From assembly GCA_007859745.1 (NCBI GenBank), contig SMLU01000003.1:310001-374000 (forward strand): a stretch of DNA of 64,000 bases, given 5' to 3'. Origin of the DNA: Phycisphaerae bacterium RAS1 (GTDB lineage: Bacteria; Planctomycetota; Phycisphaerae; UBA1845; Fen-1342). Positions 1 through 64,000 of this stretch are shown here, piece after piece (position 1 is the first letter of the stretch; each line of letters opens with the position of its first letter). The position numbers and the translations under genes are program-made. Under the pieces are notes generated by a model. The model saw only the letters and a list, made by a program, of their open reading frames with translations, made no database searches and was not told where the DNA came from.

Positions 1-103
1 GTCCGGACGAGCTGCCCGGCGCGGGTGCGGCCTGAATCCTGGAGACAGGCTGCGCCGTGGATGTCGCCGGCGCAGTCGGGTTTTTCTTCGCTGCCTTGGC
101 CAT
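1..103 (-). CDS. N-terminus of an unidentified protein (cut by window edge)
   Basis: A minus-strand frame starts with ATG at 103 and runs off the left edge. A GGAGGT Shine-Dalgarno lies about 7 nt upstream of the ATG (around 111-117), which supports a real start. The visible 34 residues begin MAKAAKKNPTAPATSTAQPV and are rich in Ala, Lys and Pro, like a disordered basic N-terminal tail. Nothing visible identifies the family. Several planctomycetal DksA/TraR-type or DNA-binding proteins have such tails, but that is only a guess. Confidence 0.5.
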   Translation of the reverse strand, partial: MAKAAKKNPTAPATSTAQPVSRIQAAPAPGSSSG

Positions 104-497
104 CTTGAGCACCTCCATGCGTTCGTCGCGTGAACCGCCAGTTTATCGCCCGCCGCCACGCGTGAGAATAGCGTAACCGCTTAATAGAAAAAGTCTTAGC
201 CCTTTGGGCGCGCGGCGTGCGATGGTTGAAACACGCGGCGGGAGTTTTTTCCCGAACCCGCCGCGCCAAGCGGCGGGTTGACAATCGTCGGCAAGCGGCA
301 CCTCGTAGGCCAGTTACGTCAACCCGCCGCTTGGCGCGGCGGGTTCGGACAGATATGCCGGCCAAGACTGCCAACACCTATGGACAATCGGGCTCCAGCC
401 GCCCAAGCCCCCAGGTTTTGTTGCTCGCCGCACTTGCAACATCCGCCCGCGCGGTTACGATCGCCCCGCGGTATCCGTTCTCGATTCAGGACGCCGC
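104..497. other. Non-coding stretch with a family A palindromic element
   Basis: This 394-bp gap separates the divergent truncated gene from kdsB. It holds the complete family A REPIN-like element at 252-348 and a short AT-richer patch around 180-200 (cttaatagaaaaagtctt) that could carry a promoter, although I cannot assign clear -35 and -10 boxes. No open frame in it looks like a protein. Confidence 0.6.
252..348. repeat. Family A REPIN-like element, copy 1 (complete)
   Basis: Two inverted copies of a 31-bp unit (252-282 and 318-348), each itself a palindrome with core CCGCCGCGCCAAGCGGCGG, flank a 35-bp interior. The interior (atcgtcggc...cggcacctc) is also partly conserved in the copies near 10.05 and 14.65 kb. 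The whole unit can fold into one long hairpin. Confidence 0.85.
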
Positions 498-1259
498 ATG
501 CAGGTTCTGGCCGTCATCCCCGCCCGCTACGGTTCGTCGCGCTACCCCGGAAAACCTCTCCTTCGCCAGACCGGCAAATTTCTGATTCAACATGTGTACG
601 AACGGGCGCAGGCAGCCGCTCGCGTTGACCGCGTTCTGGTTGCGACTGACGACGAGCGCATCCGCGCGGCGGTGGAGAGCTTCGGCGGAATGGCGGTGAT
701 GACGCGCGCCGACCACCCCAGCGGCACGGACCGTATCGCCGAGGTCGCGCGCAAGCACGACGGCCCGCCGGATCAGATCATCCTTAACGTGCAGGGGGAC
801 GAGCCGGAGATTGACCCGGCGCACCTGGATCGGTTGGTGGACCGGATGGAGGCGGACGCGCTCGCGCCGATTGCGACGCTGGCGTGCCCCTTCGCGGCCG
901 ACGGCGACCCGCGCGATCCAAACAGCGTGAAGGTGGTCTGCAATCGCGCCGGTCGGGCGCTGTATTTTTCCCGTTCGCTGTTACCATATCCGCGTGACGC
1001 CGGCGGGCAGGTTGCTGACCCCGCCGGCTGGCTGCTGCATCTCGGAGTTTACGCCTATCGCCGGTCCTTTCTATTGGAAATGGCCGGCTGGCGTCCTACG
1101 ACGCTGGAACAGACGGAAAAGCTTGAGCAGCTTCGCGTGTTGGAACATGGGCACGCGATCGCGGTGGAGATTGTTGAGCGTGCGGCGGTCGGCATTGACA
1201 CGCCGGCGGATTATGAGCGGTTCTTAGAGCGTTATTCGGTTTCGCAGCGTACTAATTGA
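498..1259 (+). CDS. kdsB: 3-deoxy-manno-octulosonate cytidylyltransferase
   Basis: This 253-residue protein matches KdsB, which activates Kdo as CMP-Kdo in the cytoplasm for lipopolysaccharide core synthesis. The N-terminal nucleotide-binding motif IPARYGSSRYPGKPL lies at residues 7-21, and the conserved NVQGDEP motif at about 96-102 supplies an acidic metal or substrate contact. VNHHLGVY-type motifs are replaced by LLHLGVYAYRR, and the C-terminal GIDTPADYER motif is present. Length is typical (about 250). The ATG at 498 places the motif where expected; no strong Shine-Dalgarno is visible. Presence of kdsB implies a Kdo-containing outer-membrane glycolipid, in line with bamA at 50 kb. pyrG follows after a palindromic repeat. 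Confidence 0.93.
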   Translation: MQVLAVIPARYGSSRYPGKPLLRQTGKFLIQHVYERAQAAARVDRVLVATDDERIRAAVESFGGMAVMTRADHPSGTDRIAEVARKHDGPPDQIILNVQGDEPEIDPAHLDRLVDRMEADALAPIATLACPFAADGDPRDPNSVKVVCNRAGRALYFSRSLLPYPRDAGGQVADPAGWLLHLGVYAYRRSFLLEMAGWRPTTLEQTEKLEQLRVLEHGHAIAVEIVERAAVGIDTPADYERFLERYSVSQRTN

Positions 1260-1386
1260 ACCACGGAGTCACGGAGGCACGGAGAATGCGAGGAGAAGGG
1301 ATCCGTGGGACGCGAACCGGCGCGCCCTTGATCCCTCGGTCCCTCGATCCCTTCTCGTCTTCTCTGTGTCTCCGTGACTCCGTGGT
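1260..1386. repeat. Family F inverted repeat between kdsB and pyrG
   Basis: The left arm begins right after the kdsB stop with CACGGAGTCACGGAGGCACG. The right arm near 1362-1386 is its imperfect inverse (tctccgtgactccgtgg). The centre contains the short direct motif gatccctcggtccct and a related copy. A half copy of the same arm occurs at 42674-42702, and the tccctcggtccc motif recurs at 47668-47707. It may also act as the kdsB terminator hairpin. Confidence 0.75.
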
Positions 1387-1407
1387 GAACACTCGCCGGT
1401 GAGGCCA

Positions 1408-3192
1408 ATGGACAACTACTCGCTGCTGAACACCATTCGCGACCAGTCGGGTGAGACCGAGTTCTACCTGCCGCTTCCCGCCGGGTATAAGCCCGGCAGC
1501 ACAAAGTACGTCGTCGTCTTCGGCACGGTGATGAGCGGGCTGGGCAAGGGCATCTTCAGCTCGTCGCTGGCCAAGTGCCTTCAGGACAAAAGCCTGTCGG
1601 TCGCCCCCATCAAGCTTGAAGGCTACCTGAACATCGACGCCGGTACGCTCAATCCGTTCCGTCACGGCGAGGTTTTCGTGCTCGACGACGGGACCGAGTG
1701 CGACATGGACCTGGGCACGTACGAGCGCGCCCTGGACATGAACGTCACGCAGCTCAATTTCTGCACCAGCGGCCAGATTTACCGCCGCGTGCTGGAGCGC
1801 GAGCGCGTCGGCGGCTACCTGGGCCGCGACGTGCAGATGATCCCGCATGTGACCGGCGAAGTGAAAAACCGGCTGCGCGAGCTGGCGGTCGCCACGCGCG
1901 CGGAAGTGGTGTTCGTGGAAATCGGCGGCACGGTGGGGGACGTGGAAAACGCGCACTATATCGAGGCGATGCGGCAGCTCGCGTTTGAGGAGGGGCCGCG
2001 CAGCGTGTGCTTTGTCGCGCTGACGTACGTGCTTGAGCCCACGATCCTCGGCGAGCAGAAGAGCAAGGCGGCGCAGCTCGGCATCCGCCGGCTGATGGAG
2101 TGCGGCGTGCAGCCGCACATCATCGCCTGCCGGGCGCAGAATCCCGTGACGCGGAAAGTGCGCGAGAAGATCGCGCTGTTTTCAAACGTCCCGCCGGAGC
2201 GGGTCTTCAGCATGCACGACTGCGAGAGCGTCTACCAGATTCCGGAGATGCTGCGCGGCGCGGGCTACGACAAGGCCGTGATCGAGTGGCTCCAACTGGA
2301 GGGGCAGGTGGACGAGGCGGCCGAACGCACGGCGCGCGACACATGGTCCCAGTACATCAGCCGGCTCAAAAACGCGCCGCGCTCGATCAACATCGGCGTC
2401 ACGGGCAAATACACAGCCGTCCGCGACGCGTACGCGAGCATCATCAAGGCCCTGGAACACGCCGGTTCGCAGTTGGGCTGCAAGGTCCAGCTTCAGTGGA
2501 TCGACACCTCGGAGCTGAGCGACGCCAACGTCGCCGACGCGCTGGCGGAGGTTCAGGGCATCATCGTTCCCGGCGCGTTCGGTACGCGCGGGGCGGAAGG
2601 CAAAATCGCCTGCCTGAAGCACGCTCGAACGACCGGCCTGCCGTGCCTGGGCATCTGTTACGGCTTCCAGATGGCGGTGATCGAATTCGCCCGCAACGTG
2701 TGCGGTCTGGACGACGCCAATTCCACGGAAATCGAAACGGAATGCCGCCACCCGGTCATCAGCCTGCTGCCCGAGCAGAAGAAGATCGAAGGCCTGGGCG
2801 GAACGATGCGCCTGGGCGGGCAGGATGTGGTCGTGAAACCCGGCACGATGGCCGCGCGCATGTTCGGCCAGCGCGCCCGGCTGCGCTTCCGCCATCGCTA
2901 CGAAGTCGATCCGCGCTACCTGCCGCAGCTTGAGGCCGGCGGAATGGTCTTCTCCGGGCGCTCACCGCGGGCGGAGATCATGAATATTCTTGAGCTGCCC
3001 GAGGCGATGCACCCGTTTTACGTCGGAACGCAGGCCCACCCGGAACTCACCAGCCGGCCGCTGCGACCGCAGCCGATGTTCCTCGGGCTGGTGCACGCGG
3101 CGCTGCGCCGCGCATTTGCCGATTACACCCAGCCCCTGGTCTACCGTGATCTGGAGGCGCCGGACGGGATGCTGTCGATGCACCCGGCCTAG
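1408..3192 (+). CDS. pyrG: CTP synthase, divergent form
   Basis: A 594-residue glutamine-dependent CTP synthase converting UTP, ATP and glutamine to CTP. The synthetase domain carries a P-loop-like GTVMSGLGKG near residues 39-48 (usually GGVVSSLGKG), the metal-site block DDGTECDMDLGTYER and EIGGTVGDVE. The glutaminase domain has the nucleophile Cys in LGICYGFQMAVIEFARN (about residue 417) and the His-Glu of QAHPELTSRP. Differences from the usual enzyme are KLEGYLNIDAGT in place of K-DPYINVDPGT and GEQKSKAAQ in place of GEQKTKPTQ, plus a longer N-terminus and C-terminus (usual length about 540). A GTG at 1399 is an alternative start. The TAG stop (3190-3192) lies within the CTAG target duplicated by the adjacent IS element. 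Confidence 0.9.
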   Translation: MDNYSLLNTIRDQSGETEFYLPLPAGYKPGSTKYVVVFGTVMSGLGKGIFSSSLAKCLQDKSLSVAPIKLEGYLNIDAGTLNPFRHGEVFVLDDGTECDMDLGTYERALDMNVTQLNFCTSGQIYRRVLERERVGGYLGRDVQMIPHVTGEVKNRLRELAVATRAEVVFVEIGGTVGDVENAHYIEAMRQLAFEEGPRSVCFVALTYVLEPTILGEQKSKAAQLGIRRLMECGVQPHIIACRAQNPVTRKVREKIALFSNVPPERVFSMHDCESVYQIPEMLRGAGYDKAVIEWLQLEGQVDEAAERTARDTWSQYISRLKNAPRSINIGVTGKYTAVRDAYASIIKALEHAGSQLGCKVQLQWIDTSELSDANVADALAEVQGIIVPGAFGTRGAEGKIACLKHARTTGLPCLGICYGFQMAVIEFARNVCGLDDANSTEIETECRHPVISLLPEQKKIEGLGGTMRLGGQDVVVKPGTMAARMFGQRARLRFRHRYEVDPRYLPQLEAGGMVFSGRSPRAEIMNILELPEAMHPFYVGTQAHPELTSRPLRPQPMFLGLVHAALRRAFADYTQPLVYRDLEAPDGMLSMHPA

Positions 3193-4792
3193 CCCGGATA
3201 TTTCATCAGTTCGTTGCTGCGTTGAAATAGACATGGCCTCGAAGCCTTGTAAACTGGGGACTTGCTAGAGGTTCGCCAGTGTTCAGGCAAGGAGGCCACG
3301 TGTGACAGAGTGTAACGGCCAGGGGTTGCTGTTTTCCAGTCTGGGGCGGCAGAAGATTGTGGGCGATTTTGCGGGTGGGCGGCTCACGACGGATGCGGGC
3401 GGGTTGCTGCTGCGGGAAGTGGATCGGCGTGTGGGCCTGGTCGAGGCGCTGGCCGGGTGTCTGACTGATCCGCGTGATCCGGCGAAGATTGTGCATGCGC
3501 AGCGGACGATGTTGGCGCAGCGGATTTTCGGCATCGCGCTGGGCTACGAAGATCTGAACGATCACGCCACGCTGCGCAGCGATCCGCTGTTTGCGGTTCT
3601 GGCCGAGCAGACGCCTGACGCCGCGGCGCCGCTGGCCAGCGCGCCGACGCTGTGCCGGCTGGAGAATCGCGTCGATCGCAAAGCGCTGGGGCGTCTGGCG
3701 GCGGCGCTGGTCGGGCAGTTCATCGCGTCGTATGACGCGCCCCCGGCGGAACTGGTGCTGGACTTCGACGCCACGCACGACCCGCTGCATGGCAAACAGG
3801 ACGGCCGCTTCTTTCACGGCTTTTACGACTGCTACTGCTTTTTGCCGCTGTACGTGTTCTGCGGCGATCGGCTGCTGGTCAGCTATCTGCGGCCCAGCAA
3901 CATCGATGCGGCTCTGCACAGCGCCGCGATTCTCAAGCTGCTGGTGACGCGGCTGCGGCAGGTCTGGCCGGCGGTGCGGATCATCGTGCGCGGCGATTCG
4001 GGCTTCTGCCGCTGGCTGCTGATGCACTACCTGTGCACCGACACGACGGGGCAGAACGTGCTGGGCCTGGCGCGCAACAAAACGCTCGAAAAACAGGTCG
4101 CACCGTGGATGGCGGCGGCCCAGGCACAATTCGAGGCCGCGAATCAGAAGGTGCGCAACTTCCACGAATTCGAGTACGCCGCGCAGACCTGGGATCGCGC
4201 GCGGCGCGTGATCGTGAAGGCCGAACATCTGCCGCAAGGCCCGAACGTCCGCTTCGTGGTCACCAACCTCATCGATCGCCGTCCGCAGCAGATCTACGAC
4301 GACCTCTACACGCAGCGCGGCGAGATGGAGAATCGCATCAAGGAGCAGCAGCTCATGCTGTTCGCCGACCGAACCAGCTGCCACGCGTTCATCGCCAATC
4401 AATTCCGGCTGCTGCTGTCGAGCGCCGCCTACGTGCTGGTCGAGCACCTGCGCCGCACCGCGCTGCTCGACACCGAACTGGCGCAGGCCCAGACCGACAC
4501 CATCCGGCTCAGGCTCTTCAAGGTCGCCGCGCGGATCGTCACCAGCGTTCGGCGAGTCGTGCTGCACCTGTCGAGCGCCTATCCCCTGCACGAACTATTC
4601 GCCCGCATCCTCGCCCGCCTACGCACCGGCCCGCCCCGGCGACCCGCCCCGGCGTAGCCCCCAACAGCCCGAATCGCGACCGGGGGTAAGGGGGCGCTGC
4701 GCGCCAAAACCGCTCAAACCACACAAACAACCCACGCCAACCCGAACGCACAGCAACCGGCAGCCCAAGCGACAACTGATGAAATATGCGGG
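3193..4792 (+). mobile_element. IS1380-family insertion sequence, complete
   Basis: A 1600-bp element with 19-bp terminal inverted repeats at 3193-3211 (cccggatatttcatcagtt) and 4774-4792, matching at 18 of 19 positions. It is flanked on both sides by the 4-bp direct repeat CTAG (3189-3192 and 4793-4796), read as the target-site duplication. It encodes one intact transposase. Size, single gene and 4-bp duplication fit the IS1380 family. The left CTAG contains the pyrG stop codon. Intact ends and duplication suggest a recent insertion. Confidence 0.93.
3302..4657 (+). CDS. IS1380-family DDE transposase
   Basis: A 451-residue transposase that would cut and join the ends of the surrounding element. 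The family signature DFAGGRLTTDAGGLLLREVD lies at residues 22-41, and GIALGYEDLNDHATLRSDPL near 77-96. Candidate catalytic acids are Asp154/156 in LDFDATHD, Asp232 in RGDSGF and a Glu in GEMENRIKE near 341-343. The start is GTG at 3302, chosen because a perfect AAGGAGG lies 6 nt upstream (3289-3295). No frameshift is seen, so it is probably active. The segment after RGDSGFCR (WLLMHYLCTDTTGQN) is nearly identical at DNA level to part of the membrane protein gene at 10.3 kb, which is odd. Confidence 0.93.
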   Translation: MTECNGQGLLFSSLGRQKIVGDFAGGRLTTDAGGLLLREVDRRVGLVEALAGCLTDPRDPAKIVHAQRTMLAQRIFGIALGYEDLNDHATLRSDPLFAVLAEQTPDAAAPLASAPTLCRLENRVDRKALGRLAAALVGQFIASYDAPPAELVLDFDATHDPLHGKQDGRFFHGFYDCYCFLPLYVFCGDRLLVSYLRPSNIDAALHSAAILKLLVTRLRQVWPAVRIIVRGDSGFCRWLLMHYLCTDTTGQNVLGLARNKTLEKQVAPWMAAAQAQFEAANQKVRNFHEFEYAAQTWDRARRVIVKAEHLPQGPNVRFVVTNLIDRRPQQIYDDLYTQRGEMENRIKEQQLMLFADRTSCHAFIANQFRLLLSSAAYVLVEHLRRTALLDTELAQAQTDTIRLRLFKVAARIVTSVRRVVLHLSSAYPLHELFARILARLRTGPPRRPAPA

Positions 4793-4820
4793 CTAGGCGA
4801 CTATGGCCGATCCCGCGCAA

Positions 4821-4886
4821 GTCGGAACGCGAAGCGCAAGCGAGCGCCTGTTGCAGGGGGCGCTCGCTTGCGCGTCGGTTCTGAAG
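4821..4886. repeat. Family B palindromic element, copy 1
   Basis: Left half-site 4821-4848 with core GCGAAGCGCAAGCGAGCGC faces an inverted half-site at 4860-4886. The right half carries small changes (gcgcgtcgg). It lies between the IS element and the 3' end of the subtilase gene. Related copies are at 31429-31532 and 47736-47806. Confidence 0.75.
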
Positions 4887-4953
4887 TGTGGCGGAAGTGT
4901 GGCGAGAATGTGGCGCCAACTCGCGCACGCTGATTGCGTTCCGCTTGACAGGG

Positions 4954-7563
4954 TCAGCGCGAGCCGAAGCCGCCGGGCCGCGGGCTTGGGATTTCGCTGC
5001 TGCCGATGATCAAGGTGATGAACGGGTTGATGTCCAGCACATTGGGCGTTCCGTCGCCGTTGATGTCCGCCAGCGACGCGTCGCAATCCGGATACGCGGC
5101 GGCGTACGCCGCGGGGTCGAGCAGCGCCAGCACGAACGGATTGATGTCGAGCACGTCCACGACCGCATCGCAGTTCAAATCGCCGCGCGTTGTCCCCGGC
5201 TGACACTCGTCCGGAACGCCGTCGCCGTTGGCGTCGAAGCTGACCGGCAGGCCGTCGTAGGTCGCGACGGCCGAAATCCAGGAGGGATTCGGGCAGAATT
5301 CATCCATCGCGGCGGACGGAATGAGCTGCAGCATCGCGACGCCGTCGGACACGGCCGCATTGAAGGTGGCCGCGGGGACGATCAGCGTCGCCTGCGACGG
5401 CGGCGAAGCACAGTCGGCTGCACCGGCTGCGAAGATGTTGCCCAGGGTCGCCTCATTCAGGCGAACGGTGACAAACTCGCTCGATAGATTGAGGTCGGCG
5501 TAGGCCTCGAAGCGCAGGGTGACATCGCTCGTGGCCGGCCGGGCGGCGAACGAGAAACTCTGAGGCTTGTTGCGGTTGATGGGCGTCAAGTCCAGCGATG
5601 CGGCCCGCACCTGCGTCTGGAAATCGCAGTCGTCCGGGCAACTGTTATGGTTGCAGTCCGCGCTGAGGCCCGTGGCAATATCCAGCGCGTCGGGCGACTG
5701 GTTGTGGTTGCAGTCGACCAGCGTCAGAAAGGCGGCCGGCCCGGCGCTGGTCTGGCCGGCGCAGTTCTCCGCGACCACGCGCCAGTAGTAGGCGCGATCC
5801 TGTTCGAGTGGGGCCGAGAGCGTCAGCCAGGGAGAGTTTACGACGGCGGAGATTTCCGGGTTGCGGAAAGCCGCGTCATCGTCGAGTTCGACGAAATAAC
5901 TCTGCGCGCCCCCGGACGCCTGCCAGATCAGCATTGGCTTCTGCGGAGCGTCCGACTCGCCGTCATAGGGGCTGTCGAGCGAAAAGGGCGCCGGCGGCTG
6001 GGGCGGCGGCACGAACGCAAGCTGTGCCGCGTAGGCGCTGACCAGGCCGCTGCCGTACTCCGTGTCCTCCCCGACCGGACCCAGGTCGCGGCAGCCGGCG
6101 CGCATGGCCGCCTCGACGTCCATGACGCTTGCATACGGCGCGGCGGAAAGCGTCAGCGCGGCGACTCCGGCGGCGAACGGCGAAGCCAGCGACGTGCCGT
6201 CCAGAGTAATTGTGTCTCCCGGGGCGCCGCCGTCGGCGCCGCTGCGGTCGGTGGTGTAGATGCCCTGACCCGGGGCGCAGAAATCCAGGCCGGGACCATA
6301 CTGGCTGAAGCTCGCGCGAACGCCGGCGGGCGTCACGGCCGCGACAGCGTTGACGGAGCCGAGGCTGGCCGGAAACGAGAGCGCCGCCTGCCCGTTGTTT
6401 CCGGCGGACGCAAAGTGGATCACGCCGTTATTCCGCGTGTTTTGATACGCGCTGCTCACGACCGCGGATGAGCTGGTGCTGAAGCTGGAGTTCGTGACGC
6501 GCGCCCCGCACGTGAGCGAGTAGTTAATTCCCGAGGCGAGAATGCCGAAGGTGGTCGTGAAGCCGCTGCCGCAGGGCGGAACGGCAGGCGAGGAGGCGCC
6601 GATGCGGGCGGAGACCACCTTGCAGCCGGGCGCCACGCCGACGCCTCCCAGCGTGTTCATGAGGGCCGAGACCACGCCGGCGACCTGCGTGCCGTGGTTG
6701 TCGCAGGCGGTGACCGGCCCGCCGCTGCCGGAGCTGACGAAGTCGTGGCCGGGCAACTGGTTAATGTCCGGGTGATTCTGCTGCACGCCGACGTCGAGAA
6801 TCAGCACTTTGACGCCGGCGACGCCGTTGGTCACGGCCCAGGCTTCCAGGGCGTCCACGTCGATGTCGTTTTCCTGGTTCAGGCCCCACTGTAGGGCGAA
6901 GCCCGGATCGTTCGGGATACAGGCGTCGAAACGCCCGGTCACCGCCAGATCGGGCTCGGCGAAGCGAACGTCCGGAACGCGCGCCAGCTCGTTGGCCTGA
7001 TTGAGCACTGCAAAACCACTGCGCTCCAGGCTTCGGACGCGGTAGACGCCGGCGATGCCGCCCCAGTCCTTGTACAGAATCGGCCCGCCGATGTGGACGC
7101 TGATCAGCTTCAGGGCGCGGCCTTCGCTGACGTCGTCGTTGAAGCCGACGAAGATGTCGCGCGTGACGAAGACCGGCTCGTCGGCCAGGTCGAAGAAGAT
7201 CGGTGAGATGAAGTCAACCAGGCCCGAATCCGCGACGGCGCTGACCAGGGACTCGACTTCCTTTGCAGGGCACCCCTTGGTCGCCACGTCGGCAAAGTAC
7301 CATCCGGGCAGCGCCGCCGGCACGAGCTCCGCCGGCGAAATGCCGAAGTCCGAGAGGTCGGCGGTGTAGCCGGGCGGGTGCGTCTGCGGATCCCAGAAGA
7401 TCGCCAGGCGCGACGTGTCAAGCTCGAGCCAGGACGGCAACTTGTAGTAGTAGTAGCGGTAGGACTCGTCGCGATCGTCGGCCGGCGCCGCGCTCGCGGC
7501 GCACAGGCCGATGAAGGCGAGCGCAGGCAACCACGACTGCATCCTTGCACGGGCGTGTTTCAT
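4954..7563 (-). CDS. Secreted subtilisin-like serine protease with dockerin
   Basis: An 869-residue S8-family protease predicted to act outside the cytoplasm. It starts with a basic signal peptide (MKHARARMQSWLPALAFIG, cleavage likely after ASAAPA). A prodomain-like region precedes the catalytic domain, whose triad is visible as Asp in VLILDVGVQQNHPD, His in DNHGTQVAGV and Ser in GTSLASPFAAGV, with the oxyanion Asn in SAGNNG. An FN3-like segment (about 535-625) follows, then DCNHNxxPD calcium-type repeats, a 122-residue domain (653-774) shared with the upstream metalloprotease, and a dockerin pair (about 793-855) with LDINPFVLAL and LDINPFITLI. The metalloprotease gene lies 91 bp upstream on the same strand; a hairpin separates them. 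Substrate unknown. Confidence 0.88.
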   Translation of the reverse strand: MKHARARMQSWLPALAFIGLCAASAAPADDRDESYRYYYYKLPSWLELDTSRLAIFWDPQTHPPGYTADLSDFGISPAELVPAALPGWYFADVATKGCPAKEVESLVSAVADSGLVDFISPIFFDLADEPVFVTRDIFVGFNDDVSEGRALKLISVHIGGPILYKDWGGIAGVYRVRSLERSGFAVLNQANELARVPDVRFAEPDLAVTGRFDACIPNDPGFALQWGLNQENDIDVDALEAWAVTNGVAGVKVLILDVGVQQNHPDINQLPGHDFVSSGSGGPVTACDNHGTQVAGVVSALMNTLGGVGVAPGCKVVSARIGASSPAVPPCGSGFTTTFGILASGINYSLTCGARVTNSSFSTSSSAVVSSAYQNTRNNGVIHFASAGNNGQAALSFPASLGSVNAVAAVTPAGVRASFSQYGPGLDFCAPGQGIYTTDRSGADGGAPGDTITLDGTSLASPFAAGVAALTLSAAPYASVMDVEAAMRAGCRDLGPVGEDTEYGSGLVSAYAAQLAFVPPPQPPAPFSLDSPYDGESDAPQKPMLIWQASGGAQSYFVELDDDAAFRNPEISAVVNSPWLTLSAPLEQDRAYYWRVVAENCAGQTSAGPAAFLTLVDCNHNQSPDALDIATGLSADCNHNSCPDDCDFQTQVRAASLDLTPINRNKPQSFSFAARPATSDVTLRFEAYADLNLSSEFVTVRLNEATLGNIFAAGAADCASPPSQATLIVPAATFNAAVSDGVAMLQLIPSAAMDEFCPNPSWISAVATYDGLPVSFDANGDGVPDECQPGTTRGDLNCDAVVDVLDINPFVLALLDPAAYAAAYPDCDASLADINGDGTPNVLDINPFITLIIGSSEIPSPRPGGFGSR

Positions 7564-7583
7564 GAGCCGTCCTGATGCGGCGA

Positions 7584-7617
7584 CGCCCCGCCCGGCACTT
7601 GCGTGTCGGACGGGGCG
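7584..7617 (-). other. Stem-loop between the metalloprotease and subtilase genes
   Basis: On the minus strand a 15-bp stem with one mismatch closes a GCAA tetraloop. It sits about 20 nt before the subtilase ATG and has no T-run, so it is unlikely to be a simple terminator. It could stabilise or process a shared transcript, or limit entry to the downstream start. Confidence 0.5.
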
Positions 7618-7654
7618 GCCGCGCTGAAGTCACGTCGGCGAAATCAAGCCGAAA

Positions 7655-9853
7655 TCAACCTCCGGAGAGCAACGCGACGAACGGGTTGATGTCGAGCACG
7701 TTGACCAACCCGTCGCCGTTCAAATCGCCGTTGAGGATATTGCAGCCCGGGTAAGCGGCGGCGTACGCAACCGGGTCGGAAAGCGCCAGCGTGAACGCAT
7801 TGATGTCGAGCACGTTGACGTTGCCGTCGCAGTTCATGTCGCCCGGCAGCGTCTCGCACACGTCTGGGATCTGGTTGCCGTTGGCGTCGGCAAAGGCCGG
7901 CGTGGCCGAGTAACTCACGGCGACCGAGACATAGCTGGCGGGGTTGCAGACGTTGTCCACCGTCGCCGACGCGACCAGGTTTATCGTCGCCGGGCCGCCG
8001 CCGCCGATGGCGCCGTTAAACGTGGCCATCGGGACCATGATTGTGGTCGAGCTGGGCGGGAAGAAGGGGCAGTCCGCGCCGCCGGGGCCGAAGGCAATGC
8101 CCACCGGCGTGCCGTTGATGTCGATGTCGATCTGCTCGGAGGAGAGGTTCAGATCGGCCGAGGCCTGGATCGTGAGCGTGACATCGCCCAGGGCCGGGCG
8201 GGAGGTAAAGACGAACGCTTGCGGCGAAGCGCTGTAAATCGGCGAGAGATCGAGCGACGCGGCCCGAAGCGGGTTGCCGATGTCGCACAGGTCCGGGATG
8301 CCGTTGTTGTTGCAGTCCTGGGCGGCGCCGCCCGCGATGTCATCCGAATCATCGATGCCGTTGCCGTTACAGTCGCGCAGCGTCGTGAAGGCGCTGGGGT
8401 TCGGATTGGAAATCGCCTGGCCCGAGAAGTTGAACGCCGTCACCTTCCAGTAGTAGGTGCGGTTCTGCTCCAGAGCGGTGGGGAGCGGATAGTTGGTCAC
8501 CGTCAGGCCCGTGGCCCGCGCTTCGGGGTTGTTGAACGAAGCGTCGTCATCCAGAACCACGTCATACGTATCGGCTTCCGAGGAGGCCGACCAGGTCAGC
8601 GTGGGATTCGTCCCGACTTCGGTCGAGTTATTCGCCGGCACGAGCGTGCTGAACGGTCCGGGCGGCGCGGGGGGATTGCCGGGGGCCAGACAGGGGCGGC
8701 CGTTGCGGTAGTTGACGATTGAGGTGATTGAGCTCGGGTTCGAGTTGTTAAACGTGTTGACGCACTGCAGACCCGAATTCATTGTGGACGAACAGGTCGA
8801 CGAACAGTGCACCGCGCTCCAGAGATGGCCCAGCTCGTGGGCCGACAGGTCGGTCGCGCAGCCGAAGGTGCCGCAGCAATCCGACTGCACCAGGCAGTAG
8901 GAGCTGCTGTTAAAGCAGATGCTGCCGATGGCGTTGGCGATGCCGATGACCGAGCCGTCGATGTTCTTGGCGGTGAAGAGCTGGGCGACGTCACGGACGA
9001 TCGCACCTTGGTTGTTCGACCACTCGGCGACAAACTGCGACAAGAGCCCACTGGGACTCGTCGACGTGTACGGATCAGGCTCCGCCGTGCGCACCAGGAT
9101 CGTCGTGATCTGGTGGCGGATGCCCACCTGCGACACGTACTGGTTGTTCATCGTGTTGATGACGCTGTTGATGCGATTCTGCACGGCCGAAACCGTGCTG
9201 CCACGCGAGACGTAATATTCAAAATCCGCGTCGCAGCCCAGGTCGGCGATGCACAGACCGCCGCAGTCGCCGGTGCGGAATCCGCCCTCCTCGTCAACGA
9301 AGTTCGGCGTGTGCTCGTCGACGCCGCAGGTCTTGCCGCTGGGAACGATGTCCTCGCCGTTGTAAACGACGTAGTCATCCGCCTGGGCATTGATGAAGTG
9401 TTCGCGAAGCGGCTCAATCCAGCGCGTCCCGCCGTCCGGCAGCCGGATGAGCACCACCAGGCCGGTCTCCAGAATCGCACCCGAAACCGTCGCGCCGGGG
9501 ATTTCGAGCACTTCGCCATCGAGCGTGTTCACCGGCGTCGGCGGAACATCCTGCCATGAACCGTCCGCAAGCTGCGCCTTGACCTGGTAGTTCGGGGCGC
9601 GCACCGAGTGCGGCCGCATGTCCAGCGTCAGCCACTCGCCGTCCACCGGCACACTGGCCGTGAACGCGACGTCAGGCACGTTCGGCAGCGACAACTTGTG
9701 AACCTGGCTGGTCTGAAGTTGAAACGCGGCGTTGACCTGCGGTAGAGCGACCGAGAAATCCGCCTCGGCCGGCTTGCCGCCGAAGGCCGTGGCGGTCAGA
9801 CCCAGCGACGTAACAAGGCTAAAGTGAACCAGACAGCGCAATCCAGCGCGCAT
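7655..9853 (-). CDS. Secreted zinc metalloprotease (reprolysin-like) with dockerin
   Basis: A 732-residue protein with a signal peptide (MRAGLRCLVHFSLVTSLGL). An N-terminal propeptide-like domain (PHSVRAPNYQVKAQLADGSW near 82-101) precedes a metzincin-type domain with the zinc motif HELGHLWSAVH, a cysteine-rich context and a Met-turn candidate after it. Then come an FN3-like module, two DCNxNGIxD repeats, the 122-residue domain (530-652) also found in the subtilase, and a type I dockerin pair (NVLDINAFTLAL, NVLDINPFVALL). A GGAGG Shine-Dalgarno lies 7 nt before the ATG. Its first half is clearly paralogous to the metalloprotease at 21.3-24.5 kb. A promoter candidate is at 9967-9995. The substrate cannot be told. 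Confidence 0.87.
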   Translation of the reverse strand: MRAGLRCLVHFSLVTSLGLTATAFGGKPAEADFSVALPQVNAAFQLQTSQVHKLSLPNVPDVAFTASVPVDGEWLTLDMRPHSVRAPNYQVKAQLADGSWQDVPPTPVNTLDGEVLEIPGATVSGAILETGLVVLIRLPDGGTRWIEPLREHFINAQADDYVVYNGEDIVPSGKTCGVDEHTPNFVDEEGGFRTGDCGGLCIADLGCDADFEYYVSRGSTVSAVQNRINSVINTMNNQYVSQVGIRHQITTILVRTAEPDPYTSTSPSGLLSQFVAEWSNNQGAIVRDVAQLFTAKNIDGSVIGIANAIGSICFNSSSYCLVQSDCCGTFGCATDLSAHELGHLWSAVHCSSTCSSTMNSGLQCVNTFNNSNPSSITSIVNYRNGRPCLAPGNPPAPPGPFSTLVPANNSTEVGTNPTLTWSASSEADTYDVVLDDDASFNNPEARATGLTVTNYPLPTALEQNRTYYWKVTAFNFSGQAISNPNPSAFTTLRDCNGNGIDDSDDIAGGAAQDCNNNGIPDLCDIGNPLRAASLDLSPIYSASPQAFVFTSRPALGDVTLTIQASADLNLSSEQIDIDINGTPVGIAFGPGGADCPFFPPSSTTIMVPMATFNGAIGGGGPATINLVASATVDNVCNPASYVSVAVSYSATPAFADANGNQIPDVCETLPGDMNCDGNVNVLDINAFTLALSDPVAYAAAYPGCNILNGDLNGDGLVNVLDINPFVALLSGG

Positions 9854-9966
9854 GCGAAACCTCCGCGGGTGACAGGTACTTTCCAGACAACGCGTTGGGC
9901 CGGCGAGAAGCGGGAAGACGGGCCGCCTCGACCCGTTTACGCTCGCCGACTATCCCAGCACACAGC

Positions 9967-9995
9967 AGTGTAGCCCGCCCGGCGATGGCGAACAA
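9967..9995 (-). promoter_or_regulatory. Sigma70-type promoter candidate for the metalloprotease gene
   Basis: Reading on the minus strand: TTGTTC (9995-9990), a 17-bp spacer, then TACACT (9972-9967). The predicted start is near 9960, giving an untranslated leader of roughly 105 nt. Confidence 0.5.
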
Positions 9996-10040
9996 GCCCT
10001 TTCTCGCCCGATATCTCAGTCGGGCACCGGTTCGGGGTGG

Positions 10041-10112
10041 GTGACGATCGTCGGCGGCCGGCACCTCATCGGTCCGCGACGTCAACCCGCCGCTTGGCGC
10101 GGCGGGTTCTGA
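10041..10112. repeat. Family A element, copy 2 (right half only)
   Basis: The inverted right half-site (10078-10112) and the interior (gacgatcgtcggcggccggcac...) are kept, but the left half-site is missing. The preserved interior shows that it derives from a full element like the one at 14609-14704. Confidence 0.75.
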
Positions 10113-10184
10113 AAGACGGCCCTGCCGGCGGCCGTACGCCGCCGCCGATTCCGCCGGTCACGTGCAGCCCGTAGGATAGCCTGC

Positions 10185-12140
10185 GTGAGTTATCAGCCGC
10201 TTTCCGACTCGTGCTCGTCGCAGCCAGGCCTGTCCGTCCCGGCGTCACCATGCGGAACCCAGAATCCGGCATGTTTGGCGGAGCGCCTGGTCGGCGTGAC
10301 GGAGTTCCTCGCGCTGCTGGTTATCGGCTGGCTGCTGATGCACTACCTGTGCACCGACACGAAGGGGCCGAACGGGGCGGATTTGGGGCTGCCCGGTTTC
10401 GACTCCTGGTACCACGCACGCATGTCGTCCATGTTGCCCGAGGTCGGCCTGGTGCGCGAGTTTCCGTGGCTGCGGTTCTCCTATTTCACGCGGACGGGGC
10501 ACGATTTCGTCAGCCATCACTACGGCTTTCACGTGATGATGCTGCCGTTCATCAAAGCATCGGAGCATTTCCTCGGCGACGCCGCGCCGGGGGCGCGCTG
10601 GGCGATCTGCACGACCTTCGGCGTGAACCTGGCGCTATTCAATCTACTGCTGAAGGCGGGCGGGGTACGCTGGCGGCTGCTGTGGCTGGCGCTGATCCTG
10701 CTGATGCCGCACCAGTTCATCATGCGCAGCGCTCACATCCGCGCCATCGGCCCGTCGCTGATGTTCCTGATGCTGATCACCTGGCTGATGTTCAAACGGC
10801 GGCCGATCCTGACCGGGCTGGCCATCGCCTCCTACACGCACCTGTACCTCGGGGCCGTGATGTACGCGCCGATCATCGTCGCGACCTACGCGGCGGCCGC
10901 GGCGGTCGGCCCGGCCGGGCAGCGGCATATGCCGTGGAAGCTGGTGCTGATCACCGCCGGCTTCTGGTTTCTGGGAGTGCTCACCTACCCCTACGCCGGG
11001 GGGATGCTGGAGTTTCTGCGGCTGCAAGTGTTCGGCACCGGGCTGACGCCGGACATCGAGGTGGGCGGCGAGTGGAAGCCGTACGAGGGCGTGTGGTGGT
11101 TCACGCAAATGTCGGCGGCGCTGCTGATTGTCTGGACGACGGCGGTGGTGCTGCGGATGCGGCTGGGGCCGAACCTGGATGAGAAGGAAACCACGCTGCT
11201 TCTGCTCAACTTCTTTTTCCTGCTGCTGACGCTGAAGGCGCGGCGGTTCGTGGAATACTGGCCGGCGTTCGGCTTGCTAAGCGCGGCGTACATGCTGGCG
11301 CCGGTTTTGTCGCCGCTGATTGAACGATTGGAGCGCGGCTGGCGGAGCGACGAGCCGCAGCGCGGCGAGGTGCTGCGACGCGTCATCATCGCGACGCTTG
11401 TGACCGGCGCCGTGGCGCTGTGCGGGCTGGGCTTCTTCGGCGGAGTGGCGAAGTTTCTCTTGGGCGACCCGCGGCTGACAACCGTTTTCGGCCTGGCCGT
11501 GGTCGTGACGGCGCTGGGCGCGGCGGTCGGCTTTCTAGTGCGGCGGCTGGAATTGTGGGTGGTCCCGGTGCGAACCGTACTGGCGGCGGCCTGCCTCAGC
11601 GCGGTGGGCTTCGGGTATCCGCAGTGGACCGAAATCCGCAAGAGCCTGCGCTGCGGCTACGACCTGAAAGCGCTGCGCGAGACCATGGCTTACGTCCGCG
11701 AGCATTCGCAGCCGGGGGACGTCATCTTCACCGACGACTGGGACATCTTCCCCGTCTACTTCTATCACAACACGTACAACAACTACATCGTCGGGCTGGA
11801 CCCGAAGTTCACGCACGAGCGCCGGCCGGACCTGTGGCAGCGCTTCGTCAAGATCACGCGCGGCCAGACGCCTTGTGACATCACCGAGCCGACGCCGGAC
11901 GAAAACGGCAAGCTGGTGAAGAAGAAGCTGCACGTGGACTTGATCGACGTCCGTGAGCAGTTCGGCGCGAAGTGGGTGATCACCGATCGGGATCACCGCT
12001 CGCTCGCGAACAAGCTGGCGAAGGCCAAGGACATCGCGGAGTTGGTCTATCCGGTCACGAGCATGAGTGAGGCGGGGGAGGCGGAGTTTCTGGTGTTTCG
12101 GGTGATCTGGCCGGAGGGGCGGCCCGCCCAGGGACTATAA
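10185..12140 (+). CDS. Multi-pass membrane protein, GT-C / oligosaccharyltransferase-like
   Basis: A 651-residue protein with roughly a dozen hydrophobic segments from about residue 38 to 495 and a soluble C-terminal part. DSWYHARM near residue 73, just after the first membrane segment, resembles the Asp-containing loop of STT3/GT-C enzymes, and the C-terminal region has DDWDIFPVYFYHNTYNNY. A lipid-linked sugar transferase role is likely but substrate and family are not certain. The start is GTG at 10185 without a strong ribosome site, so the first about 30 residues may not be translated. Residues around 49-63 (WLLMHYLCTDTKGPN) are encoded by DNA almost identical to part of the IS1380 transposase gene; see findings. 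Confidence 0.65.
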   Translation: MSYQPLSDSCSSQPGLSVPASPCGTQNPACLAERLVGVTEFLALLVIGWLLMHYLCTDTKGPNGADLGLPGFDSWYHARMSSMLPEVGLVREFPWLRFSYFTRTGHDFVSHHYGFHVMMLPFIKASEHFLGDAAPGARWAICTTFGVNLALFNLLLKAGGVRWRLLWLALILLMPHQFIMRSAHIRAIGPSLMFLMLITWLMFKRRPILTGLAIASYTHLYLGAVMYAPIIVATYAAAAAVGPAGQRHMPWKLVLITAGFWFLGVLTYPYAGGMLEFLRLQVFGTGLTPDIEVGGEWKPYEGVWWFTQMSAALLIVWTTAVVLRMRLGPNLDEKETTLLLLNFFFLLLTLKARRFVEYWPAFGLLSAAYMLAPVLSPLIERLERGWRSDEPQRGEVLRRVIIATLVTGAVALCGLGFFGGVAKFLLGDPRLTTVFGLAVVVTALGAAVGFLVRRLELWVVPVRTVLAAACLSAVGFGYPQWTEIRKSLRCGYDLKALRETMAYVREHSQPGDVIFTDDWDIFPVYFYHNTYNNYIVGLDPKFTHERRPDLWQRFVKITRGQTPCDITEPTPDENGKLVKKKLHVDLIDVREQFGAKWVITDRDHRSLANKLAKAKDIAELVYPVTSMSEAGEAEFLVFRVIWPEGRPAQGL

Positions 12141-12295
12141 AGTCCGCCCCTGGAACGGGAGACCAGCTCCTTGTTTCTTCGATTCCTGTTCTTCCGCCGG
12201 AAAGGGCGAAGCTACGTTCGTCTGCTCGCCGGGCGAATCCGGTTCGCAGGCAAGACGCCGACGCGCCGGACACACGCCGATGGGTTGCGTCATCT

Positions 12296-12652
12296 TTAGG
12301 AACGTGGCGTCGACCGCCCCGTTCGGCGTCCGGCGCTCATACGTCTTTTCGGCCGGAGTCGGCGCGCGTCCAGCCACTTCTTCAATGAGGCCTGGCTTTC
12401 GCCCGATGCGCGGCCCGCGAGGAGCCCCTCGACGCTGATATCCTCATCGAGGCCTTCCCAGTGAATGCCCTGTCCGCGCCCGATCAGGCGCCAGTTCCGG
12501 CGCTCGCGCGGGCTGCCGTGCAGCAAACGCGGATACCAGGCGAGCGGGGCCGAAATCGTGCGGCCGTCGCTGAGCTCCACGCTCAGCGTGTCCTCGCTCA
12601 CATGCACGTCGTCGGCCGCGGGCAGCCTCAGCTCAAGCACCGAAATACTCAT
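12296..12652 (-). CDS. DUF2442 family protein
   Basis: A 118-residue protein whose first 75 residues match the DUF2442 pattern (DGRTISAPLAWYPRLLHGSP, then the IHWEGLDEDISVEGLL motif). The tail after about residue 90 is basic and probably disordered (KRRMSAGRRTGRS). Its start overlaps the end of the DUF4160 gene by 20 bp, so the two are translationally coupled. The biochemical function is unknown. This pair is often found together and has been proposed to act as a toxin-antitoxin-like or DNA-related module, without proof. Confidence 0.75.
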   Translation of the reverse strand: MSISVLELRLPAADDVHVSEDTLSVELSDGRTISAPLAWYPRLLHGSPRERRNWRLIGRGQGIHWEGLDEDISVEGLLAGRASGESQASLKKWLDARRLRPKRRMSAGRRTGRSTPRS

Positions 12653-12869
12653 TCCATGCCTCGATCAGCGCGGCCTCATGTTGCCGCAACAGCATTTCGA
12701 TTCGACCAAGCTCCTTGCGCGAAAATCCGCCGCTTCGAGCCAGCCGCACGGGATCGAGCCAGAGCTTTGCCACCTTGTCCTCGCGCTCGACATGCACATG
12801 CGCCGGTTCCGCGCGGTCGGCAGAATAGAAGAACACGCGGTACGGCCCGAGGGTCGTAACGGTCGGCAT
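12633..12869 (-). CDS. DUF4160 family protein
   Basis: A 78-residue protein with the DUF4160 signature: GPYRVFFYSADRAEPAHVHV at residues 8-27, then KLWLDPVRLARSGGFSRKEL and a C-terminal helix. A GAGGT ribosome site lies 6 nt before the ATG. It is the first gene of a two-gene unit with DUF2442. The function is unknown; the family has been suggested to belong to toxin-antitoxin-like pairs. Confidence 0.8.
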   Translation of the reverse strand: MPTVTTLGPYRVFFYSADRAEPAHVHVEREDKVAKLWLDPVRLARSGGFSRKELGRIEMLLRQHEAALIEAWNEYFGA

Positions 12870-12930
12870 CGCGTGACCTCATATTCGTCCGCGTCGCCGC
12901 GCGGGAAAACGTCGTTGGTGCAGGCTCAAA

Positions 12931-12968
12931 CCGCTGCCTGACGGTCGCGGCTCGGAAAGAGGCAGCGG
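12931..12968 (-). terminator. Hairpin directly after the aldehyde dehydrogenase stop, made from family G repeat
   Basis: The arms CCGCTGCCT and AGGCAGCGG (9 bp perfect) surround a family G core (ttccgagccgcgaccgt on the minus strand). The hairpin abuts the stop codon of the ALDH gene on the minus strand. Only a short tttga follows, so terminator activity is uncertain. Confidence 0.45.
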
Positions 12969-14435
12969 CTAGATTTTCACCGTCACCGTCTTCACTTCCG
13001 TGTAGTTCGCCAGGCCGTACTCGCCCAGCTCGCGACCGATGCCCGACTGCTTGTAGCCGCCGAAGGGGGCGGCGGCGTCGAAGACGTCGTAGCAGTTCAC
13101 CCACACCGTCCCGGCGCGGACGCGATTGGCGATGGCGTGCGCCTTCTCGATGTCGCGCGTCCAGACGGCGGCGGCCAGGCCGTACATGCTCTTGTTGGCG
13201 CGTTTCACGACGTCGTCCACGTCCTTGAAGCGGATGACGGACAGGACCGGGCCGAAGATTTCCTCCTGCGCGATTTTCATCTCGTCCTTCACGTTGGTGA
13301 AGACGGTCGGCTCGATGAAGAAGCCCTTGTTGCCGACGCGGTTGCCGCCGGTTTCCATCTTCGCGCCGTCCTTCTTGCCGGCGTCGATGTAGCTCATCAC
13401 CTTGTTGAACTGGTCCTTATCCACCTGCGGCCCCTGCTGCGTCTCGCGCGCGAACGGATCGCCGACCTTGCGGGCCTTGGCCTTGGCGACCATCTTGCTG
13501 ACGAATTCGTCGTGCACCTTCTCCTCGACGTAGAGGCGCGAGCCGGCGCAGCAGCACTGCCCCTGGTTGAAGAACAACGCGAAGTAGGCCCCTTCGACCG
13601 CGGCGTCGAGATCAGTGTCGGCGAACACGATGTTCGGGCTTTTCCCGCCAAGTTCCAGCGTGACGCGCTTCAGGTTGCTCTCGGCGGCGTACTTCATGAT
13701 GAGGTGGCCGACCTCGGTCGAACCGGTGAAGGCGACCTTGTCCACGTCCATGTGCCTGGCCAACGGGGCGCCGGCCGACGGGCCGAAGCCGGTCAGGATG
13801 TTCAGCACGCCCGGCGGGAAGCCGGCCTCCAGGGCCAGCTCGCCGACGCGCAGAGCCGAGAGCGGCGTCTGCTCGGCAACCTTCATAACGACCGTGCAGC
13901 CGGCGGCGAGCGCAGGGCCGAGCTTCCAAGCCTGCATGAGCAACGGGAAGTTCCAGGGAATGATCTGGGCAGCGACGCCGACCGGCTCGTGCCGCGTGTA
14001 GCAGAAGTACGGGCCGTTGACCGGAATGGTCTTGCCGTGAATCTTGTCGGCCCAGCCGGCGTAGTAGCGATAGCAGGCGATCGTGAGCGGCAGGTCGGCC
14101 TTGAGCGAGTCGCCCATCGGCTTGCCGTTGTCGAGCGTCTCCAGCGCGGCCAGGTCTTTCTTGTTCGCCTCGATCAGATCGGCCAGCTTGTACATCAGCC
14201 GGCCGCGCTCCGTGGCCGACATCTTAGACCAGGGGCCTTCCTCAAAGGCGCGGCGGGCGGAGGCGACGGCGCGATCGACATCGTGCTGATCTGCGTCGGG
14301 GACGCGCGTTATCACTTCTTCAGTCGCGGGGTTGATTGTCTCGAACGTCTTTCCGCTGGCGGCAGCCTGCCATTCGCCGTTGATCAGCAGCTTGGCAGGG
14401 CCGAGATTGACCTGGGGAGCAGTAGCGGTGGACAT
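12969..14435 (-). CDS. NAD(P)-dependent aldehyde dehydrogenase (ALDH1/2-like)
   Basis: A 488-residue class I/II aldehyde dehydrogenase that oxidises an aldehyde to the acid. The whole fold is visible: cofactor motif [25 protein letters not shown] Rossmann turn, general base Glu in [14 protein letters not shown], catalytic Cys in [26 protein letters not shown] and the C-terminal [15 protein letters not shown]. The start at 14435 is chosen because AGGAG lies about 9 nt upstream and the protein then begins at the usual place; the open frame extends further upstream into repeat DNA. Closest in pattern to retinal/acetaldehyde/betaine-type dehydrogenases; substrate not determinable. The gene is monocistronic. 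Confidence 0.92.
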
Positions 14436-14736
14436 TGCATGTTCTCCTGGCGAGTGCCGGTACGTGAGGCGTTTCGCGGCCCATTTGTGCAAGGACGTAT
14501 TTTCGGCGCGCGTGGCGTGCGGGTCAATCGGAATTTTGCTTCGCGTATGGGGGGATTGGGTGCGTGTGACTGAAATTCGCGGCAGACGCCGCCGGCCGGG
14601 CGGTTTTCCCGAACCCGCCGCGCCAAGCGGCGGGGTGAAGATCGTCGGCGAGCGGCGCCTCACAGCCGGGGGCGTCAACCCGCCGCTTGGCGCGGCGGGT
14701 TCGGACAGAAATGCCCGCCGCGCCTGCAAGACTCGA
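14436..14736. other. Intergenic stretch with a complete family A repeat
   Basis: This 301-bp gap lies upstream of the aldehyde dehydrogenase gene and downstream of the CgeB-like gene on the same strand. It holds the family A element 14609-14704. No convincing small gene is seen. Confidence 0.6.
14609..14704. repeat. Family A REPIN-like element, copy 3 (complete)
   Basis: Half-sites 14609-14638 and 14674-14704 are inverted around an interior that matches copies 1 and 2 (atcgtcggcgagcggcgcct). Beyond the right half-site the flank cggacagaaatgcccgccg is also shared with copy 4, so the mobile unit is probably longer than the core. Confidence 0.85.
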
Positions 14737-17154
14737 TCAGTTGGGGGGACCGTCCTCTGGCCCCTCATCGAGGGCCGTACTACTCCCGCTCAGCCCCCCT
14801 GCCACGAATTCGAGCAGCCGCCGAACCAGCGCCGCGTACGAGCAATGCAACTCAACCGCCCGGCGCATGTCGGCAGCCAACCGGGCACGCTCCTCATCCG
14901 CCTGTGTGAAATGCTCCAATCGCTGGTTAAGCTCTTCGGGCCCAATGAACACGACCCGCTCATACTCCGGCCAGACCGCTCCCGCCATGTGAATGCTGCG
15001 AGCCTCGAACAGCGCCCGGAACGTGATCCACCACTTCTTCGTCACGGTCAGCGCCCCGCCGCGCGTCAGCCCCAGCGCCGCCAGCAACGCCGAAAACCGC
15101 GGCCGCAGTGGCTCGGGAATGTCGGCGATCGTCACGTCGCAGGGCAACGATGAGCGCCGCCCGGCGACCAGGCGGTAAATCGACTCATATAGCGCGGTCG
15201 CCGCCTCCGACTCGCGCCGCTGCATGAGGAAGAACCCGCCGGCGCACAGCCCATCCAGCACGCGCTGGTGCTGCGAGTGATTGCAGCCCGCGTGCAGACA
15301 CACCTTCGCCGCCCGGAACGCCAGCGCCAGCTCGCGCCCCGGCGTCAACGGCCCGCGGGCGTGCGGGGCGAACTCGGTGTGTCGGTCCCAGCCGTGGCCG
15401 TAAAGCGCGAACGTCCCGCCGCTGCGGATCGCCCAGGCGGCGGCCGTGCGAATCGCCTGCTCGCGCAGGTGCTGGTCCGCGACGCCGCGCAGCATCTGGA
15501 CCAGCTCGCCGCGCACGGCCAGATCGTTGAACCGTCCGCCGAGGCGCCGCTCCACGCGCGTGAGCAGCAGGTCCAGCTCGATCTCGCCAGTAAAGTGCGG
15601 CCGGCGCATCTCCGCGCTCAGCTCATCGTACGCCGCGTCGAATACGGCCCGCAGGCCGGCGTCCATGTTCCGCCGCGCCGCGTCGACCCGCTGCGCGACG
15701 CCAGCGTGCGGCGGTGCATGCGTGGCATACATGACGTCGCAGCGGTATGGGGCCAGCTCCGCTTCGCTGGCGTCATCCACGTTGAAACGCGCGGGGTTGA
15801 CCGGGATCGCGCAATTCATCGTCCGCCTGCCGGGATAGCCGAAGTCGGTCAGCAGGTCGCAGGCGTTGTGGCCGATGACGAATTCGCGCGGGTGAACGCC
15901 GGCGCCGGCCGCGGGGTTCATCAGGTTGGGCAGCATGTCCTGCACCCAGCAGACGCTGGGCAATCCGTCGGGCAGGACGCTGGGGTACTCGCGCCGCAGG
16001 TGATCGATGTTGATGAACAGATCCGGCTGATGCTCCTCGATGGCGCGAAGTGAAGTCAGCGGCGAGTAGTGCGCGTGGTCGTCCGGCTCGATGATCAGGT
16101 GCGTCCGATGCCCGAGCATCTCAAACGCCGCCAGGAGATCGCGCAGCGTGTATTGCAGCACGGTGGTGAAGCGGCTGGTGATGCCGACGACCCGCAGCGC
16201 CGTTTCGCCGAGTGCCGCAGCGGCGAAGCGCTCCGCCAGCGCCGCGTCATCCAGCGCGTAGCCGGCCGTCACGCGGGTGAATGCGGCCTGCTGCTCGCCG
16301 CGGCGACGGGCGACTTCGGCGTCGACCTTCTCCACGCACTCGCTCTCGCCGCTGCCGCCGGGCCAACGCGGCCCACCGGAAATCACGACCGGCGTTGCGC
16401 GGTCGATGTCAGCGATGTACTGCTCAAACTCAGCCAGCGCCCGGTCGCCCGCACAGAGACGAACGCGTGGATCGTTGAGCAGCGCCGTCCAGCCATATAG
16501 GTGCATCGCGACCGCCCACGCAGCCAGCGACGACTCCACCAACAGGACGAGCGGGCTGGACGTCAGAAATGTGGACTGCGACGCCGCCACGATCGGCCCC
16601 GCCAAACCACCCAGCCCGAGTCCGGCCACGGCGATCGTGCGGATCACGCGACCGCTCCACTCGCCGCGAAGCGACTCGCGCTGTCCCGGTGAGACAGGCG
16701 GTGTCAGCGCGGGCAGCCAGCAGCCACGTAGCGTGTCGTAGATCTGCCAGGCGCCGTCGACCGTCTGGTGCAGTTCCAATTGCCGCCTCACTGCACGCCA
16801 GGTTGAGAGAAGCTCATCGCGCAGTCCGGTTCGGAGACCGAACGGCTCGACGTTGGCCTGAAACGTCGCGTCAAACCGGCTCCAACTGACGCGCCGCGAC
16901 GAACCCGCAATTCGCGAAAGGAGGCGCTCTCGCAAATCGGCCGTGCAGGCCGGACCTTCGAGCAGCCCGCGTGCCGCGTCGGAAAGGCCCAGCGCCGCCA
17001 GGGCCCCTACCGCCGCCTCGCGCGTCACGCCGTCTTCCGGCGAATCGCGCAAGTGCTGCGCGGCGGCGTTCAGGAAGCCGTACACGTCGCCGCGGGCAAG
17101 CAGCCCGCGGAGGGCACACGCACGATCCGACTCGGGAGCGGCGACGACGGACAT
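14737..17154 (-). CDS. CgeB-like glycosyltransferase-family protein
   Basis: An 805-residue protein. The C-terminal two-fifths resembles CgeB/YkvP-type proteins (Glyco_trans_1_2): a GT-B-like arrangement with [20 protein letters not shown] and ANVCLN-like [20 protein letters not shown] followed by [10 protein letters not shown], typical of the donor-binding end. The middle part (about 330-480) has the acceptor-side Rossmann features ([37 protein letters not shown]). The first 170 residues look helical and unassigned; 180-235 are hydrophobic and could be a membrane hairpin. Two genes for glycan-related proteins follow divergently at 17.2-20.2 kb. The sugar and the acceptor are unknown. Confidence 0.65.
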
Positions 17155-17226
17155 CTCATTCCTTATCGGATCGCGCCCGCGACCGCCCGATGGTCGATAG
17201 GGACATGGACGGCTACGGGTGCCAGC

Positions 17227-18219
17227 ATGCGAAGCTACCAGGGTTCAAACGCCGCGTACCTGATCGACCGCCGGCTCGCCGATGGGTACGAGCTGGGCGT
17301 CGACGACGGCACATTCCGGCTCGCGCCGCACGCTCCGGCGGCGGGGCGACGGATCATCCGTGCGGCGGCGGCATTCGACGTAACGTCGCCGGCCGGCGTT
17401 TACCCGGAAATGAACATCTCGATGGGCCGCATCGTCTTTGAACCGAACGATGCTCAGCCCCGCCGTTATCGCCCATTTTCAAGAGACGCGCAGCGGCGTC
17501 TCACGGTGGCGTACCTGGGACCGGAGGGCGCCACGGATGAGGACTGCCCGTTCTTCTTCAAGGCGTTCGACCACTTTAGGGCCGCCGTGCGGCTGCCCGC
17601 CGACGCGGACGGAACGTCCCGGCGTCACGAGCGATTCGAACACCTGCACCGTCACGCTCATGGCTGGTTTCACCTGGTTGAGATGCAACTGCTGGACCTG
17701 GCCGTGCGCAGCGAGGCCCCTCGCGGCGGACACATCATCGAGATCGGCAGCTACCAGGGCCGCTCAACCGCCGTGCTGGCCGCCGCCGCGCAAGACTGCG
17801 GCAGCGATGCCCTCGTCATCAGCATCGACCCCAACGAGCTCTCGCCGCAACAGGCCGACGTCGCCGCGGCGTGCGTGGCGTCGGTCGGGCAGCGGCGGCG
17901 GCTGGTGCAGATTCAGCGCCCTGCGGCCCGGACCGCCGGTTTGCTCCGCGACGAGCTGGCCTGCGTCGCGTTCATTGACGGAAGCCATGAATACGCCGAC
18001 GTCGTCGCAGATTTTGAGCTGTGCGACCGCTGGTTACGGCCCGGCGGTTTGCTGGCGTTGCACGACATTTTCCCCGCGGAACACCTGGGCTATCCCGCGC
18101 CAGACCCGGGACCCGGCGACGCGCTGCGCCGCGTGATTCTCCCCACGCGGCGATACGAACCCATCGCCGCCGCTCACCTCACGCTCGTGCTTCGAAAGCA
18201 AGCCAATGTCGCGATGTGA
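17227..18219 (+). CDS. Class I SAM-dependent methyltransferase
   Basis: A 330-residue protein with an unassigned N-terminal part (1-110) and a Rossmann-type methyltransferase domain. Motif I is IIEIGSYQGRSTAVLAAAA, followed by VISIDPNE (motif II acidic residue) and AFIDGSHEYADVVADFELCD plus GGLLALHDIF, the pattern of the Methyltransf_24 group that often modifies sugars or surface glycans. The ATG at 17227 has no clear Shine-Dalgarno, so the start is provisional. The next gene (18229) starts 9 bp after the stop, so the two are likely one operon. Target unknown, probably a glycan or nucleotide sugar. Confidence 0.75.
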   Translation: MRSYQGSNAAYLIDRRLADGYELGVDDGTFRLAPHAPAAGRRIIRAAAAFDVTSPAGVYPEMNISMGRIVFEPNDAQPRRYRPFSRDAQRRLTVAYLGPEGATDEDCPFFFKAFDHFRAAVRLPADADGTSRRHERFEHLHRHAHGWFHLVEMQLLDLAVRSEAPRGGHIIEIGSYQGRSTAVLAAAAQDCGSDALVISIDPNELSPQQADVAAACVASVGQRRRLVQIQRPAARTAGLLRDELACVAFIDGSHEYADVVADFELCDRWLRPGGLLALHDIFPAEHLGYPAPDPGPGDALRRVILPTRRYEPIAAAHLTLVLRKQANVAM

Positions 18220-18228
18220 TGGCGCGCG

Positions 18229-20211
18229 ATGAACGCCAACACGCTGACGCTGCTCTTTGACTACGACGACTACGCCGCACTCGCGGGAGCGCGGCCTGAC
18301 GCACTCGCCCGCGGCGTGCTGGCGTTCGATCCCGATCTGCACTTGAGGCTCGTGGACGAGGGCCGCCCTCACATCACGCCGTGGGACGTGCTGCGGCCGG
18401 CAGACGGCCAGCGGCTGCCGCGCTTCGAGGCCGACGTGCTGGCCTTCTGGCAGCGCCACGCCCTGGTCGATTATCGCGGTTTCAACCTGCTCGCAATGGC
18501 GGCCTACCGGCACATCTCCTGCCTGTCGCGCCTGGCCTGGGCGGCGTTCGTCATCCGCCGCGCGCTCGAAACCACGCGGGCGCAGTGCGCCATTGTCGCG
18601 AACCGCGCCGGCGGCCACGGCCTCGATCGACCCGCGGCCGAGCCGGGAATGCCGCTGCTCTTCGGGCTTTTTCACGGGATGGCGGAGGCGGCCGGACTCT
18701 CCGTCGTTGAATTGGGTGGGACGGACGTCTCGCCCGTCCCGGCCGCGTCAGCAACGGGCAAGATGCCCGTTCCACCCGAACATTGTCACAGGCTCGGCCG
18801 GCTGAACGCGGGCGTTCCGCGCGACCGGCCGTTCGTGCTGCTGCACGCAAACGGCTCCGATCTGTTGCGCCAGGCGCCACTCATCCGCGCGTTGCAGGAC
18901 AATGATCGTTGCAGCGTGATTCAGCTCTACGGGACGGCCGACGCCGCCGCGCTGCAGCAGTTGTCGGAGCTGGGTCACACGCTGCTTTGCGAGCGCGATG
19001 CGGTCGGCGCGCCCGATCCGCCCGAGGATCTGCCCGGCCTGCGCGGCGCACGGTCTCGCTTTGACCAGGCCTGCACCACCGCGAACGCCGACCTGGGCAG
19101 CATCTACGCCAACCGCCGCATCGCGTCGCACTTCGACTTCATGTTCGGCGTCTACGCGCGGCGGCTCGCATGGCAGGTGGAAGCGTGGACCGGGTTCTTT
19201 TCGTCACGCCGGCCGGCGGCGATCGTCGGCAACTACCACGCGCCCCTGCTCGACGTCGCCGCGCGCCTTGGAATTCCAACACTGGTGTTGCCGCACGGCC
19301 TGATGCTCGCCGGCGAGACGCGCTGGTTCTCATCGCTGTCCCCCGGCTGCACGATCGGGGCCATCAGCCCGGCGCATCGCGACAAGTTGCGCAGCGCCGG
19401 CGTCAGGTCAGAACGAATCGCCGTCACCGGCGATCCGGCCGGGGATGAACTCGTCCACGCCACGCGGCGTGATACGCAGACCGAGATTCGCCGTCTCGAA
19501 TCGCCAAACGCCGCCCAGAACGAACGAACAGTCAGGGCGCGGCTCGGCGTTCCGGCCGACCGCCCGGCGATACTCCTTATCACCAGCAATCTCGGATCGC
19601 CGTCCAAGGTGACGCGCCTGCCGCTGACCGACTGGGCCGCCGCGGCGCGGCAGTTCGGCGAAGTGGCCGCGCTGGCCGCACGCCATCCGGAATGGACATT
19701 CTGTCTGCGCGGACACCCGCGATATGACCATCCACGACTCCGTTCGCAACTGCTCGCCGGCGGCGCGAGCGGAATCGCAGCGCTTGATCTCTCGCGCGCT
19801 CCGCTGGCCGATGCGGTCGCCGCCGCCGATGCGATCGTCGTGGTGAACGTCGTGACCTCCGCGCTGATGGAAGCTTCGCTCTGGCGACGACCGGTCCTCC
19901 TGCTCTGCGGCGCCATGCCCTGGTATGAGCCGGGTGAGTGGCTGACCGCCGGCTGGCCGCACGTCTCATCGGTCGTGATGCTCGAAGAACAGTTGACGGC
20001 GATCGTGAACGATCCGCGGCGGCGAGCGGAGCTGACCGCTCAAACGCAAGCCGCAGCGCGGCACTTCTTCGGCGGCGAGCCGCGCCTGGCTGCACCGCGC
20101 TGCGCGGCGCTCCTGTGGAAATGGGCAGAAGTGGAGCGCGTTTCACCCACAGCCGCGGAGTCGAATACGATGCTCACGAGCGGCGGCGCAGCGGCACCAG
20201 CCGGGCGCTGA
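18229..20211 (+). CDS. GT-B-fold glycosyltransferase-like protein with an embedded repeat
   Basis: A 660-residue protein. The second half resembles GT-B enzymes of the capsule/epimerase-like type: LPHGLMLAGETRWFSSLSPG near 363-382, IAVTGDPAGDELV, ILLITSNLGSPSKVTRLP, FCLRGHPRYDHPRL and VNVVTSALMEASLWRRPVLL (about 545-564). The first 160 residues are unassigned. Residues about 162-184 (GGTDVSPVPAASATGKMPVP) are encoded by a family C palindromic repeat inserted in frame, and are not expected in homologues. The 3' end overlaps the convergent gene at 20174 by 38 bp. It follows the methyltransferase by 9 bp. Donor and acceptor are unknown. Confidence 0.65.
   Translation: MNANTLTLLFDYDDYAALAGARPDALARGVLAFDPDLHLRLVDEGRPHITPWDVLRPADGQRLPRFEADVLAFWQRHALVDYRGFNLLAMAAYRHISCLSRLAWAAFVIRRALETTRAQCAIVANRAGGHGLDRPAAEPGMPLLFGLFHGMAEAAGLSVVELGGTDVSPVPAASATGKMPVPPEHCHRLGRLNAGVPRDRPFVLLHANGSDLLRQAPLIRALQDNDRCSVIQLYGTADAAALQQLSELGHTLLCERDAVGAPDPPEDLPGLRGARSRFDQACTTANADLGSIYANRRIASHFDFMFGVYARRLAWQVEAWTGFFSSRRPAAIVGNYHAPLLDVAARLGIPTLVLPHGLMLAGETRWFSSLSPGCTIGAISPAHRDKLRSAGVRSERIAVTGDPAGDELVHATRRDTQTEIRRLESPNAAQNERTVRARLGVPADRPAILLITSNLGSPSKVTRLPLTDWAAAARQFGEVAALAARHPEWTFCLRGHPRYDHPRLRSQLLAGGASGIAALDLSRAPLADAVAAADAIVVVNVVTSALMEASLWRRPVLLLCGAMPWYEPGEWLTAGWPHVSSVVMLEEQLTAIVNDPRRRAELTAQTQAAARHFFGGEPRLAAPRCAALLWKWAEVERVSPTAAESNTMLTSGGAAAPAGR
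18713..18779. repeat. Family C palindromic element inside a coding region
   Basis: The segment carries gggtgggacggacgtctcg and the mirrored cgggcaagatgcccgttcc with the closing ccaccc, the same unit as at 21190-21291. Its length keeps the host reading frame open and translates as TDVSPV...TGKMPVPP. Confidence 0.85.
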
Positions 20212-21037
20212 GCCGATCGGCCGTGATCCGCAGATTCTCAATGCAGAAGGGGACCTTTCCGTTCGGCCAGACCCACTCGTTCAACACTTTCACGCCCGGC
20301 CGGCCGTCCAGCGTGATCCGCTGCAATTGCCCCTCGCCACGCGCCACGACTTCAGTCAGCGCCCAGCCCGTCGTGATCGGCAGCGAGCCGACCGCGGCGT
20401 CGGTGGGATTGATGTAGAGATAGGCCGCGTCCGCTCGAACAGAGAATTCAACCGACAGCACCGCCGCCAGCACGCCCAGACGCAGCAGGCCGCCGACCTG
20501 CACGCGATTGGGCTGCTCCAGTGCGACGCACGGTTCGCTCAGCCAGCCCGGCAGTTCGGCGTCCGGCCACAATTCACGTCGGGCGGCAAGCCAGCGGTTG
20601 AGCTGCGCCCGGTCGAGCGAGATTTCCGCCGGACGCCCGGCGTTCAGCGCATCGCTGATGTTGGAGACCAACGCCGCCAGGTCGCGCTTGTCCGACTCAA
20701 GGCGGGCCCGGTCGACCGGGCTGGCCGCGTACCACGCCGGGCGCCAGGCCATGGCGCCGGCGGCGCCAATGGCAGCCAGGGCGAGCACGATTGAGGCAAC
20801 CAGAAATACGCGGCGATGGCGATGGGGTGCGGCGCGCTTCTCGCGAGCGGGCGCCGCGGGTCGCGGCGCCTGGGCCGCAGCGGCGGCGCTCGCCGGCGTT
20901 GGCCGCGATGCATGCTTTTTCTTGCGGGGTTTTTTCACAAGCAGGTCTTTGACCGTGCACGTCGGGCGCGGATCGACCGGGACCACCTGCGCCCGATTCC
21001 CGACCATGATAACGACTTGGCGCGGCCGCAAGGGCAT
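20174..21037 (-). CDS. Membrane-anchored protein of unknown function
   Basis: A 287-residue protein with a basic, Ala/Pro-rich cytoplasmic N-terminus (KKPRKKKHASRP near 35-46), one hydrophobic segment at about 77-98 (FLVASIVLALAAIGAAGAMA) and a soluble C-terminal domain of about 185 residues outside the membrane. That domain contains SLDRAQLNRWLAARRELWP, a pattern reminiscent of lipid- or sterol-desorbing/SRPBCC-like or LolA-like modules, but I do not recognise it with confidence. A second ATG at 21007 is possible. The gene converges on the GT-B-like gene and overlaps it by 38 bp. Confidence 0.6.
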   Translation of the reverse strand: MPLRPRQVVIMVGNRAQVVPVDPRPTCTVKDLLVKKPRKKKHASRPTPASAAAAAQAPRPAAPAREKRAAPHRHRRVFLVASIVLALAAIGAAGAMAWRPAWYAASPVDRARLESDKRDLAALVSNISDALNAGRPAEISLDRAQLNRWLAARRELWPDAELPGWLSEPCVALEQPNRVQVGGLLRLGVLAAVLSVEFSVRADAAYLYINPTDAAVGSLPITTGWALTEVVARGEGQLQRITLDGRPGVKVLNEWVWPNGKVPFCIENLRITADRLSARLVPLRRRS

Positions 21038-21189
21038 GTGCCGGCTCCGACGCGCCGAAGTGAATTGCCGGCGCGATCAGCCCCCGATGCACACATAGCT
21101 CACTTGGAATCGAGAGACTAGCGATCGGCGCGCTTGAAGTCGAGACAATTCTGACACCGTACTTCTACGTATTGGGGTGGGGCGGGCGT

Positions 21190-21291
21190 CTGAGCCTGTG
21201 AACATTTGGGTGGGACGGGCGTCTCGCCCGTCCGCGCGGACTCAGGAACGGGCAAGATGCCCGTTCCACCCGAAAGAGTTCACCGGCTCAG
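21190..21291. repeat. Family C palindromic element, long form
   Basis: A nested inverted repeat: outer arms ctgagcctgtgaac (21190-21203) and gttcaccggctcag (21278-21291), inner arms gggtgggacgggc (21208-21220) and gcccgttccaccc (21259-21271). Core palindromes are gacgggcgtctcgcccgtc and gggcaagatgccc. It lies between two convergent or tandem minus-strand genes. Confidence 0.85.
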
Positions 21292-21313
21292 AGTCCCTCC
21301 CCCCCGACGGCGA

Positions 21314-24300
21314 TCAGCCGCCGATCAGGCTGATGAACGGATTGATGTCGAGCACATTCACCTGGCCGTCGTCGTTCAGGTCGCCGTTGTTGATGTCACA
21401 ATTCGGGAAGGCGGCGGAATACGCGACCGGATCGCTGAGGGCCAGCGTGAACGGGTTGATGTCGAGCACGTTGACGGCGCCGTCGCAGTTCATGTCACCC
21501 GGCAGCAGGCAGTGCCGGTGACCGGCGTCGGACGCGCTGAACGGTCCGGGGCCGCAGGGGTTGAGCGTCTTGATCCAGTAGTAGTAGATCGTCTCCGCCG
21601 TCCCGGTGACGTCGCCATAGGGGCTTTCGGAGTCAGACCCGATCAGCGTGGCGGTCGCACTGTTGTCGACGGTGTTTCGCCAGATTTCGTAGCCCGCGGC
21701 GCCGGCGACCGCGTTCCAGGTAATCGACACAGAGTTGCAGCCGGCGCCGTCGCTGGCCGACACGCCGCCCGGACCGGGGAGCGACGCAAGCCGCGAACCG
21801 CTGTTGGAGGCGCTGAATCCACCGGCGCCGCACGCATTGGTCGATTTTACCCAGTAGAAGTAGGCTGCACCGGGGACGGCGCTCGCGTCGTCATACGGGC
21901 TGGCCGTGTCGGTCGCGAGTAGCGAGGCGCTGCCGCTGTTGTTCACGGTGTTGCGCCAGATCTCGTAGCCGCTCGCGCCGGCGACCGTATTCCAGGCGAC
22001 CGAGACGACGTCGCAGGAGGTGCCGTCGCTGGCCGAAACGCCGCCCGGCGCCGCCAACGTTCCCAGCCGGGAGCCGCTGTCGGACGCGCTGAATCCGCTC
22101 GTCCCGCAGTCGCTGAGCGACTTGACCCAGTAGAAATACGTCGTACCCGCAATCGCGGTCGTGTCGCCATAGGGGCTGGCCGCCACCGTGCTTTGCAGCG
22201 CCGCCGTCCCGCTGTTGTTGGTCGTGTTGCGCCACACTTCGTAGGCATTCGCGCCGGCGGCGGCGCTCCAGGACACGTTCACCGCGCTGCATGACGCGGC
22301 GTCGCTGGCGCTCACGCCGCTCGGCGCCGCGGGCGTGATCCCGCGCGTGCCGCTGTCGGGCGAGCTGAAGGGCCCGGCGCCGCACGCGTCAACCGCCTTG
22401 ATCCAGTACCAATACGTCGTACCGGCGACGGCGGTCATGTCGTTGAAAGGCGGGAGGCCGATGGAACCGATCTGCGTCGCGCCGGCGCTGTTGTTGACCG
22501 TGTTGCGCCACACCTGGTAGCCATTCGTCGCGCCCGCGACGTTCAGCCAGTTGACGTAGACCTGGTCGCAGAATTCGAAATCGCTGGCGCTGACGGCGGT
22601 GGGCGCGCCGACGGACGATCCGCCGCGCACGCCGCTGTCCGAACCGCTGAATCCGCTCGTGCCGCAGCCGCTGCCGGCCTTGACCCAATAGTAATAGGTC
22701 GTGCCGACGACGGCGGTCGTGTCATCAAAAGGGCTGGCCGAGTCGTTGCCCAGGAGCGACGCGCTGGCGCTGTTATTCACCGTGTTGCGCCAGATCTCAT
22801 AGTTCGTGGCGCCCGCCGATGCGTTCCACGACACCGTGACCGCCGTGCAGGAAGTGCTGTCGGTCGCGGAGACGCCGGTCGGGGCCGACGGCCCGCTGCC
22901 GGCGACGCTGATGTTCATCGACCCGCCGCCGGTTGCCGCGTTGTATCCGCCGATGCGAATCAGATAGGAATTGCCGGCGGTGACGGCGAGCTGCACGCGC
23001 GAGTTGTAGCCGTCGTCGTTGATGTTGCCGTTGCCGTTGCAGTCGAAATCGTCGTTGCAGACCAGCGCGGAATTGGCGCCGGTCGGGCAGGACGAGCCGT
23101 AGACCGCCAGGCGCGTGTCATAGCCGCTGCCGCAGAGACTCACGGTTAGCGTACCGCTGCACAAAGCGGCGTAGCGATACCAGATGTCTGAGCCGACCTG
23201 GCTGTCGCCGGCGTTGTTGCAGAGCGTCTCGGCGGGGCCGTCGGTGGTCGCGCCGGCGGTGTTGAAGGCGGTCGTGCCGGCCAGGACGGTGGTCGCCGCG
23301 GAGCATGCATTGTTCGCCGGCCCGCCGCCGCCGCCGGTCGACAGACACGTGCGCGTGTTGCGGTACGCCACGATGGCGGCGATTGAGTCGGCGGAGAAGT
23401 TGTTGACGCAAGCGATCGAGGGATTCATGGTAAAGCTGGGGCAGGAGCAGTGCGGCGCGTTCCAGTTGTGCCCCAGTTCGTGCGCCGAAAGGTCGGTGGC
23501 GCAGCCGAAGCTGCCGCAGCAGTCGGACTCCACCAGGCCGAAGCCGTTCGTGTTGCAGATGCCGCCCAGGTAGGCGATGCCGATGACCGACCCGTTCAGG
23601 GCCTTGCCCGTAAAGAGGTGGGCTACGTCGCGGACAACCCCGCCATGGTTGTTGAGCCACTGGTTCTGAAACTGCGTCAGCAGCGTGTTGGGATCGGTCG
23701 AGCTGTAGGGGTCGGGTTCGGCGGTGCGGATGATGATCTGCGTGATGCTGTGCGTGATGTCGCACTGATTGGTGTACTGCACGTTCACCTGGTTGATCAC
23801 GCTGTTGATGCGGTTCTGAACGTTGGTCGTGTTGCTGCCGTAGTCCTGGTAGTACTCAAAGTCGGCGTCGCAGGCGAGCTCTGCGGTGTAGAGCGTCGAG
23901 CCGCGAATGCCGCCGCCGGCTCCGCCGTCCCCGAGCTCGGCATCGTCGCGCGTCTGCGCGGGGTCGGCGACGCGCGGAGCATCATCGACCACGCCGCAGC
24001 CGCGATCGGGATGAATGATCGCTGCGCCGTCATAGATGACGTAGAGCGCCGGGTCGGCGGAGAGCTTGTCCGCCACCGGCTCAAAGTGGTAGCGCGTGCC
24101 GTCCGCGAGCTGGATCAGGCCGTGCAGTCCGTGCTCCAGCCATGCGGCCGCGACGGCGCTGCCGTCGATCTCCAGCACGTAACCGCGGAACGTGTTGATC
24201 GGGGCCGGCTTCTGCTCGACGTAGGAGCCGTCCGCGACCTGCACCCAGACCTGGTAGTTCGGGGAGCGAACGGAGTGCGGCTCAGCCACAACCGTGACAT

Positions 24301-24508
24301 CCGCCCCGGCGATCGGCAGCATCGTGACCAGGCCGCCATCCGGCGACTCCGAGATATCCAGCGTCGCCAGCCGGGAAGAAGTCAGGCCAAAGGCCGCGTT
24401 GACCTGCGCCTGGAGCTCGGGAGTTCCAGCCGGTCCACCCGCGGCAGGTCCGGCCAGCGTCACACACGTACCGCACAAAACGACGACCGCGTGCGCGAAC
24501 CGCTGCAT
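21314..24508 (-). CDS. Secreted zinc metalloprotease with five FN3-like repeats and dockerin
   Basis: A 1064-residue secreted protein paralogous to the one at 7.7-9.9 kb. After a signal peptide comes the shared prodomain (EPHSVRSPNYQVWVQVADGS), then the metzincin domain with HELGHNWNAPHCSC (three zinc His). A PPC-like beta domain (about 400-540: NNACSAATTVLAG, SDIWYRYAALCSG) follows. Residues about 542-999 are five repeats of 88-93 residues with the core YEIWRNTVNNS, Y-YWVK, CG-GFSASDSG and two conserved cysteines each. A dockerin pair (NVLDINPFTLAL, NVLDINPFISLI) ends the protein. TGGAG precedes the ATG by 7 nt; a promoter candidate is at 24627-24655. Likely extracellular or surface-bound; substrate unknown. 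Confidence 0.88.
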   Translation of the reverse strand: MQRFAHAVVVLCGTCVTLAGPAAGGPAGTPELQAQVNAAFGLTSSRLATLDISESPDGGLVTMLPIAGADVTVVAEPHSVRSPNYQVWVQVADGSYVEQKPAPINTFRGYVLEIDGSAVAAAWLEHGLHGLIQLADGTRYHFEPVADKLSADPALYVIYDGAAIIHPDRGCGVVDDAPRVADPAQTRDDAELGDGGAGGGIRGSTLYTAELACDADFEYYQDYGSNTTNVQNRINSVINQVNVQYTNQCDITHSITQIIIRTAEPDPYSSTDPNTLLTQFQNQWLNNHGGVVRDVAHLFTGKALNGSVIGIAYLGGICNTNGFGLVESDCCGSFGCATDLSAHELGHNWNAPHCSCPSFTMNPSIACVNNFSADSIAAIVAYRNTRTCLSTGGGGGPANNACSAATTVLAGTTAFNTAGATTDGPAETLCNNAGDSQVGSDIWYRYAALCSGTLTVSLCGSGYDTRLAVYGSSCPTGANSALVCNDDFDCNGNGNINDDGYNSRVQLAVTAGNSYLIRIGGYNAATGGGSMNISVAGSGPSAPTGVSATDSTSCTAVTVSWNASAGATNYEIWRNTVNNSASASLLGNDSASPFDDTTAVVGTTYYYWVKAGSGCGTSGFSGSDSGVRGGSSVGAPTAVSASDFEFCDQVYVNWLNVAGATNGYQVWRNTVNNSAGATQIGSIGLPPFNDMTAVAGTTYWYWIKAVDACGAGPFSSPDSGTRGITPAAPSGVSASDAASCSAVNVSWSAAAGANAYEVWRNTTNNSGTAALQSTVAASPYGDTTAIAGTTYFYWVKSLSDCGTSGFSASDSGSRLGTLAAPGGVSASDGTSCDVVSVAWNTVAGASGYEIWRNTVNNSGSASLLATDTASPYDDASAVPGAAYFYWVKSTNACGAGGFSASNSGSRLASLPGPGGVSASDGAGCNSVSITWNAVAGAAGYEIWRNTVDNSATATLIGSDSESPYGDVTGTAETIYYYWIKTLNPCGPGPFSASDAGHRHCLLPGDMNCDGAVNVLDINPFTLALSDPVAYSAAFPNCDINNGDLNDDGQVNVLDINPFISLIGG

Positions 24509-24626
24509 GAGATGCTCCAGGTTTTGGTGGTTCAGCGAAGATTACGGCATACCGTCGCGCGTCGGATCGAAGATGGCGCGGCGGCCGCTCGCCCGAACCG
24601 GGCGGCGCCGTTGTCCCAGCGAGAAC

Positions 24627-24655
24627 ATGCTACAACTTCGGCTTGGCGAATTCAA
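24627..24655 (-). promoter_or_regulatory. Sigma70-type promoter candidate for the second metalloprotease
   Basis: On the minus strand TTGAAT (24655-24650), a 17-bp spacer and TAGCAT (24632-24627). The predicted start near 24620 gives a leader of about 112 nt, similar to the leader predicted for the paralogous gene at 9853. Confidence 0.5.
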
Positions 24656-24689
24656 CGCTGACTTCGAGGCGTCAAGGCGGTCTTCACAT

Positions 24690-24741
24690 GGGGAGCATCG
24701 GCGTCCCGCCGGTACGCACCGGCGAGACGCCGATGCTCCCC
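24690..24741. repeat. Family D palindrome, copy 1
   Basis: Arms of 24 bp (24690-24713 and 24718-24741; left arm begins GGGGAGCATCGGCGTCCCGC) are near-perfect inverse copies around a 4-nt centre. Related copies occur at 26695-26758 (complete) and 52156-52182 (half). Confidence 0.85.
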
Positions 24742-24850
24742 GAAGTCCAACGCTGAAAATGCCCACGCGCTTGCGCTTGGGGCTCGGTTCCCAGCGGGCC
24801 ACCGCCAAAACTGCCACGCGCCCCACTTCCCCACTTGACTCATCCGGCCC

Positions 24851-24879
24851 TTGGCAATTCCATGGGGCCCGCCTACCAT
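24851..24879 (+). promoter_or_regulatory. Sigma70-type promoter candidate for acpP-fabF
   Basis: TTGGCA (24851-24856), a 17-bp spacer and TACCAT (24874-24879). Transcription would start near 24886 with a leader of about 110 nt. Confidence 0.5.
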
Positions 24880-24995
24880 TACGCCGCTTTACGGGTAGTT
24901 CGCCACACCAGCGCGGAAGTGTGCCGACAACCGTCCCGCGATAGCGCGAGACTCGGCACTGACGCACCGCCGCGCGGCATTCTGGAGGAACCGAC

Positions 24996-25262
24996 GTGGC
25001 CGACGTGGCTGAAATCGAAACCAAGGTCAAGAAGATCGTCTCCGAGCAGATGGGCGTCAGCGCCGAAGAGATCAAGCGCGAAACGTCCTTCGTCAACGAC
25101 CTGAACGCCGACTCGCTCGACACGGTTGAGCTGGTGATGGAGTTCGAAGACGAGTTCGAGATGAGCATCCCCGACGAGGAAGCCGAAAAAATCCAGACCG
25201 TCGGGCAGGCCATCGACTACATCTCGGCTCACCTCGGAAACGGCGCGGCCAAGCCGTCTTAG
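24996..25262 (+). CDS. acpP: Acyl carrier protein
   Basis: An 88-residue acidic four-helix protein that carries acyl chains on a phosphopantetheine arm in fatty-acid synthesis. The attachment serine is in [10 protein letters not shown] (Ser at about residue 39), and the typical [18 protein letters not shown] follows. The start codon is GTG at 24996, set by a strong GGAGGAA 5 nt upstream (24984-24990). fabF starts 21 bp after the stop, so both probably share a promoter (24851-24879). Confidence 0.95.
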
Positions 25263-25283
25263 CGAAAGGGCTCTCGAGCGCAT

Positions 25284-26525
25284 ATGGCTGATCGTCGGGT
25301 GGTTATCACCGGCATGGGCGCCGTCACGCCGCTGGGCGCGTCAGTGACGGAGTTCTGGGACGGCCTCATCAGCAGCCGCAGCGGCATCGCGACGGTGACG
25401 CGCTTCGACGCCTCGCCTTTTGACGTGCACTTCGGCGGCGAATGCCGGACGTTCGACCCGGCCCGCTTCATCGAGCATCGCGCCGCAAAGCGCATGGACC
25501 GCTTCGCCCAGCTCGCCATGGCCTCCGCCAAGATGGCCTTCGAAGACTGCGGCTTGCCGCGCGGCGGGTTCGACGCGACCCGCGCCGGCGTCGTGGTCGG
25601 CACGGGCATCGGCGGGCTGACCGAGCTCGAAGACCAGCACCTGCGCCTGCTCGAAAAAGGCCCGAGCAAGGTTTCCGCCTTTACCATCCCCAAGCTCATG
25701 GCCAACGCCGCCGCCGGCCATATCTCGATCGAGTTCGGCTTTCAGGGCATGAATACCGCCGTCGCCACGGCCTGCGCCTCCGCCGGCAACGCCATGGCCG
25801 ACGCCGTCATGGCCATTCGCCGCGGCCAACTGGATGTCGTGATCACCGGCGGCTCCGAGGCGGCCCTCACGCCGCTGGGCCTGGCGGCCTTCGCCGCGAT
25901 GAAGGCCCTCAGCACGCGCAACGACAATCCGGCGGCGGCGTCGCGGCCGTTCGACAAGGATCGCGACGGATTCGTGCTGGGCGAAGGCGCCGGGATCCTG
26001 ATTTTTGAGGAGCTGGAATACGCCCGTCGCCGCGGGGCCCGCATGTACGCTGAGGTCATCGGCGTGGGCACGACCGCGGACGCCGGGGACATGGTGCAAC
26101 CCGATCCCGGCGGCGCGGGCGCGGCGCGGGCCATGCAGGCGGCCCTGTCCGACGCGCGCCTCAACGCCGACGAGATTCACTACATCAACGCCCACGGCAC
26201 GAGCACGCCGCTGGGCGACGTGGCCGAAACAAGGGCGGTCAAGGCCGTCTTCGGCGCCGCGGCGGCACGCATTCCGGTGAGCAGCACCAAGAGCGCCACC
26301 GGGCACCTCCTGGGCGCCAGCGGCGGAATTGAGGCGATCGCGTGCGTGAAAACGCTTCAGCACAACACGCTGCCGCCGACGATCAACCTCGACCATCCCG
26401 ACCCCGAGTGCGATCTCGATTACGTCCCCCGGCACGCGCGCGACGCGCGCGTCCACTGCGCCATGAGCAACTCCTTCGGCTTCGGCGGCCACAACGCCTG
26501 CGTCATCTTCCGTAAATTGTCTTAA
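25284..26525 (+). CDS. fabF: Beta-ketoacyl-ACP synthase II
   Basis: A 413-residue condensing enzyme that extends acyl-ACP with malonyl-ACP. The thiolase-fold active site is complete: Cys164 in TACASAGNA, His304 in NAHGTSTPLGD, Lys336 in STKSATGH and His341 in ATGHLLGASG; the C-terminal NSFGFGGHNA loop is intact. Length is the usual about 412. It is the second gene after acpP. A GC-rich stem followed by TTTT at 26540-26557 probably ends the transcript. Other fab genes are not in the window. Confidence 0.95.
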   Translation: MADRRVVITGMGAVTPLGASVTEFWDGLISSRSGIATVTRFDASPFDVHFGGECRTFDPARFIEHRAAKRMDRFAQLAMASAKMAFEDCGLPRGGFDATRAGVVVGTGIGGLTELEDQHLRLLEKGPSKVSAFTIPKLMANAAAGHISIEFGFQGMNTAVATACASAGNAMADAVMAIRRGQLDVVITGGSEAALTPLGLAAFAAMKALSTRNDNPAAASRPFDKDRDGFVLGEGAGILIFEELEYARRRGARMYAEVIGVGTTADAGDMVQPDPGGAGAARAMQAALSDARLNADEIHYINAHGTSTPLGDVAETRAVKAVFGAAAARIPVSSTKSATGHLLGASGGIEAIACVKTLQHNTLPPTINLDHPDPECDLDYVPRHARDARVHCAMSNSFGFGGHNACVIFRKLS

Positions 26526-26539
26526 CCCCACGCGCCGCC

Positions 26540-26557
26540 GGCACGCGTGTGCCTTTT
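26540..26557 (+). terminator. Short stem with T-run after fabF
   Basis: GGCAC-gcgt-GTGCC (26540-26553) followed by TTTT. The stem is only 5 bp plus a possible extension, so it is a weak intrinsic terminator candidate. Confidence 0.4.
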
Positions 26558-26666
26558 CGGCGTGCGTCGCGTGTTCTGCGCACAGTCGGAGTCCGGTGGG
26601 CCTGTTTTCGCCTCCTTGCGTAGGGCGTGCATGACATCCATGACACCCGATGCAGGCGAACAATCT

Positions 26667-26776
26667 GGTACTGGTCAAGTTAGACTCCCGGCGCGGGGAG
26701 CATCGGCGTCCCGCCGGTGCGAGTGCAGAATTGCACCGGCGGGACGCCGATGCTCCCCGCAAACTTGACCAGTACC
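26667..26776. repeat. Family D palindrome nested in an outer inverted repeat
   Basis: Outer arms of 15 bp, GGTACTGGTCAAGTT (26667-26681) and its exact inverse (26762-26776), enclose inner arms of 26 bp (26695-26720 and 26733-26758), also exact inverses, around a 12-nt loop. The inner part is the family D unit seen at 24690-24741; the outer arms are unique to this copy. Confidence 0.9.
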
Positions 26777-26803
26777 GGGATTGCCGAAAAAACTGGTCTT
26801 GAC

Positions 26804-26832
26804 TTTGCATACGGAGGGGGCGCAGCTATACT
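26804..26832 (+). promoter_or_regulatory. Promoter candidate for the secreted three-gene operon
   Basis: TTTGCA (26804-26809), 17-bp spacer, TATACT (26827-26832). A stronger -35 (TTGACT, 26799-26804) sits 22 bp from the -10 and is probably too far. The leader to 27086 would be about 247 nt. Confidence 0.45.
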
Positions 26833-27085
26833 ACAGGATGGCAGGCACAGTGCTTGTAGGGGCTGCGCCAGGGAGCGGCGACGGGCCGCGGGGTGCGGGC
26901 ATTTCTGAGTGGGACGGCGAGATTCACTGAGCACATGATGGTTGAAATTTGCGGGCTGCGCCGGGCGCGCGGGGCGGCGCCGGCGCTTGAGTGCGCGGCG
27001 CGGCGTTTCTTCGCGGGTTGCACGCTCCGGGGCGGCCGGTTGTGCGATGTACAAACGGCTTGCGGGGGACAAGGAGGATGCGCGT

Positions 27086-27478
27086 ATGCATCCGCGAAAC
27101 TGGCGAAGACGGGCATTGGCCGGGCTGGCCGCCGCGGTTGGCGCGACGGCGCTGGCGGCCTCGTTCGAGTGGACGGGGCAGCGGGGGTCGACCTGGACGA
27201 CGTGCGACAACTGGACGTACACCGGTCTGCCGCCGGCTTGTTATCCGAGCGTGAACTCGGATGATGTGACGATTCCCTACGAATCGGGCGGGTGGACGAT
27301 CAACGTCATTTCGATCGACCATCTCGACGATATGACGATCTACGGCGACGTGACCTTCGGCCCGGTGAGCGGGTCGCCGACGCTGAAGTGCGAGTCGCTG
27401 ACGATCTCAACCGGAATCGCCGCGGAAGCGGTCGAGATCACGATCAGCGGCGCGACGATTCACGTGGAAGATTACTAA
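27086..27478 (+). CDS. Small secreted beta-rich protein
   Basis: A 130-residue protein with a signal peptide (MHPRNWRRRALAGLAAAVGA, cleavage after about TALAA). The mature part begins FEWTGQRGSTWTTCDNWTYT and contains SDDVTIP, a W-NW-P-DD-IP pattern also present in the third gene of this operon (WNSAMNWSP...GDTAIIPNG), so the two are distant paralogues. The rest is beta-strand-like. The ATG at 27086 is chosen because AAGGAGG lies about 8 nt upstream (27071-27077). No known family is recognised. The next gene begins 17 bp downstream. Confidence 0.65.
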   Translation: MHPRNWRRRALAGLAAAVGATALAASFEWTGQRGSTWTTCDNWTYTGLPPACYPSVNSDDVTIPYESGGWTINVISIDHLDDMTIYGDVTFGPVSGSPTLKCESLTISTGIAAEAVEITISGATIHVEDY

Positions 27479-27495
27479 CCCGGTTGGAGCCTATC

Positions 27496-28686
27496 ATGCG
27501 GGCATACTGGCACACTTTGTGGATCGCGGCGGTGCTGGCTGCGCTGCCGGCTTTCGGACAGTCGCTGCCGGGATACGAGTTGATCGACATCACGAACACG
27601 CCGCAGTGGTTTGAGCGCGATGCGCAAATCAACAACCACGGGCAGATCGTGTTCTCACGGCGCATGGTTGCGTCAGATGATAGCACGACGGAGATCATGC
27701 TCTGGGACAATGGTGCCTTGACGCAAATCACGAATGACAATGTTCTAGACGACTTCCCGGATATCAATGATTCCGGGACGATGGTCTGGAGCCGAGGTGT
27801 CGGCCCCAACGGCAAGCTCGAGATCGTGATGTGGCAGGACGGTGCGCTCACCCAACTGACGCACGACACGCCAAATGACTATGGACCACGAGTCAACAAC
27901 GCCGGCGCAGTCGTGTGGTACAAGTACCACGGCACAGGCTGCGGCGGCGCCATGGCCGACATCTGCCTGTATGACGGCGTGCAGGTCGTGACGCTGGTCG
28001 CTGACGGTTGGTCCAACCAGGTACCGCTGATCAACGACGCGGGCGACATCGTGTGGACTCGGTTCAATTTCTGTACGTCACCGTATTCCGGCGACGTCTA
28101 TCGCTACCGGGACGGCGTCATTTCCCGCCTTTCGAACAGTCTGAGCGAACCCAGCGTGCCGGCGCTGTGCAGCAATGGCGATGTGGCCTGGGCACAGCGC
28201 AAGCCGCCGCTGTACGACTGGGAGATTGAAATCTGGCGCAATGGCGTCATTGAGCCATTTGCACCGGGCGGCGGAGGGGTGTTGCTCAATTCCCGCGGCG
28301 ACATTTTCTTCGATCGCTGGCAGGAAAGCAATCAAACCTGGCAAGTCTGGCGCTGGCGCGAGGGCGTCTTTGAGCAACTGACGAACGGCGCGAGCTGGAA
28401 CTGGATCAGCGACCTCGCAGACAACGGTGATTTCGCGTGGCATTCGCGAGACCCGTTCGAGACGGACATCCGTTTGCTGAGGCGGTATCCGGTAGGCGAT
28501 CTTACCTGTGACGGGACCGTCAACGTTCTTGACGTGAATGCGTTTGTCCTGGCGTTGGCTAGCGTTGAACTCTATTCACTGAACTACCCAACCTGTGACG
28601 CAGAACTCGCTGACCTGAATGACGATGGACAGATGAACGTCCTGGACATCAATTCGTTCGTCGCCCGGTTGGCGCAGGGAATGTGA
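27496..28686 (+). CDS. Secreted repeat (propeller-like) protein with dockerin
   Basis: A 396-residue secreted protein: signal peptide MRAYWHTLWIAAVLAALPAF, then about six repeats with the pattern INNHGQIVFSRR, INDSGTMVWSR, VNNAGAVVWYKY, INDAGDIVWTRF, alternating with LWDNGALTQITND-like strands, as in HAF/TolB-type beta-propellers. The C-terminus is a dockerin pair (NVLDVNAFVLAL and NVLDINSFVARL). It is the middle gene of the secreted operon, 17 bp after the first gene and 27 bp before the third. No enzymatic motif is seen; a binding or structural role at the cell surface is plausible. Confidence 0.7.
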   Translation: MRAYWHTLWIAAVLAALPAFGQSLPGYELIDITNTPQWFERDAQINNHGQIVFSRRMVASDDSTTEIMLWDNGALTQITNDNVLDDFPDINDSGTMVWSRGVGPNGKLEIVMWQDGALTQLTHDTPNDYGPRVNNAGAVVWYKYHGTGCGGAMADICLYDGVQVVTLVADGWSNQVPLINDAGDIVWTRFNFCTSPYSGDVYRYRDGVISRLSNSLSEPSVPALCSNGDVAWAQRKPPLYDWEIEIWRNGVIEPFAPGGGGVLLNSRGDIFFDRWQESNQTWQVWRWREGVFEQLTNGASWNWISDLADNGDFAWHSRDPFETDIRLLRRYPVGDLTCDGTVNVLDVNAFVLALASVELYSLNYPTCDAELADLNDDGQMNVLDINSFVARLAQGM

Positions 28687-28713
28687 CGCAGCATGTATTG
28701 AGGAGACACTTCC

Positions 28714-29589
28714 ATGTCAACACACTGCAAGAAAGCAGTTCAGAAGGCGAGCGCACTCATGTGCGTATACCTTCTTGTCGGGATGGCACACGGTGCCACG
28801 AGCTACACGTTTACCGCCAATGGCGGTGCCAGCGGCGACTGGAACTCTGCAATGAACTGGTCCCCGAGCACCGGCTACCCCGGCAGCGGAGACACCGCGA
28901 TCATCCCCAACGGAAAAACCTGCCTGGTCGAGCAGAGTAATCAGACCTGCTCGACGGTCAACATCAACAGCGGCGGCATCCTGCTGGTGAAGGGTCGAGA
29001 CCTGGCGATCGAATCGGAGATGCAGATCAACGGCGACCTGCAGTTCAAGAGCGTGAACAACGTCCCGGGACGCATTCTGAAGTCATCGGCGATCACGCTA
29101 TCGGGCGCAGGCCTGGTCGACGCCCGCGCCGCCAATAGCCTGGGGCGAGGCGAGTTCAACGGATCGGGCGGGTATCTGACCATCGGGAGCGATCTCACTG
29201 TCACAGGTTCCATCGACTTCAACTGCTCGATCAACGTGAATGGAACCATCAAGGCGGATGGCACCGACACGATGAACGTCGGCGTCACCCGGCATGCCAG
29301 CGTAAACGGACAGGGCAATTTCATCGCCGACGGCGAAAGCGAAATCGCCTTCCTGGACGCCGATCTTACGCCCGGGTTCACGACCACACGGAAGCTCTGG
29401 GTCAAGGCCGGGACGATCCGCTTGTCATCGACCGCTGACTGTAACAACGCCATCTGGTGGATCGTCATCGACGGCGGCGGTAAGTTCGTTGTCGAAACCG
29501 ACGCGTTATTTGTCTCGGCGTTGACATTCTCCAGCGGGAAAATCCGCGTGGCGGCGGAAAAGACGTTCGTGGTGGACCCGGAGCCATAG
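28714..29589 (+). CDS. Secreted beta-helix-like protein
   Basis: A 291-residue protein with a hydrophobic signal segment (ASALMCVYLLVGMAHGATS; cleavage likely after AHGA). The mature part starts with FTANGGASGDWNSAMNWSPS and GSGDTAIIPNG and continues as regularly spaced short beta repeats (LTIGSDLTVTGSIDFNCSIN, VNGTIKADGT), typical of autotransporter-passenger or parallel beta-helix folds. GAGGAG precedes the ATG by about 8 nt. It has no dockerin and no visible anchor, unlike the preceding gene, so it may depend on the dockerin protein or an envelope partner. No function is known. Confidence 0.65.
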   Translation: MSTHCKKAVQKASALMCVYLLVGMAHGATSYTFTANGGASGDWNSAMNWSPSTGYPGSGDTAIIPNGKTCLVEQSNQTCSTVNINSGGILLVKGRDLAIESEMQINGDLQFKSVNNVPGRILKSSAITLSGAGLVDARAANSLGRGEFNGSGGYLTIGSDLTVTGSIDFNCSINVNGTIKADGTDTMNVGVTRHASVNGQGNFIADGESEIAFLDADLTPGFTTTRKLWVKAGTIRLSSTADCNNAIWWIVIDGGGKFVVETDALFVSALTFSSGKIRVAAEKTFVVDPEP

Positions 29590-29740
29590 CCGCCGCCGCG
29601 TCGAACTACCCGCAGGGACGAGCTCAAGTCGGGACGGTGCGCTCGATCCAGGCGCGCCGTCCCTTCTGCTTGTGCGGTCGCAATCCTCTACAATTCGCCT
29701 CCGGCCGTTGTCGAGTGACTTCGCTGGAGCCCGCGTCCCG

Positions 29741-31402
29741 ATGTTTGAAACCCCCGTCCGTTACCCGCTTTGGTCCCGCGGAGACCTCGACGGCTTCTTC
29801 GGCCTCATGGTCGACAACCTCGTCCAGGTCCTGCTCATCATCGACCTGTGCAAGTACGTCGCCGGCCTGCCCGACGAACTGATCTACGCCCGCATTCTGC
29901 CCGGCGTCGCCGTCAGCCTGCTCATCGGAAACGTGTTCTACGGACTGCAGGCGCATCGCGTCGCGCGCCACGACGGCAACCTGACCTGCACCGCCCTGCC
30001 GTACGGCGTCAACACGCCCTCCGTCATCGCCTACTGCCTGTTCATCATGGGACCGGTCTACCGCTCCACCGGCAGCGGCGAAACCGCCTGGCTCGCCGGG
30101 CTGCTGGCTTGCCTCGTCAGCGGCGTGATCGAGTTCAGCGGCGCGTTCGTCGCGGAGAAGCTTCGCCGCGTGACGCCGCGCGCGGCTTTGCTGGGCGTGC
30201 TGGCGGCCGTCGGCATCACGTTCATCGCCGCCGATTTCGCGTTCCGCATCTACACGCGGCCGCTGGTCGGCGTTTTTCCTCTGGCCATCCTGCTGCTGGC
30301 CTACTTCGCGCGCTACGCGTTTCCGCTGGGGCTGCCGGGCGGATTCCTGGCGGTGATTTGCGGCACGCTCATCGCGTGGGCCGGGGCGCTGCTCGGCTGG
30401 CAGGCCTTCGGCGGCGTCGCGATGTCGGCCGAAAAGCTGGGCGCGTCACTTTCAGGCGTGCAGTGGACGGCGCCCGTGTTTGTCGGCGCGCAAATCTGGC
30501 AGGCCCTGCTCGACCAGCCGCAGCTCGTGCTCGGGTTCCTGACCGTTTCGGTCCCGATGGGCTATCTGAACGTGCTCGGCTCGCTGCAGAACATCGAATC
30601 CGCCGAAGCCGGCGGCGACCGGTTCGCGACCGGGCCGTCGCTCGCCGTCAACGGACTGGGCACGATCGCCGCCGGCCTCTTCGGCTCCTGCTTTCCGACC
30701 ACGATCTACATCGGCCATCCCGGCTGGAAGGCTCTGGGCGCCCGCAGCGGTTACTCGATCCTCAACGGACTCTTCTTCACGGCCGTCTTTCTGATGGGGC
30801 TCGGGCCGTTTCTGGCGGCGCTGATTCCGATCGAAGCCGGCGCGGCGATCGTCGTCTACATCGGCATCATCATCACTGCCCAGGCGTTTCAGGTCACGCC
30901 GCGCGAGCACGCGCCGGCGGTCGCGGTGGCGATATTCCCCGCGCTGGGTGCGCTGATCGTTGTCTCGCTGGCGAACTACCTCGACGACGCCGGGGCCGCC
31001 AAAACGCTGGCCGACCTGGTCGCGTCGCCGACGCCCAAGACCGTCTATCTGCCCGGCCTGTTGGCGCTCACCGGCGCGAACTCCGGCTGGATTCTCGTCA
31101 CGCTCTTCCTCTCGGCGATCGGCGCCGCGCTGATCGACCGGCGCTACCTCGCGGCGTCCGCCTGGTCAGCCGTCGCCGCAATCCTCACGTTTCTGGGCGC
31201 GATGCACACCTACCGGCTGGAGGGCAACATCATGCACGAGTTGTTCATCTGGCAGACGGTGGAACATGGCACGCACCTCATCTCCGGCTCGCCCGCCGTC
31301 GTTTCGGAGAGAGCGCTGCCGATCGCCATCGGCTACGCGGCGGCGGCGGTGCTTTTCGCCTTCGCCGCACGCCGTCCGCGAACGCTCGCGGCGCCGGCGT
31401 GA
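29741..31402 (+). CDS. NCS2-type nucleobase permease
   Basis: A 553-residue inner-membrane transporter with about 12-14 hydrophobic segments, resembling the xanthine/uracil permease superfamily (NCS2/AzgA-like): LTCTALPYGVNTPSVIAYCL near 85-105, NVLGSLQNIESAEAGG and GLFGSCFPTTIYIGHPGWKA in the substrate-site helices 8-10. It is followed by adenine deaminase, which suggests adenine or a related purine as substrate; this is inference from context. Some homologues also carry a C-terminal extension like the one here (residues 480-553). The ATG at 29741 lies just downstream of TACAAT (29689-29694). Confidence 0.75.
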   Translation: MFETPVRYPLWSRGDLDGFFGLMVDNLVQVLLIIDLCKYVAGLPDELIYARILPGVAVSLLIGNVFYGLQAHRVARHDGNLTCTALPYGVNTPSVIAYCLFIMGPVYRSTGSGETAWLAGLLACLVSGVIEFSGAFVAEKLRRVTPRAALLGVLAAVGITFIAADFAFRIYTRPLVGVFPLAILLLAYFARYAFPLGLPGGFLAVICGTLIAWAGALLGWQAFGGVAMSAEKLGASLSGVQWTAPVFVGAQIWQALLDQPQLVLGFLTVSVPMGYLNVLGSLQNIESAEAGGDRFATGPSLAVNGLGTIAAGLFGSCFPTTIYIGHPGWKALGARSGYSILNGLFFTAVFLMGLGPFLAALIPIEAGAAIVVYIGIIITAQAFQVTPREHAPAVAVAIFPALGALIVVSLANYLDDAGAAKTLADLVASPTPKTVYLPGLLALTGANSGWILVTLFLSAIGAALIDRRYLAASAWSAVAAILTFLGAMHTYRLEGNIMHELFIWQTVEHGTHLISGSPAVVSERALPIAIGYAAAAVLFAFAARRPRTLAAPA

Positions 31403-31428
31403 GTACGGGCGGCAGCCGCCGCCGGGAT

Positions 31429-31532
31429 TTCAGAACGCGACGCGCAAGCGAGCGCGTCCACCGGCATTTCAGAACGCGACGCGGAAGCGAGCGCCCACTG
31501 CGGCACGCGCTCGCTTGCGCTTCGCGTTCAGA
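31429..31532. repeat. Family B element, copy 2, with an extra half-site
   Basis: Two direct half-sites (beginning atttcagaacgcgacgcg at about 31427 and 31467) are followed by one inverted half-site ending cttcgcgttcag (to about 31530). A duplication of one arm explains the three half-sites. It lies between the permease and adenine deaminase genes. Confidence 0.75.
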
Positions 31533-31594
31533 CCGAACGGCCGACGGGACGGGCGGCGGGCGGCCCGTGTAGAATGGGCGCATTGAGGCGCTGC

Positions 31595-33322
31595 ATGGAC
31601 CTGAAGACCCGCATCGACATCGCCGCCGGACGCCAGCCCGCCGACCTCGTCCTCCGCAACGGCCGAGTCGTCAACGTCCTATCCTGCGAGATTCACGAGG
31701 GAGACGTGGCGATCGCCGGTGAGCACATCGTCGGCATCGGACGCTACGAGGGACGCGAGACGGTCGACCTGCGCGGCCAGTATGTCTGCCCCGGCCTGAT
31801 CGACGGCCACGTGCACATCGAATCCTCGATGCTCAGCGTGCCCGAGTTCGCCCGGCTCGTCTGTACGCGCGGCACGACCGCCGTCATCGCCGACCCGCAC
31901 GAGCTGGCCAACGTCATGGGCGTCGAGGGTGTGCGCTACGTGCTTTCCTCCAGCAAGTTCTGCCCCATCCACGTCTTCGTCATGCTCAGCTCGTGCGTGC
32001 CGGCCTCGCCGTACGAATCGTCCGGCGCGGAGCTGACCGCGCTGGACCTCGAGCCGCTGCTGGCGGACCGCTGGGTGATCGGACTGGCCGAGGTGATGGA
32101 CTACCCCGGCGTCATCTCGGCTGAGCCGGCCTGCCTCGACAAGATCGCCGTGGTCGGCAGCCGCCCGATCGACGGACACGCGCCCGGCGTCCGTGGCCGC
32201 GACCTGTGCGCCTACGCCGCCGCCGGCATCGGCAGCGACCACGAGTGCACCACGCTGGAAGAAGCCCGCGAGAAGCTGCGCATGGGCCTGCACATCATGA
32301 TCCGCGAGGGCAGCCAGGCGCGCAATCTCGACGCGCTCCTGCCGCTCGTCACGACGGAAACGCTTGACCGCTTCATGTTCGTCACCGACGACAAGGACGT
32401 CGAAGACCTGCTCGAAGAGGGGCACATCGACTTCATGATCCGCCGTGCCATCGCCGCCGGATTGAACCCGGTGCACGCGGTCAAGCTGGCGACGTTCAAT
32501 CCCGCCAACTACTTCGGCCTGCGGCAGCTTGGGGCGGTTGCGCCCGGGCGGATCGCGTCGCTGGCGATCGTCGATGACCTCAGTTCGTTCCGCGTCCGCC
32601 GCACGTATCACGCGGGGCGGCTCGTCGCCGAAGACGGCGCGGCGTTGCCGCTGCCCGGCACGCACAAGCCGCCGCTGCTTCGCAGCAGCATCAACGTGAA
32701 GTGGCTGGAACCGGAGCAGTTCGTCGTCGCCGCCCCAAGTTCATCAGCCGACGGCGCCTGCCGCGCCCACGTCATCGAAGTGCTCGAAAACCGGATCGAT
32801 ACCCGCCGGAGCGTGGAGACGCTGCCCGTTCAGAATGGGCGCGTTGTGACCGATCCGCAGCGCGACATCTGCAAGCTGGCGGTCATCGAGCGGCACCAGG
32901 CCGGCGGCGGCACCGGCCTGGGTTTCGTCCGCGGCTTCGGCCTGAAACGCGGAGCGCTGGCCTCCAGCATCGGCCACGACGCCCACAACCTTGCGGTCGT
33001 CGGCGTCAGCGACGCCGACATCTATACCGCCGCCGTCAAGCTCGTGAAGATGCGCGGCGGCCTTTGCGTGGTCTGCGACGGTCAGGTGCTGGCGGAATCC
33101 CCACTGCCGATCGGCGGCCTGATGAGCGAGGCCGACGCACCGACGCTCCGCGCCCAGCTCCGGGCGCTGCACCAGGCCGCGGCGAGCCTCGGCGCCGCGC
33201 TGCGCCGGCCGTTCATGGCCCTGTCCTTCCTGACGCTCTCGGTGATCGGCGAGTTGAAGCTGACCGATCAGGGCCTGGTCGACGTCGCCCGATTCAAATT
33301 GATTGACCTGATCGCGAAGTGA
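31595..33322 (+). CDS. ade: Adenine deaminase
   Basis: A 575-residue amidohydrolase that converts adenine to hypoxanthine and ammonia for purine salvage. Metal ligands are visible in LIDGHVHIESSM (HxH) and in DGHAPG and SDHE of later motifs; FVTDDKDVEDLLEEGHID and IGHDAHN are characteristic of Ade. The C-terminal domain closes with LSFLTLSVIGELKLTD. Start 31595 is preferred over 31574 because GAGG sits 6 nt upstream; TAGAAT (31570-31575) could be its -10 box. It follows the nucleobase permease and a family B repeat. Confidence 0.93.
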   Translation: MDLKTRIDIAAGRQPADLVLRNGRVVNVLSCEIHEGDVAIAGEHIVGIGRYEGRETVDLRGQYVCPGLIDGHVHIESSMLSVPEFARLVCTRGTTAVIADPHELANVMGVEGVRYVLSSSKFCPIHVFVMLSSCVPASPYESSGAELTALDLEPLLADRWVIGLAEVMDYPGVISAEPACLDKIAVVGSRPIDGHAPGVRGRDLCAYAAAGIGSDHECTTLEEAREKLRMGLHIMIREGSQARNLDALLPLVTTETLDRFMFVTDDKDVEDLLEEGHIDFMIRRAIAAGLNPVHAVKLATFNPANYFGLRQLGAVAPGRIASLAIVDDLSSFRVRRTYHAGRLVAEDGAALPLPGTHKPPLLRSSINVKWLEPEQFVVAAPSSSADGACRAHVIEVLENRIDTRRSVETLPVQNGRVVTDPQRDICKLAVIERHQAGGGTGLGFVRGFGLKRGALASSIGHDAHNLAVVGVSDADIYTAAVKLVKMRGGLCVVCDGQVLAESPLPIGGLMSEADAPTLRAQLRALHQAAASLGAALRRPFMALSFLTLSVIGELKLTDQGLVDVARFKLIDLIAK

Positions 33323-33328
33323 GTCGGC

Positions 33329-35125
33329 TCAGCGCCGGCCGAAGAACTTCTCCAGCGTCGCCGCGGCCGGTCGGGGCGTAATCAGCGAAACGACAACCAA
33401 CGCGAGCGCGGCCAGCAGCACCATGGGCATCGCCGGCACGACGCCGATGTCGGTCCCGAAGAGCTGGTAATGCACGAGCGGCTCGCCGCGGCCGCTCCAA
33501 TTGGTTTTCCGGTTGATGTCAACATAGTAGTAAATCCCCAGGCCGATTCCGGCCGCGATCGACGCGTACGCGCCCCATTTCGTCGTGCGCTTCCAGTACA
33601 GCGCCGCAAAAACCAGCGGGAACAGCGCGGAGAATCCGCTGAAACACCAGACCGCCAGCCCGAAAATCGGCTGCACCGACTTGAGCCCCAGCGCCAACAG
33701 CCAGCTCGCCAGCACAACCAGCACGACGAAGATGCGCCCCGTGAGCAGCCGCTGCCGGTCGCTCATCCCGTCGCCGCTAGCGTAGTGGTCTACCACGTCG
33801 TGCGTGAACATCGAGCCGAGGCAGAGGAACTGCGCGTCCATGCCCCCCAGGATCGCCGCCAGCACGCCCGCCGCCAGCAGCCCGCCCACGACCGGATCCG
33901 CCAGCATCCGCACCATCAGGCCGATCACCGCGTTCGGGCCGAGCACGCGCTGGCCCGGGATCGTCTCGCCCTGCGGCGTGTACGGGATCACCGGCTGGCC
34001 GTTCACGATGGCCGACGTGGCCCAGATGCCGATCGCGATGCACGGCGCCCAGATCACCATGACCAGCAGCGGATGCAGCGTGACCGTGAGCCGGAATGAA
34101 CGCGCCGAGCGGGCCGTCAGCCAAAGCTGGAACAGATGCGGAAACATCGCGACGCTGAGCGGGATCATTCCGTAGCTGAAGAACTCCAGCTCGGTCATTT
34201 CGCGCGGAGCGTGCGGGCGCAGCGCGGCCTGCCGCGGACTCGCGGGCGACGCGCTGAACGCCGGCGTGCTGGACGCGGAAGCCGGAGCCGGCGCCGGCTG
34301 CGTGCTGGCGCGCCAGATCGCCAGCTTCTCCTTGTAGATTTGCTGGTGTTCCGGGGTGACGCCGCGCGTCAGCTTGCTGGGGTTGTATTCCTGCACCATC
34401 TTCGTGGCGCTGTCGGCCCCGCCGAGCTTTCCGGCCACGGCCCAGAACGTCACGACGCCGACGACCAGGAAGATCACCGTTTGCAGCGCGTTGGCCCAGG
34501 CCGTCGCCCGCGCTCCGCCGAGGGACACGTAAAGCCACACGACGCCCGTCGCCAGCAGCGTGCCGAGCCAGAACGGGATCGCCCCCTTCGTGACGCCGGC
34601 GCCGCCAAACAGCTCCGGAAAGGCGCCGGCGGTGGCGGTCTCGATCATCGTCCCCGAGCCGATGATCCCGATGATGATGTAGGGCATCTGCAGCACGACC
34701 AGGATCGGAAAGAGCAAAAGGCCGATGTTGCTCGATTCGAAGCGGTCGCGAAAAAACTGAATCTGCGTCTGGTAGCCGTAGCGCTTCCCCAGCGCCCAGA
34801 GCCGGACGCCGATGAGGAAGAAGCAGGCCGCGTGAACGATGCCCGACCACGATGCCATCTTGCCATACACGCCGACGCCGCTGGCCCACGCTTCGCCGCT
34901 GGAGCCTTGAATCGCAAAGGCGGTCATGGTCGTGCCGAAAACCGACAGCACCAGCAGCACCGGCCCGACGCCGCGCGAGGCGACGAAGTAATCGACCGCG
35001 GTCCCCTTGAAAACCGAGTTGCTCGCCAGACCGAGCAGGATCAGCGCCGCGAGATAGGCGACGATGATCCACAGTTGCGTCATTCCGGGCGGGAGATCGG
35101 CGAGCAGCAGCGCGGCGGGGAGCAT
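33329..35125 (-). CDS. Sodium:solute symporter
   Basis: A 598-residue SSS-family transporter with about 13 membrane segments. Family features include FGTTMTAFAIQGSSGEAWAS (TM2 region), the GSGTMIETATAG loop and GMDAQFLCLGSMFTHDVVDH near 405. A soluble, Ala/Pro/Ser-rich insert at about 265-310 (QPAPAPASASSTPAFSASPA) interrupts the usual sequence. It overlaps the small membrane gene upstream by 1 nt (TGATG), so the two are coupled. The substrate is unknown; panthothenate, proline and other solutes are used by relatives. Confidence 0.85.
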   Translation of the reverse strand: MLPAALLLADLPPGMTQLWIIVAYLAALILLGLASNSVFKGTAVDYFVASRGVGPVLLVLSVFGTTMTAFAIQGSSGEAWASGVGVYGKMASWSGIVHAACFFLIGVRLWALGKRYGYQTQIQFFRDRFESSNIGLLLFPILVVLQMPYIIIGIIGSGTMIETATAGAFPELFGGAGVTKGAIPFWLGTLLATGVVWLYVSLGGARATAWANALQTVIFLVVGVVTFWAVAGKLGGADSATKMVQEYNPSKLTRGVTPEHQQIYKEKLAIWRASTQPAPAPASASSTPAFSASPASPRQAALRPHAPREMTELEFFSYGMIPLSVAMFPHLFQLWLTARSARSFRLTVTLHPLLVMVIWAPCIAIGIWATSAIVNGQPVIPYTPQGETIPGQRVLGPNAVIGLMVRMLADPVVGGLLAAGVLAAILGGMDAQFLCLGSMFTHDVVDHYASGDGMSDRQRLLTGRIFVVLVVLASWLLALGLKSVQPIFGLAVWCFSGFSALFPLVFAALYWKRTTKWGAYASIAAGIGLGIYYYVDINRKTNWSGRGEPLVHYQLFGTDIGVVPAMPMVLLAALALVVVSLITPRPAAATLEKFFGRR

Positions 35126-35370
35126 CAGTGTCCCGCCTTTCGGCCGGCGGGCGGCGCCCAGGCGTCGTCATCGGCTACGTCCACGTCGGCGGGCCAGCAG
35201 AACCGGCACGCCAGCCCCCACAGCAGACAGGCCGCGATCGAGACGCCGACGTGATACGCCAGGCTGACCGGCAGGAAGCCGAGCACCAGCGTGCGGCTGT
35301 CGCTGCGCCACCAGAAATCCTGATGGGCGATGGCCAATAGCACGATCAGGGCGTAGATGAGCATTCGCAT
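35125..35370 (-). CDS. Small DUF3311-like membrane protein
   Basis: An 81-residue protein with two hydrophobic segments (MRMLIYALIVLLAIAHQDFW and LAYHVGVSIAACLLWGLACR) and a short soluble tail. Such small two-helix proteins (DUF3311/YhdT-type) commonly precede SSS transporters and are thought to assist them. Its stop overlaps the transporter start (TGATG). A second ATG (35364) is 6 nt inside. Confidence 0.7.
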   Translation of the reverse strand: MRMLIYALIVLLAIAHQDFWWRSDSRTLVLGFLPVSLAYHVGVSIAACLLWGLACRFCWPADVDVADDDAWAPPAGRKAGH

Positions 35371-35454
35371 GGTGGGCGAAGTGTCGTCGCTGCGGCGCGC
35401 ACACGCAAGCGGCGCGGGCGGCGCATGCCAGCGCGGCGCGGTAGCATTCTCCTC

Positions 35455-36027
35455 ATGCGCTGTTTCATCGCCATCGACCTGCCCCCGCCGCTGAAGAACC
35501 CGCTGATCCGCCTGCTGCGTCAGAACGCTGCGCGCAGCCGCGGACTGCGCTGGAGCAGCGAATCACAACTTCATGTCACGCTCAAGTTCCTCGGCGAGAT
35601 CGACGCCGCCCGGGTGGATGAGATCCGCCCGCTGCTGGCCGCAATCGCCGCCGGCTGCCCGCCGTTTCCGCTGCAGCTCGGCGACCTGGGTTGTTTTCCC
35701 ACGCCGCGCGATCCGCGCGTGCTTTGGTGCGGGCTGTTGGACGAGTCGCGTGGCCTCTCCGATCTGGCCGGGCGCGTCGAGCTGAGCCTGGCGGGGCTGG
35801 GTTTTGAACCGGAGCGGCGGCCGTTCGCGGCGCATGTGACCCTGGCGCGAGTAAAGGCGCCGGAAGGCGGCCGCACCGTCCGCAGCGTAATCGAATCGCA
35901 AGCCGCGCTGGCGGCGGTTTCCGCGCCGGTCACGGAGCTCACGTTCTTCGAGAGTCAGTTGTCAACGCAGGGAGCGCGGTACCGCGTGATCGACGCATTT
36001 CGCTTGGACGGCGTTGCACCAACCTGA
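35455..36027 (+). CDS. thpR: RNA 2',3'-cyclic phosphodiesterase (2H family)
   Basis: A 190-residue protein of the 2H phosphoesterase superfamily. The two HxT motifs are LHVTLKFLG near residue 39 and AHVTLARVK near 127, forming the active site that opens 2',3'-cyclic phosphates on RNA ends. Length is typical (about 180-190). The ATG at 35455 gives the usual MRCFIAIDLP start; TAGCAT just upstream could be its -10 box. It is a stand-alone gene, divergent from the transporter pair. Confidence 0.88.
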   Translation: MRCFIAIDLPPPLKNPLIRLLRQNAARSRGLRWSSESQLHVTLKFLGEIDAARVDEIRPLLAAIAAGCPPFPLQLGDLGCFPTPRDPRVLWCGLLDESRGLSDLAGRVELSLAGLGFEPERRPFAAHVTLARVKAPEGGRTVRSVIESQAALAAVSAPVTELTFFESQLSTQGARYRVIDAFRLDGVAPT

Positions 36028-36087
36028 GCGATGGTCGGAATCGCCCACCACAATTCTCGGGCAGACGCCGCCGGCTGGTCCGTTTTT

Positions 36088-36185
36088 CCGAACCCGCCGC
36101 GCCAAGCGGCGGGGTGACGACCATAGGCGCGCGGCGTCCAAATAGGCCCGGGACGTCAACCCGCCGCTTGGCGCGGCGGATTCGG
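36088..36185. repeat. Family A REPIN-like element, copy 4 (complete)
   Basis: Half-sites 36088-36118 and 36155-36185 are inverted around an interior of 36 nt. The flanks (gcagacgccgccggctgg before, cggacagaaatgcccgccg after) are shared with the copy at 14609-14704. Confidence 0.85.
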
Positions 36186-36270
36186 ACAGAAATGCCCGCC
36201 GAGCCTGCCAGAATGTATGGTCGCACCCAAAGCGTCCAGCCGGCCACTGCGGCGTTCGCCCGCTGCTGCG

Positions 36271-36299
36271 TTTGCGCCGCAGGCCGATCGCTCTATAAT
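36271..36299 (+). promoter_or_regulatory. Sigma70-type promoter candidate for mtnP
   Basis: TTTGCG (36271-36276), 17-bp spacer, perfect TATAAT (36294-36299). The leader to the ATG at 36326 is about 20 nt and holds the TGGAGAA ribosome site. Confidence 0.6.
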
Positions 36300-36325
36300 C
36301 GCCGACCGTCGTTTGGAGAATCTGC

Positions 36326-37210
36326 ATGATCGGCCTCATTGGCGGCACGGGACTCGGCGAAGCGCTTTTCGGCGAGAACGCCGGCCGCGAAGTGAATATC
36401 GACACGCCCTACGGGCACCCCAGCAGCAGCGTCCGCGTGATCAACTGGCACGGGCTGGACATCGCGCTGCTCGCCCGGCACGGTGAGGGGCACGTTTACA
36501 ATCCCACGCAGGTGCCCTACCGCGCGAACGTCTACGCGCTCAAAGCCCTGGGCGTGACGCACATTCTCGCCAGCGGCGCGGTCGGGTCGCTGCGCGAGCA
36601 CATTCACCCGCGCCAGCTCGTCATCGTGGACCAGATCATCGACAAGACCACCCGCCGACCCTCGACGTTCTTCGAAGGTCTGGCGGTGCACGTCGAGATG
36701 GCCGAGCCTTACTGCCAGCGCCTGCGGCATCTGCTGCTGAGCGTCGCGTCGAAATCCGCCACCAAGGTGCACGAGCGCGGCACGTACGTCTGCATGGAGG
36801 GGCCGGCCTTCAGCACCATGGCCGAGTCGAACATGCACCGCGCCTGGGGCGGCGACGTGATCGGCATGACCACCATGCCCGAAGCCAAGCTGGCGCGCGA
36901 GGCGGAAATCTGCTACGCCGCCATCGCCCTGCCGACGGATTACGACTGCTGGAAGCCGCACGATCCCGACCTGACGCGGCAGGCGCTGCTCGACGAGATC
37001 ATCGGTCACCTGAAGGCGGCGACCGGAAACGCCGTCGCGCTGATGAAGGCGGCGATCGAGGCGATTGCGGCGAACCGCTCGCTGCTCGAGGCGCCGTGCA
37101 CGTGCCGGACCTCGCTCGACCTGGCGGTCTGGTCGGCGCGGAACAAGATCACGCCGGAGACGGCGCGGCACTACAGTGTTCTGCTCCGGCGTTACCTGTC
37201 GCGAAAGTAG
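36326..37210 (+). CDS. mtnP: S-methyl-5'-thioadenosine phosphorylase
   Basis: A 294-residue purine nucleoside phosphorylase of the MTAP type, which cleaves methylthioadenosine to adenine and methylthioribose 1-phosphate in methionine salvage. Phosphate-site motif IGGTGLG at 5-11, the substrate motif LLARHGEGH with VPYRAN at about 64-73, CMEGPAFSTMAES and VIGMTTMPEAKLAREAEICY are all present. LPTDYDCWKPHD at about 211-222 is the MTAP-specific adenine pocket (TDYDCW); the Asp pair favours 6-aminopurines. TGGAGAA lies 6 nt before the ATG. Adenine produced here can be used by the deaminase at 31.6 kb. Confidence 0.9.
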   Translation: MIGLIGGTGLGEALFGENAGREVNIDTPYGHPSSSVRVINWHGLDIALLARHGEGHVYNPTQVPYRANVYALKALGVTHILASGAVGSLREHIHPRQLVIVDQIIDKTTRRPSTFFEGLAVHVEMAEPYCQRLRHLLLSVASKSATKVHERGTYVCMEGPAFSTMAESNMHRAWGGDVIGMTTMPEAKLAREAEICYAAIALPTDYDCWKPHDPDLTRQALLDEIIGHLKAATGNAVALMKAAIEAIAANRSLLEAPCTCRTSLDLAVWSARNKITPETARHYSVLLRRYLSRK

Positions 37211-37446
37211 CGTCGGACCTCCGTGTCCGACGACGGTTCGCGCCGCGCATTCGCCGTCGGACACGGAGGTCCGACGCTACGGCGGGACGTTTCGCGCCGC
37301 GCATTCGCCGTCGGACGCGGAGGTCCGACGCTACGGCGGGACGGTTCGCGCCGCGCATTCGCCGTCGGACACGGAGGTCCGACGCTACGGCGGGACGGTT
37401 CGCGCCGCGCATTCGCCGTCGGACACGGAGGTCCGACGCTACGGCG
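37208..37446. repeat. Family E: 54-bp tandem array
   Basis: An inverted half-site (37208-37236) is followed by about four direct copies of a 54-bp unit (37236-37289, 37290-37343, 37344-37397, 37398-37446, the last incomplete). Units differ by one or two bases. Each holds the palindrome GTCGGACACGGAGGTCCGAC. Because 54 is 18 codons, the recJ frame stays open through it and could read RFAPRIRRRTRRSDATAG repeats, but this is unlikely to be translated. Confidence 0.9.
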
Positions 37447-37473
37447 GCAAGTAACGCCGCAAGGAGGCTCGCG

Positions 37474-39222
37474 ATTCCCGCAGCGCCGCGAACAGCCCGC
37501 GAGTGGATCATCGCGCCGCCCCATCCGCTGCGCGAGAAGCTGGCCCAGCAGGCGCGCGTCGCTCCGCTGCTGGCCCAACTGCTCGCGCAGCGCGGCGTGC
37601 AGTCCGCCGGCGACGTGGCCGGCTTCGTCAAGCCGCTCTTCAACGACCTGCTGGCCCCTGAGCAGCTTCCCAACGCCGTCGCCGCCGCCGCCATGCTCAA
37701 GCAGGCGATCGACCGCGGGCGGCGAATCGTGATCTACGGCGACTACGACGTGGACGGCGTGACCGCAACGACGATTCTCTGGCACGCGCTGCGAATCGCC
37801 GGCGCAGCGGTGAGCTTCTATGTCCCCGGCCGGCTCGACGAGGGCTACGGCCTGAACAGCGACGCGCTCGACAAGATCGCGGCTGAGGGCGATGCCCTGG
37901 TCATCACCGTCGACTGCGGCATCACCGCCATCGATGAGGCGGCGCACGCCCGCAAGCTGGGACTGAGCCTGATCATCACCGATCACCACCAGCCGCGCGC
38001 CGCCCTGCCGGCCGCCGATTGCATCGTGCATCCGACCGCCGGGCCGCAGCAGTCCCCGAATCCCGACCTGTGCGGCGCCGGCGTGGCGCTGAAAGTCGCC
38101 TGGGCGCTGGCCCGCGAGATCGGCGGCGCGACGCGCGTTTCGCCGGCGTTCCGCGAGTTCCTGCTCGACGCCACGGCCTTCGCCGCCATGGGACTGGTGG
38201 CCGACGTCGTCCCGCTCGTCGGCGAAAACCGCATCATCGCCAGCTACGGCCTGAAACGACTGGCCCAGTCCGAAAACGCCGGCCTGAAAGCCCTGATCGA
38301 AGTCTCCGGCCTGAGCGGCAAGGCCAACATGAACGACTACGACATAGGCTTCCTGCTCGCCCCGCGGCTCAACGCCGTCGGCCGCATGGGCCACGCCCGC
38401 CTGGCGGTCGAGCTCTTCACCCGCGCCACGCCCGAGCAGGCGCGTGAAATCGCCCAGACGCTCGACGGCCACAACCGTCAGCGGCAAAGCGTTGAGCGCG
38501 GCATCGCCGCGGCGGCGGAGAAAATGGTCGCGGAGCGCGGCTTCGACCGCGAGTCCTGCCGCGGAATCGTGCTGGCCAGCGCGGACTGGCACGCCGGCGT
38601 GATCGGCATCGTCGCCTCGCGGCTCGTCGAGCGCTTCTGCCGCCCCACCATCCTCATCGCCCTCGAAAACGGCCACGGCCAGGGCTCCGGACGCAGCGTC
38701 CGCAACTTTCCGCTGCACGACGTGCTGCAATGCTGCGGCGAGCACCTGCTCAGCCACGGCGGGCACGCCATGGCCGCTGGCGTCAAGCTGCGCAGCGACC
38801 AGGTCGAGCCCTTCACGCGCGCGTTTCAGGATCAGGCGGCTCAGCGCCTGACCACGGCCGACATCCGCTCCCGGCTGCACCTGGACGACGAGGTCGCGCT
38901 GGGCGAGCTGATGCCCGACGTGCTCGACTCGATCGAGATGATGGCGCCGTTCGGCGTCGGCAACCCGCGCCCGCGCCTGGCGACGCGCGAGGTCGAGCTG
39001 GTCGATCCGCCGCGCGTGGTCGGCAAGAACGCCAATCATCTCCAGTTCTCCGTCCGCGAGGGTCGCGACTTCCGCAAGGCGATCGCCTTCAACGCCGGCG
39101 ACGCCGCCGAGGACTTCCGCCAGCACAAGCGCGTCCGCCTGGCGTTTGAGCCGCTGATCAACGAATGGAACGGCCAGCGTCGGGCCGAGCTGAAGGTCAT
39201 CGACTGGAAATTCGCGGATTGA
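37474..39222 (+). CDS. recJ: Single-stranded-DNA exonuclease RecJ, apparent ATT start
   Basis: A 582-residue 5'-3' exonuclease for recombination and mismatch repair. Motifs are complete: DHH-type YGDYDVDGVTATT (motif I), VITVDCGITA, IITDHHQPR, the CGAGVALKVAW segment and DHHA1 with GSGRSVRNFPL and SHGGHAMAAG. A typical RecJ begins about here. No ATG, GTG or TTG lies in frame between the tandem array and the conserved WIIAPPHPL (residue 11), yet a perfect AAGGAGG sits at 37461-37467, 6 nt before an ATT at 37474. The next in-frame plausible start upstream is a GTG inside mtnP. ATT is therefore the best choice; a lost or mis-sequenced ATG is the alternative. Confidence 0.85.
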   Translation: MPAAPRTAREWIIAPPHPLREKLAQQARVAPLLAQLLAQRGVQSAGDVAGFVKPLFNDLLAPEQLPNAVAAAAMLKQAIDRGRRIVIYGDYDVDGVTATTILWHALRIAGAAVSFYVPGRLDEGYGLNSDALDKIAAEGDALVITVDCGITAIDEAAHARKLGLSLIITDHHQPRAALPAADCIVHPTAGPQQSPNPDLCGAGVALKVAWALAREIGGATRVSPAFREFLLDATAFAAMGLVADVVPLVGENRIIASYGLKRLAQSENAGLKALIEVSGLSGKANMNDYDIGFLLAPRLNAVGRMGHARLAVELFTRATPEQAREIAQTLDGHNRQRQSVERGIAAAAEKMVAERGFDRESCRGIVLASADWHAGVIGIVASRLVERFCRPTILIALENGHGQGSGRSVRNFPLHDVLQCCGEHLLSHGGHAMAAGVKLRSDQVEPFTRAFQDQAAQRLTTADIRSRLHLDDEVALGELMPDVLDSIEMMAPFGVGNPRPRLATREVELVDPPRVVGKNANHLQFSVREGRDFRKAIAFNAGDAAEDFRQHKRVRLAFEPLINEWNGQRRAELKVIDWKFAD

Positions 39223-39254
39223 ATCGACCCACGCCCAAGGTCTCGCCGCGCGGC

Positions 39255-40958
39255 ATGTTGCGAATCACCATCCTCGCGTCGATGCTGCTGCACGCCTGCC
39301 TGCTGGTCTGGGGCATCCAGCGAAACTCCATCACCTTCGACGAGTTCTGGCACGTCTCCTCCGGCGTTGCGTACTGGAAATATGGCGAGTTCTCGATCTG
39401 CGGCATTTCGCCGCCGCTGCTGCGGATGTGGGCCGCGGCGCCGATCATGCTGAGCGGCGCGACGGTTCCGCCGATCGAGAACGCGATGAAGTTCGATCTC
39501 CAGAGCCGGCACGCGGTCTATGCCGCGGACTTTGAGCAGGCCAACTATGCCGACCTGCCGCGCCTCTACGAGTTGGCTCGCTACGCGCTCATCCCGATCT
39601 CGCTTCTCGGCCTCTGGATCACCGCCATCTGGGCGACCGAGCTGTTCGGCCCGCGCGCCGGCTGCGGCGCGGCGGTCCTTTACGCCTTTTGCCCGAACAT
39701 CCTGGCCCACGCCGGGCTGGCGGGAACAGACGCCGGAACGATGACGGCCATGCTTGCGGCGCTCTGGCTCTGGTGGCGCTGCTGCCTGCGGCCCACGACA
39801 GGCCGCGCCCTGCTGACCGGCGTCGCGGTGGGCGCGGCGCATCTCTGCAAGTTCACCGCCCTGTTGCTCTGGCCGGCGATGGTGGTGATCGCCGCAGCCG
39901 TGTGGCTGATGTCGCGCGATCGCGGCCCCGCGCGGCCGTCGCCGGCCCGAATCGGCGGTTGCCTCGGGCTGACCGCCGCGCTCACGCTGCTGCTGCTCAA
40001 CGCCGGCTACGGCCTGCGTCAGACGGGCGATCGCATCGACAGCTTCGCCTTCAAATCAAAGACATGCCGCTTGCTGGCGGCGCTGCCCGGCTGGGTGCGC
40101 TTGCCGCTGCCGCGCGATCTCGTCGTCGGCTTCGACGAGCAGAAGCTCACCGCCGAAACCGCGCCGCTGAGCTTCCTCCTGGGCCGGATGGACCATCACA
40201 ACAACTTTGTGTATTACGCCGTCGCGCTGGCGTGCAAGCTGCCGCTGGGCGTGCTGTCGCTGGCCGTGCTCGCCGCCGGCGCCGCGATCTACCGGTCTGC
40301 GGCAAGCCGCCGGCGCGCCCACGAGCAGCCAACTTCGCCCGGCGCGTCTGCCCTCCCGCCGGCCGCCGCGCTGCTCGTGCTGGCGCTCGGCCTGACCGTC
40401 ATGTCGAACTTCAACATCGGCATCCGCTACGTCCTGCCGATTTTTCCGCTGGGTTTCATTCTGATCTCGTCGCTGTGGTCCCAGGGCGCGCGGCTGCGAT
40501 GGGTCGGCAGCCTCCTCGCGGGCGTCCTGGCGATCGAGACCCTGGCGACGGCGCCGCGCTTTCTGACCTTCTTCAACGCAGCCGTCGGCGGCCCAGCCCG
40601 CGGCTGGAAGCTGCTCAGCGATTCGAACATCGACTGGGGCCAGGGGCTGCGCGATCTGAAAGACTGGATGAACCAGCAGCACGTCGAGCGCATTCAACTG
40701 TGGCACTTCAGTTTCGTCGATCCCGGCGTGTACGGCATTCGCTTCTGCCCCATGCGGGCGGCGTGCAACGACGCGTACGTCGCGGTGAGCGTCTGCCCGC
40801 TCGTCGGCCTGGCGCCGATCCCGGAAATGAAGCTGCCGTGGCACCGCCAGCTCGACGCCAAGCCGCGCGTCGCGATCGTCGGGAACACGTTTCACATTTT
40901 CAAGCGCGAGGATTACGACGACGCGCGCCGCGAGTATGAGTACGGCCTGCTCAAGTAG
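39255..40958 (+). CDS. GT39/ArnT-like membrane glycosyltransferase, first copy
   Basis: A 567-residue membrane protein with about a dozen hydrophobic segments and a soluble C-terminal region. The first extracytoplasmic loop has TFDEFWHVSSGVAYWKYGEF, an Asp-Glu pair typical of PMT/ArnT GT-C enzymes, followed by the PPLLRMWAAAP loop. The C-terminal part carries LLSDSNIDWGQGLRDLKDWM, common in this group. It begins 32 bp after recJ and may be cotranscribed. It converges on a second GT39-like gene (22 bp gap). A role in transferring a sugar from a polyprenyl phosphate to a surface acceptor is likely. Confidence 0.75.
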   Translation: MLRITILASMLLHACLLVWGIQRNSITFDEFWHVSSGVAYWKYGEFSICGISPPLLRMWAAAPIMLSGATVPPIENAMKFDLQSRHAVYAADFEQANYADLPRLYELARYALIPISLLGLWITAIWATELFGPRAGCGAAVLYAFCPNILAHAGLAGTDAGTMTAMLAALWLWWRCCLRPTTGRALLTGVAVGAAHLCKFTALLLWPAMVVIAAAVWLMSRDRGPARPSPARIGGCLGLTAALTLLLLNAGYGLRQTGDRIDSFAFKSKTCRLLAALPGWVRLPLPRDLVVGFDEQKLTAETAPLSFLLGRMDHHNNFVYYAVALACKLPLGVLSLAVLAAGAAIYRSAASRRRAHEQPTSPGASALPPAAALLVLALGLTVMSNFNIGIRYVLPIFPLGFILISSLWSQGARLRWVGSLLAGVLAIETLATAPRFLTFFNAAVGGPARGWKLLSDSNIDWGQGLRDLKDWMNQQHVERIQLWHFSFVDPGVYGIRFCPMRAACNDAYVAVSVCPLVGLAPIPEMKLPWHRQLDAKPRVAIVGNTFHIFKREDYDDARREYEYGLLK

Positions 40959-40979
40959 CGCCCCCGGTGGCCGACGGAA

Positions 40980-42650
40980 CTACGGCCGGCTCACCAGCGT
41001 GAAGACCGTCGCCTGCTTGCCCGGCGTCGTGAACGCCGGCCGCAGCCAGCTCTGCCCGTCGCGCGTTTTCATCATGACGATCGTGGCGGGGTTCGCCGCC
41101 GCATGCTCGACGTAATACGTGATGCGCGCCTCGCGGAACATCTTTTCCAACGACCCGCCGAGCTGGCTCGTCAGCCGGTCATACTCGCGCGGGCTGGGAA
41201 TCGCGAAAAACTGCGACAGCTTTCGGTCGGGGCCGTAGAACACATCGTACGGATCGGACACGGGCCAGAAGTAATACGACTGCCGCCCGGTCGCCAGGTA
41301 CAGCCACGCACTGTAGGCCGACGCACACACTTCGTGCTCCAGCGCGTGCTCGCGAACCCACGCGGCGGTCGCGTCGAACTCGGTCAGGTCGATCGGCCCC
41401 AGATCGCGGGCGTAATACTCCTTCCGCGTGCTGCGAAGCATGCGAATATCGTCGATCGCAAAGCAGGTCAGCGCCGCCAGCCCCAGAGCCCCGCACACGA
41501 CGTCGCGCGACAGACTCGGCGGCGTCAATCGCGCCAACCGCGCTAGGCCGTCGTGCGTCGCCCGCACGCCAGCGAAGACGAAGTAAATCACGAACGGCGT
41601 CCACGGCACGACAAACCGGTACGGATCGAACGGCCACACCAGCACCAGCCCGGCATACAGCAGCGCCGCCAGGTGCAGCGCTGTCCAGCCGCGCCACACG
41701 CTCACGCCGTACCCGAGAACCAGCAGAAGCAGCAGAAAATAGCAGATGCCGTGAGCGAGACCGCTGACCGGCCCCGGCTTCATCACCGCACCGACGAACC
41801 ACTCGAGCGGCAGCGCGAGCTGATACATGCCCAGCGTCATTGCCACCCGGACCGTGTTTTGAACGACCGCCCGCACGACCTGCTCTGCGTTTTGCGGCGT
41901 CCACAGTCCGTAGACGAGATCCGGTGCGAGCAGCGCCGTCGTCTGCAGCGGGCCGTTGGCCGCGTCGGCGGAGCGCTTCCAAAGCTGCCAGGGTGTAAGC
42001 AGTGCGGCGATAACGGCCGCCGCGATAATCGCGTCGCGCCAGCGGCGGCGCAGCAGCAATGCGGTGATCGCCGCCGCCGCGAGCGTAATGCCGATGCTGC
42101 GCGTCAGCATCGCGAGCGCCGCCAGAGCCGCGCTCAGCGCGGTCCAGCCGCCGCGGACGCCGGCAGTCGGTCGCTGCGTGCGCGCGTCCAGACAGTAGAG
42201 CGCCGAGACGGCGAGCGCAGCATAGACAGTCTCGCTCATCGTAAATCGCACGATCGACACAACCGCCGGCGACAGCGCCGCCAGGCCGCCGAGGATGCCC
42301 GCCGTGATCCACGACTCGCCGAAGACGCGCCGCAGATACAAGCTGCTCATCACGACGAATACGGCCGCGGCGACCGCCCCCGGCGCCAGCAGCAGCGCCG
42401 CGTTCTGCGGAAACTGCGGATGGAAGAGCCACGCCGCCGCCAGCAGCGCGGGATAGAGAATCGGATACTTCGTCTGCCACGGCTCGCCGGGAATCTGGAT
42501 GTGCCGGTAACCGCGCCCCTCGGCAAGGGCCTTCGCCGTGCAGACGTAAATGCCGTCGTCCTGCCATTGCCCGATCGCGACCGGACTCAGCGCAGCCACG
42601 CCCCAGTAGACCAGCGACAAGGCGATGATCGCGATCAGCGGTCCGCGCAT
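40980..42650 (-). CDS. GT39-like membrane glycosyltransferase, second copy
   Basis: A 556-residue multi-pass protein starting MRGPLIAIIALSLVYWG. The first loop has WQDDGIYVCTAKALAEGRGY with the Asp pair expected in GT39 proteins and WQTKYPILYPALLAA after it. Its C-terminal soluble part includes YYFWPVSDPYDVFYG. The ATG at 42650 is preferred over a TTG at 42674, which lies inside a family F repeat. It is not closely similar to the neighbouring copy, so it is not a recent duplication. The substrate is unknown. Confidence 0.72.
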   Translation of the reverse strand: MRGPLIAIIALSLVYWGVAALSPVAIGQWQDDGIYVCTAKALAEGRGYRHIQIPGEPWQTKYPILYPALLAAAWLFHPQFPQNAALLLAPGAVAAAVFVVMSSLYLRRVFGESWITAGILGGLAALSPAVVSIVRFTMSETVYAALAVSALYCLDARTQRPTAGVRGGWTALSAALAALAMLTRSIGITLAAAAITALLLRRRWRDAIIAAAVIAALLTPWQLWKRSADAANGPLQTTALLAPDLVYGLWTPQNAEQVVRAVVQNTVRVAMTLGMYQLALPLEWFVGAVMKPGPVSGLAHGICYFLLLLLVLGYGVSVWRGWTALHLAALLYAGLVLVWPFDPYRFVVPWTPFVIYFVFAGVRATHDGLARLARLTPPSLSRDVVCGALGLAALTCFAIDDIRMLRSTRKEYYARDLGPIDLTEFDATAAWVREHALEHEVCASAYSAWLYLATGRQSYYFWPVSDPYDVFYGPDRKLSQFFAIPSPREYDRLTSQLGGSLEKMFREARITYYVEHAAANPATIVMMKTRDGQSWLRPAFTTPGKQATVFTLVSRP

Positions 42651-42673
42651 GTTTTCCCGTGCAGCAGAATACA

Positions 42674-42702
42674 AACCACGGAGTCACGGAGCCACGGAGA
42701 AG
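42674..42702. repeat. Family F half element
   Basis: Single arm with ccacggagtcacggagcc followed by acggagaag, the same unit as at 1260-1386. It lies just upstream of the GT39-like gene on the minus strand. Confidence 0.7.
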
Positions 42703-42764
42703 AAGTCAGAGCGGATACCGGACTCGCGTGCCGTGGGTGCCGTGGGTCAATTCGATGCTCTCGT

Positions 42765-43109
42765 CTATCCCAGCCGGTCGCCGGGCCGGACGCGTGCGTC
42801 GCCGTCCGGAGCGACCAGGATTACCGGCCCGGCCCCGCCCGCGGCGTACACGCCCAGCGTCAGCACCTCGCTGACGAACGCCGCGATCTTCCGCGGCGGG
42901 AAGTTGACCACGGCCAGGACGAGCCGCCCCACGAGCGCCTGCGCGGTGTACGCCTCGGTGATCTGCGCGCTGGAGCGCTTCAGGCCAATCTCGGAGCCGA
43001 AGTCGATCCGCAGGCGGTACGCCGGCTTGCGAGCGCCCTCCAGCGGCGCCGCCTCGAGCACGCGCCCGACGCGGATGTCGAAATGGAGGAATTCATCAAA
43101 GGTCGGCAT
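42765..43109 (-). CDS. csaA: CsaA-type tRNA-binding-domain protein
   Basis: A 114-residue OB-fold protein. The tRNA_bind signature is visible as FLHFDIRVGRVLEAAPL at residues 8-24, LKRSSAQITEAYTAQALVGR and VVNFPPRKIAAFVSEVLTLG. The family includes CsaA (secretion chaperone in Bacillus) and the C-terminal domain of MetRS. The start is ATG at 43109; the open frame extends upstream through the tRNA gene but is not coding there. Length matches CsaA (about 110). Confidence 0.85.
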   Translation of the reverse strand: MPTFDEFLHFDIRVGRVLEAAPLEGARKPAYRLRIDFGSEIGLKRSSAQITEAYTAQALVGRLVLAVVNFPPRKIAAFVSEVLTLGVYAAGGAGPVILVAPDGDARVRPGDRLG

Positions 43110-43154
43110 TTCGTGACTCACCGCGTGTGCGCCGCCACGGCGACGCGGCCGCGC

Positions 43155-43182
43155 AAAACAAAACCCGCCGTCGCCGGCGGGT
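43155..43182 (-). terminator. Intrinsic terminator of tRNA-Ala
   Basis: On the minus strand ACCCGCCG-gcga-CGGCGGGT is followed by TTTGTTTTG, an 8-bp GC stem with a tetraloop and T-tract, 8 nt after the tRNA 3' end. Confidence 0.85.
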
Positions 43183-43189
43183 GTTGAAG

Positions 43190-43262
43190 TGGACACGATG
43201 GGAGTTGAACCCACGACCTCTGCATTGCGAACGCAGCGCTCTCCCAACTGAGCTACGTGCCC
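43190..43262 (-). tRNA. tRNA-Ala (anticodon CGC)
   Basis: 73-nt cloverleaf: acceptor GGGCACG with CGTGTCC, giving the G3:U70 pair that identifies alanine tRNAs, discriminator A73, D-arm tagctcagttgggagagc, anticodon loop TTCGCAA (anticodon CGC at 43227-43229) and T-arm gtgggttcaactcccat. CCA is not encoded. A TATAAT box and a terminator flank it. It reads GCG codons, frequent in this GC-rich genome. Confidence 0.95.
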
Positions 43263-43273
43263 GTCGTAGCTTC

Positions 43274-43301
43274 ATTATAATTCACGCCGCCCCCGCGACA
43301 A
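43274..43301 (-). promoter_or_regulatory. Promoter of tRNA-Ala
   Basis: On the minus strand TTGTCG (43301-43296), 16-bp spacer, perfect TATAAT (43279-43274), ending 11 nt before the mature 5' end. Confidence 0.7.
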
Positions 43302-43344
43302 GCCGCCATCTGACGCCGGGCCGCTTGAAACGGCTCGATGGCTC

Positions 43345-43408
43345 TTTCCGAGCCGCGACCGTGAGGGAGCGAAGGCTTAAGAACCGCTTGCTTACGCGCG
43401 CGGCTCGG
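43345..43408. repeat. Family G repeat, copy 2
   Basis: Begins tttccgagccgcgaccgtg and ends acgcgcgcggctcgg, with both ends imperfectly inverted (ccgagccgcg / cgcggctcgg). The same unit is at 55061-55124 and a shortened one at 12938-12956. Confidence 0.75.
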
Positions 43409-43527
43409 ATTGAAACGGCGGCTGCGGACTGTGCGCCGCGGAGTCGAGTGTGTACCATTGAACAGGCATGGACGCTGGGTTCGCGCTGGAGTGCGCGGAC
43501 CGGGACTTTGCCCATGGAGGGTCGAGC

Positions 43528-45021
43528 GTGAAGCGCCTCGCCGAGTTGGGACGGGGAATCCTCCCGGATCACGAGTTGCTGCGCGTCGGCGACCTGCAGA
43601 TCAGCGGCGTCTTCGATGACTCCCGCCGCGTGCAGCCCGGCGCCTTGTTCGTCGCGCTGCGCGGGTCGGCCGATGACGGGCGACGATTCATCGCCGACGC
43701 CGTCGCGCGCGGCGCCGGCGTCGTCATTGGAGAGAATCTCGAATCGCCCGGAGCGGCGGCGATCAGCGTCGCCGACGCCCGCGCGGCCCTGGCGCGCCTG
43801 TCGTTCCGCTGGCACGGGCTGGACGTGGCCTGCCCCGAACCGATCAAGCTGCTGGGCGTCACCGGCACGAACGGGAAGAGCACCACCGCGATCATGGCCC
43901 AGGCGATTATGCGCGCCGCCGGGTTCAAGTGCGGCCTGCTCGGGACGGTTCGCTACGACCTCTGCGGGCGCACCATCGTCGCCGACATGACCACGCCGGG
44001 GCCGACGCAGCTCGCCAGCTACCTGCGCGAGTGCATCGACGCCGGCGGCGCGGCGGCCGTGATGGAGGTCTCGAGCCACGCGCTGGACCAGCGGCGGGTC
44101 GAGGGGCTGCGCTTCACCGCCGCCGCGTTCACGAATCTGACCGGCGATCATCTCGATTATCACAAAACGATGGAGCACTACGCCGCCGCCAAGGCGCGGC
44201 TGTTCGAGGGACTGGACGATCGGGGGGTGGCCGTGGTGAACGCGGATGACCCGCATCAGGAGCGCATGCTGCGCGACTTCCGCGGGCGCGTCCTGCGGTT
44301 TTCGCTGCGGCGCGAGGCCGATATTTCCGCGGTGATCTCGAAGACGACGATCGAAGGGACGCACTACCGGCTGCGGATCGGCGGGCGCGACCTGGTGCTG
44401 GAAAACGCGATCGTCGGCGCTCACAACGTCTACAACGCCATGACGGCCGCCGGCCTGACGTTTGCCGCCGGCGCGTCGCAGCAGGCGATCGAAAGCGGAC
44501 TGGCCGCGGTGCGCAATATTCCCGGTCGGCTGCAGCGCGTGCCGTGCGATTGCCAGGCGGACGTGTTCGTCGATTACGCGCACACAGATGATGCGCTCAG
44601 GAACGTCCTGACCGTCCTCCGGCCGCTGACGCGCAAACGCCTGTTTGTCGTCTTCGGCTGCGGCGGCGACCGGGATCGGACCAAGCGGCCGCGCATGGCC
44701 CGCGTCGCGGCCGAATTCGGCGACGAGATCTACATCACCAGCGACAATCCGCGGACGGAAGAACCGCGGGCGATCATTGATGAAATCTGCACCGGCCTGG
44801 ACGCCGACGCCCGCGCCCGCGTCACCGTCGATCCGGATCGGGCCGCAGCCATCGCGGCCGCCCTGGGCGTCGCGGAGGCCGGCGACGTCGTCCTGATCGC
44901 CGGCAAGGGTCACGAGGACTATCAGATCATCGGCACGCGCAAGATTCACTTCGACGACGTTGAAATCGCCATTTCCGCAGCCGCCCGGCGCGCCGCCGGC
45001 GCCGCCTCAGGAGTCGCCTGA
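43528..45021 (+). CDS. murE: UDP-MurNAc-tripeptide synthetase (meso-DAP type)
   Basis: A 497-residue Mur ligase that adds the third amino acid to UDP-MurNAc-L-Ala-D-Glu. ATP site LLGVTGTNGKSTTAIMAQAI, then EVSSHALDQRRVEGL and NLTGDHLDYHKTMEHY are all present; ITSDNPRTEEPRAIIDEI carries the DNPR motif that selects meso-diaminopimelate. The start is GTG at 43528 because GGAGGG lies 6 nt upstream; an ATG at 43468 has no ribosome site. murF follows after 6 bp (GTG at 45025 would be only 3 bp). The cluster shows the organism makes DAP-type peptidoglycan. Confidence 0.93.
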   Translation: MKRLAELGRGILPDHELLRVGDLQISGVFDDSRRVQPGALFVALRGSADDGRRFIADAVARGAGVVIGENLESPGAAAISVADARAALARLSFRWHGLDVACPEPIKLLGVTGTNGKSTTAIMAQAIMRAAGFKCGLLGTVRYDLCGRTIVADMTTPGPTQLASYLRECIDAGGAAAVMEVSSHALDQRRVEGLRFTAAAFTNLTGDHLDYHKTMEHYAAAKARLFEGLDDRGVAVVNADDPHQERMLRDFRGRVLRFSLRREADISAVISKTTIEGTHYRLRIGGRDLVLENAIVGAHNVYNAMTAAGLTFAAGASQQAIESGLAAVRNIPGRLQRVPCDCQADVFVDYAHTDDALRNVLTVLRPLTRKRLFVVFGCGGDRDRTKRPRMARVAAEFGDEIYITSDNPRTEEPRAIIDEICTGLDADARARVTVDPDRAAAIAAALGVAEAGDVVLIAGKGHEDYQIIGTRKIHFDDVEIAISAAARRAAGAASGVA

Positions 45022-45027
45022 ACCGTG

Positions 45028-46440
45028 ATGAAGCTGACGCTGGCGGAAGTGGTCGATGCGCTGCGCGGAAAGGTCGCGGGAGACGCCCCGCCCGGCAGCG
45101 CGCGCGGCGTATCGATCGACACGCGCACAATAGCCGAGGGCGACATCTTCTTCGCCTTGCCCGGTGAGAACGTCGACGGCCACCAGTTCGTCGCCGACGC
45201 CATCGGCAAGGGCGCCGCGGCGGTCGTGATTCGCCGCGGGCACCCGATCGCGTCCGATGCGGCGAATACCGCCGCCGGCGGCCGGCGGCCCGCCATGATC
45301 CTCGTGGACGACCCGCTCGAAGCCCTCGGCGTCCTGGCGGCTTACCACCGCAAGCTGATCGCCGCGCAAGTGATCGGCGTGGTCGGCAGCAACGGCAAGA
45401 CGACAACCAAGGCCATGATCGATCACATCCTGGGCGGCAGGTTCCGCGGGCGCTGCTCGCCCAAGAGTTTTAACAACGCCATCGGTGTGCCGCTGACGCT
45501 GCTGTCGGCCGACGCCTCGGACGAGTATCTCGTCGTCGAAATCGGAACGAACGCGCCGGGCGAAATCGCCGCCCTCGGCCGTCTGGCCACGCCCGACATG
45601 GTCGTGCTCACGTCGATCTCGGAAGAGCACCTCGAAGGTCTCGGCGATCTGAACGGCGTGGCCGTCGAAGAGTGCTCGATCCTGCACCACCTGAAGCCCG
45701 GCGCATTCGCGGCCGTCAACGTCGATTGCCCGCTGGTCCGGCCGCACATCGCTGAGAAGGGACTTACGCTCGCCACGTTCGGCACCAGCCCGGACGCCGA
45801 CCTGCGGGTCTCAACATGGTGCTTTGAAACGCCCTGGATGCACTTCACGCTCAACGGCCGCTTCAATTACCGCATGCGCGTCATGGGACCGCATAACGCC
45901 GTCAACGCCGCCGGCGCAATCACCATCGCCCGCCGCCTGCGCATGGAGCATGACGAAATCGCCGCCCGGCTGGAGTCCTTCTTGCCGCCGCCGATGCGCG
46001 GCGAGCTGCAGGAGATCGGCGGCGTAATGATCATCAACGACGCCTACAACGCCAATCCGGCCAGCGCCGCCGCCGCGGTCAGCGTGCTCGAGGCGTATCC
46101 GTGCCATGGCAGGCGACTGCTGGTCTTCGGTGAAATGCGCGAACTGGGCCCGCACTCGCACGAGCTGCACCGCGGCGTCGCCGCGAAAATCGCCCACGCC
46201 CGCATTGACCACGTCATCCTGGTCGGCCCCGCCGGCGAGCTGATGCACGACGTGCTTCGCGAGCGCAGCCTCTTCTCCCCACGGATCGATCTGGCGGCAG
46301 ACGTGGCGGCCTGCGGCGAGCTGCTTGCGACCGAGGCGGCGGCCGGGGACGTGGTGCTGTTGAAGGCCTCGCGCGCGGTCGGACTGGAACGCGTCCTCAA
46401 CCGCCTGAAAGCCGTCGCGCCTGTCGCGGCGGCCATGTGA
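45028..46440 (+). CDS. murF: UDP-MurNAc-tripeptide--D-Ala-D-Ala ligase
   Basis: A 470-residue Mur ligase that adds D-Ala-D-Ala to complete the pentapeptide. ATP-binding GVVGSNGKTTTKAMIDHIL, SEEHLEGLGDLNGV (carbamate-region) and IINDAYNANPASAAAAVS with the LVFGEMRELGPHS motif identify MurF. CAGGAG at 45008-45013 is about 14 nt before the ATG and 11 nt before the GTG at 45025, so GTG is an alternative start. mraY starts 3 bp after the stop. Confidence 0.93.
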   Translation: MKLTLAEVVDALRGKVAGDAPPGSARGVSIDTRTIAEGDIFFALPGENVDGHQFVADAIGKGAAAVVIRRGHPIASDAANTAAGGRRPAMILVDDPLEALGVLAAYHRKLIAAQVIGVVGSNGKTTTKAMIDHILGGRFRGRCSPKSFNNAIGVPLTLLSADASDEYLVVEIGTNAPGEIAALGRLATPDMVVLTSISEEHLEGLGDLNGVAVEECSILHHLKPGAFAAVNVDCPLVRPHIAEKGLTLATFGTSPDADLRVSTWCFETPWMHFTLNGRFNYRMRVMGPHNAVNAAGAITIARRLRMEHDEIAARLESFLPPPMRGELQEIGGVMIINDAYNANPASAAAAVSVLEAYPCHGRRLLVFGEMRELGPHSHELHRGVAAKIAHARIDHVILVGPAGELMHDVLRERSLFSPRIDLAADVAACGELLATEAAAGDVVLLKASRAVGLERVLNRLKAVAPVAAAM

Positions 46441-46443
46441 CCC

Positions 46444-47640
46444 ATGCTCTACGAACTGGCACGCACGCTGAAACCCGGACCGTACTTTTACGAGAGCGCG
46501 CTGTTCCGCGCCGCCATGGCGATTCTGCTCGCGTTTCTGGTGGTCTGGGCGCTCGCGCCACGCGTCATCCGCATCCTCGTCCGGCTGAAGATCGGCGACC
46601 AGGCTGAGTTCGACCACGAGGCGCTCAACCGCCTCACTCAGGGCAAGCGAAACACGCCCACCATGGGCGGCGTGCTCATCGTTCTGGGAATCTGTGTCGC
46701 GACCGTGTTGCTCGCGAATCTGCGGAATTTCTATGTCGCGCTGGCCCTGTTTTGCGTGGTCTGGCTGGCAGCGCTGGGCGGAATCGACGACTGGCTGAAG
46801 CTCACCGCCGACCGCCGCGCCGGAACGCGCGACGGACTCAAACTCTGGGAGAAGCTCATCTTCCAGGTCGCGCTGGGCGCGCTGCTCGCGATCTTCGTCC
46901 TGCGCACCGGCAAGGCCAACACCGAGCAGGACCGCTTCACGCGGCTCGACGCGCCCTACGCCCCGTACTACAACGTCCTGAGCATCCCGTTTTACAAGGG
47001 AACCAAGTTCGGCCCCTACTACGACGCCGAGGGCCGGTCCTTCGGGCCGTTCTACGGAGTCCCGCTGATCACGCCTGTTTTCGCCCTGCTGGCCATCGTC
47101 GTGATCGCCGGAACGTCGAACGCGGTCAACCTGACGGACGGCATGGATGGACTGGCCAGCGGCTGCATGGTTCTGACGGCCAGCGTCTTCCTGGCGCTGG
47201 CGACGATCGTCGGCAGCCCGGAATTATCCTCGCGCCTGCTCTTCTATTACGTCAGCGGCGCCGAGGAGCTGGCGGTCGTCTGCGGGGCCGCGGTCGGCGC
47301 CTGCCTCGGATTCCTCTGGTACAACGCCTACCCCGCCCAGGTCTTCATGGGCGACACCGGCTCGCTGCCGCTCGGCGGGTTGATCGGCCTGGTCGCGATC
47401 GTCACGCGGCTTGAGCTGATGCTCATCCTCGTCGGCGGCATTTTCGTGATCGAGGCGGTGTCGGTGCTGATCCAGATCGTCTACTACAAGCGCACCGGCG
47501 GAAAACGCTTCTTCCGCTGCGCCCCGCTGCATCACCATTTCCACCTGGGCGGCTGGTCGGAAACGCAGGTCGTCATGCGCTTCTGGCTTATCGCCGCAAT
47601 CTCGGCGGCGTTCGCGCTGGCATCGATCAAGCTGCGCTGA
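46444..47640 (+). CDS. mraY: Phospho-MurNAc-pentapeptide transferase
   Basis: A 398-residue membrane enzyme making lipid I from UDP-MurNAc-pentapeptide and undecaprenyl phosphate. Key motifs: KRNTPTMGG, LGGIDDWLKL (Asp-Asp), GTSNAVNLTDGMDGLASG, VFMGDTGSLPLGG and APLHHHFHLGGW. It is longer than the usual about 360 because of about 35 extra residues between the fourth and fifth membrane segments (from about residue 160 to 205: TRLDAPYAPYYNVLSIPFYK and FGPYYDAEGRSFGPFYG). murE-murF-mraY form an operon. Confidence 0.93.
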   Translation: MLYELARTLKPGPYFYESALFRAAMAILLAFLVVWALAPRVIRILVRLKIGDQAEFDHEALNRLTQGKRNTPTMGGVLIVLGICVATVLLANLRNFYVALALFCVVWLAALGGIDDWLKLTADRRAGTRDGLKLWEKLIFQVALGALLAIFVLRTGKANTEQDRFTRLDAPYAPYYNVLSIPFYKGTKFGPYYDAEGRSFGPFYGVPLITPVFALLAIVVIAGTSNAVNLTDGMDGLASGCMVLTASVFLALATIVGSPELSSRLLFYYVSGAEELAVVCGAAVGACLGFLWYNAYPAQVFMGDTGSLPLGGLIGLVAIVTRLELMLILVGGIFVIEAVSVLIQIVYYKRTGGKRFFRCAPLHHHFHLGGWSETQVVMRFWLIAAISAAFALASIKLR

Positions 47641-47856
47641 GCGCCGGGGCGAGAATTCTGCGCGCCCTCGATCGCTGATCCCTCGGTCCCTTGGTCCCTT
47701 GGTCCCTAATCGCTTGTGCGCGATTCCGCGCCTCTGTCGGAACGCGAAGCGCAAGCGAGCGCACGTCGCGGTGGGCGCTCGCTTGCGCTTCGCGTTCTGA
47801 AATGTCGCCAACCCGCGTACGCGGGTCTAATTCCCTTGATCCCGTTCCCGCTTGCC
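47641..47856. other. Intergenic repeat cluster after mraY
   Basis: Contains direct repeats of tccctcggtccc type (47668-47707), the family B element and the palindrome cccgcgtacgcggg (47814-47827). The convergent gene ends at 47857. No gene. Confidence 0.6.
47736..47806. repeat. Family B palindromic element, copy 3
   Basis: Half-sites at about 47736-47764 (core GCGAAGCGCAAGCGAGCGC) and 47773-47804 are near-perfect inverses and the best preserved of the three copies. Confidence 0.85.
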
Positions 47857-48528
47857 TCACCCCTCCGGCGGCGCGTCATGAATCTCCGGGTTATACCGAT
47901 CCTCCTCGCGCTTCTGGTCAAGGCATTGCAGGTACGCCATGCGGACGATCGGATCGACGCGATCGGCAAACGACTCGTTTAGATCATGACCACGGATGAG
48001 CTCGACGACGTCGGCCCAATCTTTGTACCGCCACGTCACGAGCTTCAGCTCGATCAACCGCACGAGCGTGGGAACGGGCGTCCCCTGCACGAGCTCAGCC
48101 TCGCTGGAATCGGGAAACCGAATTCGTTGCTGGCGCCGCGAGTCTCCTGCGATTTCTCCCGCGACGAGAATGTCGATCGTGACCTGCGTGTCGGGATCAT
48201 GGAACCGCCGCGTCCGCCCCTCCACCTGCTGGTATACGCGACCCACGAATTCGCTCCGAAAGCGCTCGAGCGAGGCACGCGTCATGCACACATCGATGTC
48301 CTCGGTCGATCGCCGGTACCCATGCACATTGACGGCCGTCGCGCCCATAAAAATGTGGGGGATCCCGGCAGCGCTGAGCCGTTCGCGCAGCCGTCGAAAC
48401 GTCTCGGGAACCGGGCCCTGATCGTGAAAGAACATGCGCACTTCCTCCAGCGGATGCAGCGGCTGGCCGCGCCAGATTCGCACGCGCGGGGCGCGCTGGT
48501 TGCCGAGGTCAATGGGCTTGAGCGTCAT
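47857..48528 (-). CDS. Nucleotidyltransferase-like protein (AbiEii/DUF6036 type)
   Basis: A 223-residue protein with the minimal nucleotidyltransferase pattern GATAVNVHGYRRSTEDIDVC near residues 61-80, where the Gly and the Asp-x-Asp pair form the catalytic site. LVRLIELKLVTWRYKDWADV after it is typical of AbiEii/AbiGii toxin-like and DUF6036 families, which sometimes protect against phage or act as toxins. The ATG at 48528 is chosen as the first Met after the repeat. No partner gene of AbiEi type lies next to it, so a toxin role is not shown. Confidence 0.65.
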   Translation of the reverse strand: MTLKPIDLGNQRAPRVRIWRGQPLHPLEEVRMFFHDQGPVPETFRRLRERLSAAGIPHIFMGATAVNVHGYRRSTEDIDVCMTRASLERFRSEFVGRVYQQVEGRTRRFHDPDTQVTIDILVAGEIAGDSRRQQRIRFPDSSEAELVQGTPVPTLVRLIELKLVTWRYKDWADVVELIRGHDLNESFADRVDPIVRMAYLQCLDQKREEDRYNPEIHDAPPEG

Positions 48529-48633
48529 GTCCACCCAGATATTGTAGCAATCGTGCCGCGGAAAGAGGGATCGGTTGAACGCGCTCAGTCCGGTGCGACC
48601 AGCAATTTCCTCAGGCTCGGCGGGCGTATCTGT

Positions 48634-48730
48634 CCGAACCCGCCGCGCCAAGCGGCGGGTTGACGTTCACGGCCTACGCGGCGCCGCTCGCCATCGATCG
48701 TCAGCCCGTCGCTTGGCGCGGCGGGTTCGG
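48634..48730. repeat. Family A REPIN-like element, copy 5 (complete)
   Basis: Half-sites 48634-48664 and 48700-48730 are inverted, with two changes in the right one. The right half-site also encodes the C-terminus of the adjacent amidohydrolase. Confidence 0.85.
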
Positions 48731-49525
48731 AAGGACGGCTCGTCTGTCCGCACACGCCTCGACCAGCGCCCGAAACAGCGCCAGATGCTCCGGCCGGTCA
48801 ATCATGTCCTCCGGATGCCATTGCACCGCCAGCAGAAACCGCTCGCCGGGCGCTTCGATCGCTTCCACGACGCCGTCGGGCGCATACGCCACCGCACGCA
48901 ATCCGCCCCCGACGTGCTCGCGATCAACCACCTGGTGATGCCGGCTGTTCACTTCGATGCGCGTGCGGCCGACGATCCGCGCCAGCCGCGAGCTCGGTTC
49001 GACCGTCACCGCGTGATAGGCGGCGCTGTGGTCGGGCTTGTAGTGCTCAACCGTCGTCGCGCGCGGCAGGTCGTCCACGTGCTGCACCAGTTGCCCGCCG
49101 CAGGCGACGTTCGCGATCTGGCAGCCGAGGCAAATCGACAGCAGCGGCAACTCGCCGTCGCCGGCGGCACGAAAAAGGGCCATGTCGAAACGGTCGCGGC
49201 GGTCGTGCAGCACGCTCGTTTTTTCATGCCTCGGCTGGCCATAGTGAACCGGATTCAGGTCCGGCCCGCCGGTGAAGAGCAGGCCGTCGACGCGCGACAG
49301 CAGCTCGCGGAGGATCGACTCGTCCACGCTCGCCGGCGGGACGCCCGTGCCAGCCGCGGCGGGTGCGACGCCTGCACCACCCAGCGGCGGCGGCACGATC
49401 GGCCAGGGCAAGCCCCCCGCGGCGTAAATCGCGTCGGCGTACGCGGCGTTGAGCGTCGCCGCCAGCCGATCCGGCCGCGATTCGGAAGGTCCAAAGCTGC
49501 TCGTCAGACCGATGATGGGTCGCAT
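48701..49525 (-). CDS. Gamma-glutamyl hydrolase-like class I amidohydrolase (C26)
   Basis: A 274-residue protein of the peptidase C26 / PuuD group, which hydrolyses gamma-glutamyl bonds. The nucleophile Cys is in LLSICLGCQIANVACGG near residue 135, preceded by GLLFTGGPDLNP, and the catalytic His-Glu by VQWHPEDM near 239. The substrate may be gamma-glutamyl-GABA, polyglutamate or another gamma-glutamyl compound. The last about ten residues (LPNPPRQATG) and the stop codon lie in the family A repeat, so the original C-terminus was probably different. It is divergent from bamA. Confidence 0.82.
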   Translation of the reverse strand: MRPIIGLTSSFGPSESRPDRLAATLNAAYADAIYAAGGLPWPIVPPPLGGAGVAPAAAGTGVPPASVDESILRELLSRVDGLLFTGGPDLNPVHYGQPRHEKTSVLHDRRDRFDMALFRAAGDGELPLLSICLGCQIANVACGGQLVQHVDDLPRATTVEHYKPDHSAAYHAVTVEPSSRLARIVGRTRIEVNSRHHQVVDREHVGGGLRAVAYAPDGVVEAIEAPGERFLLAVQWHPEDMIDRPEHLALFRALVEACADRRAVLPNPPRQATG

Positions 49526-49658
49526 AGACGAAATGTAGCACGGCCGCCCCGGCCGTGCAGCCCGCGAGAGAGCCGCCCGTCACGTGACGCGCGCATATCG
49601 CCTCGCCGGAATTTCCCGGCCGGGGGCGGCCGGGCTACGTCTGCGAGCCTGCGCGGCG

Positions 49659-49686
49659 TTGAATCGCCGTGCTGCGCCGCTATAGT
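49659..49686 (+). promoter_or_regulatory. Sigma70-type promoter candidate for bamA
   Basis: TTGAAT (49659-49664), 16-bp spacer, TATAGT (49681-49686); predicted start near 49693 and a leader of about 130 nt to the ATG at 49823. Confidence 0.5.
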
Positions 49687-49822
49687 AGCGGCCGCTTGCG
49701 GCGCGGTCATCCGTGGGCGTCGGTCGGCGCCCGCGACAATCCGCTATCTCACGTGGTGCGTTTTGCACATCATCGGAAATCCTCCGTCGCGGTCCGCCTC
49801 GTCGCTTGCGCTACTGGCTCGA

Positions 49823-52135
49823 ATGCTGCGCGTGACCGTACTGGTAATCCTCACAACGCGCTGGGCTGCGCCCGCCGCGGCCCAGACGCCGCCGGTCCCC
49901 GACGGTACGCCGGTCGGTCGTGTCGAGTTCGCCGGCCTGGATACGATCAGCGAGTCCTACTGCCTGCGAGTGGTCAAGACGCGTGAGCGTCAGGCCCTTT
50001 CTGCGACGCAAGTGCAGGAAGACGTCCGCGAGCTGCTGAAGACGCGCAAGTTCCTGAATGTCGTGGCCGACACGCGGGTCGAAGCCGGCGAGGCGACCGT
50101 GACCTTCCGCGTCCAGGAAAAACCCGCCGTCGTTTCACTCGAAATCGTCGGGGCGCAGGCCATCAAGCAGGAGAAGCTCTTCGAAGAAGTCGGCTTCGCC
50201 GCCGGCGAGCCGCTCGACCGCTTCCTGGTCGGGCGCGGGCGCGAGAACATTCTGCGAAAGTACAAGGAAAAGGGCTATTACTACGCCACGGTCGAGCTGG
50301 ACGAGGCCGCCCTGCGCGACGGCCGCGTCATCTACCGCGTCAGCGAAGGTCCGCGCGTTCGCGTCCGCAAAGTCCGCTTCGAGGGAAACCGCGCCTTCCC
50401 CGACGCGCGGCTGAAGCTGAAAATCCAGACCAAAACCTACCTCTGGATCTTCCGCTCGGGCGCCTTCGACGACGAACAGGCCGAGCGCGACGCGCTCGAC
50501 CTGCAGCAGTTCTATCGCGACGAGGGCTTCCTGGACGCCCGCGTCGGCTATCAGCTCGAATTCGACGAGGCCGCCCGCGAGAATCTCGCCGTCGTCTTCG
50601 TCATCGAGGAAGGCGACCGATACAAGGTTGAGGAAATCACGATCGAAGGCAACCAGGTCTTCGACGACGACCGCCTCAAAAGCGAAATGCGGCTCGTCCC
50701 CGGCGACTTCCTGCGGGCCGAGAAACTCAAGGAAGACGTTCGCCGCGTCCAGGATGTCTACGGCGGCTACGGCTTCGTCGACGCGGGCGTCGACACGCGC
50801 AGCGACTTCACCGAAACGCCCGGCGTCGTCATCGTTCGATATCTTATTACCGAGAACAAGCAGTCGCGCGTCGGCCGCATCACCATTCGCGGCAACATCC
50901 GCACCAAGGACGAGGTCATCCGCCGCGAGCTGCGCTTCTATCCCGGCGACCTCTACAGCACCGTGAAAGCCCGCAAGGCGGAGCAGGAGGTGCGCGAAAC
51001 CGGCCTGTTCACGCGCGCGACGATTACGCCGCTGGAGGACAAGAACGGCCTGCGCGAAGCGCTGGTCGAGGTGGACGAGCGCGAGGCGATCGATTTCCTG
51101 ATCGGCGTCGGCGTCAGCACCGACAGCGGCCTGCTCGGCTCGCTCACGATCGAAAACCGCAATTTCGACATCGGCGCCTGGCCGCGCACCTGGGGCCAGC
51201 TCTTCCGCGGGCAGGCCTTCCGCGGCGACGGCCAGCGGCTGCGGCTGGTGCTGGAGCCGGGCACGGAAGTCTCGCGCTTCCGCATCGACTACACCGAGCC
51301 CTACCTGCTCGACAAGGAGCTGCGCTTCGACCAGTCGTTCTATCTGTTTGAGCGGAACCGCGGACCGTATGACGAGGCGCGCCTCGGCCTGCTGACCGGA
51401 CTGAGCAAGCGCTTCCGCAGCGGCCCGCTCGACGGCTGGGCGGTGGAAGGCGCGGTGCGCGTGGAGCAGGTCGAAATCGACGACGTGAAGGCCTTCGCCG
51501 CCCGCGACATCCGCGACGCCCGCGGCGATCACTTCCTGACGTCTTTCAAAGGCTCGATCGTCCGCGACACGACCGACAGCCGTCTGCTGCCCAGCGAGGG
51601 TTATCGCTGGAGCTTCAGTTGGGAGCAGGTCGGCGCCCTCGGCGGCGACTACTCGTTCGGCAAACCCTCGACCAACTTCACCTTCTACAAGACGCTGCGG
51701 ACGGATATCTTCGACCGCAAAAGCATCCTCGCCATGCGGGCCGACGCCGCCTACATCGCCGGCGACGCGCCGGTCTTCGAGCGCTATTACGCCGGCGGAT
51801 TCGGCTCCATTCGCGGCTTCGAGTTTCGCGGCGTCTCGCCGCGCCAGGGCGTCTACGACGATCCGATCGGCGGCGGGTTCATTCTGCTCACCGGCGGCGA
51901 GTACTCCTTCCCGCTCTACGCCAAGACCGTTCGCGGCGTCACGTTCCTCGACATGGGCACGGTCGAGCGCGACTTCGAGATCACCGGCTGGCGGGCCGCG
52001 ATCGGCTTCGGCCTGCGGATCAACCTCGACTTCTTCGGCCCGGTGCCGATCGTCCTGGATTTCGGCTTCCCCATCGCGGATGAGAACAACGACGAGAAGC
52101 GCGTGTTTAACTTCGCGTTCGGAGCGTCGTTCTAA
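49823..52135 (+). CDS. bamA: Outer-membrane assembly factor BamA (Omp85)
   Basis: A 770-residue Omp85 protein that folds beta-barrel proteins into the outer membrane. It begins with a signal peptide (MLRVTVLVILTTRWAAPAAA, cleavage after AAAQ region), then five POTRA-like domains to about residue 425 (LEIVGAQAIKQEKLF; VRKVRFEGNRAFPDARLKLK; VEEITIEGNQVFDDDRLKSE; VGRITIRGNIRTKDEVIRRE), then a barrel with the VRGF-like SIRGFEFRGVSP loop and a terminal Phe (FGASF) for the beta-signal. The frame is open far upstream (through the family A repeat), but ATG at 49823 gives the signal peptide. It shows a true outer membrane. Confidence 0.9.
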   Translation: MLRVTVLVILTTRWAAPAAAQTPPVPDGTPVGRVEFAGLDTISESYCLRVVKTRERQALSATQVQEDVRELLKTRKFLNVVADTRVEAGEATVTFRVQEKPAVVSLEIVGAQAIKQEKLFEEVGFAAGEPLDRFLVGRGRENILRKYKEKGYYYATVELDEAALRDGRVIYRVSEGPRVRVRKVRFEGNRAFPDARLKLKIQTKTYLWIFRSGAFDDEQAERDALDLQQFYRDEGFLDARVGYQLEFDEAARENLAVVFVIEEGDRYKVEEITIEGNQVFDDDRLKSEMRLVPGDFLRAEKLKEDVRRVQDVYGGYGFVDAGVDTRSDFTETPGVVIVRYLITENKQSRVGRITIRGNIRTKDEVIRRELRFYPGDLYSTVKARKAEQEVRETGLFTRATITPLEDKNGLREALVEVDEREAIDFLIGVGVSTDSGLLGSLTIENRNFDIGAWPRTWGQLFRGQAFRGDGQRLRLVLEPGTEVSRFRIDYTEPYLLDKELRFDQSFYLFERNRGPYDEARLGLLTGLSKRFRSGPLDGWAVEGAVRVEQVEIDDVKAFAARDIRDARGDHFLTSFKGSIVRDTTDSRLLPSEGYRWSFSWEQVGALGGDYSFGKPSTNFTFYKTLRTDIFDRKSILAMRADAAYIAGDAPVFERYYAGGFGSIRGFEFRGVSPRQGVYDDPIGGGFILLTGGEYSFPLYAKTVRGVTFLDMGTVERDFEITGWRAAIGFGLRINLDFFGPVPIVLDFGFPIADENNDEKRVFNFAFGASF

Positions 52136-52155
52136 GGCCGGCGAACGGCGCGCGT

Positions 52156-52269
52156 GGGGAGCATCGGCGTCCCGCCGGTGCGCCCGTCCGAACCCGCCGC
52201 GCCAAGCGGCGGGTCGACCATCGCTAGCCGACGACGTCGCAAGTGCGTACGGTGGGCATTGCCCACCGT
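52156..52269. repeat. Composite of three palindromic repeats (families D, A and a third)
   Basis: A family D half (52156-52182), a family A half-site (52188-52218) and the palindrome acggtgggcattgcccaccg at 52249-52269 lie head to tail between bamA and the cytosine deaminase gene. Fusions of half elements suggest repeated insertion or recombination here. Confidence 0.8.
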
Positions 52270-52287
52270 CCACGCGGTGACCTTGCC

Positions 52288-52728
52288 ATGCGCGACGCTT
52301 TTCTTACCGCCGCGATCGAGGAAGCCCGGCTCGGCCTGGCCGAGGGCGGCATTCCCATCGGCTCGGTTCTGGTCATCGACGGGAAGATCGTCGGCCGCGG
52401 GCACAACCGCCGCGTGCAGAAGGGCAGCGCCATCCTGCACGCCGAGATGGACTGCCTGGAGAACGCCGGCCGCCTGAAGGCCCGCGACTACGCCCGGTCG
52501 ACGCTCTACTCGACGCTGTCCCCCTGCCCGATGTGCAGCGGGGCGATCCTGCTTTACAAAATTCCGCGCGTGGTAATCGGCGAGAATCGCACGTTTCGCG
52601 GGCCAGAGTTCATCAATCAGGTGCTGGGCGTGGAGCTGACGAACCTGGACGACGCCGAGTGCATCCAATTGATGATGGACTTCATCGCGGCCCGGCCGGA
52701 GCTGTGGAATGAGGATATCGGCGTCTGA
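52288..52728 (+). CDS. Cytosine deaminase, yeast (Fcy1) type
   Basis: A 146-residue zinc deaminase. HAEMDCLENAGRLKARDYAR gives the zinc His and catalytic Glu, and LYSTLSPCPMCSGAI the two zinc cysteines. Compared with TadA-like tRNA deaminases, the match is best to the fungal cytosine deaminase: DCLENAGR, LYSTLSPCPMC, IPRVVIGEN, and the C-terminal FIAARPELWNEDIG resemble the yeast enzyme. It would convert cytosine to uracil for salvage. The start ATG at 52288 follows a repeat region; an upstream in-frame GTG lies inside the palindrome. TadA remains a less likely alternative. Confidence 0.78.
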   Translation: MRDAFLTAAIEEARLGLAEGGIPIGSVLVIDGKIVGRGHNRRVQKGSAILHAEMDCLENAGRLKARDYARSTLYSTLSPCPMCSGAILLYKIPRVVIGENRTFRGPEFINQVLGVELTNLDDAECIQLMMDFIAARPELWNEDIGV

Positions 52729-52735
52729 GAGGAGC

Positions 52736-52763
52736 GCCACATAGTGGCACAATGTGCTATAGT
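52736..52763 (+). promoter_or_regulatory. Promoter and operator candidate of the parDE pair
   Basis: A palindrome GCCACATAGTGGC (52736-52748) overlaps the -35 region and a second imperfect inverse (gcacaatgtgc) lies beside it. An extended -10 TGTGCTATAGT puts TATAGT at 52758-52763, only 6 nt before the ATG, implying a transcript that starts at or next to the start codon. Autorepression by the antitoxin would act here. Confidence 0.55.
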
Positions 52764-52769
52764 CACGCC

Positions 52770-53054
52770 ATGGCGAGAAGAACCAGCATCAACGTGTCCC
52801 TGACGCCGCAACTGGAGCGGTTTGTCGCGCGCAAGGTCGCGGCCGGCCGCTACGGCACGGCCAGCGAGGTGGTGCGCGAAGGGCTGCGGCTGCTGGAGGA
52901 GCGCGACCGGGAGCGCGACGCGCGGCTCGATGAAATCCGTCGGAAAATCAGCGTTGGTCTAGAACAACTGCAGCGCGGCGAGGCGCGCCCGGCTGACGAA
53001 GTCGGCGGCGAGTTGCGCCGGGCGCTGAGGCGCAGGCGGCGACAGGCCCGATGA
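52770..53054 (+). CDS. ParD-like antitoxin
   Basis: A 94-residue protein: a ribbon-helix-helix DNA-binding start (SINVSLTPQLERFVARKVAA, residues 6-25), then GRYGTASEVVREGLRLLEER typical of ParD/CC2985-family antitoxins, and a basic C-terminal tail (RRALRRRRRQAR). It would bind the partner toxin and repress its own operon through the palindromes at 52736-52748. The toxin start overlaps its stop (ATGA). No Shine-Dalgarno precedes the ATG at 52770, which fits a leaderless message. Confidence 0.85.
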   Translation: MARRTSINVSLTPQLERFVARKVAAGRYGTASEVVREGLRLLEERDRERDARLDEIRRKISVGLEQLQRGEARPADEVGGELRRALRRRRRQAR

Positions 53055-53338
53055 GCGTACGACCGTCCGCCGCCGCGGCCGATGATCTCGGCGAGATCGT
53101 TGCCTACGTATCGGCCCGCAGCCAGTCTGCCGCGGAGCGCATTCTTGACGCCGTCGAGGAGGCCCTTGGGCAAATCGACAAGGCTCCCGGCGCGGGCCAT
53201 GTGCGTGGCGAGCTTCCGGCGGGCCTGCGTTGCTGGGTCGTGTACTCGAATGTGATCATCTACAAGCCGGCGACGCGTGAAGTCGCGAGAATTCTGCACG
53301 GCGCACGAGATCTTGGGGCACTTTTTGAGAGTGAGTGA
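53051..53338 (+). CDS. ParE/RelE-family toxin
   Basis: A 95-residue protein of the RelE/ParE superfamily: MSVRPSAAAADDLGEIVAYV at the start, LPAGLRCWVVYSNVIIYKPA in the core, and VARILHGARDLGALFE at the end, where the HGARD motif is the ParE signature. ParE proteins poison DNA gyrase. Its ATG overlaps the antitoxin stop by 4 nt. trxB starts 7 nt after its stop, so the toxin-antitoxin transcript may read into trxB. Confidence 0.87.
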   Translation: MSVRPSAAAADDLGEIVAYVSARSQSAAERILDAVEEALGQIDKAPGAGHVRGELPAGLRCWVVYSNVIIYKPATREVARILHGARDLGALFESE

Positions 53339-53345
53339 GGTTCGA

Positions 53346-54320
53346 ATGGCGTCCGAGCAACTCGTCATCATCGGCTCCGGCCCGGCCGGATTGACCGCCG
53401 CCATCTACGCCGCCCGTGCCGCCCTGAACCCGCTCTGCATCGAGGGCTTCAACGCCGGCGGGTTGATCCCCGGCGGACAGCTCATGTTCACGACCGACGT
53501 CGAGAATTACCCCGGCTTCCCCGAGGGCGTGATGGGCCCGAAGATGATGAAGGCCTTTCGCGACCAGGCCGCGCGCTTCGGCACGCGCTTCATCACAGAG
53601 GACGCCGCCGAGGTTGATTTCTCCAAGCGGCCCTTCACGATCAAGACCGATGAGAAAACGGTCCAGGCCCAGGCGGTCATCATCGCCACCGGCGCGCGCG
53701 CCAACTGGCTCGGCCTGCCCAGCGAAAAGCGCCTCGCCGAAAGCGGCGGCGGCGTCTCGGCCTGCGCCGTCTGCGACGGGGCGCTGCCGGCCTTCCGAAA
53801 TCAGGACCTGGTCGTCATCGGCGGCGGCGACTCGGCCATTGAAGAGGGCAGCTACCTCACCAAGTTCGCCCGAAAGGTCTATCTCGTTCATCGCCGCGAT
53901 GAGCTGCGCGCCAGCAAAGCGATGCAGGAGCGGTTTTTCCGGCTTGTGAAGGAAGGGAAGATGGAGCCGGTCTGGGATTCGACCGTCGTGGACGTGCTCG
54001 GCGACGCCCAGATCAGCGGCGTTCGTCTCAAGAACCTGAAGTCCGGCGTCCAGCGCGACCTGCCCTGCAAGGGCATGTTCCTGGCCATCGGCCACACGCC
54101 CAACTCGGCGATTTTCCAGAAGTTTCTTCAAACGGATGACAAGGGCTACATCAAGCTCCAGAATCCGGCCGGCATGTACGGCACGCAGACGAACGTCGCG
54201 GGCGTCTTCGCCGCCGGCGACGTGGCGGATCACGTGTATCGGCAGGCGGTGACGGCGGCGGGGACGGGATGCATGGCGGCGCTGGACGCGGAGAGGTGGC
54301 TGGCGGCGAATGAAGTCTGA
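53346..54320 (+). CDS. trxB: Thioredoxin reductase
   Basis: A 324-residue FAD/NADPH flavoprotein that reduces thioredoxin. The FAD motif VIIGSGPAGLTAAIYAARAA is at 7-26, the redox pair Cys140-Ala-Val-Cys143 in SACAVCDGAL, the NADPH motif VIGGGDSAIEEGSY with VHRRDELRAS near 181-190, and the C-terminal GVFAAGDVADHVYRQAVTAA near 287-306. It starts 7 nt after the toxin stop; the Met at 53346 aligns with typical TrxB. An inverted repeat separates it from cysC. Confidence 0.92.
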   Translation: MASEQLVIIGSGPAGLTAAIYAARAALNPLCIEGFNAGGLIPGGQLMFTTDVENYPGFPEGVMGPKMMKAFRDQAARFGTRFITEDAAEVDFSKRPFTIKTDEKTVQAQAVIIATGARANWLGLPSEKRLAESGGGVSACAVCDGALPAFRNQDLVVIGGGDSAIEEGSYLTKFARKVYLVHRRDELRASKAMQERFFRLVKEGKMEPVWDSTVVDVLGDAQISGVRLKNLKSGVQRDLPCKGMFLAIGHTPNSAIFQKFLQTDDKGYIKLQNPAGMYGTQTNVAGVFAAGDVADHVYRQAVTAAGTGCMAALDAERWLAANEV

Positions 54321-54331
54321 AGTTAGAAAGA

Positions 54332-54383
54332 AGAAGTAAGAAGCGAGGAGGAACCACGGATTAGGTCTTCGCTTCTTACTTCT
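54332..54383. repeat. Family H inverted repeat between trxB and cysC
   Basis: Arms AGAAGTAAGAAGCGA (54332-54346) and its exact inverse (54369-54383) enclose 22 nt. Further acttctgac repeats follow. Strongly purine-biased on one arm. It could act as an attenuator or terminator. Confidence 0.8.
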
Positions 54384-54415
54384 TACTTCTGACTTCTGAC
54401 TTCGCCGGAGGCGCC

Positions 54416-55042
54416 ATGCCTCAGCAGGTTTCCACCAACATCACCTGGCACGAGGGCCACGTCGAACGCGCCCAGCGCTATGAGCTGCTGAAACAGCGCG
54501 GCGCCACCATCTGGCTCACCGGCCTTTCCGCCAGCGGGAAAAGCACCATCGCGTACACCGTCGAGCACGCCCTCGTCGAGCGCGGCCGCCTCGCTTACGT
54601 CCTTGACGGGGACAACATCCGCCACGGCCTCAACAAAAATCTCGGCTTCTCCCCCGAGGACCGCACCGAGAACATCCGCCGCATCGGCGAGGTCGCCAAG
54701 CTCTTCGCCGACGCGGGGGTGCTGACGTTCACGAGCTTCATCAGCCCGTACCGCAGCGACCGCGACGCGGTCCGCAAGGCGCACGCCGACGCCGGCCTGC
54801 CGTTCATCGAGGTGTTCGTGAAGGCCTCGATCGATGTGTGCGAATCCCGCGACCCAAAGGGTCTCTACAAGAAAGCCCGCGCCGGCGAGATCAAGGACTT
54901 CACCGGCGTGTCGGCCTCCGCGCCCTATGAGGAGCCGCTCGCTCCCGAACTGATCATCGACAACGGCGCCCTCACGCCGCAGCAGGCGGCCGCCGCACTT
55001 CTGGACCTGCTCGAAACTCGCGGCCTGCTGCGCGGCGGCTAA
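54416..55042 (+). CDS. cysC: Adenylylsulfate (APS) kinase
   Basis: A 208-residue kinase making PAPS from APS and ATP. Walker A IWLTGLSASGKSTIAYTVEH at residues 32-51, APS-binding LDGDNIRHGLNKNLGF and SPEDRTENIRRIGEVAKLF, the lid region FTSFISPYRSDRDAVR and FVKASIDVCESRDPKGLYKK with EIKDFTGVSAPYE identify CysC. The CGGAGG 4 nt before the ATG sets the start. It is not fused to an ATP sulfurylase. PAPS could serve sulfation of surface glycans or assimilation; neighbours do not decide this. Confidence 0.92.
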   Translation: MPQQVSTNITWHEGHVERAQRYELLKQRGATIWLTGLSASGKSTIAYTVEHALVERGRLAYVLDGDNIRHGLNKNLGFSPEDRTENIRRIGEVAKLFADAGVLTFTSFISPYRSDRDAVRKAHADAGLPFIEVFVKASIDVCESRDPKGLYKKARAGEIKDFTGVSASAPYEEPLAPELIIDNGALTPQQAAAALLDLLETRGLLRGG

Positions 55043-55060
55043 GAAGCGATCCCAGTGGTT

Positions 55061-55152
55061 TTTCCGAGCCGCGACCGTGAGGGAGCGGAGGCTGGAGAAC
55101 CGCTTGCTTACGCGCGCGGCTCGGCTCGGCGGGCGAGACGCCCGCACTCCCC
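55061..55152. repeat. Family G repeat, copy 3, followed by a palindromic half
   Basis: Family G unit 55061-55124 (tttccgagccgcgaccgtg...gcggctcgg) runs into gcgggcgagacgcccgcac (55129-55147), a palindrome of the same general type as family C. It lies between cysC and the convergent pilus operon. Confidence 0.75.
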
Positions 55153-55173
55153 ACGCCGCGCCGCCACGCGGGC

Positions 55174-56469
55174 CTAATCGACCTTTTGTGACCACGAGCC
55201 GGGCGTGACCTTCATGGTCGCCGACTCGCGGAACTCCGCCGGCGGGTTGTCGTAGAGCGTCGAGTCGTGCGTGAGAGTGTGCGTGCCGGACAGGGTCGCG
55301 TTGCCGCCGCAGATGACGGTGCCGTTCACCGACGCAGTCGTGCTGAACGTCGCATTTCCCGTGACGTATACCAGCCCCTGGATGGTGGATGGATAACTGT
55401 CGCCGGTGTCCACGTCGGTGACGCCCGCGTACGGAATCCCGATCGGGTTGAAGTTCGTCGATGCGCTTGACTCGCTCAGGACGCTCAGCGCGGAACCGCT
55501 AAAGTCGAGCACAAGTTCGCCGTTGACGATCAGCACCGGGTAATCCGCCCGGTGCGGCTCCAGCCGAACGGTGTCGATGATGCGCAGTTGTTTCTTGTTT
55601 GCCAGATCAACGACCAGCGTGCCGACAAGACGCAACTCGCGAAGCGTGACATCGCCCGAACCGCCGTCAATGTAGTACACGCCGTCCGCGTTCTCGGCCC
55701 CGAGCGGGTTGTCGGCGGCGCCGATGGCCACATGCTCGATCGTCCCCGCCGCCCCAAGCGGCGTGGCAATTCCGCGGTAGTAGCTCAGCGCCGTCGCCCC
55801 CGGCATCGTTTTGGCCGGCGCCGGCGTTGTCAGGGCGCCCACGATGACGCCCGCGCTGGTCACCTGCACCGCTTCGACGTCGCCCGTGACCGTGCCGCTG
55901 TTGTTCAGCTTGCCGTTGGTGGAAAGCGGTCCGCCGCCCGCCGTAACCACATGCAGGAGGCCGATGGTCAGGTCTCCGCCGGCGTGCAGGCAGGTTCGCA
56001 ATGCGTCCAGCGGGGTCAACTCCGGTTCGAGCATGACTTCAAGCTTGAAACGCGCCGCGCCGCACGCGCCGGTTCCGAGAATGCGAACCGGCTCCAGCGG
56101 ATCGTCCGCCAGGTCGCCATCCAGCGGATCCGTGACGTCCAGCGTGAACTCGCCATCGTGAAACTTGCGTCCGGCCTCCCAGGTCCCGTTGGCTTTTGTG
56201 CTGCGCCACGACTTGGCCTGCATCGCGAGCATCCCGAACTCAATCGCGGCCTCGGCGTTCAGGCGCGCCTGGGCGATATCGGCTGAATCCTCGGCGCTGC
56301 GGCGCTGAATGCGCACCACGCCGATGGCCGACAGCCCGATCACGCTCACCAGCGCCGACGTGATCAGCACCAGGGCATAGGCGCTGCCGCGCCGACTCCT
56401 CGTGACAAGCCGACGACCCGGCCGGTCAGACCGCGGGGTGCGCGTTGGGTGACGCAGCGGAGTGGTCAT
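55174..56469 (-). CDS. PilX/GspK-like secretion-system minor component
   Basis: A 431-residue protein with a basic N-terminus followed by one hydrophobic segment (AYALVLITSALVSVIGLSAI near residues 31-50), like the PilX/GspK class. There is no clear prepilin glycine-Glu site. The remainder is a large beta-rich domain with strand repeats (VIVNGELVLDFSGSALSV, VYVTGNATFSTTASVNGTVI). It is the last gene of the pilus operon; its start overlaps the preceding stop by 4 nt (ATGA). A tip or adhesin role is possible. Confidence 0.6.
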   Translation of the reverse strand: MTTPLRHPTRTPRSDRPGRRLVTRSRRGSAYALVLITSALVSVIGLSAIGVVRIQRRSAEDSADIAQARLNAEAAIEFGMLAMQAKSWRSTKANGTWEAGRKFHDGEFTLDVTDPLDGDLADDPLEPVRILGTGACGAARFKLEVMLEPELTPLDALRTCLHAGGDLTIGLLHVVTAGGGPLSTNGKLNNSGTVTGDVEAVQVTSAGVIVGALTTPAPAKTMPGATALSYYRGIATPLGAAGTIEHVAIGAADNPLGAENADGVYYIDGGSGDVTLRELRLVGTLVVDLANKKQLRIIDTVRLEPHRADYPVLIVNGELVLDFSGSALSVLSESSASTNFNPIGIPYAGVTDVDTGDSYPSTIQGLVYVTGNATFSTTASVNGTVICGGNATLSGTHTLTHDSTLYDNPPAEFRESATMKVTPGSWSQKVD

Positions 56470-57050
56470 CGCTTGCTCAACACATTCTGCCAGGCGGCGG
56501 AGCGAATACTGACGAGCTGCGCGACAATCCGCCCGTCGCGAATCACATCCACCTGAACCCGCTTCAACCCGGTGTCGCTTGGCGCGGCGGTGTCGAGGTC
56601 GGCCGCGTCCACGTTGTGCACCAGCACGCGCCGGCCCCAGTCCGCGTGGCCGGCGATGACGGTCCCCACTTTCCGCGCCGGTGGAGATTCCGTCCAGCCG
56701 TCATAGTCGCTGACGTCATTAAATAGGCTGCGCGTGCCGTTGGAAATCTCGACCTCGGCGCCCAGAATTCTCAACCGGCCTCCACCGACCGTGACCACTT
56801 CCAATCCGCCGCCGCCCACGTCGATCAGCGCGCCGTCCGGGTCGCTGTAGTTCTGAGCCAGAATCTCGCTCATCAGGTCCTGCGCCAGGGCCATGCCGCG
56901 GGCACGCTCGCCCGTCCGCTCGACGCCCATGCGCGCCGCGCTGACCGTCTGCAGCGACGCCGTCAGCACCAGGCTCACCAGCAGAGACGCGACCACGACT
57001 TCCGTCATGCTGATGGCGCGCGCGGACCTGCTTCGAATCGAGCGCGTCAT
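56466..57050 (-). CDS. PilV/GspI-like minor pilin
   Basis: A 194-residue protein with a prepilin-like N-terminus: a short basic leader (MTRSIRSRSARAI) and SMTEVVVASLLVSLVLTASL, a Glu at position +5 after the putative cleavage and a hydrophobic helix. GMALAQDLMSEILAQNY resembles the PilV/GspI pattern. ATGA overlaps on both sides (57047-57050 and 56466-56469) indicate tight translational coupling. Confidence 0.7.
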   Translation of the reverse strand: MTRSIRSRSARAISMTEVVVASLLVSLVLTASLQTVSAARMGVERTGERARGMALAQDLMSEILAQNYSDPDGALIDVGGGGLEVVTVGGGRLRILGAEVEISNGTRSLFNDVSDYDGWTESPPARKVGTVIAGHADWGRRVLVHNVDAADLDTAAPSDTGLKRVQVDVIRDGRIVAQLVSIRSAAWQNVLSKR

Positions 57051-58159
57051 GGCAACGGCACCTCCGGCATGTTCGCCGTGTGAACCGAGGTTTCAACGGC
57101 GGAGGCCGCGTCCGCGCCGACCTGCCCGCTGATGCGCACCCCCACGACGAAGTAGCGCGTCACGTCCGACTGCGATGTGGTCGTGAGCGTGTAGCTGCCG
57201 TACAGGTAGAGCGGCGCGTCGTATTGACGGCGGTTGCCGCTCGGCTGCCAGGTCCCGCCGGAACTGGTCGTCCAGAGGAACTCTGTCGAATCGGCTGGTG
57301 CGCTTGTGGAATAGTCGTACTGCAACATCGCCGTGTTGCTCACCGTCCCCTTCAACACGATGAACAGGTCGGTGTCGGTGGTCGCGAGCTTCACGTCAGA
57401 GAAAGTGAACTCGCGCCAGTTGTACGACGCGTCAAATGCGGCTGCTGAGAGCTGGGCCGTCGACCCGATCGCGGCCGACGCGGGCGTTGCGCTGCCGCCG
57501 CTGTCCGAGGGGCGATGGATGCCGGCCACAACGCTCCCCGTGCCGGCGCCCGCGCGGATTTTCAGCGACGCACGCGTGATCTGGATGTTCGTCGCTCCGG
57601 CCGGCAGGCTGAGCGTGAAACGCTCCGCGCCCCACGACGACCCGGTCAACTGATGCCCCGCGAGTGTCGGCGTAATGCCCGACCAGCCATCGAACGACGC
57701 CCACAGCGACTCGGTCGTCGTCGTGGACTTCGTCGTCTCTTTCGTGGCGTAGCTCTGCGTGTCATACAGGAACTGCCAGGCTTGGACGTCCGCCAGAACC
57801 GGAACCGCCGCGCCGCCGTTGAACACGCGCGTCAGCCCCGCACCCGGCGTGCCGCTCCAGGCATAGCGAAGCGTCTCCGGCGCCTTGTCGCCCGTACGAT
57901 CCGCAACGCTGAATTCGACCGCGGTGGCGCTGCGAGTCGTGAAGGCGGTCGCCGCGAACAGGTCGGCGCACATCTGCTCCGTAGCGTCGCATGTCGCGAC
58001 CGCGGACGCGGCCGGGCCGCCACGATCCGGCAGCGCAAATCCGGCGATGACGACGGAAGAGACGACCGCGCCCAGCAGCAGCGACATGGCGCCCATGCTG
58101 ACCACCAGCTCCACCAGCGTCACGCCGCGCCGAACTCCTTGTGTGTCGTTGGGTATCAT
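57047..58159 (-). CDS. PilW/GspJ-like minor pilin
   Basis: A 370-residue protein with MIPNDTQGVRRGVTLVELVV: a Gly-Val-Thr-Leu-Val-Glu prepilin cleavage site followed by a hydrophobic helix, as in PilW/GspJ. The large C-terminal region (about residues 50-370) is beta-rich and longer than a typical GspJ, with segments like SYNWREFTFSDVKLATTDTD. The ATG at 58159 is chosen over further upstream codons. It lies 8 nt after the GspH-like gene. Confidence 0.7.
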   Translation of the reverse strand: MIPNDTQGVRRGVTLVELVVSMGAMSLLLGAVVSSVVIAGFALPDRGGPAASAVATCDATEQMCADLFAATAFTTRSATAVEFSVADRTGDKAPETLRYAWSGTPGAGLTRVFNGGAAVPVLADVQAWQFLYDTQSYATKETTKSTTTTESLWASFDGWSGITPTLAGHQLTGSSWGAERFTLSLPAGATNIQITRASLKIRAGAGTGSVVAGIHRPSDSGGSATPASAAIGSTAQLSAAAFDASYNWREFTFSDVKLATTDTDLFIVLKGTVSNTAMLQYDYSTSAPADSTEFLWTTSSGGTWQPSGNRRQYDAPLYLYGSYTLTTTSQSDVTRYFVVGVRISGQVGADAASAVETSVHTANMPEVPLP

Positions 58160-58167
58160 GGCGATCC

Positions 58168-58635
58168 CTATTGCACCGTCACCTGGCCCGAGTCGACGTC
58201 GAGCGTCACTTGCCGCACGTGCGTGCCGCACCTCAGCACCAGGACGCCCGCCTTGTCGGGCCGGCCAAATCCGTCGAACTGAACCTGAGACTTCGCGTCG
58301 AAGCTGACCGAAACCAGGTCCACTTCGTACGGCTCCGACGCGAGGGAGACGACATACCCGCTGCTGGCGCGATTCAGGCCCGCGACGCCCACCAGCTCGT
58401 ACCCGTCGGCCACGGCGTCAAAGACGACCGTTTGGGACGAACTGCTCAGCCGCGCCTGCCGCTGCGCGTGGCGCAGGTCGGCGGCGACGCGCCGCGCCGC
58501 CAGATCCACGCGGTACTCCTGCGCGGCGCCGCCGAATCGCGGAATGGCGACGGCCGCGATGATCGCCGTGATGGCAATAACGACCACAAGCTCAAGGGTC
58601 GAGAATGCCAAGGTCAGGCGGGTTCGCGCGCTCAT
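58168..58635 (-). CDS. GspH/FimT-like pseudopilin
   Basis: A 155-residue protein with a type IV pilin-like N-terminus AFSTLELVVVIAITAIIAAV (residues 10-29; the Phe-Ser-Thr-Leu-Glu site) and the conserved AIPRFGGAAQEYRVDLAARRVAA region. The rest resembles GspH/FimT minor pseudopilins. The ATG overlaps the previous stop by 4 nt. Confidence 0.75.
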   Translation of the reverse strand: MSARTRLTLAFSTLELVVVIAITAIIAAVAIPRFGGAAQEYRVDLAARRVAADLRHAQRQARLSSSSQTVVFDAVADGYELVGVAGLNRASSGYVVSLASEPYEVDLVSVSFDAKSQVQFDGFGRPDKAGVLVLRCGTHVRQVTLDVDSGQVTVQ

Positions 58636-59231
58636 TCGATCTGCGCTCCCCCACCGCCCAACCCGAAGCCTGTGACGCCCGACTTGCCTTCCAACCTTAC
58701 GATCGCGTCTTCAAGCGTCGCGGCGTCCGGAATGTTCGGCACAATCTGTCCCGTCGTATCGCTGTAGACCCAGCCGGCCGCGTAGGCCGCCGACGGGTCG
58801 GGCCGCGTCGTCCCCGTGACGACGCGCACGGCGTTGAGCCCCGCTTTCGGGCCGACTTTCAGCGCCGGAATCCCGGTGCGCAGGTAGGGACCATACAGGA
58901 ACGACGAGGACGGGCTGGACGAAACCACGCCGGAAAGCCGGCTGTTCAGCGTCAGTTGCGACACGAAGGCGGCGCTGCTGTGAGCGGCGTTCGTGCCGTC
59001 GCCGCTGTTGGCTGGAAACACACCCATGTGCTCGGCGGCGTACAGCTCGATCTGCCGCTGGAGCTGGGCGTGGTCCCGGCGGCTGGCCGCGTAGGCCGCG
59101 CTGTCCGCGGCGGCGCCCATGCGCGGCACGGCGATCGCCGCGATCACGCCCACGATCACCATCGTGACCATGAGTTCAAGCAGCGTAAAAGCCGCGCGGC
59201 CGTATGCAGTCGCCATCTGTCGTCGGACCAC
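58632..59231 (-). CDS. GspG-like pseudopilin, second copy
   Basis: A 199-residue paralogue of the pilin at 59381: FTLLELMVTMVIVGVIAAIA (prepilin site Ala-Phe|Thr pattern and Glu+5), AVPRMGAAADS, then YGPYLRTGIPAL and VVTGTTRPDPSAAYAAGWVY shared with the first copy. GTG at 59231 has GGAG about 10 nt upstream and is preferred to the ATG at 59216. A stem-loop (59251-59283) separates it from the first pilin gene. Confidence 0.75.
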   Translation of the reverse strand: MVRRQMATAYGRAAFTLLELMVTMVIVGVIAAIAVPRMGAAADSAAYAASRRDHAQLQRQIELYAAEHMGVFPANSGDGTNAAHSSAAFVSQLTLNSRLSGVVSSSPSSSFLYGPYLRTGIPALKVGPKAGLNAVRVVTGTTRPDPSAAYAAGWVYSDTTGQIVPNIPDAATLEDAIVRLEGKSGVTGFGLGGGGAQIE

Positions 59232-59250
59232 GAGCCTTGCTCCAAACGCA

Positions 59251-59283
59251 CAAGCCCTGACGACATAACGCCGACAGGGCTTG
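59251..59283 (-). other. Stem-loop between two pilin genes
   Basis: The arms caagccctg (59251-59259) and cagggcttg (59275-59283) form a 9-bp stem after the first pilin gene, with a partly paired loop. It could slow transcription or protect the upstream message, making the first pilin more abundant. No T-run follows, so it is not a strong terminator. Confidence 0.5.
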
Positions 59284-59380
59284 ATGTGTTCGCGTTCAGC
59301 GATTCCGCGGCCGCTTCGAACCGGTCGGAAGCCCGCAGCACAGGGCGCAGGCGCCGGCCCATTCCACTTCCGACCCCGAC

Positions 59381-59908
59381 CTAGTACGCGTCGTAGCTGA
59401 CGCCTTCGGCATCCGTGCCGTCAGAGTTCACGCACACCTGGCCGGTCTGGTAGTTATAGACCCAGCCGGCGGTGGCGGCGCTCGATGTATACGCCGGGAC
59501 CGTCGTGCCGCTAACCATGTTCACGCCGGTCTTGCCCAGCCGCGGGGCCACAGGGCAGGCCGGAATGCCGGTCCGCAGGTATGGACCAAAACGGGCGCTG
59601 GCGGTCTTGGTGTCGGAAACCACGCCTTCATCGGTGCTGAACTTGGTGAGCTGCGCGATGAGCGCTGCTTCCGCACCGGCGGCGTTGGTGCCGTCGCCCT
59701 TCTCGGCCGGATACTCGCCGTGCTCGTAGTAATACAGCTCGATCGCATTGCGCAGCACCGAGAGGTTGCCGCGAATGTTCGAGTCGCCGGCGCCTGCCGC
59801 CCCGCGGCTGAAGCGCGGAATCGCGATTGCCGCGAGAATGCCGATAATCACCACGACCACGATCAGTTCGACAAGGCTGAATGCTCTTTTCATACCCAGA
59901 TACTTCAT
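59381..59908 (-). CDS. GspG-like pseudopilin / major pilin
   Basis: A 175-residue pilin. The N-terminus MKYLGMKRAFSLVELIVVVV contains the typical prepilin signal (Ala|Phe-Ser-Leu-Val-Glu), followed by VIIGILAAIAIPRFSRGAAG. The C-terminal domain has FGPYLRTGIPACPVAPRLGK and GTTVP. GGAG lies 8 nt before ATG at 59908, which is preferred to the inner ATG at 59893. It is a good candidate for the major subunit because it stands first among the pilins and is followed by a hairpin. Confidence 0.8.
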   Translation of the reverse strand: MKYLGMKRAFSLVELIVVVVIIGILAAIAIPRFSRGAAGAGDSNIRGNLSVLRNAIELYYYEHGEYPAEKGDGTNAAGAEAALIAQLTKFSTDEGVVSDTKTASARFGPYLRTGIPACPVAPRLGKTGVNMVSGTTVPAYTSSAATAGWVYNYQTGQVCVNSDGTDAEGVSYDAY

Positions 59909-60007
59909 TTCAGCGTCTCCGACTGGCAAGCTCCGAACACCGGTTGGAAGCAGGTTCCATGCCGTCTTTCCATCGACTTGCGACGGCCCGGGCTTGCGTA
60001 AGGTAAT

Positions 60008-60499
60008 TCACGGCGTCCGTCGCGACGTGATTCGCAGCGCCACCGTCTCCGAGCCGTTCGAGAACACGGCCCCGTCGCGGCTCACCTCGACCAGCGTGAA
60101 GCCGTCGACCTGCTGTCCGACGCGCACCCGGCGGCGATCCAGCAGCGCCGCCGGCTCCGGCCCCAGCAGCGTGCCGCGCAGAACGTGCGCGGCGGCGAAG
60201 GCCTCCGCGCTGGCACGCTCGTCGCTCGCTGCGTTGGCCGCGTGACGCACGCCGATCCGGGACAACGCAAACACGTCCGCGACCGTGAATTCGGCCTCCG
60301 GCACCGCTCGTTCCGGATCAGACGGCGGGATCGCCGCGGGCGCCGCACTACCGCCGTCGGCTTCCGTGCCGTCGGGCGACGCGCTGCCGGCTGCGCTCGC
60401 CGCCTGAGGGCGCGGCAGGATCAGGCGGTCGACCGCCAGCGCCAACAACGCAATCAGCATCAGCCCCAGCGCGATGCGCGAGCGTCTGTCCAGGCTCAT
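60008..60499 (-). CDS. PilP/GspC-like inner-membrane protein
   Basis: A 163-residue protein with one N-terminal membrane segment (ALGLMLIALLALAVDRLIL near residues 10-28), a Pro/Ala/Ser-rich linker and a C-terminal homology-region-like domain (VRVGQQVDGFTLVEVSRDGA), the pattern of GspC/PilP that links the inner-membrane platform to the outer-membrane secretin. ATGA overlap with the PilO-like gene. Family assignment is from pattern and position. Confidence 0.65.
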   Translation of the reverse strand: MSLDRRSRIALGLMLIALLALAVDRLILPRPQAASAAGSASPDGTEADGGSAAPAAIPPSDPERAVPEAEFTVADVFALSRIGVRHAANAASDERASAEAFAAAHVLRGTLLGPEPAALLDRRRVRVGQQVDGFTLVEVSRDGAVFSNGSETVALRITSRRTP

Positions 60500-61071
60500 C
60501 GCCGCGTCCCTTCCCGGCCCGCCGGCGGGGTCGCATCCGGCGCGGCCGGCAGCCGCAGCGTCCAGCCGGCGTCACAGAGCTCGGTCTGTCCGTCGACGAC
60601 GCCGCTGATATCCAGCTCCGCCACGCGCAGGTAAGGCGACGCGGACTCCAGCGCCCGCACGACCGCAACGACTCCCGCAAACGAACCGCGTACCCGTACG
60701 CGAATCGCCCGCCCGGACGCGCTCGGTCCCACGGCGCCCGGCTCGATGCCGGCCAGTTGCACGCGGAATGTGCGGCAGTAATCGGCGATCTGGGTCATCA
60801 GCGGACCATCTTCAAGATTGAGCCGCTTGAGCTCGCGGGCGCAGTTCGCTTCCATCTCCGTGAACCGGGACTGAAGCCCGGCCAGCGCGCTCTGCTGCGT
60901 TTCGAGATCGCGACGTTGCTGCTCCAGGAACTGCTGCGCCGCAGGTAACGCGGTCTGCTCGCGCTGCGCCGGCAAAACGAAGCAGGTCCAGGCCGTCGCC
61001 AGCGCCAGCCCGATCAGGCAGACGCCCGCCACGTCGATCGCAAGAACCAGCGGCTTGCGGCAGACAACCAC
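60496..61071 (-). CDS. PilO-like inner-membrane assembly protein
   Basis: A 191-residue protein with one membrane segment near residues 11-32 (AIDVAGVCLIGLALATAWTC), a helical region (EQQRRDLETQQSALAGLQSR) and a ferredoxin-like C-terminal part, as in PilO/GspM. The start codon is GTG at 61071, 4 nt after the PilN stop. Assignment relies on the gene order PilM-PilN-PilO-PilP. Confidence 0.7.
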   Translation of the reverse strand: MVVCRKPLVLAIDVAGVCLIGLALATAWTCFVLPAQREQTALPAAQQFLEQQRRDLETQQSALAGLQSRFTEMEANCARELKRLNLEDGPLMTQIADYCRTFRVQLAGIEPGAVGPSASGRAIRVRVRGSFAGVVAVVRALESASPYLRVAELDISGVVDGQTELCDAGWTLRLPAAPDATPPAGREGTRR

Positions 61072-61075
61072 GTCG

Positions 61076-61708
61076 CTATCTCCGAACCACCACGGCGAAA
61101 CTGGTCACGCGGGCGCCCTGCAGCCCTTCGTCGCCCGACCCGGCCAGACGCACTTCCCGAAACGCCCCGCCCGAACTGAGCCGCTCCAGAAGCCGCGTCA
61201 CCGCCTCGTAGCTCGCGGCGTAGCCCTCGATCCGCACACTCGTTTCAACCGGCGGCGGGCCGGCGGGAGCGCTGGTCGGCGCGCGCTGCGACGGGACGGC
61301 CGCGGCCGCCTGCCACTGCACGCGACGCAGCACGGCCTCGTCCGGCACCGCCTCCGCGATCGCCAGCAGCAGCGCCGCGCACGAGTCTCGCGTCCGAAGA
61401 TGAAGCAGTGCGCGCTCCTCGCGCAGCAGCGCGTCGTGTCGAAGCTGGGCCGCGGCGGCCGCCCGCTGAGATTCGCGCATCCGCACGCGCTGCGTCAGCA
61501 GCGCCTTCCGCTGGGCGGCGGCGTCGCGCGTCACCTGCCATGACCATTGCCCGGCCGCCAGCACGGCCGCGGCCGTCACGCTCAGCACCGCCATCCACGT
61601 GCGCGACCGCCGGCGAATCACGGCTCGCAGCCGGATCGACTGCGGCAGCAGATTAATCGTCGTCGCCGACCCGGCGGAAGCCCGGGTGGCGGCGGGTGCG
61701 GCATTCAT
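61076..61708 (-). CDS. PilN-like assembly protein
   Basis: A 210-residue protein. The N-terminal TTINLLPQSIRLRAV carries the INLLP motif by which PilN binds PilM, followed by one membrane segment (MAVLSVTAAAVLAAGQWSW near 39-57) and a periplasmic domain (about 60-210). The ATG overlaps the PilM stop (ATGA at 61705-61708), so the pair is coupled. Confidence 0.82.
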   Translation of the reverse strand: MNAAPAATRASAGSATTINLLPQSIRLRAVIRRRSRTWMAVLSVTAAAVLAAGQWSWQVTRDAAAQRKALLTQRVRMRESQRAAAAAQLRHDALLREERALLHLRTRDSCAALLLAIAEAVPDEAVLRRVQWQAAAAVPSQRAPTSAPAGPPPVETSVRIEGYAASYEAVTRLLERLSSGGAFREVRLAGSGDEGLQGARVTSFAVVVRR

Positions 61709-62820
61709 ATGAAGTCCCCCATGGCGGCGCCGATGCATAGCGCCAGTTTCGCCCGCTGCGATTCCGACGGCGCGGCAGCGCCGCGACCGACCGCCACATC
61801 GCCGCATGGGTCCAGCAGCTCCACCCCGATTCCCAATAGCCCGTGCAGCATCGGCGCCAATCCCGAGAGCCGCGATCCGCCACCGCTCAGCCACAGCGTG
61901 CGCGGCACAGCGTCCGGGTTGTTTTCCATGATGTAGCCGAACGCACGCTCGATCTCGCTGGCCATCACGCGCACCCGCGTGCGCACCAGACCATGCACCA
62001 CGGAGCGCACATCAGCGGCAACGGCGGTCGCCACGTCCCCACCCACGTCCTCGGCGCGCTGCCCGGCGTCAGATCGGTACGGCGGGCGGTAGGTTCGTTT
62101 GAGGGTTTCCGCCGTGTGAAAATCGACGCCGAGCGCTTCCTGCACGCCGGCGGTCAGGCTGTCGCCGGTGACCGACAGCCCGCGCACGAAGACGCAGGTC
62201 TGGTTCTTGAACAGCACGAGCAGCGCGCTGTTCATGCCGATGTCCAGAACGCCCCAAAGTGCGGACGGTTCCGCGTCTGTCACCCCGCGCTGCGCGGCGC
62301 GGACCAGGGCGCATGGCGCTGCGTCCACGCGAGCTGGAATCAACCCCACTTCGTCGAGCAGCCCGCACCAGACGTCCAACGTCTCGCGCCGCACGGCCGC
62401 AATGAGTACGCCCACGCCGCCACGGGCCGCCTGCGGCAGCCTCCAGAAATCGACCTCCAGCTCGTCGGGCTCGGCCTTCATCTGCCGGGCCGCCTCGAAT
62501 CGCAACATCGTCAGCCATTGCTCGCGCGGGCTGGACTCCATCGCCTCCGGAACGGCGGCAAAGTGAAACGCGACGTCGGGCGGCTTGAGCGCGACCGCGG
62601 CGTCGCATCCCTGCCAGCGCTGCTGCCGCACCAGCCGCGCCACGCGCTGACGCACGATCGGATCTTCGCGCGGATCGGCCGGTCGATCGCGGAGCGGGTC
62701 TTCGAGCAGGTTCCATCCGTCGAGCGCGATCCGATCGCCGCGGCGCGCCAGGCGGCACATTGCCACGCCGGCGGCGCCGACGTCCAGCGCGACTGCGGAT
62801 TGTGAGCGTCGTAAGGCCAT
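61705..62820 (-). CDS. PilM-like actin-fold protein
   Basis: A 371-residue cytoplasmic ATPase-like protein of the PilM/FtsA-type actin fold: AVALDVGAAGVAMCRLARRG near 9-28, IGMNSALLVLFKNQTCVFVR near 193-212, and LSGGGSRLSGLAPMLHGLLG near 312-331 are the phosphate loops. It binds PilN and the inner-membrane complex. TGGAG 6-7 nt upstream of the ATG sets the start. It lies 60 bp after the GspF-like gene, with a palindrome (gtgcgggcgccgcgcccgca at 62835-62854) between them. Confidence 0.82.
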   Translation of the reverse strand: MALRRSQSAVALDVGAAGVAMCRLARRGDRIALDGWNLLEDPLRDRPADPREDPIVRQRVARLVRQQRWQGCDAAVALKPPDVAFHFAAVPEAMESSPREQWLTMLRFEAARQMKAEPDELEVDFWRLPQAARGGVGVLIAAVRRETLDVWCGLLDEVGLIPARVDAAPCALVRAAQRGVTDAEPSALWGVLDIGMNSALLVLFKNQTCVFVRGLSVTGDSLTAGVQEALGVDFHTAETLKRTYRPPYRSDAGQRAEDVGGDVATAVAADVRSVVHGLVRTRVRVMASEIERAFGYIMENNPDAVPRTLWLSGGGSRLSGLAPMLHGLLGIGVELLDPCGDVAVGRGAAAPSESQRAKLALCIGAAMGDFI

Positions 62821-62880
62821 TCTGGCTCCACTGGCGAGTGCGGGCGCCGCGCCCGCACCGACCCTGTCGCTTCCATTCCG

Positions 62881-64000
62881 CTACGCCGCCGTGGCGATGT
62901 CGAACAGCGGCATGAACAGCGAAATCGCGACGCCGCCGACCACCACGCCCAGCAGAATCAGGATCGCCGGCTCCAGGAGCCGCGTGGCGCTGCTGATCAG
63001 CGACTGGCTTTCCTCTTCCAGCCAGCTCCCGACGAATTCCATCGATTCGCCCAGCCGTCCGCTCTCTTCACCGGTGGAGATGGCCGCCACGACCGGCGGC
63101 GGCACGATCGGATAACTTCGCAACACCTGCGTCATCGACCGGCCCTCCGTCACGGCTGTCTCCAGTTCGTCCACGAGCTGGCGAAAGACGACGTTGCGGC
63201 TGACCTCGCGTCCGTGGCGAATCGCCTCCAGCAGCGGCACGCGGCTTCGCAACAGCGCCGCCCAGAGTTGCAGCAGCCGCGCAAACACCACCGCCGAGAC
63301 GGTCTTGCCGATCACCGGCAACCGCAGCACAACGCGGCTGAGCAGGTCGTTGCCCGATGGCGTGCGCGCCCAGAGGACGGCCAGCGCCGGCACGGCGAAC
63401 ATCCCGAGGAGCATCACCGGCCACCACGTCTGCAGGTGCGTGGACGCCGCCAGCATCAGTTTCGTGATCTGCGGCAGCTCGCTGTTCAGCATGGCGAAGA
63501 GGCTGGCGAAACGCGGCAGGACGAAGGTCGTCATCGTCACCACCACCGCGATCGAAAGCAGCAGCAGCATGGCCGGGTAGGCGACCGCCGCAATGATCCG
63601 CTTGCGGATGCGCGCCCGCAGTTCAAGAATGGCGGCGACACGTGTGAAGGACTCCGCCAGGCTTCCGGTGGATTCGCCGGCCTCGATGATGCTCAGCATC
63701 ATGCCGTTGAAGTAGCGCGAATGGCGCCGCAGCGCGTCCGACAGACTGACGCCGCCTTCCAGCCGTTCGGCCACGTCCGCCAGCAGGGCTTTCCACCCCG
63801 CGCGGCCGGGCTGCTCCTGCACCGCCCGAACGGCCGGCACGAGCGCAGCGCCGGCTTTCTGCATCATCGCCAGTTGCCTGGCGAACAGCACCAGCTCGGT
63901 CAGCCGGGCGCTGGCCGTCGTCCCGCCGGACGTGACCGCCGGCCGCGACGCCGCCGCTGCGCCCAGCGCGGCGCGCGCCCCGCGCAGCGCCGCATGGGGC
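62881..64000 (-). CDS. PilC/GspF-like inner-membrane platform protein (5' truncated)
   Basis: A platform protein for pilus or type II secretion assembly. At least 373 residues are visible; the frame is open to the window edge, so the true start is beyond 64000 (GTG at 63891 is internal). Two GspF domains are seen: LVLFARQLAMMQKAGAALVP with SIIEAGESTGSLAESFTRVA, and FARLLQLWAALLRSRVPLLE with AISTGEESGRLGESMEFVGS. Three membrane segments are apparent. It heads the visible operon; an ATPase (PilB/GspE) is expected just outside. Confidence 0.85.
   Translation of the reverse strand, partial: PHAALRGARAALGAAAASRPAVTSGGTTASARLTELVLFARQLAMMQKAGAALVPAVRAVQEQPGRAGWKALLADVAERLEGGVSLSDALRRHSRYFNGMMLSIIEAGESTGSLAESFTRVAAILELRARIRKRIIAAVAYPAMLLLLSIAVVVTMTTFVLPRFASLFAMLNSELPQITKLMLAASTHLQTWWPVMLLGMFAVPALAVLWARTPSGNDLLSRVVLRLPVIGKTVSAVVFARLLQLWAALLRSRVPLLEAIRHGREVSRNVVFRQLVDELETAVTEGRSMTQVLRSYPIVPPPVVAAISTGEESGRLGESMEFVGSWLEEESQSLISSATRLLEPAILILLGVVVGGVAISLFMPLFDIATAA

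Follow-up and report, generated by a model that had tools for sequence, protein, structure and literature searches.

An AUU codon behind a strong Shine-Dalgarno sequence as the most likely start of recJ in a member of a family of uncultured Planctomycetota

The question raised by this locus is where the RecJ protein begins. The features assigned in the window, meaning the whole stretch of 64,000 nucleotides analysed, were as follows.

36326 to 37210, plus strand: gene for S-methyl-5'-thioadenosine phosphorylase (MTAP), the upstream neighbour of recJ (TIGR01694, 297.5 bits)
37211 to 37231, minus strand: inverted copy of a REP-like palindrome, GTCGGACACGGAGGTCCGACG, abutting the MTAP stop codon
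37232 to 37447, plus strand: array of four 54-bp units with one REP-like palindrome each, a non-coding spacer element
37461 to 37467, plus strand: Shine-Dalgarno (SD) sequence AAGGAGG, 6 nt 5' of ATT
37474 to 37476, plus strand: ATT (AUU), the most likely start codon of recJ, with ATT or ATC at the same site in relatives
37474 to 39222, plus strand: recJ coding sequence, 582 codons from ATT, the start being deduced from conservation

The gene was identified as recJ by its match to TIGR00644 (501 bits, above the equivalog cut-off), and the protein is complete, with the DHH, DHHA1 and RecJ_OB domains present and a stop codon at 39220-39222 in frame with the ATT at 37474. The initial annotation had described a perfect AAGGAGG 6 nt before this ATT and had found no in-frame ATG, GTG or TTG between the array and the conserved region. 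Both observations were confirmed, the spacer being CTCGCG and none of the three codons occurring in frame with recJ between 37103 and 37596. The nearest canonical codons in this frame are GTG at 37096 and 37102 on the 5' side, both within MTAP, and GTG at 37597 on the 3' side, 41 codons on and already within the part that aligns with RecJ proteins of solved structure. The alignment to the solved proteins begins at residue 10-11 of the ATT-started protein, which places the ATT where the protein should begin. Both properties looked for in a gene with a weak start, the lack of an available canonical codon and a strong, well-spaced SD, were found in recJ. The motif alone is only mildly unusual and no proof of a start, as AAGGAGG-N4-9-ATT was observed once in the 64-kb window against 0.19 expected; the convincing part is its conservation in relatives. 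RNA folding of four SD-start regions revealed neither a shared structure nor an unusual one (z -0.9 to +0.25).

The conservation was assessed in 27 genomes from 24 genera of the GTDB family, whose named members are uncultured Planctomycetota, including the 5.5-Mb genome under study (G000). RecJ proteins of the family relatives share 60-68% identity. With one genome per species, 25 recJ starts were readable; G020 is without recJ and G017 was left out. In G017 (L120, L162), recJ has 41% identity and infC a different N terminus, both foreign-looking and probably due to assembly contamination. Alignment of the recJ starts of relatives had been named as one check on the proposed ATT start, and it strongly supported the proposal: ATT or ATC recurs at the homologous site, 5-7 nt behind an SD, in at least the following 9 of the 25 genes.

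G000: ATT behind SD, AAGGAGGctcgcgATT
G018: ATT behind SD, GGGAGGttctcATT
G014: ATT behind SD, CGGAGGtccccATT
G003: ATT behind SD, CGGAGGttgccATT
G022: ATT behind SD, AAAGGAGcgcggccATT
G001: ATT behind SD, AAGGAGGcccgcATT
G013: ATC behind SD, GGAGGaagcacgATC
G023: ATC behind SD, AGGAGcgcaaccATC
G006: ATC behind SD, AGAAGGAagctgatATC

The recJ genes of G026 and G016 probably also start at ATT, because the GTG three codons 5' has no SD and is absent from the nearby G006. In G024 (L119, near 1480), CTG lies behind GGAAGGAAGGAG and the next ATG, GTG or TTG follows 66 nt later, and G007 may likewise use CTG. In G013, G014, G003, G006 and G024 the stretch from the upstream in-frame stop to the conserved region is free of ATG, GTG and TTG. 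Taken by genus, about half of the family has an SD with AUU or AUC, sometimes CUG, at the corresponding position. Canonical codons were found at 12 of the 25 starts (GTG or TTG at 4), a few of them without a good SD, and it was concluded that the weak start is not obligatory in the family; the canonical assignments for G004, G015 and G019, which have no SD, are uncertain. On the RecJ tree the weak-start label was not significantly clustered (8 changes, with 103 of 500 shuffles as low), and the tree fits either one early gain followed by reversions or several gains. A sequencing error, with ATG misread as ATT, is very unlikely because independent assemblies show ATT or ATC.

The enrichment was quantified from the in-frame codons at SD spacings of 4-10, among which 8 ATT and 3 ATC were counted in 57 codons from 26 loci (a table that takes in G017); codons further downstream in the same loci gave 1 ATT and 3 ATC in 104. 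Against the background near gene starts in the genome under study (ATT 1.0%, ATC 2.5%), the binomial P was ~9e-8 for ATT and 4e-6 for ATT plus ATC, values that treat genomes as independent and ignore relatedness. With one row per genus and G017 left out, P was near 1e-6 and 1e-5, respectively. ATC is ~2.5 to 4 times commoner than ATT in this genome, yet ATT outnumbers ATC at the recJ starts, a pattern more in keeping with initiation than with an internal isoleucine.

The same signal was not a general property of the genome. In 864 kb comprising 575 genes, an SD was found near gene onsets for 24% of ATG and 11% of GTG codons, versus about 2% inside genes, while ATT, ATC and CTG near the onsets of the 575 genes showed no SD excess. 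A blind scan of these genes returned only recJ as lacking a canonical start and having a well-placed SD-ATT/ATC near its onset. The same scan of 165 genes from the relative G023 again returned recJ alone, and it was deduced that start choice is not relaxed genome-wide. In both genomes the remaining sampled genes start with AUG, GUG or UUG. The position, conservation and gene specificity of the AUU start are thereby established at the level of sequence comparison. One other gene of the genome under study, with an ATC and an SD-like sequence ~13 nt away, 18 codons off, was judged unconvincing.

Outside the family, all 34 recJ genes from the same order have a canonical start codon, and a weak start was found in 0 of 34. 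More distant recJ loci are nearly all canonical, the exceptions being L108, where the contig begins inside recJ, and L104. The latter (near 2497, Candidatus Atribacteria, MEYH01000080.1) has ATA 10 nt behind AGAAAGGAG with no ATG, GTG or TTG near the start, and is possibly an independent weak recJ start.

Taken together, recJ most likely starts at AUU 37474, and this initiator is presumably decoded as fMet. Three other ways of reading the 5' end were weighed against this, two of which involve the array. In the spacer between MTAP and recJ the palindrome GTCGGACACGGAGGTCCGACG is present four times in direct and once in inverted orientation. It occurs 52 times in 800 kb of the genome, 51 of these copies being intergenic, from which it was deduced that the array is in all likelihood not part of the recJ start and came into the spacer 5' of an SD-ATT that was already there. 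The copies are often arranged as inverted pairs. An Rfam search around the spacer gave only sub-threshold chance matches to the palindromes. The initial annotation had suggested that the original ATG was lost as the array grew, leaving an accidental ATT, and the array does end only 13 bases from the SD. This suggestion was not upheld: relatives at 60-68% protein identity have ATT or ATC at the same place without such an array, the SD is intact and lies with the ATT outside it, and the array copies belong to a genome-wide intergenic repeat. Loss by array growth is considered extremely improbable. Only slightly less remote is an N-terminal fusion of RecJ through the array, from GTG 37096 or 37102 or by a frameshift out of MTAP. 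The recJ frame is indeed open upstream, across the array, as far as 36487, and the 54-bp period preserves it. The array region, however, has a negative coding log-odds per codon (-0.30, versus +0.45 just after the conserved W), the repeat lies outside genes in 51 of its 52 copies, and G006 and other relatives have a stop just upstream of recJ that makes a long extension impossible. Every array unit also contains an in-frame ATT (37249, 37303, 37357 and 37411), none of them behind a good SD.

Gene finders limited to ATG, GTG and TTG would choose a downstream GTG, at 37597 or 37615, the former being the first canonical codon available to them. Initiation there would cost 41 residues, about 30 of which align with solved RecJ and are conserved in the family, and G013, G014, G003 and G006 offer no canonical codon near the coding onset either; a downstream start can hardly be credited.

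MTAP adjoins recJ on the 5' side at 20 of the 24 loci from the family and at none of ~80 recJ loci outside it. Weak starts were found in 11 of 20 genes with this pairing versus 0 of 3 without it, a difference that is suggestive but not significant (P=0.22). Tight translational coupling to MTAP was considered as a main cause and is unlikely here, the distance between the two genes being 263 nt.

The comparison with infC made in the initial annotation proved apt. In most family genomes infC (L163-L187) starts with ATC behind the SD AAAGGA-GGT, and in one with ATT, as would be expected for IF3 autoregulation. The infC gene of the genome under study (L176, G000:C3 near 301188) starts with ATC behind an SD, AAAGGAAGGTgtccgaATC, about 46 kb from recJ. 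IF3 is full-length and intact in the family and, together with the infC ATC start, this indicates that the expected regulator is present.

We therefore consider it likely, with some reserve, that recJ starts at AUU, that the weak codon combined with a strong SD keeps RecJ low, and that this output is sensitive to IF3. The strong SD would recruit 30S subunits to the recJ start, where the weak codon-anticodon pairing at AUU would let IF3 reject most initiation complexes, by analogy with known cases. RecJ synthesis would then begin with fMet and run at a low level, increasing whenever IF3 becomes scarce relative to ribosomes. We hypothesized that the weak start detunes a DNA exonuclease that is probably carried on the transcript of an upstream metabolic gene, MTAP. 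AUU, AUC and CUG would be interchangeable weak codons kept by selection, and would have been exchanged with AUG, GUG or UUG several times. This proposal is consistent with the following data. IF3 discriminates in vitro against weak third-position pairs (PMC10158994) and represses sigR of Streptomyces from a GTC start (PMC5472188). AUU and AUA starts with an extended SD in Staphylococcus aureus give about 10% of AUG expression (PMC13009471). In E. coli, IF3 mutations increased translation from a mutated recJ start (Haggerty and Lovett 1997, as related in PMC2268962).

It may instead be that the weak codon only lowers RecJ constitutively, without physiological regulation by IF3, so that any weak codon would suffice. 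The family recJ genes use ATT, ATC, CTG, TTG, GTG and several ATG, as expected if rate alone matters. E. coli recJ, with its poor GUG start and low expression, was also counted in favor of this. The dominant codons, however, are ATT and ATC, the class rejected by IF3 (PMC5472188, PMC10158994), and GTG and TTG, which would be simpler weak starts, are rarer. A purely constitutive effect is accordingly regarded as a real possibility, but one that we lean against.

The IF3-sensitive AUU start proposed for recJ resembles several known systems. Like infC (AUU in E. coli, AUC in Streptomyces and in this family), recJ has an SD and a lineage-conserved start of the kind discriminated by IF3; infC forms a feedback loop on IF3, whereas recJ, encoding a DNA exonuclease, would be a target only. 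The sigR gene of Streptomyces is likewise not an initiation factor gene and has, behind a strong SD (AGGAGGTG), a rare start that is conserved and was missed by annotation, as with recJ (PMC5472188). It differs in its GTC codon, in encoding an oxidative-stress sigma factor and in that IF3 repression was demonstrated by experiment, control of recJ being proposed by analogy. The staphylococcal cvfC1 (AUU) and ccpN (AUA) share with recJ a conserved non-canonical start and compensation by an extended SD, with low expression as predicted for recJ, but they are other genes, from Firmicutes, with starts mapped by ribosome profiling (PMC13009471). As summarized in PMC13009471, AUU also limits a nucleic-acid enzyme in E. 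coli pcnB (Binns and Masters 2002), a poly(A) polymerase that is not known to be under IF3 feedback. The closest parallel in gene identity is the infC-suppressed GUA mutant of E. coli recJ, in which, according to the account in PMC2268962, IF3 controls the output of a weak start (Haggerty and Lovett 1997); that was a laboratory mutant without an SD, while the family recJ has a natural weak start and a strong SD. No report of a recJ AUU or AUC start was found in the literature searched. From the comparison of start regions, recJ appears to join infC, pcnB, sigR and ccpN as a lineage-conserved weak-start gene, and its case appears new.

To our knowledge, natural non-canonical starts have been documented in very few bacterial genes. 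The recJ start is conserved across many genera and confined to one gene, the very gene once used to select IF3 suppressors in the laboratory, and it indicates that a comparison of start regions across uncultured lineages can reveal conserved weak starts. Gene finders restricted to ATG, GTG and TTG will mis-start or truncate recJ throughout the family. Whether the IF3 level sets the RecJ level has become directly testable. A lineage-wide regulon, in which recJ and infC share IF3-discriminated starts, is put forward tentatively and is on present showing somewhat unlikely. If true, the ratio of IF3 to ribosomes, and thus growth state, would set the supply of single-strand exonuclease, and the regulon would link translation-initiation fidelity to DNA repair.
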